From positions 1 to 34,699 of the forward strand of contig JAJZLM010000025.1 in assembly GCA_021850635.1 (NCBI GenBank): a DNA stretch of 34,699 nt, written 5' to 3'. The DNA is from Nanobdellota archaeon (GTDB lineage Archaea > Nanobdellota > Nanobdellia > Parvarchaeales > Parvarchaeaceae). The notes under the pieces were generated by a model. That model was not told the origin of the DNA. It saw only the letters and a program-made list of their open reading frames with translations, and searched no databases. Both the position numbers and the translations under genes were made by a program. Shown here piece by piece: positions 1-34,699 of the stretch. Positions within the stretch are counted from its first letter, which is position 1, and every line of letters starts with the position of its first letter.

Positions 1-321
1 AAAGGGGGCATATTCGTTTTCAGCGTCGACCATCCTTTTTATATCACGATAGACCCAGACACTATGAAGCTTTCTGAGAGCTATAACAAAAGCGGGATAT
101 TGACAGAAAAAGAAAGGTGGCCCGATGGAAGCAGACACACGTTCATGATGTATAAGAGAAAGGTAAGTGAGATTATAAACGATGTAATCGACAGCGGACT
201 AAGATTGGAAAGTGTGTTGGAGCCTTTCGATCCGAAAGACAAGGTATGGGGACAGGGATATAGGAAAAAGCTTGTGAGGATGCTGACGCCTGTAGTGATA
301 TTCAAATCTGTGAAAAAATAA
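1..321 (+). CDS. SAM-dependent methyltransferase, C-terminal part (truncated by left window edge)
   Basis: Frame 1 is open from base 1: KGGIFVFSVDHPFYITIDPDTMKLSESY...; 'GGxFVFSxxHP' and the downstream region resemble the C-terminal half of class I (type 11) methyltransferases. The ORF-track Met at 64 is internal. Confidence 0.6.
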   Translation, partial: KGGIFVFSVDHPFYITIDPDTMKLSESYNKSGILTEKERWPDGSRHTFMMYKRKVSEIINDVIDSGLRLESVLEPFDPKDKVWGQGYRKKLVRMLTPVVIFKSVKK

Positions 322-385
322 AGCAGAACCGTGCAATAATTAAAAATGACAGGCATTTATTATAGATATACCTATTATTTTATGT

Positions 386-961
386 ATGGGAAAAACATGT
401 CCCCCGCAAGATTTGGTGGATATGTTATTCGCCCGTGTGAAAAATACCCGTTCATACTTGCATGGCAGGGACCCTGAGTTTATATCCATAAGTTACAGTA
501 CGCTATGCAACTACGGTATGAAGCCTACTTTAGAAAAAATGTATGATGTGGCCTATATAAAATCCTTGATGTCTCTCAGGTCTAAAGTTGGATTGGATAT
601 ACTCGTGTCAGATTGCGCTGATATGAAGGAAGACACATGGACAGACAAGGAAATTATAGGCAGTGGCAGACACAAGAACCATGCGGCGTATTTGATAGAT
701 AATAGAAGCAATGCTGTTTCTATATCTGGAAACGAGAATACAGAGATAAGGAAGTTCTACATAGATAGCGACAAAGTAATAATCATCGGGGAAGTGAACA
801 CCTATACCTCAGTGTATGACAATAAAACGGTGTTCCGCAAATACAACGTTCACGATGAAGAAAATAAATTTGGACCATTGGTGTTAGATGTCATATATTC
901 GAAAGAGAAGGAACTGGGTCCATTAAAGAAGATCCTAAATGTCGATTTTGAGGGTATATAA
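386..961 (+). CDS. Uncharacterised protein, 191 aa
   Basis: Single long ORF with no competing ORF; no family recognised. Confidence 0.65.
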   Translation: MGKTCPPQDLVDMLFARVKNTRSYLHGRDPEFISISYSTLCNYGMKPTLEKMYDVAYIKSLMSLRSKVGLDILVSDCADMKEDTWTDKEIIGSGRHKNHAAYLIDNRSNAVSISGNENTEIRKFYIDSDKVIIIGEVNTYTSVYDNKTVFRKYNVHDEENKFGPLVLDVIYSKEKELGPLKKILNVDFEGI

Positions 962-980
962 ATATTTGGTTTATAGTAAA

Positions 981-990
981 CTTTATATAC
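981..990 (+). promoter_or_regulatory. Archaeal TATA box (CTTTATATAC) for the 1022 operon
   Basis: A/T-rich TATA element about 35 nt upstream of ATG 1022. Confidence 0.5.
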
Positions 991-1021
991 TATTACCTAT
1001 CATGGTTTAATATAAACAAAA

Positions 1022-1510
1022 ATGGAAACCGATATTATCCCCGAAGATTTGGTAGATGAAATCTTTGATGTGCTAAAGAAAGGAGAGAAGACTTACGTGG
1101 TCTTCAAAGAAGACAATGAAGACCTGGAAGATAAGGCTAGGAGAATATTCGGAAACGATATAGAATTCACGGATTTCTTCGACATATTCGAGAAGAGAAT
1201 GCTTAAAGAGCTCAGCGATAGTATGAGTATATTCTATAACGAACCGCTTATAGAAAGGTTAGGTCTGCACGAATTGACCGAAATATCGTACGACCTCACT
1301 AAACTTGGCCAGAGCAAGAAGATGCTTTTCAATTACGCTCTTTTAGGAAGGAGAGGAAATGATGGGATCCTACAGTCTATCGGTGGTAGACGGCTTGGAA
1401 AAAGTATGATAATGCTGCCGTCCGAGCACGAAAAAGACGCGGAGGATTTCGTCAAAAAATGGGACGTTAAGTACAGTAAAAGGAGAGTACTTGTGTTTGA
1501 GGAGGTATAA
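1022..1510 (+). CDS. Uncharacterised protein, 162 aa, translationally coupled to the CDC48 gene
   Basis: TAATG stop/start overlap with the next gene at 1508-1512; no family recognised. Confidence 0.7.
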   Translation: METDIIPEDLVDEIFDVLKKGEKTYVVFKEDNEDLEDKARRIFGNDIEFTDFFDIFEKRMLKELSDSMSIFYNEPLIERLGLHELTEISYDLTKLGQSKKMLFNYALLGRRGNDGILQSIGGRRLGKSMIMLPSEHEKDAEDFVKKWDVKYSKRRVLVFEEV

Positions 1511-3807
1511 TGGAATACGATGATAAAGAAGGAACGACTTTGAAGGTTGCTGAAGCGCACCAGGACGACATAGGTCTTAACTCTGTCAGGATAGACACGA
1601 CATCGATGAAACAGATCGGCATACGACCTGGTGATTACGTAGAAATAGAGGGAGCGAGAAAGACTGTAGCTAGAGTAGACCGTGCTTACCCTGCTGATCT
1701 TAATCTGAAGATAATAAGAATGGATGGTACTACGAGGAAAAACGCGAAAGCAGCCATAGGCGAGAACGTACTGGTTAGAAAAATAGACGTTTCTGAAGCG
1801 GACATAGTCAACTTGGCTCCAGTTTCAAACGTACAGATAAAAGGAGCAGAAGAGCTTATAGGTAGACTTCTTAACAGCAGAGCCGTATCTAAGGGAGACT
1901 TGGTAACGGTAGGAAACTCCAACAGTGGGGGATTGGGATCGGTTTTTGGGAACGACATAGTAAACATAATGTTTGAAGGAGGTTTCCCATCTGCACTTTT
2001 CGGCTTTTCAGAATTTAGGTTCGTAGTCACATCTACTTCACCGAAAGGTTATGTCGTAATAACTGAGAACACTGAAGTAAACATCTCGGCTGAGTTAGTG
2101 AAGACGAGTGAAGAGAGGAGAGTAAAGCACATAAGCTACGAAGACGTCGGGGGATTGTCAGATGCAGTATCAAAGATACGGGAGATGGTAGAGATGCCAC
2201 TCAAGCACCCGGAGATATTCATGAGGCTTGGAATAACTCCACCCAGGGGAGTGCTATTGTATGGACCGCCTGGCACAGGTAAGACACTTCTTGCAAAAGC
2301 GGTCGCTGACGAAAGCGAGTCATACTTCATATCTATAAACGGACCTGAGATAATGAGCAAGTGGGTCGGAGATGCAGAGAAGAAACTGAGGGAGCTATTC
2401 GAGGAAGCGGAAAAGAACGCACCGGCGATAATATTCATAGATGAAATAGACGCTATAGCGACCAAAAGAGAGGAAAGCGTAGGAGAAGTAGAGCACAGGG
2501 TAGTATCCCAACTGCTGACGCTGATGGATGGCCTGAAAGGAAGAGGAAAAGTCATAGTGATAGCAGCCACAAACAGGCCAAATGCTATAGACCAGGCGCT
2601 TAGAAGGCCTGGTAGATTTGATAGGGAGATAGCCATAGGAGTGCCAAATGAGAAGGGACGGCTCGACATACTGAAAATACACACTAGAAGCATGCCTTTG
2701 GACAAGACTGACAAGGGAAAAGTCGATCTGGAGTATCTGGCTAAGATAACGCATGGCTTCGTCGGCGCAGACTTAGAATCCCTTGTGAAAGAAGCAGCGA
2801 TGAACGTAATACGAAGGAACATAAATGAACTGAACATAAAGGAAGACGAAAATATACCTAGAAACGTCCTGGAAAAGCTGATCGTCGGCATGGATGATTT
2901 CATGGAAGCCCTTCGTTTCGTTAGGCCTAGCGCTATGAGGGAAGTCCAGGTAGAAAGACCGGACGTGAAATGGAAAGACGTCGGAGGACTGGACAGAGTG
3001 AAGGAACAGCTTAAAGAAGCAATAGAGTGGCCGCTTAAGTATCCTTCCGCCTTCCTAAAGTTGGGCATAACTCCTCCGAAAGGTATACTTTTATACGGAC
3101 CACCTGGCACAGGTAAGACACTACTAGCTAAAGCAGTAGCCAATGAAACCGAATCCAATTTTATAGCGATAAAGGGACCGGAGATATATAGCAAGTGGGT
3201 CGGAGAAAGCGAGAAAAAGGTAAGGGATATATTCGATAAAGCGAGACAGGTCTCTCCTTCTATAATCTTTATAGATGAAATAGACAGTATCGCATCCTCG
3301 CGTTCATCTATCGACGGCAACAATGTGAACGAACAGGTCGTAAACCAGCTACTTACCGAACTTGACGGAATAGAGCCGCTTAAGAACGTCGTGGTAATAG
3401 CAGCGACTAACAGAATAGATAGGATAGATCCTGCTATACTTAGATCTGGTAGGTTTGACAGTGTTGTTTTTGTACCACCCCCTACACAAGAGGAGAGAAA
3501 AGCTGTCTTCAGCGTGTATCTTAATAAAATGCCTATAGAAGGAGACAAATCTGAGTTGATAGATTACTTGTCATCAAGGTCAGAAGGATACGTTGGCTCA
3601 GATATAGAGCGCCTAACGAAAGAGGCTGGTATGATAGCATTGAGGAATGACATAAACTCTAACATCGTGACGAAGGAAGACTTTGAGAAGGCTTTCGATA
3701 TAATAAAACCTAGCCTTACAGCGGAAGACGTCAAAAGATACGCTGAAACCGCGGAAAAGATATACGCCAAGAAGGCAAAAGCAAAAGACCTGGCGTATTT
3801 CGGCTGA
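1510..3807 (+). CDS. cdc48: CDC48/VCP(VAT)-family AAA+ ATPase with two AAA domains
   Basis: Two Walker A motifs (GPPGTGKTLLAKAV), two Walker B motifs (IIFIDEID), AATNR...RRPGRFDREI, typical N-domain; SD 'GGAGGT' just before ATG. Confidence 0.97.
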   Translation: MEYDDKEGTTLKVAEAHQDDIGLNSVRIDTTSMKQIGIRPGDYVEIEGARKTVARVDRAYPADLNLKIIRMDGTTRKNAKAAIGENVLVRKIDVSEADIVNLAPVSNVQIKGAEELIGRLLNSRAVSKGDLVTVGNSNSGGLGSVFGNDIVNIMFEGGFPSALFGFSEFRFVVTSTSPKGYVVITENTEVNISAELVKTSEERRVKHISYEDVGGLSDAVSKIREMVEMPLKHPEIFMRLGITPPRGVLLYGPPGTGKTLLAKAVADESESYFISINGPEIMSKWVGDAEKKLRELFEEAEKNAPAIIFIDEIDAIATKREESVGEVEHRVVSQLLTLMDGLKGRGKVIVIAATNRPNAIDQALRRPGRFDREIAIGVPNEKGRLDILKIHTRSMPLDKTDKGKVDLEYLAKITHGFVGADLESLVKEAAMNVIRRNINELNIKEDENIPRNVLEKLIVGMDDFMEALRFVRPSAMREVQVERPDVKWKDVGGLDRVKEQLKEAIEWPLKYPSAFLKLGITPPKGILLYGPPGTGKTLLAKAVANETESNFIAIKGPEIYSKWVGESEKKVRDIFDKARQVSPSIIFIDEIDSIASSRSSIDGNNVNEQVVNQLLTELDGIEPLKNVVVIAATNRIDRIDPAILRSGRFDSVVFVPPPTQEERKAVFSVYLNKMPIEGDKSELIDYLSSRSEGYVGSDIERLTKEAGMIALRNDINSNIVTKEDFEKAFDIIKPSLTAEDVKRYAETAEKIYAKKAKAKDLAYFG

Positions 3808-3809
3808 AC

Positions 3810-4472
3810 ATGGAGTACGAGGAACTTTATCGTCTCATACTAGATGACGAGCTCGGGTGGGAACATCTCATATCTACTATAGTAAAGGGGGAAGGGATGG
3901 ATCCAATGGACATAGACTTGATAAAGGTCACAGATAAGTTCCTAGAGATAGTATCAAACGACAGGATAGACTTCCGATTTGGAGGAAGATTCGTCCACAC
4001 CGCTGCTATACTTCTAAAAATGAAGTCTGACAGTCTAGCCGATGATATACTAAACAAGAACATAGAAAAAGAGGGAGGGAAGGAACAAAACAGGTATGTG
4101 AAATCTATGCCATTCGACATACTCGTAACTCCAAAGCTTCCGCTAGTTAGAAACCGCAGGATAACGTTCACCGAATTGATATCAGCAATAAGAGAAGCAA
4201 TACGATTCAGCGAAAAACCAAAGATAAAATTCGATCTGAAAATAAAGGAGATACGAATAGAAGATAGGATAAACCTAATAATAGATAAACTTATACAGAT
4301 GTTCATAAATAGGGAGGTGGTGAGCTTCTCTGAGCTGTTGACAGATAAGGACAGGAAAGATTTCGTGTATACTTTGCTGCCATTGCTGTTCTTGGCGAAC
4401 ATGCACAAGATAGACTTGGAGCAGGATGAACCTTTCGCGGAGATATATGTCAAAAACAAAAGAATACATTGA
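3810..4472 (+). CDS. scpA: Segregation and condensation protein A (ScpA kleisin)
   Basis: N-terminal 'DPMDIDLIKVTDKFLEIV...RFVHTAAILLKMKSDSL' is the ScpA signature region; followed by scpB. Confidence 0.9.
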   Translation: MEYEELYRLILDDELGWEHLISTIVKGEGMDPMDIDLIKVTDKFLEIVSNDRIDFRFGGRFVHTAAILLKMKSDSLADDILNKNIEKEGGKEQNRYVKSMPFDILVTPKLPLVRNRRITFTELISAIREAIRFSEKPKIKFDLKIKEIRIEDRINLIIDKLIQMFINREVVSFSELLTDKDRKDFVYTLLPLLFLANMHKIDLEQDEPFAEIYVKNKRIH

Positions 4473-4980
4473 AGCACTGGTGTTTGCTTTCGGAGACGGG
4501 ATAACCATAGAAGAACTGTCAAAAAGGATAAAAGTAGACCCACTTCTTATAAGGAAAGCAGTAAGGGAACTTAACAAGTCTTATGCAGACAGAAAAAGCG
4601 CCTTCAGCATTTCCGAAGAAGGCACTATGTTAAGGATGAAGCTGCGGCACGATCTCATACCATTGATAGAGGAAAACCTAAAGACAGACATGAAAAAAGG
4701 AGTGTTAATGACCTTAAGTGTTATAGCGTCAAGGGGAAAAATCATGCAGTCGGATCTGGTCAAACAGAGAGGTAGCGTATCGTACCAGCACGTAAAGGAA
4801 CTTGTATCGCGCGGTCTAGTCACAGCGTACATGGATGGAAATAAGAAAGCCCTAAAGCTTTCCCCATCGTTCTTCGACTATTTTGACATAAACAACAAGG
4901 AGTTCAACGAAGTAAAAAAGGAAGTCAAGAACTCAGTGGAAGAAGAAATGGTGCACCATGAGGAGTATTCTCCGAAATAG
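4447..4980 (+). CDS. scpB: Segregation and condensation protein B (ScpB)
   Basis: 'IEALVFAFGDGITIEELSKRI...LRELNKSY' winged-helix layout, overlaps the scpA end by 26 nt; start set at ATG 4447 rather than ORF-track 4426. Confidence 0.85.
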   Translation: MSKTKEYIEALVFAFGDGITIEELSKRIKVDPLLIRKAVRELNKSYADRKSAFSISEEGTMLRMKLRHDLIPLIEENLKTDMKKGVLMTLSVIASRGKIMQSDLVKQRGSVSYQHVKELVSRGLVTAYMDGNKKALKLSPSFFDYFDINNKEFNEVKKEVKNSVEEEMVHHEEYSPK

Positions 4981-4984
4981 CTCC

Positions 4985-5530
4985 TCAGAAAACGACGACT
5001 TTTTTCTTCAGTTCAACCGGTTTTTCTTCTTTTTTCTCCTCAGGTTTAGCCTGGGTAGCTGGAGCTGGCTTAACCGTCTGAACTGGTTTTGGCGTCTCCG
5101 ATTCTTTTACATTGTCTAATGTTTTCTTTATAATTGAAACTATACCCGCGGCTTCTTCTGCAGAAAATTGGGTAGGCTGCCATATGTAATTTACAGTATC
5201 TTCATTATACCGTGGTATGGCGTGTATAAGCGCGTGTGGAGTCAATGTCCCCTTTCTAAGCTCCTGTGTATATATCATGTCTACAGTATTACATCCCATA
5301 GAAAGCTTAAGCGCGTAGGCTATGGCCCTGGCTACGCTCAGCAAAGACAGGTACCTTGGCTGCGGCATTTCATATAAGCTGTTATAATGCTCCTTGGGGA
5401 TTATTATGGTGTGACCTTTAGTAGCTGGATTTATGTCCAACACCGCGATTATAAGTTCATCTTCGTATACGACGTTGGATTTTATCGCACCAGAAGCTAT
5501 CGAACAGAATACGCAAGGACTATCTTCCAT
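4985..5530 (-). CDS. HIT-family protein with degenerate active site (HALIHAI) and K/E/P-rich C-terminal tail
   Basis: CVFCSIASGAI...VVYEDELIIAVLDINPATKGHTIIIPKEHYNSLYEM...HALIHAIPRY: HIT fold layout; TATA-like TTTTAAAG about 25 nt upstream. Confidence 0.88.
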   Translation of the reverse strand: MEDSPCVFCSIASGAIKSNVVYEDELIIAVLDINPATKGHTIIIPKEHYNSLYEMPQPRYLSLLSVARAIAYALKLSMGCNTVDMIYTQELRKGTLTPHALIHAIPRYNEDTVNYIWQPTQFSAEEAAGIVSIIKKTLDNVKESETPKPVQTVKPAPATQAKPEEKKEEKPVELKKKVVVF

Positions 5531-5596
5531 ACAAATTAATACAGCCCGTACTTTAAAACGATTTTAACGTCATATTTTTGAGTATCTTTGAAAACG

Positions 5597-5605
5597 CTTA
5601 TATAC
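5597..5605 (+). promoter_or_regulatory. Archaeal TATA box CTTATATAC
   Basis: Centred about 25 nt upstream of ATG 5626, implying a leaderless transcript. Confidence 0.55.
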
Positions 5606-5625
5606 TTGTACTATGTAGATTAGTA

Positions 5626-5847
5626 ATGAAAGCGAATTCGAAGTCGACTCTGCTCGAATCAGAGAAAAGGATCATAGACAGCGTGCTTGGTCTGGTCCTA
5701 TACACTGTGGGAGTAGTGTTACTAGCAATCGGATTCACATACTATCTCTCGCTGCTTCTGCCTAGGATAGGGTACGCAGGATCTGAAATAGTGATAGGCG
5801 CTATCGTGATAGGATTGAGCGTAGCTGTGTTCAAATCCAGGATTTGA
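5626..5847 (+). CDS. Small membrane protein, two predicted TM segments, 73 aa
   Basis: ATG at 5626 lies about 25 nt after the TATA box; the ORF-track start 5578 lies upstream of that box. Hydrophobic segments VLGLVLYTVGVVLLAIGFTYYL and EIVIGAIVIGLSVAVF. Confidence 0.65.
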   Translation: MKANSKSTLLESEKRIIDSVLGLVLYTVGVVLLAIGFTYYLSLLLPRIGYAGSEIVIGAIVIGLSVAVFKSRI

Positions 5848-5880
5848 AATTTATTCTTTAGCTTTTTGCTTTTAGAAACA

Positions 5881-5889
5881 CTTATATAC
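5881..5889 (+). promoter_or_regulatory. Archaeal TATA box CTTATATAC upstream of TrmB-family gene
   Basis: Identical 9-mer to 5597-5605; SD 'GGAGGT' at 5925-5930 before ATG 5937. Confidence 0.55.
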
Positions 5890-5936
5890 CAAAAAATTCT
5901 ATACTAGTAGTAGTAAATTTAAGTGGAGGTAATATA

Positions 5937-6731
5937 ATGGCATTGTCTTTTGGAGAAGATTATATAGGAAAGATAAGGAGGCTTTTTGGCCTAAATCTTT
6001 ATGAAGCTAAAATGTGGCTCGCTCTCTTGTCACAAGGAAAATCGACTTCTGGAAAACTTAGCGACATAGCAAACATACCTAAGTCGAGATCATATGATAT
6101 CCTTGTATCGCTGGAAAATGGGGGTTTCGTCATAAGAAACCTTGGTAAACCTATCAGCTATCGTGCAGTACCTCCATCCGACCTAATAGAAAGATTGGAG
6201 GAAAAAGCAAAAGAAGACCTTGACAGAAAGCTGGACAAACTAAGCAAACTCAAAGAAAGTGCGGTAATGAAGGACCTACAGAATCTTTATGATAGAGGTA
6301 TAAAATTCGTAGAAGAAAACAAGGTCGCTACTTCTTATCAGGGAGCGGAGTCCGCTTACTTTAGAATAAAGAAGAGCATAAAGGAAGCAAAGAACGAAAT
6401 AATTATAATAAGCTCAGCTAACGGATTGGAGACAAAAATAAAAGCTCTAGGGAGGGCATTGAAGCAAGCCAAGGCTAACAACGTGACCATACACCTCTAC
6501 GCTCCTGTTAAGGATGTATCAGAAGCGCTCGCAGCCGAAATAAAACAGATAGGAAAACTGAATAAGACGAACCTTGATATAGGTAGATTCATAATAGTAG
6601 ACGGCGAGGAGATGTTTATATTCACAGAGAATGAAGGAGAAACCCACCCAAGCAACGAGATAGTGTTGCATATACGCGGCAAGTATCTGCCTGAAAAGCT
6701 GAAAAAACTGGCTTCTATACACACGTTATAA
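5937..6731 (+). CDS. TrmB-family transcriptional regulator
   Basis: N-terminal wHTH 'FGLNLYEAKMWLALLSQGKSTSGKLSDIANIPKSRSYDILVSLENGGFVI', coiled coil, C-terminal TrmB-like domain (FRIKKSIKEAKNEIIIISS...GRFIIVDGEEMFIF). Confidence 0.88.
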   Translation: MALSFGEDYIGKIRRLFGLNLYEAKMWLALLSQGKSTSGKLSDIANIPKSRSYDILVSLENGGFVIRNLGKPISYRAVPPSDLIERLEEKAKEDLDRKLDKLSKLKESAVMKDLQNLYDRGIKFVEENKVATSYQGAESAYFRIKKSIKEAKNEIIIISSANGLETKIKALGRALKQAKANNVTIHLYAPVKDVSEALAAEIKQIGKLNKTNLDIGRFIIVDGEEMFIFTENEGETHPSNEIVLHIRGKYLPEKLKKLASIHTL

Positions 6732-6799
6732 GCTGGTTTTACCGTCGAAGCCATTGATTTGGTAGAAAGCGTTAAAAGCGGGAGCTTAGATAAATATTA

Positions 6800-9700
6800 A
6801 TGACATACATAAAAGAGATAGACCTTGACAATTTCAAGTCTTTTTCTGGGCACGTCAAATTCACGTTCACGAAGGGCTTCAATATAATAGCAGGCGCAAA
6901 CGGTTCTGGAAAAAGCAACATAGTTGATGCTCTGCTTTTCGTGCTAGGTGGATCGTCAAAGAAGGAAATGAGAAGTGAAGTGTTGACAGACCTTATATTC
7001 AACGGTGGCAAGATCCACAACCCCGCTGAGTACACCAAAGTCAACATAATCTTGGATAATTCAGACAGAACGTTCCAGAACTTCGAGGAAAACGAGATAT
7101 CTATAAGTAGAAAAGTGGACAAAAGTGGAAAAAGCGTCTTCAGGATAAACGGTAAAGCTTCCACGAAGGAGGAGATACTTAACATACTCTCTATAATAAA
7201 GGTTAGACAGGACAGTTTCAACATAATCCCCCAGGGAAAAATAGAAAGGATAACCAACTCATCCCCTGAAGAAAAACTACTGATAATAAACGACATCTCC
7301 GGCATAAGCGTCTTCGAAGAAAAGAAGGAGAAATCTATGAACGAGATGAAAAAAGTGGAAGACAACGTCTCGAAAATAGAAACTGTTCTCAACGAGAAAA
7401 AGAAACTTATGGATAAACTTGAGAACGAAAAGAAACGCGCACAGGAATTCAATGAGCTCAAGAACGAGTACGAGCTGACTGGCGCAAAGGCAGCGTTGAT
7501 GCGCAGAAACGCTGCAAAAGAAGCGTTAGAAAACGTAACCAAATCCATAGAAGAGATAGACACGAAAAAAGCCAACATCTCATCGGAAAGAGACTCTCTC
7601 AAGGAAAAATTATCTAAAGCCAGAGAAGAAATAAATGCGATAAACACTCATGCAGAATCAGAGGGAGAACTTGAAATATCCGAAGCAGAAAATAAAGCGA
7701 AGGAACTAGACATAGATTTATCCAAACTGTCTACGGTGCTAGAAACAGACAAGGAGCAGATAGAAAGATTAGAGGAGACACTTACAGAAATAAAGAAATC
7801 TATAAAAGAAACTTCAGATGAATCCGCAAAAGAAAGCGAAAACATAAACCGATGGAAATCTGAATTGGACACTCTCACAAGCAATAGACACGAGCTTACA
7901 GAAGCCACATTAGAGGCTGATAGAGCGATAAAAGGAAGAGAAGCTTTAGAAAAAAAACTAACTGACATAACAAACAGGGTATATGAATATAAGCTGGCTT
8001 TGGCGAATTATCCAAAAAGCGCAGAACTACAATCTAGATACAGTGAATTGAGTGCTAGGAAAGCTAAGTTTGAATCTGAAAAGAAGGAAGTAACGTTCAA
8101 GTTCTCGGACCTTAAACCGCACATAGATAGATTGAAGAGCGACATAAAGATGGAAGCGGATACCATCTATTGGTTAAAGGAGCGCATTCTAAGCCAAAAA
8201 TCTGCGATTGCGTCCAGGAATCGCGCTGTGGAAGTGTCGGACAGACTTAAAAAGAGTATAGAAGGAATCTACGGCACAGTTAACGAACTTTTCGCGATAA
8301 AGAACGAAAACTACGCAGATGCTATACAGAGATCTATAGGTGGTAGAGGAGATTTTATAGTCGTTGAAGACGATACAGTCGCGGATAGATGCATAAACAA
8401 GCTGAAGGAGGACAAGCTCGGTAATTTCAATTTTATACCTTTAAACAAGATCGTGTACGCTAATGTAGGTCAACGTCCAAATTTGGATTTCGTTATAGAC
8501 TACACTATCAATCTAGTCAGTTTCGATGACGAAGTGTCTAATGCGATGAAATTCGTGTTTTCTGACACACTATTAGTCGACTCGTTCGAGAAAGCAAAAT
8601 CAGCAATAACTAAATACAGGATGGTAACTATCGACGGCACTATTCTAGAGAAGACCGGTGTAATGTCTGGGGGACACAGAGAGGTCGTAAATTTCTCTGA
8701 AATGAACAAAAAATACAGAGAATTACAGAAAGAACTGGAAGAACATACCGCTCTAAAGGAGAAATATGAAGCCGAGCTCGTGGAGAACGAGCCTACCCTA
8801 ACATACTTAATGTCTATGATAAAGACTTACGAAAAGGACATAACAGATGTAAATGAAGACTTAAGGAGCATAGAAAAGGAGTTGTCTAGTTTTCAGGGAT
8901 CGGAATCTGATATAACCAACGCAATAGCTATACTTGAATCGGAGAAATTCGACACAGAAGAAAAACTACGCGGTCTGTACAGTGCGAAAACAGAAGGTGT
9001 GGACAATAAAAAGGAGTTGGAGTCTCTAGACAGGGAAATAAACGCTCTACAGGTGAAGCTTGGCACAGCTACATCCAGGGTGGAAACCCTCCTAAAATCA
9101 GAGTACAGTAATCTACTAAAGAGGGAATCAGAGTTGGAGAAAGAGAGGCAAAGATTCTATTCAGACATGACCAGTACGTCTTCAAAGATAGAGTCTGGGA
9201 AGAAGGAGTTAGAAAAGATAACTTCTGACCTGGCAAGGAAATCTGACGAGTTGGTGAACCTGAGAAAAAGAAGGGACCAGTTGCATAAAGAGACGATAGA
9301 CCTAGAAAAAAGCGTATCAAAACTCGAAGAAGACCTTAATAAGGTACAATCTGATTCGAATTCACTCAGAGTAAAGGAAGCTGAGCTAAGGGTAAAGTTC
9401 GAGACAGCAGAAGAAGAATTAAATAAACACACCGTCAAAGATGTAGTCATAGAAGACAAGGACACAATACAGACGGTAGAGAAAAGACTGTCCTACTTGA
9501 GTTCTAAAGTATCTTCTTTCGGTCCAATAAATGAACTTGCCCTGGAAACCTTCAACAAAACTATGCAAGAGCACACAGAAGAAAGCGAAAAACTGGCTAA
9601 ATTGAACGAGGAAAAAGATAGGATATTATCCGTGATAAAGGACATAGAATCTAAGAAGCTAGAAGCATTTACGAGAACTCTAAATGAGGTAAACGAAGTT

Positions 9701-10132
9701 TTCTCCAGCGTTTTCAACTCTATAACAGGCGGCACTGCCGAACTAACACCAGACACTCCAGATAATATATTCAGTGGAGGATTAGACATAAAGGTCGACT
9801 TACCAAACAAGAAAGTACACAATGTTAGAGGATTGAGTGGTGGCGAGAAATCAATACTATCTATAGCTCTTATAATATCGATATCAAAATACATAGATGT
9901 GCCCTTCTATGTATTGGATGAAGTTGACGCAGCGCTTGACTCAATAAATTCGTCTAAATTCTCTGGATTAATAAAGGCGTATTCAGAAAGAACCGAGTTC
10001 ATAATAATATCGCACAACGAAGCTACAATGTTAGGAGCAGACGTCATCTACGGCGTGACTATGTCTGGAGACGGGATAAGCAAGGCTGTTAGTGTAAAGA
10101 TGCCTAGTGAAAAGATGAAATCTATCGATTGA
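6800..10132 (+). CDS. smc: Chromosome segregation protein SMC, 1110 aa
   Basis: GANGSGKSNIVDALLFVLGG Walker A, long coiled coils, hinge (YGTVNELFAIKNENYADAIQRSIGGRGDFIVVED), LSGGEKSILSIALIIS, PFYVLDEVDAALD. Confidence 0.96.
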   Translation: MTYIKEIDLDNFKSFSGHVKFTFTKGFNIIAGANGSGKSNIVDALLFVLGGSSKKEMRSEVLTDLIFNGGKIHNPAEYTKVNIILDNSDRTFQNFEENEISISRKVDKSGKSVFRINGKASTKEEILNILSIIKVRQDSFNIIPQGKIERITNSSPEEKLLIINDISGISVFEEKKEKSMNEMKKVEDNVSKIETVLNEKKKLMDKLENEKKRAQEFNELKNEYELTGAKAALMRRNAAKEALENVTKSIEEIDTKKANISSERDSLKEKLSKAREEINAINTHAESEGELEISEAENKAKELDIDLSKLSTVLETDKEQIERLEETLTEIKKSIKETSDESAKESENINRWKSELDTLTSNRHELTEATLEADRAIKGREALEKKLTDITNRVYEYKLALANYPKSAELQSRYSELSARKAKFESEKKEVTFKFSDLKPHIDRLKSDIKMEADTIYWLKERILSQKSAIASRNRAVEVSDRLKKSIEGIYGTVNELFAIKNENYADAIQRSIGGRGDFIVVEDDTVADRCINKLKEDKLGNFNFIPLNKIVYANVGQRPNLDFVIDYTINLVSFDDEVSNAMKFVFSDTLLVDSFEKAKSAITKYRMVTIDGTILEKTGVMSGGHREVVNFSEMNKKYRELQKELEEHTALKEKYEAELVENEPTLTYLMSMIKTYEKDITDVNEDLRSIEKELSSFQGSESDITNAIAILESEKFDTEEKLRGLYSAKTEGVDNKKELESLDREINALQVKLGTATSRVETLLKSEYSNLLKRESELEKERQRFYSDMTSTSSKIESGKKELEKITSDLARKSDELVNLRKRRDQLHKETIDLEKSVSKLEEDLNKVQSDSNSLRVKEAELRVKFETAEEELNKHTVKDVVIEDKDTIQTVEKRLSYLSSKVSSFGPINELALETFNKTMQEHTEESEKLAKLNEEKDRILSVIKDIESKKLEAFTRTLNEVNEVFSSVFNSITGGTAELTPDTPDNIFSGGLDIKVDLPNKKVHNVRGLSGGEKSILSIALIISISKYIDVPFYVLDEVDAALDSINSSKFSGLIKAYSERTEFIIISHNEATMLGADVIYGVTMSGDGISKAVSVKMPSEKMKSID

Positions 10133-10133
10133 T

Positions 10134-10937
10134 CTATATATTTTTGCGTATATACTCTGTTAACTGGTCTAATTCTTGTAGAGATAGTTTCTTTACTTCC
10201 TTGTTCTTTATGTCTGCCAGTGCCTCTTCCATTGGATCTAAAATCTCTTTGCTTTCCCTTTTAGTCTTATTCTTAAGGTCTTGGTATGCGCGCAGGCCGG
10301 CGTTTTTTACGGTCATCTCATCTCTTTTCATGACCTCTTGTAGGAAGTCGTTCGGCTTTCTTTTTATCTTGACCATCGTACTGGTGACCCTTGGCTGTGG
10401 GTAAAAAGCAGTGTTCGGTATCTGCATTATAGGGTTGAAATCTAAGAATATCCTCTGCACTGTGGAGAATTTTGTCCTCTTGCTCCCAGACAGACCACAA
10501 AGGCCGTCGGATATAGTCTTTGGGAGTATCATCACGCCTAATTCGAATTTGTACCTGAGCAATTTGTTCAGCACCCTGTCGACTATAGAATATGGCGGAT
10601 TAGATATAACCTTAGTGAACGCCGGTGGCACCAGCGTCAGAAAATCTGAATTTATAAGCTCTACGTTTCCATTCAATTCGTACTTATTTATCAGATAAGA
10701 AAATATCTTTACATCCTTTTCGACGCATATTATCCTGCAGATGCTGGCTATCTTATTTATTCCGTATCCGAAGCCTGTACCTATGTCGAGAACCACGTCT
10801 GTGCCGACTAGCTCTGCATTTTCTATCTCAGATTCTATTATGCTTTCGTCTGTGAGAAAGTTCTGGCTGTTCTTGTCTAGTTCTTTGAGTCCCAAACCGT
10901 CTATAAGCATTTTTGTTTCGCTTAGTAGCTCGCTCAT
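10134..10937 (-). CDS. ksgA: rRNA adenine N6,N6-dimethyltransferase (KsgA/Dim1)
   Basis: SQNFLTDESII...VVLDIGTGFGYGINKIA...NSDFLTL...VISNPPYSIVDRVLNKLL...FYPQPRVTSTMVKIKRK. Confidence 0.87.
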   Translation of the reverse strand: MSELLSETKMLIDGLGLKELDKNSQNFLTDESIIESEIENAELVGTDVVLDIGTGFGYGINKIASICRIICVEKDVKIFSYLINKYELNGNVELINSDFLTLVPPAFTKVISNPPYSIVDRVLNKLLRYKFELGVMILPKTISDGLCGLSGSKRTKFSTVQRIFLDFNPIMQIPNTAFYPQPRVTSTMVKIKRKPNDFLQEVMKRDEMTVKNAGLRAYQDLKNKTKRESKEILDPMEEALADIKNKEVKKLSLQELDQLTEYIRKNI

Positions 10938-10941
10938 ATCT

Positions 10942-11160
10942 TCAGGCGGATTTTTTCCTACCCACGCCTGCGGCTTTGAGCTTTTCTATCCTGAACTCGG
11001 TAGAGCATTTTCTGCAACTTAACAATATATATTCTTTATTTTTTTTATCTTCTTTTACTTTCTTTATCACCAACTCGCCAGAGAATTCGTTAGATGCACC
11101 GCATTTAGGGCATCTAAACAAGAAAGTGTAGTCTGGACTGGATTTCAAACGGTAAATCAT
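10942..11160 (-). CDS. Zinc-ribbon protein (CPKC...CRKC), 72 aa
   Basis: Two CxxC knuckles; start reassigned from 11235 to ATG 11160 because GGAGGAGG lies just upstream of it on the minus strand. Confidence 0.65.
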   Translation of the reverse strand: MIYRLKSSPDYTFLFRCPKCGASNEFSGELVIKKVKEDKKNKEYILLSCRKCSTEFRIEKLKAAGVGRKKSA

Positions 11161-11326
11161 GACGGCCTCCTCCTTTCCGTCGTAATCTATCTTAGACTTC
11201 TTAAAGTAATTGCAATCGTTTAGGTTCGGAAACATAATCCTATTTGTTTTTACACATTTTTAACTCTTTCTCTGTAGGAGGACACAGAAACTAAAAATTT
11301 AATTATATCTTTAGGTAGTTTTCACT

Positions 11327-12187
11327 CTATCCATTAAGTAGATCAAACAATGCTTCCAGTTGTGTCTTCTTTGATTCTAGAGAAGCCTTAGTGCTTTCAT
11401 ATTCGGATTTGCTTATCTTACCGGTTGTAAAATCTCTCTCCAACTGCCCGGATTTATTTTCGATTTCCCTCAATTTATCGTTTATCCTCTGTGAACCCTG
11501 GTTCCCTGTAGCCGAAGCCACCGTGCTCGACATCTGTCTTTTGTCTAGTTTGTTCGCATATTTCCTAGAAAGCTCGCTGTACAACTCGCTCATATCATTT
11601 TCCAACTTAGAGTATGAATCTTTATCCTTCACTTCACAATCCCCGGACAGAACTACCCTGACGTTTGCGGACTGCTCGGTCGGGTCATAAATGCCGATTA
11701 TCTTTGCCCATAAAAATATAGGGACTACTTTTTTTATAGCTAGAAATATAATCGTAAACACAAAGAAAACTATCATACCATATAAGATGTAGGCGGATGT
11801 CTGATCCTTAAAAGAGGTAAGATTAGTGTATATTTGGTTGCTATAAAGTGCAAATGATGCTACTAGAAGGAGAACTGCCAACACTGCACATACTTTCCAT
11901 AGTATTGGGAACCTTGAGCCCTTGACGTTGTCTTTAAGAGATTTGATCACGACTCTTATCGGCTTGGAATTACCGCCGCGGAACGTTTCTTCCAGCTCTG
12001 AATCGTCGAATTTGGACATCTCGTTTAGAAGTATCTTATAATCCATGTCTGTCATCGATTCAGAAACCCCGTTTCTTAATTCTTGCGGATCATTGCTTTT
12101 TATATAAAGATCATAGAAAACGTGGTGGCTTTCAAGCTTATCGGTGTCGAACTCTTTTTCATAGTTCTTTATGTTAAACCCAAACAT
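11327..12187 (-). CDS. Membrane protein with two TM segments and a SHOCT-like C-terminal segment
   Basis: TM: FPILWKVCAVLAVLLLVASFALY and SAYILYGMIVFFVFTIIFLAIKKVV; C-term GQLERDFTTGKISKSEYESTKASLESKKTQLEAL. Start at 12187 favoured over 12244: TATA (GATATATATT, 12211-12220) is about 28 nt upstream. Confidence 0.6.
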   Translation of the reverse strand: MFGFNIKNYEKEFDTDKLESHHVFYDLYIKSNDPQELRNGVSESMTDMDYKILLNEMSKFDDSELEETFRGGNSKPIRVVIKSLKDNVKGSRFPILWKVCAVLAVLLLVASFALYSNQIYTNLTSFKDQTSAYILYGMIVFFVFTIIFLAIKKVVPIFLWAKIIGIYDPTEQSANVRVVLSGDCEVKDKDSYSKLENDMSELYSELSRKYANKLDKRQMSSTVASATGNQGSQRINDKLREIENKSGQLERDFTTGKISKSEYESTKASLESKKTQLEALFDLLNG

Positions 12188-12268
12188 ACAATTACTTATC
12201 TCAATATATGAATATATATCTTTTTTAAAGATGGTTGTATACAATTCTAGTGCAATCTACATATATAG

Positions 12269-12757
12269 GTGATAATTGAACAAGGTATGGATCTTAGCAC
12301 TGTGGGTTTTTTTGCCATTTCTGCTCTTCTCATAGTTTTCTCCATAATTATTATAGAAAGCAAAAAGACCGTACATTACGTACTTTTCCTATTCGTTTTT
12401 GTACTGGGAGTCTCATCCATGTTTCTGTTCCTAAATGCAGTTTTCCTAAGCATCGCTGAACTCATAATATACAACGGTGGGATAGTGTTAATCCTGGCAG
12501 TTAGCATAATGTTGATGCCAGAGGGCACGATAAGTCCTTCCGGTAGGAGGTATATCTTGGTGGTACCTGCTGCTATATTAGCTCTGCTAACATTCTTAGT
12601 GTTAAGACTAGGCCCGACTGGAGTATCTGGGACAGATTATTCTGGTTTTGGTGAGTTTTTCATAGGTAATTATGGAATAGTGTTAGTCATTCTAGCCGTT
12701 ACAGCGCTAACGGCGATAATAACGACGATATACTTCATAAACAGGGAGGAGATATGA
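12269..12757 (+). CDS. nuoJ: NADH-quinone oxidoreductase-like subunit J (start GTG 12269 or ATG 12287)
   Basis: ESKKTVHYVLFLFVFVLGVSSMFLFLNAVFLSIAELIIYNGGIVLILAVSIMLM: NuoJ pattern, first in J-K-L-M-N order. Confidence 0.88.
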   Translation: MIIEQGMDLSTVGFFAISALLIVFSIIIIESKKTVHYVLFLFVFVLGVSSMFLFLNAVFLSIAELIIYNGGIVLILAVSIMLMPEGTISPSGRRYILVVPAAILALLTFLVLRLGPTGVSGTDYSGFGEFFIGNYGIVLVILAVTALTAIITTIYFINREEI

Positions 12758-13056
12758 TACCCTACTCTTATTACGCCGTATTATCCTCAATATTGTTCTC
12801 GATAGCGCTTTTTGGCGTGATTACTAGGCGCAACGGTATAACTCTAATAGTTTCAGGTGAGATAATAATAAACGCTGCAATGATAAATTTTGTCGCTGGT
12901 TCTGGAGGATCTGAAGGGATGAACGGCGTTAGTTATGCATTGTTGATTCTTATAATAGCCGTATTCGAAACGGTCGCAGTGATATCCATGCTGATAGCCT
13001 TGAGCAGGAGAACGAATTCCACATCATTACAAAAGTTAAAGAGCACGAGAGGTTGA
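12754..13056 (+). CDS. nuoK: NADH-quinone oxidoreductase-like subunit K
   Basis: SIALFGVITRRNGITLIVSGEIIINAAMINFV...ALLILIIAVFETVAVISMLIALSRR; ATGA overlap with nuoJ. Confidence 0.88.
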   Translation: MIPYSYYAVLSSILFSIALFGVITRRNGITLIVSGEIIINAAMINFVAGSGGSEGMNGVSYALLILIIAVFETVAVISMLIALSRRTNSTSLQKLKSTRG

Positions 13057-13060
13057 TACT

Positions 13061-14809
13061 ATGCTTTATCTTATAATATTGCCGATGATTGTGTCGATGC
13101 TCCTTGTGCCTTTGATAGGAGAAAGGTTGATAAAGAGCTTTAAGATAGCATTGACGGGGGCGTTGGTTTCACTGTTTTTATCCACTTATTATTTGTTTAA
13201 GTATTTCGGCAATCAAGTTACGGAATCGTATAACTGGTTCGGGGTGTCTAATTTTTTCAACCTTTCTATTTCCGGTGACAATCTGACTTTATTAATGGCC
13301 GTAATGGTCTCTTTCATATCCTTGATGGTCTTGATATTCTCGGTATTTTATATGAAAAAGGAGCCACAAGAAAGGTACTACGTAGAGATGTCGCTTTTCA
13401 TAGCGTCCATGCTAGGTTTGGTCCTTTCGAGCAGTCTTCTATTATTTTATATTTTCTGGGAGCTAGTCGGCGTAAGCTCGTATCTGCTCATAGGATTCTG
13501 GTACAAGAAGGAAAGCGCATCTGCAGCCGGAAAGAAAGCTCTCATAATGACTAGAATAGGGGACATGTCCTTCCTAGCTGCCATAGTGCTGCTGTTCACG
13601 AGCACAGGCACTTTCTCTATACCATCTATTCTACAGGAGTTGCCAGCACTCCCTAACATCACGATCTTGTTATCAGGTGCACTTATACTCATAGCAGCCC
13701 TGTCAAAATCTGCCCAGTTCCCTTTCTACACGTGGTTGCCGGACGCTATGGAAGGCCCTACGCCCGTAAGTGCGCTTCTGCACTCCGCGACTATGGTGGC
13801 GGCTGGTGCATATCTATTAGTTGTGATGTACCCATTGCTATTTGCAGCTGGTCTTAATACAGTAATCGTGTCTATAGGGTTTATTACAGCTGTGTTGTCT
13901 GCCCTCTTGGCGCTGAACCATAGGCATACCAAGCGCATACTTGCTTATTCCACTATAGAAAGCTTAGCGTTCATGTTCATAGCCATAGGTACTATAAACA
14001 CGGGAGGAGCGGTATTTTATCTTATGGTTCACGCGGTGTTCAAGTCTATGCTGTTCTTTATCAGCGGCATTTTCGCAGTACTCATAGGTGTACAAGACGT
14101 TTACAAACTTAAACTAAAAAGACTTTCGTCGACATGGCTCAAGTTACCTGCACTCATCGGATTCGCATCAATATCAGGGCTCCCTCCGTTTATGAGCTTC
14201 TTCGCACACACGGCTATCTCGGCGAACTTCACAACTATAGAAGGCCTAGTCTTTACTGTGATATCATTCCTTACGGCGCTTTTTTCCTTTAGAGCATTTT
14301 TCCTAATATTTAACCGAAAAGGCGTGAAGCTGGACAGAAAAGTGTCTACCGCGATGCCTATCTATATCCTATCTATAATATCGACAATCGGAGGTGCAAC
14401 GCTGTTCTTTTTCTCTAAAGTATTGGCTGGTTTCATGTATAAGATAGATATATTCACAGTGATAACTACAGCAGCAGCTTTCTTAGGAGTGTATGTAGCG
14501 TTCGAGGTTTTTTACAAAGACAAACTATCTACTGCATCTGCATCGTTCAAAGACGTTGCAAATAAGCTTATGAGAGTAGCGTACGATAAGATACTTTTCT
14601 CCATCGGCATGTCCTTTGTATCTGCAGGAGACGCAGTCGGAAAGTTTGACAATGCCCTATCAAAATTCTATGATAGATCTGCTGATTCTGCGCTGTTCTT
14701 ATCCTCTAAATCTAGAAGGATAGAAAATGGAAATGTTGAAACATATATTATAGCTATACTGATAGGGATCATAGCGTCCCTGGTGGTAGCTTCGGTGTTT
14801 GTATGGTAA
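13061..14809 (+). CDS. nuoL: NADH-quinone oxidoreductase-like subunit L
   Basis: FYIFWELVGVSSYLLIGFWY; FPFYTWLPDAMEGPTPVSALLHSATMVAAGAYLL; C-terminal lateral-helix-like segment plus final TM. Confidence 0.93.
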   Translation: MLYLIILPMIVSMLLVPLIGERLIKSFKIALTGALVSLFLSTYYLFKYFGNQVTESYNWFGVSNFFNLSISGDNLTLLMAVMVSFISLMVLIFSVFYMKKEPQERYYVEMSLFIASMLGLVLSSSLLLFYIFWELVGVSSYLLIGFWYKKESASAAGKKALIMTRIGDMSFLAAIVLLFTSTGTFSIPSILQELPALPNITILLSGALILIAALSKSAQFPFYTWLPDAMEGPTPVSALLHSATMVAAGAYLLVVMYPLLFAAGLNTVIVSIGFITAVLSALLALNHRHTKRILAYSTIESLAFMFIAIGTINTGGAVFYLMVHAVFKSMLFFISGIFAVLIGVQDVYKLKLKRLSSTWLKLPALIGFASISGLPPFMSFFAHTAISANFTTIEGLVFTVISFLTALFSFRAFFLIFNRKGVKLDRKVSTAMPIYILSIISTIGGATLFFFSKVLAGFMYKIDIFTVITTAAAFLGVYVAFEVFYKDKLSTASASFKDVANKLMRVAYDKILFSIGMSFVSAGDAVGKFDNALSKFYDRSADSALFLSSKSRRIENGNVETYIIAILIGIIASLVVASVFVW

Positions 14810-16218
14810 ACCTGCTTTCACTAGTGCTTGTTCCGGCCCTTGGAGCCGTGGCAGTTGCAATAAACAGTATCTTACCGAGGCGCATAAAACCTGAATACAT
14901 AGCTGCTTCAGCTTTTCTTATAACATCGGCGCTGTTTTTTATCGGAGTAATTGTAGGATTCAGCGGGTTCTCCATCGGTATAATAAACTCTATAGATTTT
15001 GCGTTCACACTCCAGCTTAACGGGATAAGCCTGCCGTTTCTGCTGTTGGCGGTAACGTTACCAGCACTCGGACTGTGGTCAGCTGTAAAGGAGATAAACA
15101 GTGGAAAAGCTCTTTTCTATATATTTTATCTGTTGTCCTACGCTTCTCTTATAGGAGTATTCATTTCCTCCAATCTTATAGCCTTCTTCATATTCTGGGA
15201 GATAGTTCTGATAAGTTTCTTCTTTATAATAACGTTTTGGGGAGAAGAAGAAACAAGAAGAAAAGCAGGTATGAAATTCCTTATATTCACGCAGTTCGGC
15301 TCGCTCACACTATTAGGGGCATTTATACTTTTGTTCATATACACTGGTTCGTTCAGTCTTGGGACAATAAGTTCAATGATATCTTTGGTGCCTTCATATA
15401 TTTCTTACGTAATCTTTGCTTTCGTGCTTATAACGGCGGTAATAAAGATGCCTATGTTCCCTATGCACAGCTGGCTTCCGGACGCACACGTGAGCGCACC
15501 TACCGCTGGCAGCGTCCTGTTAGCCGGAGTGCTCCTTAAGTTAGGAGGATATGTTTTGATTCTTTTCGGTTCTATACTATTATCATCTGTAATGAGGTCT
15601 ATACAGATACCTCTAATGCTGCTCGGTGTTTTTACCGTGATATACTCTACTCTAGCAGCTTCTTCCCAGACGGATTTCAAGAAGATGATAGCATACTCTA
15701 GCATATTTTACATGGGGCTGGTTTTCATAGGGATAGCTTCGTTGAACCAAATCGGAGAAAGCGGCTCTATATTTCTGATGGTAAGCCACGGTTTCATAGT
15801 CGGTATGCTTTTCGTACTGGCCGGTATTCTGAAGGAAAAAACTGGCACAAGAGACCTGAACAGGCTCGGGGGACTAATGTCAAAAATGCCGTTGTACTCT
15901 GTTTTCCTTGTGCTGGCAGTTATAGCTACATTGGGTGTACCTGGTCTCAGCAATTTCGTCGGGGAACTTTTGGTTTTCATAGGCGCTTACGCTGCGTATC
16001 CTATAACACTGGTCGCTTTAGCAGGAGTGCTTATAGCGACTAATTATTACTTATCAGCACTGAAGCGGATACTATATACTTCATTGAAAAAAACTATGTC
16101 CGGTGTAAAGGACATCTCATATGCTGACGCTGTCCAGTTGTCTATATTCTCTATATTCATAATAATTATAGGAGTAGTCCCAATAGTAATAACGAATTCA
16201 TTTAGCTTAACTATATGA
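14803..16218 (+). CDS. nuoM: NADH-quinone oxidoreductase-like subunit M
   Basis: FFIFWEIVLISFFFIITFWG; MFPMHSWLPDAHVSAPTAGSVLLAGVLLKLGGYVL. Confidence 0.93.
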   Translation: MVNLLSLVLVPALGAVAVAINSILPRRIKPEYIAASAFLITSALFFIGVIVGFSGFSIGIINSIDFAFTLQLNGISLPFLLLAVTLPALGLWSAVKEINSGKALFYIFYLLSYASLIGVFISSNLIAFFIFWEIVLISFFFIITFWGEEETRRKAGMKFLIFTQFGSLTLLGAFILLFIYTGSFSLGTISSMISLVPSYISYVIFAFVLITAVIKMPMFPMHSWLPDAHVSAPTAGSVLLAGVLLKLGGYVLILFGSILLSSVMRSIQIPLMLLGVFTVIYSTLAASSQTDFKKMIAYSSIFYMGLVFIGIASLNQIGESGSIFLMVSHGFIVGMLFVLAGILKEKTGTRDLNRLGGLMSKMPLYSVFLVLAVIATLGVPGLSNFVGELLVFIGAYAAYPITLVALAGVLIATNYYLSALKRILYTSLKKTMSGVKDISYADAVQLSIFSIFIIIIGVVPIVITNSFSLTI

Positions 16219-17564
16219 TACCTATAAACGCAGAATATGTGCTTTTTGCAGGTGCTCTTCTGATAATTTTAGCAGATTTTCTTAGGATTACTTTACACAT
16301 CCATGACAGGAAGATTATACACTATCTGACATTAACCGTGTTGATAGTTTCCTTCGCTGCAGAAGTGCTGTTGGGCAACATGAACATAGCTTTCTTCTCC
16401 TCCACTCAGTACAGTGGATTTGTAAATGGGTTTGTGCTGTTTATAGCGTCGGCTATATATGTATTCCTATTAGCAGATACAAAAGACCACAGCGTTTTCA
16501 TAGATTTCCTATTTCTTTTCGCGACTTTAGGAGCTCTCCTTGTGGTCTTATCTAGCAATTTTATATCGCTGATATTAGCGATAGAGATGATATCTATAGC
16601 GTCTTACGGATTAGTGTTCTTCCACAAGACGGATCGCCAGATGGAGGGGGCGATGAAATACGTGTCGATAAGTTTTTTATCGATATTAATAGTAATATTC
16701 GGTTCTTCGCTAATTTATGGAGGGACTGGAAGTCTTGCTTTCTCAGCAACGTCTGTTAAGAATTACCTTCCATTCATAGCTGGTATAGCTCTAGTGTTAG
16801 CTGGGTTAGCTTTCAAATCTACGATAGTGCCATTCCATATGTGGGCCCCTGATGTGTACGAAACTTCAGACGGAACCGTTACTGCTTTCCTTTCTTCAGT
16901 GTCAAAGACAGCCGGATTGGTAGCTATGATACGAGTTTTCTTCTTTGCACTACCCGTTTCCTCAAATTTCGTGATGGTGATGTTCGTATCTCTCGCGATA
17001 GCCACCATATTTTTTGCTAGTTTTATGGCAGTGGTACAGGAGAAGATAAAGAGGATACTGGCTTATTCCAGTATAGCACAGGCTGGGTTCGCTTTCGTAG
17101 CTATAGCATTGTTGGATTACGTCGGAGTACACGCTGCTATATTCTACGTGTTCAGTTTTGCAGTGGCCGATGCGCTGGTGTTCCTGGCATATAAGTTGTT
17201 CGAGGATAACAATATAATCTACAAGAAGGACGCAAAGAAAATGTTCCCGATGTCAAAAGTAGGTACTATAGGGTTGTTCGTGGGACTTCTTTCGTTGGCC
17301 GGTCTACCTCCGACAATAGGCTTTTTCGGTAAATTACTGGTATTCCAGGCTTTGTTAGTGCACGGCTATGTCTACCTTGTCGTGGCGCTTTTTGCGATAA
17401 TCCTGTTCTCCACATTCTACTACTTCGGTTTGATCAGAGAGATGGAGCTATCTAAGGTCAACAACAGTCTACGTAGATATGGCGCCAACATGCATGTAAA
17501 GGAAGGAGTGATAATAGTACTGACGCTGGCACTATTCGTTGGAGTAGTATTTGTATCGTTATAA
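16215..17564 (+). CDS. nuoN: NADH-quinone oxidoreductase-like subunit N
   Basis: LILAIEMISIASYGLVFF; STIVPFHMWAPDVYETSDGTVTAFLSSVSKTAGLVAMIR; ATGA overlap with nuoM. Confidence 0.92.
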   Translation: MIPINAEYVLFAGALLIILADFLRITLHIHDRKIIHYLTLTVLIVSFAAEVLLGNMNIAFFSSTQYSGFVNGFVLFIASAIYVFLLADTKDHSVFIDFLFLFATLGALLVVLSSNFISLILAIEMISIASYGLVFFHKTDRQMEGAMKYVSISFLSILIVIFGSSLIYGGTGSLAFSATSVKNYLPFIAGIALVLAGLAFKSTIVPFHMWAPDVYETSDGTVTAFLSSVSKTAGLVAMIRVFFFALPVSSNFVMVMFVSLAIATIFFASFMAVVQEKIKRILAYSSIAQAGFAFVAIALLDYVGVHAAIFYVFSFAVADALVFLAYKLFEDNNIIYKKDAKKMFPMSKVGTIGLFVGLLSLAGLPPTIGFFGKLLVFQALLVHGYVYLVVALFAIILFSTFYYFGLIREMELSKVNNSLRRYGANMHVKEGVIIVLTLALFVGVVFVSL

Positions 17565-17628
17565 GAATAAAATCATACGCAGCCAGATTTCTACAAAAAT
17601 AGGAGAATAACCAACTAGGATATCGATA

Positions 17629-17805
17629 CTACTTATTCTTTCTCGACGCTTCCAGTTCCTTCTTATGGAGCTCGTTCTTCAACTGCGCTATTTTTTTCTT
17701 TAAGTGTCTATACTTACCAGCGTCAGCTGCTTGAAGTCCCTGCGTCTTCTTTATGTTCATTTTTAGGAGCTCCATCTCCAGCTCCTTCAGGTTCTCTTCT
17801 GTCAT
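17629..17805 (-). CDS. rpl29: Ribosomal protein L29, 58 aa (absent from the ORF track)
   Basis: Manual translation: MTEENLKELEMELLKMNIKKTQGLQAADAGKYRHLKKKIAQLKNELHKKELEASRKNK*; SD-like GAGGTGA upstream; expected position after S3. Confidence 0.8.
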   Translation of the reverse strand: MTEENLKELEMELLKMNIKKTQGLQAADAGKYRHLKKKIAQLKNELHKKELEASRKNK

Positions 17806-18394
17806 TAAATTTCACCTCACCAGGCATTTGTTTTGGTATGACTACCGTCACCTTTATGCCTATGGACCCTCTTTTTAGTGTAAGTTGTTTCTTCGCTTTT
17901 AATACACCAAACTGCTCTAGCTGTCCGGTCTTAGGCATAACACCGCCGTTTGGCCTGAACTTAAAGTGAGCAGCTCTTTCCTTTATAACTCCTCCTATTT
18001 CTATCTCAGCACCCTTGGCGCCTGCCCTCATTATGTCGTCCAACGCGCGATGAGCTATCATCTTATATTTCATAGGTCCGTACTTAGATATCCTGAATGC
18101 TATGGAATCTGCTATAGCTTCCGGGTTAAGTTCTGGATCATCCGTCTGCTCGACTTCTATATGAGGAGGCTCTTGATTAAAATATTTACCTATATGGTTT
18201 GAGGTTTCTTTTAACAGTTGATTTCCCCTAGTCACCATAAGGCCTGGTTTTGGGGTCTTTATTACAATCTTCATGCCTAAAGGAGTCTTCTCTATCCTTA
18301 TGTCCGTTATAGCGAACCTACTAAATTTCTTCAGTATGTATTCCTTTGCGGTGTGCTCATTTACTCTTGAATTAAGTATTTTCTTTGGTAACAT
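17723..18394 (-). CDS. rps3: Ribosomal protein S3
   Basis: Archaeal S3 KH domain and C-terminal domain (HRALDDIMRAGAKGAEIEIGGVI). Start at ATG 18394, preceded by GAGGAGGAG; ORF-track ATG 18412 lies in the SD. Confidence 0.92.
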   Translation of the reverse strand: MLPKKILNSRVNEHTAKEYILKKFSRFAITDIRIEKTPLGMKIVIKTPKPGLMVTRGNQLLKETSNHIGKYFNQEPPHIEVEQTDDPELNPEAIADSIAFRISKYGPMKYKMIAHRALDDIMRAGAKGAEIEIGGVIKERAAHFKFRPNGGVMPKTGQLEQFGVLKAKKQLTLKRGSIGIKVTVVIPKQMPGEVKFNDRREPEGAGDGAPKNEHKEDAGTSSS

Positions 18395-18947
18395 CTTTCT
18401 TCTCCTCCTCATGTTTGTTTTCGTCTTTAGGCTGTTCTTTTTGTCCTGTCTTTACGTCTTTCTCTTCATTTGCCGTCGTGATTTTATCGGCAGAATTGCT
18501 TGGAGTAGCGTTTTCTGGTTTCGGCGCTTTTATCTCATTCACTTTCTCTGCGAAACTGAATATGTTTAGATTCACCCTTTTTCCCTTGTGGACTATGCCC
18601 CCTCCTCTATATCTAGGGAAGGCACCTTTACCAAGGTCGTATCCAGATATCACTATAGTGTCTGCGTTGGCACCGGAGTTTTTCGCGTTCGCCTTCAGCT
18701 CGTTGAGCAATTCGATGACTTCCTTGGTCGCTTTCTGAGGAAACCCAGCAGGCACGCCGTGTTTGTGTCCTTTGCTAGGGTATTTTCTGAACGGTATAAA
18801 ATCCTCTTTTTTTAGAACCTTCTCGAGATAGACTATTGCTTTATCGACGTTCCTGCCCTTTATCGCCTCCATGATCTCGTGCGTGTGCTTCAAAGAAATG
18901 CTTACACTTTCCCTTCTAGCGGATATTTTTACTTGCATAAGGATCAC
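18372..18947 (-). CDS. rpl22: Ribosomal protein L22 with charged C-terminal extension
   Basis: [36 protein letters not shown]...[13 protein letters not shown]...[17 protein letters not shown]-type region; GTGA overlap with S19 end (or ATG 18938). Confidence 0.88.
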
Positions 18948-19330
18948 TTTATCGGCACGAAGCCGCTAGAACGGGTAGCCCTAAGACCAGGCGAACCGTG
19001 CTTGACCTGCTTAGTAGTTAGAGCGTATTCTCCAAGTCTGTGAAAAATCATGTTTGGTTTTATTTCTACCGGTACGAATTCTTTTCCGTTATGAACATGT
19101 ATTGTCAAACCTACGAATTCTGGTAGTATCGGCATCTCTCTGATATGGGTCTTAATGGGTTTTTTGCTAGCTTTCCTTTTTTCAAGGTTCTTTAGAAAAG
19201 TCTTTTCTTGCTCTGAAAATCCGCGTTTGAATATCCTACGTATGTCTGCATTGGATATTTTTAGCAGTTCTTCTCTTGGCATTTCTTTTAGCTGCTCTAC
19301 CGTTTTTCCCCTAAATAAATATTCTACCAT
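18944..19330 (-). CDS. rps19: Ribosomal protein S19
   Basis: [68 protein letters not shown]. Confidence 0.95.
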
Positions 19331-19331
19331 A

Positions 19332-20033
19332 TCACTTTGAACCTGTCCTTCTAGGCGCTATAGCTCCAACCTTTGCACCAGGTGGTGACCTCCTAGAAGA
19401 TGTCTTCGCCTTGTGTTGCGTGCTTCTTCTCTTGCCGCCGAACTTATGCTCGTAGGCGTTCATTGCTACGGCCGCGTTCATAGGCCAGTATCTCCCTCTG
19501 GCTCTGATAAGGTGATACTTATTCCCCGCCTTATAAAAAGGCTTTTCTGTCCTTCCACTGTTGGCTACCTTTCCTATGACAGCCCTACAGTTCGGGTCCA
19601 AGGATATTATAGCGTTGCTAGGGAGAGAAATCATTACTTTTCCTCCCGTGTTCTCGATTATTTTCGCACTCATCCCGCCTGCTCTTATTAATTTGCCGCC
19701 GTCTTTTGGTTTCAGCTCAACATTGTATATGTCTGTACCAGCGGGTATGTCACCCAGTCTTTTTATGTCTCCAGTATCGGTATTCTCGTTTTTCATGTAA
19801 GAGATTATCTTCCCGACGTACGCTCCAACGAATGCAGGTAGTAAAGTGGTTTCTCCATTCTCGAATTTCAGCTGCATGAGTGGCGCGGTCCTATACGAAT
19901 CATGAATAAACTTTATTACCCTCGCATTCATACCGGTGTCGTCTTTTATTATTTTGGCTACTCCGATCGCACGAAAATCGTTCATCCTAAATATTCTACT
20001 CTTTCCTCTTCGCCTAGATCTAGGTACTTTCAT
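19332..20033 (-). CDS. rpl2: Ribosomal protein L2 (divergent C-terminal motif)
   Basis: [36 protein letters not shown]...[42 protein letters not shown]. Confidence 0.94.
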
Positions 20034-20058
20034 AGATTCAGATTATGATATTTCTCCT

Positions 20059-20066
20059 ATTTAAAT
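20059..20066 (-). promoter_or_regulatory. TATA box (TTTAAATA on minus strand) for the L2-S19-L22-S3-L29 cluster
   Basis: Centred about 30 nt upstream of the L2 ATG at 20033. Confidence 0.45.
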
Positions 20067-20119
20067 CATTATTGGAGTTCTATAACTTATAAAAGTATCG
20101 TGTACATAATAAAAACACC

Positions 20120-20815
20120 ATGGAAATAGACGAAATGCCGTTTAGGGTAAAAAAGGGGTTACCAGTTGGGTTCTTCGAGGATTATGCTGTAATAGGCGAC
20201 GTTCACCTAGGTTTTGAGGAAGAGATAAACTTAGATGGATACAACGTGTATAGCAAAACTGAAGAGATTACTCAAAGTATACTAGAGATAAACTCAAAGA
20301 AGCTGATAATGCTGGGCGATATACGCGCTAGTTTTGGGAGGATAACCCAGCAAGAGAGAGGGGTGCTCACCACTGTGTTGTCCAGAATTTCTGATAAGTT
20401 TAATGAGGTTATAATAACAAAAGGAAACCACGATGGGGGGCTAGATATGATAACTGACAAGCTAGAAAACGTTAAACTTGTTGGTGAATTCATCTACGGA
20501 AAAACTGGTTTCATACACGGACACGCGCTACCGACGACTAAGTTAGCTTCAGAGGTCAGCACAATATGCTTTGGTCATCTTCATCCATCTGTGATAGTGA
20601 CAGACAGCAATGGAGTGTCGTATAGGAAAGACTGTTGGTCTATATTCGATGTTTTGCTTCCGAAATCAAAATATAAGGAATCCAGCGTTAAAAACGCGAT
20701 AGCCTTTCCAAAGTTTAACCCATATATAGGCAGTACAGACAGGACAGAAGGCATCGGGCTTATTAGATATCTCCATCTGCGCAGTAGATTAGACGTTGAC
20801 CTTGTAGTGGTGTGA
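20120..20815 (+). CDS. Calcineurin-like metallophosphoesterase (COG1407-like, Lhr-associated type)
   Basis: Motifs GDVHLGFEEE, LGDIRASFG, GNHDGG, HGHALP, GHLHP; TATA CTTATAAAA at 20086-20094. Confidence 0.85.
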   Translation: MEIDEMPFRVKKGLPVGFFEDYAVIGDVHLGFEEEINLDGYNVYSKTEEITQSILEINSKKLIMLGDIRASFGRITQQERGVLTTVLSRISDKFNEVIITKGNHDGGLDMITDKLENVKLVGEFIYGKTGFIHGHALPTTKLASEVSTICFGHLHPSVIVTDSNGVSYRKDCWSIFDVLLPKSKYKESSVKNAIAFPKFNPYIGSTDRTEGIGLIRYLHLRSRLDVDLVVV

Positions 20816-20830
20816 CCTTCTCCTGATAAA

Positions 20831-20839
20831 CTTATAAAT
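20831..20839 (+). promoter_or_regulatory. TATA box CTTATAAAT
   Basis: Centred 25 nt upstream of ATG 20860; leaderless arrangement. Confidence 0.55.
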
Positions 20840-20859
20840 CTGCGATATCTAATACTCTT

Positions 20860-21789
20860 ATGTCACCTGGAGAATTTTGGGCTTTTATTCTTGGGGTAGT
20901 AGGTATAATCGTGCTATACATATTGGGAACAGTGTACTCTATCTTCTACTATATATTCCTGCTGATAGTCTTTATCATCGCGATATTAGTGTTTTTCGTA
21001 ACATCAGTAAAAAAATACACGCAATTCGAACGCGGTATCATATTCAGAATAGGCAAGTTCAATAGAATAGCAGGCCCAGGGTGGGCGATAGTAGTGCCGT
21101 TCTTCGAGCAAGAGTACAAGAAAGTAGACGTAAGAGTGAAGATGCTAGATCTAATCTCACAAGAAGTGTTCACGCAGGACGATATAAAACTGACCCTTGA
21201 AGGCACTATATATTATCAGATAGTGGACCCTGAAAAGGCCACACTGCAGATAGATAACTATAGCCAGGGCCTTTCAAGCTTGGTACAATCAGCAGTCAGG
21301 AACGCCATAGCATCATTCACTATGAGACAGATATTTGGTAATTTAGATAAGCTAAACGATGTATTGGTGGATTCGATAAGACATATGACCTGGAAGTGGG
21401 GCATAGACGTCCCGACGGTGCAGATAAGGACAGTAGCGCCTCCACAAGAAGTCATAACTGCAATGCAGCAGCCTGAGATAGCTGCAAACATGCTACAGGC
21501 ACAAAGATTCAAGGCCGATGCACAGAAGATAGTCATAGAAGCCATAGGGGAAGGAGGCAAATCTCTTGATGACAGATCTGTCATGTATCTCTACCTGCAG
21601 GCATTAAAACAGATGGGAGAATCTAGTTCGTCTAAGATAGTTCTGCCTATGCAATTCATGCAAGGTATGGGTGCGCTCGGAGGAGTGGCTGGATTGTCTG
21701 CAGCAGGACTGGCATCCATAGGGGGTCAGCAGAATGTGCAAAATGTGATAGACCAGATAAAAAATAAGATAGCAGCCTCTACACAGTAA
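20860..21789 (+). CDS. SPFH/Band 7 (stomatin/slipin-like) membrane protein
   Basis: N-terminal TM, then QFERGIIFRIGKFNRIAGPGWAIVVPFFEQEYKKVDVRVKMLDLISQEVFTQDDIKLTLEGTIYYQIVDPEKATLQIDNY. Confidence 0.93.
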   Translation: MSPGEFWAFILGVVGIIVLYILGTVYSIFYYIFLLIVFIIAILVFFVTSVKKYTQFERGIIFRIGKFNRIAGPGWAIVVPFFEQEYKKVDVRVKMLDLISQEVFTQDDIKLTLEGTIYYQIVDPEKATLQIDNYSQGLSSLVQSAVRNAIASFTMRQIFGNLDKLNDVLVDSIRHMTWKWGIDVPTVQIRTVAPPQEVITAMQQPEIAANMLQAQRFKADAQKIVIEAIGEGGKSLDDRSVMYLYLQALKQMGESSSSKIVLPMQFMQGMGALGGVAGLSAAGLASIGGQQNVQNVIDQIKNKIAASTQ

Positions 21790-21849
21790 AATTATGGAGC
21801 TATCCACTCATCTTGGAATAGTTAGGCGCACCAGCTAGAAGTACGCTGT

Positions 21850-24552
21850 TTATCCCCAATACTCTCTAGTTTCTATATAATTTTTTTCGGCCTCGATTAT
21901 CTTGTCCACAAGCTGGTCTTTGCTGTTGCTGTAAGACGCGAGTATCCTACCCGCTGTCTGCGGCCCTATCCCATAAGAAGATCCGACGAAACACGCTTTA
22001 CCGCCATAAGCAAGATATAAGGTGCCGCTCTGTTTTATCCTGTTCATTGTTTTTTCCTCTTCTTTGGAAAGCTTTTTGCCCTTTATCCATTTCTTTATCA
22101 GCGGTCTGTATTCATCGCGATATTTTGTCTTATAGAAGCCTATATACTTGGCCCCACACTTCCTGCATTTTAGACCGTCCGTGTTCTCCGAGCTGAATTC
22201 GCCTATATCACTACTGCAGTTAAGGCACTGCAGAAAAAGCTTAGTCTCATTCAATCTGTTCACTACGAGCTCACGAAGGAGCTTCCTAGCTTCGGCTGGC
22301 TTTATGAGAGACCCGCCATAAGAGCTCTCTATGCCTTCATAAGCTAAAGGAGAAGGGTCTCCATCGTTCAGGTGTACGCTTATCTTCTTCTTTTTTATCT
22401 TATCCAGCACATCTAATACGCCTTGGATGTCTATCTTGTCCCTGAATACCTCATTGAATGTCTCTTCTTCTATGACACTGCCTTTGTAAAGGTCAACGAG
22501 CGTACGTAAGTGCATCTTTGTAAAATCTGCGTATTTGCTTACAACACCGAATCTTTTCGCTATGTTAAGAAATCTATACTCATAAAGGGAAGAAAGCCTT
22601 ATATTCTCCCTTATAAGGGACTCTGCGTCTTCCATAGAGAAGAGAAGTTTTCTTATTTCCTCTAGAGGCAGGTTGGTCTTTATCATGACTCGGTATGGAT
22701 CTATCTTGCTGATCACGCTTTCGCCGACGGCCGACGCTATCACAGATGACAGTGCTTTTGACAACCCTTCATTTAGTCTGTTCCCGAAGGGGGCGTGGAT
22801 TATTATGTAATCCTCTACTCTCTCGATAAGGATATTCTCGCTGTCGGGCAATATGAAGTTATCCCTCTGTTCTTTCAGCGTAGAAAATTTATCTATATAT
22901 TTGCGACGGATATTCGCAGCGGCCTCGGATATGAACCTATGGACTGGCATAAGCTCTCCCTCCCAAGCAGGTATAGCCCCTATAGAAGAAGATGACCTGA
23001 TCACGCTTATCTTTTGTCCTTCTATGCTTAGTATCTTCCAACTCTCGCCTCGGATTATGAAAGTGTTGCCTTCCTTGCCGTTTTCAGCCACGAAACCCTC
23101 GTCTAGCACGCCGATCTTCTTGTTCAACTGTGAATCTATTACTACAAACGTCTTTCTGTCCGGTATCGTCGATATGTTGGATATATAAAACAGAAGCCCT
23201 TTTCTGGTCCTTATCAGTACTTCGCCGTAATATCTGATGAAATAATGCTTTATCATGAAGTCCAAGACCGCATCGAAGCTCTTTCTAGTAGTGTCCTTGT
23301 ATGCGTACGACTTCTTTATTATATTGAATATATCTGAGGGTTTTCCTACCCCGTCTATTATTAATCCTACTATCTGATGTGACAACACATCCAAACTGCC
23401 CATAGGCAGAGAGATAGTCTCCAATCTTCCGGATTCCATGCTCTCTTTTATAGCTATGCTTTCCAAGTAGTCGTCTACGTTTATAGTTACAATCCTACCT
23501 TCAGCTATACCTGTTCTATTGTGATTTGACCTACCAATTCTTTGTATAAGCTTTATGACCTGGCGCGGCGACATGTACTGTATAACGAGATCAGCGTTTC
23601 CTATGTCTATCCCCAGCTCTAGAGAACTTGTCGCTATCATAAGATCCACGTCGCCTACTTTGAACTTGTCCTCTATCTCTGTGCGCACTTCTTTTGAAAG
23701 CGAGCTGTGGTGTACCTCTATTTTCCTGTCCTTTAGGAACTTAGCCAATCTGGAACCTAAAAGTTCCGCGGTCTCCCTAGTATTTGTGAAAAGCAGTGTC
23801 GATTTGGATGTTTTCAGCTCTTCTTCTATGAAACGCAGTGAATTAGCAACGACTTCGCTAACATTTTCCTTCGATGCTATGATTTCATCCTCGTTTTCGA
23901 TATTTGGATAGAGTACCTTAATATTGTACTCTTTCTCTCCCCTGAACTCTATGCTGTCATTGCAGCCCAAAAACGCTTTTGTCGCAGCAAAATCTGCTAT
24001 AGTTGCGCTTATCCCTACTATCTGGAATGAAGTTATTCTTCTTAGTCTCTCCAGGCCTACACTGAACTGAGTACCACGTTTAGATTCCATCAAACTTTGG
24101 ACTTCGTCAACTATAACGTACTTTACGTCTTTGAGGTGCTCGACCATTCTCTTGCTCAAGAACATGGACTGGATAGTCTCAGGGGTAGTGATTAGACAAT
24201 TCGGAGGAGACGCAACTTGATTTGTTCTCTCTCTAGCAGACGTGTCTCCATGGCGTATATCGACTTCTATTCCCATTCTGTTGCATACCTGTATTATATT
24301 CTTGAATATGTCCCTATTAAGAGACCTCAATGGAGTTATATAGAGGAGCTGAAGTTTCCCGCTGTTGGCGTCTATCTTATCTATAAACGGCAGAAATGCG
24401 GCAAGAGTCTTACCGTAGCCAGTCGGTGCCCCTATCACTAGATTCTCCCCAGAATATATTCTAGGTATGGACAGTTTTTGTATGTCAGTAAATTCATTAA
24501 AACCCAGTTCACCTAGGATTTTTTTTAGCTTATCACTCAGTATATTATCCAT
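21850..24552 (-). CDS. Lhr-like superfamily 2 ATP-dependent helicase, 900 aa
   Basis: GAPTGYGKTLAAFLPF, TTPETIQSM, VDEVQSLMESKRG, GISATIADF, ATSSLELGIDIGNADLVIQYMSPRQVIKLIQRIGRSNH; C-terminal zinc ribbon CLNC...CRKC and GIGPQTAGRILA. Confidence 0.93.
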   Translation of the reverse strand: MDNILSDKLKKILGELGFNEFTDIQKLSIPRIYSGENLVIGAPTGYGKTLAAFLPFIDKIDANSGKLQLLYITPLRSLNRDIFKNIIQVCNRMGIEVDIRHGDTSARERTNQVASPPNCLITTPETIQSMFLSKRMVEHLKDVKYVIVDEVQSLMESKRGTQFSVGLERLRRITSFQIVGISATIADFAATKAFLGCNDSIEFRGEKEYNIKVLYPNIENEDEIIASKENVSEVVANSLRFIEEELKTSKSTLLFTNTRETAELLGSRLAKFLKDRKIEVHHSSLSKEVRTEIEDKFKVGDVDLMIATSSLELGIDIGNADLVIQYMSPRQVIKLIQRIGRSNHNRTGIAEGRIVTINVDDYLESIAIKESMESGRLETISLPMGSLDVLSHQIVGLIIDGVGKPSDIFNIIKKSYAYKDTTRKSFDAVLDFMIKHYFIRYYGEVLIRTRKGLLFYISNISTIPDRKTFVVIDSQLNKKIGVLDEGFVAENGKEGNTFIIRGESWKILSIEGQKISVIRSSSSIGAIPAWEGELMPVHRFISEAAANIRRKYIDKFSTLKEQRDNFILPDSENILIERVEDYIIIHAPFGNRLNEGLSKALSSVIASAVGESVISKIDPYRVMIKTNLPLEEIRKLLFSMEDAESLIRENIRLSSLYEYRFLNIAKRFGVVSKYADFTKMHLRTLVDLYKGSVIEEETFNEVFRDKIDIQGVLDVLDKIKKKKISVHLNDGDPSPLAYEGIESSYGGSLIKPAEARKLLRELVVNRLNETKLFLQCLNCSSDIGEFSSENTDGLKCRKCGAKYIGFYKTKYRDEYRPLIKKWIKGKKLSKEEEKTMNRIKQSGTLYLAYGGKACFVGSSYGIGPQTAGRILASYSNSKDQLVDKIIEAEKNYIETREYWG

Positions 24553-24580
24553 ATATAATTATGTACTTCTTAAGATAGGT

Positions 24581-25816
24581 ATGTCAGACAAAACTAATAA
24601 TGTTATAAATCGCGCTTATAAAGCTTTTGTCCCTTCAAAAGATGAATTAAAAAGATTGGACAGTGTCGCCTCTTATGCCGTGAGGCATATAAAGGATGCT
24701 GCACAGAGAGAAAAGGCTGCTATAAACGTAAACTTAGGTGGTTCGTACGCTAAAGGGACTAACATAGTCGACAAGAGCGACATAGACATATTCGTATCTT
24801 TTGATTCTGAAAAGAGCACAAAACTGCTTGGAAAACTTGTACCTAAAAATTTTATGGAGCAGAGGGGTACAAGGATTTACTACCGGGGAAAAATAAGGGG
24901 AATTCCTGTGGAGATAGTCCCAGTAGTAAGATTCCTGTCTGTGGATAAAGTGGAGAACTCTATAGACCTATCTGTCCTGCATACGGAATATGTTAGGAAG
25001 AGGCTTAATGAAGACCTAAGAAAAGACATAATAATATTGAAACAGTTCTGCAAGGCTAATGGATGCTACGGATCTGAAACGTTCAGACACGGCTTTTCTG
25101 GATATTCTCTGGAGCTGTTAGTACTGCACTATGGCGGGTTGAAGCCGTTGTTTAGCGCAGTCAGTGGATGGAGACCTCCCATCTTCATAGACCCTGGGCA
25201 ACAGTATAAAGACAAGAAGCGGGCGCTTGAGAATATTAATGTGGATGGCTCATTCCTTGTAGTCATAGACCCAACAAATCCAAGGAGAAACGTATGCGGC
25301 TCCCTGAACAAGGAAAACCTTGCTAAATTTGTCTTTTCTGTGAAGAAGTTCATAGCACATCCATCCATTGAACTATTCAAAGAAAAGGATGAAGAGAGGA
25401 TTGTTAGGATAACATCTAAAAAAAGACACACAAAACTGTTCGAATATTCTACTAAGATAGAAGAGCCGAGGGACAGGTTCCTCTCGATATACAACAAATC
25501 ATTAGCCAAACTTATAGATGAATTGAGAAAGAATGGCGTTGAAATCTACGATTCTACGCCTGTATATTACGATAAGGAGGTTAAACTACTGCTCGAGATA
25601 GCCAATACTCCTGTCACTAGTACAAGAAGGGTAGATGGACCCGAAGTATGGCTTGGAATGGACAGCTTCAAAGAATACCTGAAACAGCACAAAAATTCGT
25701 ATCCTCACGGAGAAAACGCTTCCTATGATAAGCCTTACGGGATAAAGGACTTCAAAAGATTTATACAGACTAAATTAAAAGAATATATAGATTCAAAAAC
25801 CATACTTAAAAACTGA
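24581..25816 (+). CDS. cca: Archaeal (class I) CCA-adding tRNA nucleotidyltransferase
   Basis: NLGGSYAKGTNIVDKSDIDIFVSF; GTRIYYRGKIRGIPVEIVPV; FCKANGCYGSETFRHGFSGYSLELLVLHYGG. Start reset to ATG 24581 (TATA-like CATATATAA about 27 nt upstream); ORF-track start 24467 lies inside the divergent helicase gene. Confidence 0.93.
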   Translation: MSDKTNNVINRAYKAFVPSKDELKRLDSVASYAVRHIKDAAQREKAAINVNLGGSYAKGTNIVDKSDIDIFVSFDSEKSTKLLGKLVPKNFMEQRGTRIYYRGKIRGIPVEIVPVVRFLSVDKVENSIDLSVLHTEYVRKRLNEDLRKDIIILKQFCKANGCYGSETFRHGFSGYSLELLVLHYGGLKPLFSAVSGWRPPIFIDPGQQYKDKKRALENINVDGSFLVVIDPTNPRRNVCGSLNKENLAKFVFSVKKFIAHPSIELFKEKDEERIVRITSKKRHTKLFEYSTKIEEPRDRFLSIYNKSLAKLIDELRKNGVEIYDSTPVYYDKEVKLLLEIANTPVTSTRRVDGPEVWLGMDSFKEYLKQHKNSYPHGENASYDKPYGIKDFKRFIQTKLKEYIDSKTILKN

Positions 25817-25817
25817 A

Positions 25818-25889
25818 GCCCGAATAGCTCAACGGCAGAGCATTTGGCTGTTAACCAAAGGGTTGCAGGTTCGAATCCTGCTTCGGGCG
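25818..25889 (+). tRNA. tRNA-Asn (GTT)
   Basis: 72-nt cloverleaf: GCCCGAA/TTCGGGC acceptor, anticodon loop CTGTTAA, T-arm GCAGG-TTCGAAT-CCTGC; CCA not encoded. Confidence 0.96.
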
Positions 25890-26013
25890 ATTTTAATTTA
25901 GTCTAGTTCTACTAACATCTAGAGCAAAACGCTTGCATCGACGATAAAGAACTGGAAAAGCTGTTTAGCGAAATGATGGTCAAAGACGATAAAATGGTTG
26001 ATACATCGACGCT

Positions 26014-27012
26014 TTGGAAAACAAAAAGGTGAATTTAAGTAAAAAGCTTTATAAAGATGTGAACAGTTTAATACAAATGAAGAACTCTAAAGATGACTAT
26101 AAACTTGAAGACGTACTTCTCGGTGCTTTATTAATCGCATCCAAATCAAAAAATGTTGAAATAAACTACAAAAAGATAGAAGAGCTCAGCTACAACTACA
26201 GCAAAGAAGATTTGCAGCTGCCAGCCTGGGATGCCCCTGTCTTTCCTGAAAAGTTAAACAATGAAACGATAGATTTCATATTGCTTGGAAACTCGATAAA
26301 TTTCGCCTTCAATGACTTTAAGACTGGCGAAAAGTACATCCATGAATATAAAGGGGTACCATTCAAAGGCGCTTATGGCATGTGGGCGGCATTGAAGGGC
26401 GCACTTGATGAAGGGCTCCCTATACTGGATGCAGATTACCTAGAAAACCTAAGCAGCCCAGAAACAAAGAAGATATTCGATGGGGTCAATAGGATCCCGA
26501 TGCTAAATGAGAGAGTCAGCATACTAAACGAAGTCGGCCGTGTTCTCAATAATAAATATGGAGGGCATTTCTACAATCTTGTAGAAAGGGCTGATGGGCA
26601 CCTATTCAATGAAGGAAAGGGCCTTGTAGAATTGCTTGTTGAGGATTTCCCCTCATTCCGCGACGATGCAATATACCACGGTAAGAGGATATCTTTTGCG
26701 AAAAGAGCACAGTTGGGTTCTGCCATGGTGTATGAGAAGTTTCTGACAGGCGGAAGCCGCCTGTTTGACGAAAAGGATGTAGAGCGCCTGACGGTCTTTG
26801 CCGATTACGAGCTCCCTAAGGCATTGAGGTCTATGGGAATATTTGAATACTACGCTCCCCTCGCTAATAGGATAGATGAGATTGTGAAAGAAATAAACGA
26901 CATCAAGGGATCAAACGCTGTAAATGCGCTGCACATAGACTATAGACTTTGGCTGGACGGCCGAAATTACAAGGACGCAAAAGCCCACATGGCTATAACT
27001 ACCGCCTATTAA
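26014..27012 (+). CDS. qng1: Queuosine salvage protein / queuosine 5'-phosphate N-glycosylase-like (DUF2419, Qng1-like)
   Basis: Near-full-length match from memory to eukaryotic Qng1 layout: NFAFNDF, MWAALKGALDEGLPILDADY, MLNERVSILNEVGRVLNNKYGGHFYNLV, LLVEDFPSFRDDAIYHGKRISFAKRAQL, LTVFADYELPKALRSMGI, VNALHIDYRLW. Start TTG 26014 uncertain. Confidence 0.87.
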   Translation: MENKKVNLSKKLYKDVNSLIQMKNSKDDYKLEDVLLGALLIASKSKNVEINYKKIEELSYNYSKEDLQLPAWDAPVFPEKLNNETIDFILLGNSINFAFNDFKTGEKYIHEYKGVPFKGAYGMWAALKGALDEGLPILDADYLENLSSPETKKIFDGVNRIPMLNERVSILNEVGRVLNNKYGGHFYNLVERADGHLFNEGKGLVELLVEDFPSFRDDAIYHGKRISFAKRAQLGSAMVYEKFLTGGSRLFDEKDVERLTVFADYELPKALRSMGIFEYYAPLANRIDEIVKEINDIKGSNAVNALHIDYRLWLDGRNYKDAKAHMAITTAY

Positions 27013-27103
27013 ATCGAGATTATTTTGCGAAAAGGATTTCATTAGGATATCTTTCGACGCATTAAACCTTCGCTTTTTACTATTTTACTAATGTTTTTCA
27101 TTC

Positions 27104-27116
27104 AATGATAATCATT
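27104..27116. repeat. Perfect 13-bp inverted repeat AATGATAATCATT (possible operator)
   Basis: AATGAT-A-ATCATT palindrome in the intergenic region; equals the centre of the canonical Fur-box consensus. Confidence 0.4.
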
Positions 27117-27263
27117 CGACGAAGTTTTGCAACAGAACTTCCCATTTTATAAGATGAAAGATAAAATTTCACATGGGAGGTACACAACACAAATTTATAA
27201 ACTTTTGAAAGATTTTCTAAAGCAGTGCCATTTCTCTGAGATAGCATTATCCATTAAGAAGGA

Positions 27264-27336
27264 TAGCCCCGACCGGATTCGGACCGGTGTCTCAGGCTCC
27301 AAAGGCCTACGTGCTTGACCACTACACTACGGGGCT
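27264..27336 (-). tRNA. tRNA-Gln (TTG)
   Basis: 73-nt cloverleaf: AGCCCCG/CGGGGCT acceptor, D-arm GTGT/GCAC, anticodon loop CTTTGGA, T-arm ACCGG-TCCGAAT-CCGGT, discriminator A; CCA not encoded. Confidence 0.93.
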
Positions 27337-27400
27337 ATGATACTATGTTTAACCCTACAAAATATTAAAACTTGAATAGCCTTGGATTAAATTATAAAAC

Positions 27401-27409
27401 CTTTAAATA
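27401..27409 (+). promoter_or_regulatory. TATA box CTTTAAATA
   Basis: Centred 26 nt upstream of ATG 27431. Confidence 0.55.
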
Positions 27410-27430
27410 ACACTGCTTTCTAAGATTTAG

Positions 27431-28471
27431 ATGATACTTGAGATTCTGATAGCAGGGCTCATCTCTTTTTTGGCGGTTTTAGTGAGCGGCCAGTTCCTTG
27501 TTCCTATACTAGCGCAGATCGGCCTTACAGCACAGGACATAAATAAGAGGACTAGACCGATACTACCGACTAGTGGAGGGCTGATATTTATGCTCGGACT
27601 TTTCGCTGGTACACTTGCTCTAATATTTTCTGCAAATTATATAGTAAACACTGAAATAAACGTACAACTGCTGCTTCTAGCACTTATCAGCGCTGTTGCT
27701 ATATCCATGATAGGGTTCATAGATGACCTTATTGGTGGAAAGATAAGACTCTCCAGAGAAAACTTGAAAAAAATGGCTTCTAATTACGCCTTGTTCAATG
27801 GAGGGATAAAACAGTGGCAGAAACCGGTGCTTACATTGATCGCTGTATTGCCTCTCATGATGATAAACTGGGGCACACCGGTTATAAACATACCTTTTAT
27901 AGGAGCAGTGCAGATAAACCAAGTATTATTTACGCTTCTATTCATACCAATAGCGGTCATATTCTCGGCCAATGTATTCAATATGTTAGAGGGATTGAAC
28001 GGCCTATCGCTTCAGATGGGTCTAGTCGCCTTCATAGCATTGGGCCTGTTCTCTTTCCACATACAGTCGTATACGGCTTTCGCGATAGCAGTTATATCTG
28101 TTGGTGGCTTGCTCGCTTATATTTATTACGGTTCTTACCCTGCAAAGATACTACCCGGGGACTCACTCACTTACCTTATAGGTGGCGCTTTTGCGATAAC
28201 TGTCATCATAGGAAACATGGAAGCTTTGGGGGTTATATTATTAATACCTTGGTTCGCCGAGTTCATTCTTAAAGCTAGGAGAAGATTCCACGCCAACTCA
28301 TGGGGAATAGTGCAGAGAGATGATCGACTAAAGTCACCGCATGGGAATAAGATATACTCACTCACGCATATTTTCCTTAGAACTGGGAGATTCAAGGAGT
28401 GGCAGATAGTTTCACTGTTGACAGTTGTAGAAGTGGTGGTAGCTGCAATAGGTCTTCTTATAGTTTGGTAA
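27431..28471 (+). CDS. MraY/Alg7-like polyprenyl-phosphate HexNAc-1-phosphate transferase
   Basis: DINKRTRPILPTSGGLIFMLG, MIGFIDDLIGGKIR, NVFNMLEGLNGLSLQMG, PAKILPGDSLTYLIGGAFA; multi-TM. Confidence 0.9.
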   Translation: MILEILIAGLISFLAVLVSGQFLVPILAQIGLTAQDINKRTRPILPTSGGLIFMLGLFAGTLALIFSANYIVNTEINVQLLLLALISAVAISMIGFIDDLIGGKIRLSRENLKKMASNYALFNGGIKQWQKPVLTLIAVLPLMMINWGTPVINIPFIGAVQINQVLFTLLFIPIAVIFSANVFNMLEGLNGLSLQMGLVAFIALGLFSFHIQSYTAFAIAVISVGGLLAYIYYGSYPAKILPGDSLTYLIGGAFAITVIIGNMEALGVILLIPWFAEFILKARRRFHANSWGIVQRDDRLKSPHGNKIYSLTHIFLRTGRFKEWQIVSLLTVVEVVVAAIGLLIVW

Positions 28472-28505
28472 AAACACCTACCTTAAAGTAAATCAAAAGA
28501 ATAAG

Positions 28506-28514
28506 CTTATATTC
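28506..28514 (+). promoter_or_regulatory. TATA box CTTATATTC
   Basis: Centred 26 nt upstream of ATG 28536. Confidence 0.5.
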
Positions 28515-28535
28515 GGTTGCTTTCTATAGTATCTA

Positions 28536-29675
28536 ATGGAGAATAAAAACACTCCTTCAGATGATTTAAGAGACGGGCTTTTAGAGGATGTGTTTAAAAA
28601 ATTAAACGCGACCAAATATCTGTTGAACAAGAATTATTCTAAAATTAAAATAGGGAAATTATACGATATAAATGAACCTAAAAAAACATCAGAGCTGCTT
28701 GTATACAACGCAGAAAAGGGAACGATAAACATTAGAAAAACTAACCTTCTCATACCTATTATATTCCCAGAATATGTAAACACAAAAAACAAGGATAACA
28801 CGGCTAGACTAGCACCTACGTGTGTAGCAGACGATGTAACAGGAATTATGTATCTTACCCCTCAAGGTATATCATCCAATAAAGACTACTTCGATTCGAA
28901 TGGAAACAAGATAAACAATGTTGTGGGTTTAGAATTGATAATAAACGGAAAAGTAAATAATAACGTTAACCAAGATAAGAACAACGATAACGCAAAAAAG
29001 TTGGTTCCTTACAAGATAATAGAGAATTACTATGAACTTGGTGCTTACAACACAAAACGCATTATACTCTTCTTAACCGACGATACTAGCGGATATGAAG
29101 TTGTATACTACCCTGACCAGTCTCTACTAAGTATGGGATTAGACGACTTGGTTAAACACTCATTAAGTGACTACAGTAATAAGGACCTAAAACACATTGT
29201 GTTAGAACGCCTTAGGATGTCTTCTGGATATAAGAACAAGGCAATTGTGAGGAGTTCCCTCTATTCTTTCAGTATGGAAGACGATATATTTTCTAAATCC
29301 TTGATAAGCAACGACATTAAAGGCGCTATCCCTATAAAAGCTGAGATAATAGATCAAACCAATAGATTGGAAGTACGCGACTACACTCTAAAGATAAATT
29401 CTTTCCTCAACGGTACGCAGATAGATTTTCACGAACTTATGGACGCACAAATGGCTTCTTTCAGCAAAATAATCACGGAATATATACTAGAAGTAAATCC
29501 TAAGATCCTCAATGGGAAAGTGGAGTATTATAAAAATGGAAAACTTAAATCCTATGAACGCAATGAGTTTATGAATATGATAAGCGCTCTAAAAGAGGAT
29601 GATATAAAAAGTATACACGACTATATACGCGAAACCGAGAAAACCCGTGATAAAAACGAAGACCTTTATTTATAG
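28536..29675 (+). CDS. Uncharacterised protein, 379 aa, first gene of the rqcH operon
   Basis: Long ORF with promoter; 5 nt before the next gene; no family recognised. Confidence 0.72.
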   Translation: MENKNTPSDDLRDGLLEDVFKKLNATKYLLNKNYSKIKIGKLYDINEPKKTSELLVYNAEKGTINIRKTNLLIPIIFPEYVNTKNKDNTARLAPTCVADDVTGIMYLTPQGISSNKDYFDSNGNKINNVVGLELIINGKVNNNVNQDKNNDNAKKLVPYKIIENYYELGAYNTKRIILFLTDDTSGYEVVYYPDQSLLSMGLDDLVKHSLSDYSNKDLKHIVLERLRMSSGYKNKAIVRSSLYSFSMEDDIFSKSLISNDIKGAIPIKAEIIDQTNRLEVRDYTLKINSFLNGTQIDFHELMDAQMASFSKIITEYILEVNPKILNGKVEYYKNGKLKSYERNEFMNMISALKEDDIKSIHDYIRETEKTRDKNEDLYL

Positions 29676-29680
29676 GAAAT

Positions 29681-30151
29681 ATGGAAACTATATCAGTGAG
29701 CACGAATGTTGTCCAGTACGCCGGTGTTATGGACAGTCAGGATACTTATAACTTCATAAAAGACACTCTTACTGGAATGGGATATCGGGTAAGTGAGACT
29801 TCATTCGTACAATTTGGTGGAAACAACTACGCGATAACTTGGGTAGCCAAAAAGTTATTGGATGATTATATGGCGTACAAAATGACGATTAAACTAGATT
29901 ACCGTAGTCTTTCTGAATCTACAGCAATACAAAATGGAAAACAGGTCAAGGTAAACACGGGCGAACTCAAGATAACAATAATATCCGACCTCTTGCTAGA
30001 CTTCCTAGATAAATGGACGTCTGGAGTGTCTAAATTTGTGAGGCCGATTTATGACAAAATGAACCAGGACGTCATCAACCAGCGTAAGACCGCTTTTGAA
30101 AACGAAATAGGAGACTTTAAGAGCACACTAAAATCGCATTTCGGGCAGTGA
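29681..30151 (+). CDS. Uncharacterised protein, 156 aa
   Basis: ORF tightly packed between 379-aa gene and rqcH (gaps of 5 and 3 nt). Confidence 0.72.
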   Translation: METISVSTNVVQYAGVMDSQDTYNFIKDTLTGMGYRVSETSFVQFGGNNYAITWVAKKLLDDYMAYKMTIKLDYRSLSESTAIQNGKQVKVNTGELKITIISDLLLDFLDKWTSGVSKFVRPIYDKMNQDVINQRKTAFENEIGDFKSTLKSHFGQ

Positions 30152-30154
30152 CAT

Positions 30155-31900
30155 ATGTCAAGAAAGACTTTGTCCTCTTTCGACCTATTCAGGCTTGTCG
30201 GTGAGCTTTCTTTTTTAGACAACGGCATCATAAGAGACGTTAGAAGCAGGAAAAATGAGTTATACTTACTTATCTTCAAAGGAGAAGAACAGTGGCTAAG
30301 GATAATCCCAGGAAAATACATAGCCATATCTAGAAACAAACCAGAAGAGACTGCGGAGTACCCGTTCACTTTGAGGGTAAAAAACGCTCTGTCTGGGAAA
30401 AGAGTGCATATCTCAATGCATGGTTCTGACAGGATAATCGAAATCTCTTCGGATAACGTGAAGATTATCGCAGAGCTTTTCTCAAACGGCAATATCTCTC
30501 TTGTAAGCGACGGAGTGATAGAAATGTCTATGTTCATCCGTAGGTACGTTACTAGGACAGTCTCATCTGGGGAAAAATACGCATATCCAAGCGAAAAGAT
30601 AGACGTATTCTCCGCGGACTATAACAATTTTTCAGGAGCACTTTCTAGTTCAAAGACGGAAAGCGTAGTAAAGGCCATCGCAGTAGAATTATCACTTGGT
30701 GGCCTGTACGCAGAAGAACTGTGTTACAGATCTGGCATAAAAAAAGACAAAAAACCTAGCGAGCTTGACGAGAGCGATACAAGGAACCTATTCGATTGTT
30801 TCATGTCTATGTTATCAGAACCTGAAAAGCCCAGCATAATAGCGAAACAAAGCCTAGCTGTAATAGAAATAAAGCATACTACTGCCGATAGAGACTATTT
30901 CACAAGCATAAACGAAGCAGTGACTGAATTCTTTAGAGAAAGCATAAACACGGCAGAAAAACAGACCAAAAAAGAAAAGATAAACGAAGCCATCTCAGAA
31001 TACGAGAAAGCACTGGATTACATGAATTCTAATTATATTGATATTGAAGATGCTATCACTACAGCATCGGATTCGAAAACGCCAATCGAAGGCCGCAGAT
31101 CAATGCTCTCCGAAAATGGATGGAACCTAGATGGCAAATTTATAGTCAGGAACGACGACAAGAATGTAAAAATAGACGTCACTGTCCCTGTGAGGAAAAC
31201 TATCTCAGACTACTATGATAAGTTAAAGAAGCTCAAGTCTACCATGCAGAAAAAGGATCAACCTCATCCTGCATTCAGGAAGATCCCATTGATAAAGGAA
31301 GAATCTTGGTATTCTAAGTTTAGATGGGCTATCACAAGCAACGGATGTCTTGTCATAGTGGGAAAGGATTCGAACCAAAACATGTCATTATTGGAAAAAC
31401 ATACAGATAAGGAAGACTTGGTACTGCACGCTGATATATTTGGAAGTCCATTTGGAGTCATAAAACCCGGGAAGGCTGGCATTAAAAAGGAAGACATAGA
31501 AGAAGCCTCTTCCATAGTAGCGGCGTACTCATCTGCATGGAAGGCGGGCGCAGGAAACATAGATGTCTATTACGTGAAGCCTTCCCAAGTAAAAAAAGGA
31601 GCACCATCCGGCGAGTATCTAAAGAAAGGAGCTGCATATATAGAAGGTAAAAGGGAGTACATAAAGGATTCGCAGCTCGGGCTTTTCATATCCATTTATG
31701 TCAGCGATAAAGGATACTCGCTAGTCGTCACTGCACACAGACCCGACTCTGCACACGTTTTAATAAGGCCCGGCAACAAAAAAAGGGAGGACATAATAAA
31801 CAAGATAATAAAGATTTTTGCGGAGAACACTGGTGTCCTTGTCAGCAAAGATGCAGTAGATAAACTACTCCCACCAGGCAAAGCGTCGCTATCAAAGTAA
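30155..31900 (+). CDS. rqcH: RqcH/NEMF (Rqc2) family NFACT protein
   Basis: N-terminal NFACT-N region, coiled coil, NFACT-R: KFRWAITSNGCLVIVGKDSNQNMSLLEKHTDKEDLVLHADIFGSPFGVIKPG. Confidence 0.9.
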   Translation: MSRKTLSSFDLFRLVGELSFLDNGIIRDVRSRKNELYLLIFKGEEQWLRIIPGKYIAISRNKPEETAEYPFTLRVKNALSGKRVHISMHGSDRIIEISSDNVKIIAELFSNGNISLVSDGVIEMSMFIRRYVTRTVSSGEKYAYPSEKIDVFSADYNNFSGALSSSKTESVVKAIAVELSLGGLYAEELCYRSGIKKDKKPSELDESDTRNLFDCFMSMLSEPEKPSIIAKQSLAVIEIKHTTADRDYFTSINEAVTEFFRESINTAEKQTKKEKINEAISEYEKALDYMNSNYIDIEDAITTASDSKTPIEGRRSMLSENGWNLDGKFIVRNDDKNVKIDVTVPVRKTISDYYDKLKKLKSTMQKKDQPHPAFRKIPLIKEESWYSKFRWAITSNGCLVIVGKDSNQNMSLLEKHTDKEDLVLHADIFGSPFGVIKPGKAGIKKEDIEEASSIVAAYSSAWKAGAGNIDVYYVKPSQVKKGAPSGEYLKKGAAYIEGKREYIKDSQLGLFISIYVSDKGYSLVVTAHRPDSAHVLIRPGNKKREDIINKIIKIFAENTGVLVSKDAVDKLLPPGKASLSK

Positions 31901-31942
31901 TTGGGATTTTACAGCGCAAAGTCAGTCTAGCATAGATACTAA

Positions 31943-31951
31943 ATTTAAATA
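31943..31951 (+). promoter_or_regulatory. TATA box ATTTAAATA
   Basis: Centred 26 nt upstream of ATG 31973. Confidence 0.5.
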
Positions 31952-31972
31952 TTAAGCGGGTGGGTTATACTA

Positions 31973-32926
31973 ATGGTTTATATAAATCTCTGGAATCCGG
32001 TATATTACGGCTTGCTAAGCGCCCTGTTAATATCCTTCATTTTGGGGCTGATACACGGTATAACCCCAGATGAACACACATGGCCGATTACGTTCGCTTA
32101 TTCTGTTGGAAGTTATAGTACAAAGAAAGGAGCCAAAACCGGACTAATATTCTCTTTGGGTTTCACTATACAAAGAGCTGCATTGTCAGAACTTTCTTAT
32201 TTTGCACTCGCAGGCATATTCACTACGTCATTTGCATTCGGATTCACATATATTATAGTCGGCCTTGCGATGTTTCTCGCCGCTTTATACATAATACGCA
32301 GAGGCGAATACTACCATTTCCATTATCTATCCATAAAATTAGCTCATTTACTAGGCATACACGGGAAAAATAGTAGATACGAGGAACTTGAACTAAGACA
32401 CAAAGTGAACCCTGCTTATACTAATGAAAAGGACTTAATGAAACCAGTGCCGATAAACCTTGCTTTTGTCCACGGTATAATAGCGGGATTTGGTTTTGGT
32501 GCGTTTGCACTAATTCTATACACGACTATATCTCCTGCGATGCCAAGCCCATATATAGGTTGGGTCCCAGGGGCGGCGTTTGGACTAGGCACAATGGTTA
32601 TGCAGATATTGTTTGGCTCTTTCTTTGGGAAACTTCTGTATATAACTAAGAAGTTGACCCAAAAAGGAGTAATGGTGGTAGGAAAGACTATCACGGAGAT
32701 AGTGCTGAAGTATGGCGGCTTGGCTTTTGTCGTTGTAGGCGCGGCTATCTTAATATTCCCGCAGTTGATGTCCATAAGCATAATAACTAATATAAAGATA
32801 CACAATCTTGATTCGCTCGGTGTAGGATTCTTTCTTGTCGTAGTTGTCGTGGCAGTACTAGGATATTTGGGCTATAAGATCGGGCTCAAAAGAGCTAAAG
32901 CTCTCCACTATACCTCTAAAGCATGA
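31973..32926 (+). CDS. Multi-TM membrane protein, NicO/UreH-like putative metal transporter
   Basis: LGLIHGITPDEHTWPITFAYSVGSYS resembles the histidine/aspartate signature of Ni/Co transporters; several TM segments; His-rich loop EYYHFHYLSIKLAHLLGIHGK. Confidence 0.5.
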   Translation: MVYINLWNPVYYGLLSALLISFILGLIHGITPDEHTWPITFAYSVGSYSTKKGAKTGLIFSLGFTIQRAALSELSYFALAGIFTTSFAFGFTYIIVGLAMFLAALYIIRRGEYYHFHYLSIKLAHLLGIHGKNSRYEELELRHKVNPAYTNEKDLMKPVPINLAFVHGIIAGFGFGAFALILYTTISPAMPSPYIGWVPGAAFGLGTMVMQILFGSFFGKLLYITKKLTQKGVMVVGKTITEIVLKYGGLAFVVVGAAILIFPQLMSISIITNIKIHNLDSLGVGFFLVVVVVAVLGYLGYKIGLKRAKALHYTSKA

Positions 32927-32931
32927 AACGT

Positions 32932-33651
32932 TCAAACTTTGATTTTCTTGGCCACTTGCAGGAAATAATCCGTTATCGTTGAGATTATAGCCACGGTGAA
33001 GAACGCTCCAACTAGAGCATTTACAACTATAGTAAACGCGTATATTGGTTGCAGCAGCATTATATGTAGCACTACGAATTCAAAGAACACCACTATAAAC
33101 CAGATAACTAATAACAATGCGAAGATATCCCAAAATTTCCCTTTTGTGATTTCATAAGAATCGCTTAAGGCTTTACCAGGAGAGTCTTTCTTCAGAAGCA
33201 CAAACATCTGGCTTAGAACTAGTTTAATTGAAAGGAATATACCTGGTAGTACAAACGCTATAAAACCTGCTATTAGTATCACGCCCATAAGTATAGTCGT
33301 GGCAAGAAGACTGAGATAGTGACTAGCAGTCTCCTTAATCACTGACATGCTGCTTTTACTTCTTTTTGAAGAATAAGACACAACTATAAAACCGAAAAAG
33401 AAAAGTCCTACTAATCCAAGAAGTATATATAGAGGTAATATCAACCCAACATAATTATAAGAATAGGCCATGGCCATTGGATTATAAGAAGTGTTTGGTT
33501 GCATAAAAAAGGAATCCTGGGTGTACACCCCAATAACAGAAGAAGCGACACCTATAAGGAAAAATACTATTATCGGTGCTATAATTCTTTTATCTTTAAG
33601 GTAGAATGTGTTATAGAAACCTTTTTTTATAGCCGTGCTTATCGATGCCAT
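32932..33651 (-). CDS. Polytopic membrane protein, function unknown
   Basis: About six hydrophobic segments, e.g. IIAPIIVFFLIGVASSVIGVY and FWDIFALLLVIWFIVVFFEFVVL; 'LPGIFLSIKLVLSQMFVLL' resembles uncharacterised DUF-type archaeal membrane proteins. Confidence 0.65.
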   Translation of the reverse strand: MASISTAIKKGFYNTFYLKDKRIIAPIIVFFLIGVASSVIGVYTQDSFFMQPNTSYNPMAMAYSYNYVGLILPLYILLGLVGLFFFGFIVVSYSSKRSKSSMSVIKETASHYLSLLATTILMGVILIAGFIAFVLPGIFLSIKLVLSQMFVLLKKDSPGKALSDSYEITKGKFWDIFALLLVIWFIVVFFEFVVLHIMLLQPIYAFTIVVNALVGAFFTVAIISTITDYFLQVAKKIKV

Positions 33652-33921
33652 ATAATATTAAGTCTTTACCTATTAAAATGATTATTCTTAACGCTTATTC
33701 CATTATCTTAATACATAAATCGCATTGTATCTTGGAAGCAGATTCTTTAGCACTTTGCTCTCTACTGGTTAGTTCAGCCTCGGGCGGAACAGACTTAAGA
33801 AGTTAACGTCTCTTTTGTCTTCAAAATAGATAGACCTTAGAATATAATTTTACACTTCTTAGGAAGGAGATTTAAACTTTCAAAGCCGTAAATTCTATAT
33901 TTCGATGATCAGAAAAACAAA

Positions 33922-34699
33922 CTAAGAAACGCTTCCAAAGCTCACAGAAGGCATTACTCCGTTTGGAGGATAGGCACGGACACGGGCCCATTGTGCATAA
34001 ATTTTTTCTTCTGAATCGAACATTTGGAATGCAAGGCTTTCATTTGTTACCGCTTGAATGTTATTTAAAGAATAAGTCAATGTTCTATAATTATACCCGC
34101 CGGATATATCTGTTGAGTTAATCCACACAGAGAATATATCATTATTATTGTTTGCAGTAAACGGGTGGTAAACAGATTGTGTATCATTCCAAGCGAATAT
34201 AGCATATTGATTTTGACTTGAGTCCACAATGTCAATTATATATTGGTAAGGATTAGTATAACCAAATTGCATATACGAAGAGCCGGTCATATTACCATAA
34301 AATTCTGCCACACTCGTTTGTGGATCAAACATTTCATTTGCTCGTAATTGCGCCCAGGAACTACCCCCTGTAAGAGTCAACCCATTGTTCACAGTTACAA
34401 TCCCACCGGTCTGGGTTATGCCGTTTGTCCAATCTTGTGTATTCAAGCTTGTTCCTGCAAAATTATCATAAAAGTTGAAAACATTCACTCCATCATCGTA
34501 TTCCGCATATGTGGGAGAAAGCCGTGGGGCTTCTCCTATATTGTTTGTGTTAAAGAGATTTGTAGACGTAGAAGCAAAGCCCATATAAATCGTCTGCTTG
34601 GAGCCTACGGGGATTGATGAAGTCAACTTGACCCACCAGATAGCATGGGTTGAAGTGTAGTTTTCTAACCAGGAATCAAGAATCTGGCCAGTCACCGAG
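33922..34699 (-). CDS. DUF2341-type surface protein with LamG-like region, C-terminal part (N-terminus beyond window)
   Basis: VTGQILDSWLENYTSTHAIWWVKLTSSIPVGSKQTIYMGFAS...DDGVNVFNFYDNFAGTSLNTQDWT; frame stays open to the right edge. Confidence 0.75.
   Translation of the reverse strand, partial: SVTGQILDSWLENYTSTHAIWWVKLTSSIPVGSKQTIYMGFASTSTNLFNTNNIGEAPRLSPTYAEYDDGVNVFNFYDNFAGTSLNTQDWTNGITQTGGIVTVNNGLTLTGGSSWAQLRANEMFDPQTSVAEFYGNMTGSSYMQFGYTNPYQYIIDIVDSSQNQYAIFAWNDTQSVYHPFTANNNNDIFSVWINSTDISGGYNYRTLTYSLNNIQAVTNESLAFQMFDSEEKIYAQWARVRAYPPNGVMPSVSFGSVS

Follow-up and report, generated by a model that had tools for sequence, protein, structure and literature searches.

The closest described relatives of the gene analysed here are the Qng1 proteins of Sphaerobacter thermophilus (PDB 7u07, 7u91 and 7ulc) and human (QNG1/C9orf64, PDB 7ugk), and D298 and W302 have been named as active-site residues of Qng1 (PMC11592518). 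In DPANN archaea, the system most comparable is that of QueA, QueH and TGT, in which the synthesis genes are co-localised with TGT (PMC8204110, accessible part). Both concern 7-deazaguanine tRNA chemistry of the bacterial type within DPANN, but that system, as presented in the same part of the paper, concerns synthesis and not Qng1, and the genome studied here lacks a detectable TGT. The open-licence papers searched did not yield any account of Qng1 from DPANN archaea.

The window, that is, the whole stretch of 34,699 nucleotides analysed, is contig C10 of a MAG of 569 kb in 28 contigs (89.9% complete), related to a genome of the same genus, "Nanoarchaeota archaeon isolate LSA4.bin68" (G017). 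The features relevant to this work are the following.

24578–25816, + strand: gene of the CCA-adding enzyme (profile match, genus synteny).
25818–25889, + strand: tRNA-Asn(GTT), which stands next to the CCA-adding enzyme gene as part of the ancestral gene order of the genus (tRNA gene prediction, synteny).
25928–26032, + strand: short coding-like fragment (NACIDDKELEKLFSEMMVKDDKMVDTSTLWKTKR) between tRNA-Asn and the Qng1 gene, unmatched among the compared loci.
26077–27012, + strand: Qng1/DUF2419 (PF10343) homologue, probably of 311 aa (profile match, PDB sequence matches, homologue alignment).
26077–26202, + strand: first 42 codons, with 67% nucleotide identity to the LSA4.bin68 gene and saturated dS; the mosaic boundary lies at about codon 43 (DNA alignment).
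26203–27014, + strand: segment from codon 43 onward, about 97% identical to LSA4.bin68, deletion apart (DNA alignment).
26701–26703, + strand: Lys codon equivalent to K199 of Sphaerobacter Qng1 (K209 here), kept (alignment).
26803–26805, + strand: Asp codon equivalent to D231 (D243 here), kept (alignment).
26877–26878, + strand: point at which 72 bp have been deleted in frame (missing: NEKLIGAGSNEEVELRACTIAVAD); the microhomology here is about 3 bp, GAT (alignment with the LSA4.bin68 gene).
26938–26952, + strand: Asp and Trp equivalent to the active-site D298 and W302, kept (alignment, PMC11592518).
27261–27337, − strand: tRNA-Gln(TTG) (tRNA gene prediction).

The order Lhr helicase, CCA-adding enzyme and tRNA-Asn is common to many members of the genus, so the contig is a true piece of this lineage's chromosome. 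The complex I genes and the small genome make Parvarchaeales a possible placement. Since the same order is found in members without Qng1 at this place, the adjacency of tRNA-Asn to the Qng1 gene is incidental, and genus synteny rules it out as a functional link. Both tRNA genes reported around the ORF in a preliminary description of this DNA are present, and its suspicion that the tRNA-Asn adjacency might be a coincidence proved right. The fragment at 25928–26032 is possibly a remnant of another gene. A perfect 14-bp inverted repeat surrounds tRNA-Asn (25767–25780 and 25891–25904; AGACTAAATTAAAA and TTTTAATTTAGTCT).

The ORF does encode a homologue of Qng1/DUF2419, as the preliminary description had proposed from conserved sequence blocks. 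The PF10343 (Q_salvage) profile search suggested there gave 175.7 bits (curated cut-off 25; E = 2e-51) for the ORF at 26014–27012, its PDB sequence relatives are Qng1/DUF2419 chains only (best 5.8e-35), and the predicted fold of the protein matches the PDB Qng1 structures, with top Foldseek matches that are all DUF2419 (TM about 0.8). The length of 332 aa given earlier corresponds to an ORF opened by TTG 26014, but this codon is probably too far upstream; the likelier start is ATG 26077, giving 311 aa, because homology to the gene of the same genus begins there.

Compared with the Sphaerobacter and human proteins, the window protein belongs to the same Pfam family, has the same predicted fold and conserves K199, D231, D298 and W302. 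It differs in falling within a separate clade (support 98/96), in a longer "NDFKTGEKY" loop, in an insert, in the loss of 24 residues that include E267, E269 and R271, and in residing in a genome without TGT.

The phylogenetic tree of Qng1 is divided into two deep clades. Human QNG1 and Sphaerobacter Qng1 fall in clade A, along with many sequences from DPANN. Clade B comprises the window gene together with sequences from Micrarchaeota, Woesearchaeota, Pacearchaeota and Aenigmatarchaeota, Halogeometricum, and bacteria of the Acidobacteriota, Actinomycetota, Patescibacteria, Armatimonadota and Chloroflexota; within it, the window and LSA4.bin68 genes are placed with those of Micrarchaeota (92/96). 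Of 382 sampled genomes of the phylum, 39 (about 10%) carry PF10343, as do 10/296 genomes of the phylum to which the Micrarchaeota genome L072 belongs, which makes a Qng1 in an archaeon less exceptional than first thought. The broad ancestral archaeal clade that was named in advance as an argument against novelty exists in part, as a patchy clade B spread over DPANN phyla and some bacteria. Among DPANN carriers of Qng1, TGT occurs in 3/20 of those with clade B (17/20 lack it) versus 11/18 of those with clade A (Fisher p = 0.006), a contrast that is indicative only, as it is based on MAGs and counts kin genomes as independent. No widely common neighbour of the clade-B genes names a pathway.

The history of the window gene appears to be recent and lateral. 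From codon 43 onward, it shows 97% DNA identity to the LSA4.bin68 gene (L002/L070), with 21 nucleotide changes (NG86 dN 0.016, dS 0.066), whereas cdc48 is 71% identical between the two genomes. The similarity stops just past the stop codon, with unrelated DNA on either side: the LSA4.bin68 gene adjoins a GTP cyclohydrolase II-like gene. Both genomes lack TGT, and the LSA4.bin68 gene is distinguished from the window gene by its intact helix, its divergent first 42 codons and its other neighbours. These two genomes are the only ones among the sampled genus members with a clear Qng1. Lateral spread is well supported at the sequence level by the disparity between 97% and 71% identity and by the unrelated flanks, and the pattern is best explained if lineages recently exchanged the gene body, possibly onto an older homologue already in place. 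The case documents the lateral exchange of one salvage gene between DPANN archaea.

Lateral acquisition had been proposed earlier from codon usage and now stands on the near-identity to a gene of the same genus with different flanks. The Arg codons of the Qng1 gene are CGN in 5/13 cases, not 5 of 12 as counted before, in comparison with 8/47 in cdc48, 7/49 in smc, 12/54 in lhr and 6/12 in another neighbour, a range that makes codon usage weak evidence of acquisition. As for virus- or plasmid-borne mobility, no relative was confirmed in viral contigs, no phage match was obtained, and the plasmid homologues are distant (26–27%) and restricted to five large bacterial plasmid records. No tRNA-duplicating insertion repeats are evident around the gene.

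The window copy lacks exactly 72 bp relative to the LSA4.bin68 gene, in frame, and this loss of 24 residues at 26877/26878, overlooked in the preliminary description, is the reason why the PF10343 match ends at profile position 211 of 285. The deletion takes out a near-invariant E-x-E-[IL]-R motif (E267, E269 and R271 in Sphaerobacter numbering): E267 is found in 53/55 and R271 in 54/55 aligned homologue rows, the window row being among the exceptions. This helix is a widely conserved feature and not a curated family criterion, so its loss counts against activity and not against homology. The roles of the active-site residues are drawn from PDB titles, the publication cited above for D298 and W302 and general background on the family. 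When the intact homologue of the same genus is modelled with AlphaFold (pLDDT 95.1), residues 277–301 make up a single long helix, and the structure superimposes on 7u1o/7u07 at 2.0 Å with a TM of about 0.9 (Foldseek about 0.87–0.92). In the model of the window protein, a 9-residue stump of that helix is left, pLDDT falls to 37–83 over most of residues 241–311 (the C-terminal third) and the superposition is 3.9 Å. Judged from these models, which are indirect evidence of instability, the window copy has most likely lost part or all of its hydrolase activity; that it has lost its function is likelier than that it has gained a new one. Some constraint may nevertheless persist, because the ORF is uninterrupted, the deletion is in frame, K199, D231, D298 and W302 are kept and dN/dS is about 0.24 in the 97%-identical segment relative to the LSA4.bin68 gene. 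The point changes outside the deletion, considered as possible decay, fall at variable positions, with 5 window-derived changes versus 1 in the recent segment. A weak PF07958 (DUF1688) match (E = 0.011) was observed in residues 268–304 of the LSA4.bin68 protein, the segment deleted in the window copy.

TGT (PF01702) was not detected in the window genome, whereas 14/14 control genomes were positive, nor in any genome of its own family within the phylum sample, absences that rest on MAGs (its own about 90% complete); across the phylum sample, TGT occurs in 164 of the 382 genomes (43%). QueC was not found in the genome, and the matches elsewhere in the genus are weak, mostly short and partial, and likely to be other ATP-pyrophosphatase-like proteins. 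The precursor transporter YhhQ/QPTR was found in 0/38 relatives, this genome included. With none of the three found in the genome search proposed beforehand, the organism would have no known way to use released queuine in tRNA of its own, and the evidence does not support queuine salvage here. The TGT proteins of the phylum are mostly bacterial-like in length (about 370–430 aa), and their 164 genomes are far above the 12 DPANN genomes reported in PMC8204110.

Taken together, these sequences and models favour, with reasonable though far from complete confidence, an account in which the gene belongs, through lateral spread, to a second clade of Qng1-type hydrolases of 7-deazaguanine nucleotides that is for the most part independent of TGT and patchily distributed in DPANN archaea, the copy in the window being impaired or dead. 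Judging from structure and conservation, intact members would bind a queuosine-5′-monophosphate-like nucleotide in the helical DNA-glycosylase-like fold and cleave its N-glycosidic bond through the D231 pocket. In TGT-less symbionts, the benefit would most likely be nucleotide catabolism or detoxification, that is, the breakdown or neutralising of modified nucleotides that stem from RNA of the host or the environment, by which ribose-5-phosphate would be recovered and the base released, the cell's own tRNA not being modified. In the window genome, the copy would be the product of a recent exchange with a relative, or of acquisition from one, and would then have lost 24 residues of the conserved helix. 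That organisms unable to use queuine carry a queuine-releasing family suggests an uncharacterised role of Qng1, be it nutrient recovery, detoxification or a change of substrate.

A more tentative and rather doubtful proposal is that TGT-less DPANN keep this clade for a role outside their own tRNA (e.g. on host Q or archaeosine nucleotides), while a Micrarchaeota/Nanoarchaeota-type subgroup, including proteins with D231N and the helix-deleted window copy, is becoming one of non-hydrolytic nucleotide binders. Clade B provides a natural variant set, with and without D231 and with and without TGT. Asn occupies the D231 position in three Micrarchaeota-type proteins (L136, L137 and L138, from genomes G471, G473 and G601); L138 lies outside the L136/L137 group in the tree, and the change apparently arose more than once. 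L136 and L137 are 85% identical with a dN/dS of 0.12, indicating that at least this pair is maintained by purifying selection. It is unlikely, in our estimate, that the proteins of this subclade bind but do not hydrolyse a 7-deazaguanine nucleotide (perhaps one derived from archaeosine or Q), or that their chemistry is altered, the missing D231 or E267/R271 helix reflecting the change. The constraint on the G471/G473 pair, the lack of TGT in the genomes with natural D231N and the crystallisation of an engineered D231N Sphaerobacter Qng1 with bound Q-5′-MP (title of 7ulc) agree with it, but D231 is kept in close relatives of the same subclade (L072, L093, L133 and G017) and in the window copy, whose defect therefore differs from that of the D231N proteins.

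Quite improbable is an assembly or sequencing artefact, by which the organism would have an intact clade-B Qng1: the allele was seen once, in a single MAG, but the junction has only about 3 bp of microhomology, the frame is kept and 99% identity resumes right after the gap. Ordinary salvage, with queuine released from Q-5′-MP and inserted into G34 tRNAs by a TGT missed in the assembly, accords with the Qng1 homology, the four conserved active-site residues and the frequency of TGT in the phylum, but is very improbable given the lack of TGT in this genome and its family, the absence of YhhQ and the deleted helix.

Setting the favoured hydrolase account aside, some further observations were made on the relatives. 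An AsnC/Lrp-like regulator, by sequence appearance, lies near clade-A Qng1 in five DPANN genomes (L020, L023, L033, L035 and L132), and a putative secreted thermonuclease, also by appearance, lies beside clade-B Qng1 in divergent orientation in three TGT-containing genomes (L024, L026 and L032). One Micrarchaeota-type homologue has an in-frame TAG (L140/L142, G499). Finally, a very divergent PF10343 relative of about 336 aa (27–35 bits; L005, L006 and L007) occurs in three genomes of the same genus without a true Qng1 (G012, G016 and G024) and carries a Cys-rich tail (CCNRD.PHC.SHG.KCALPQRYV).
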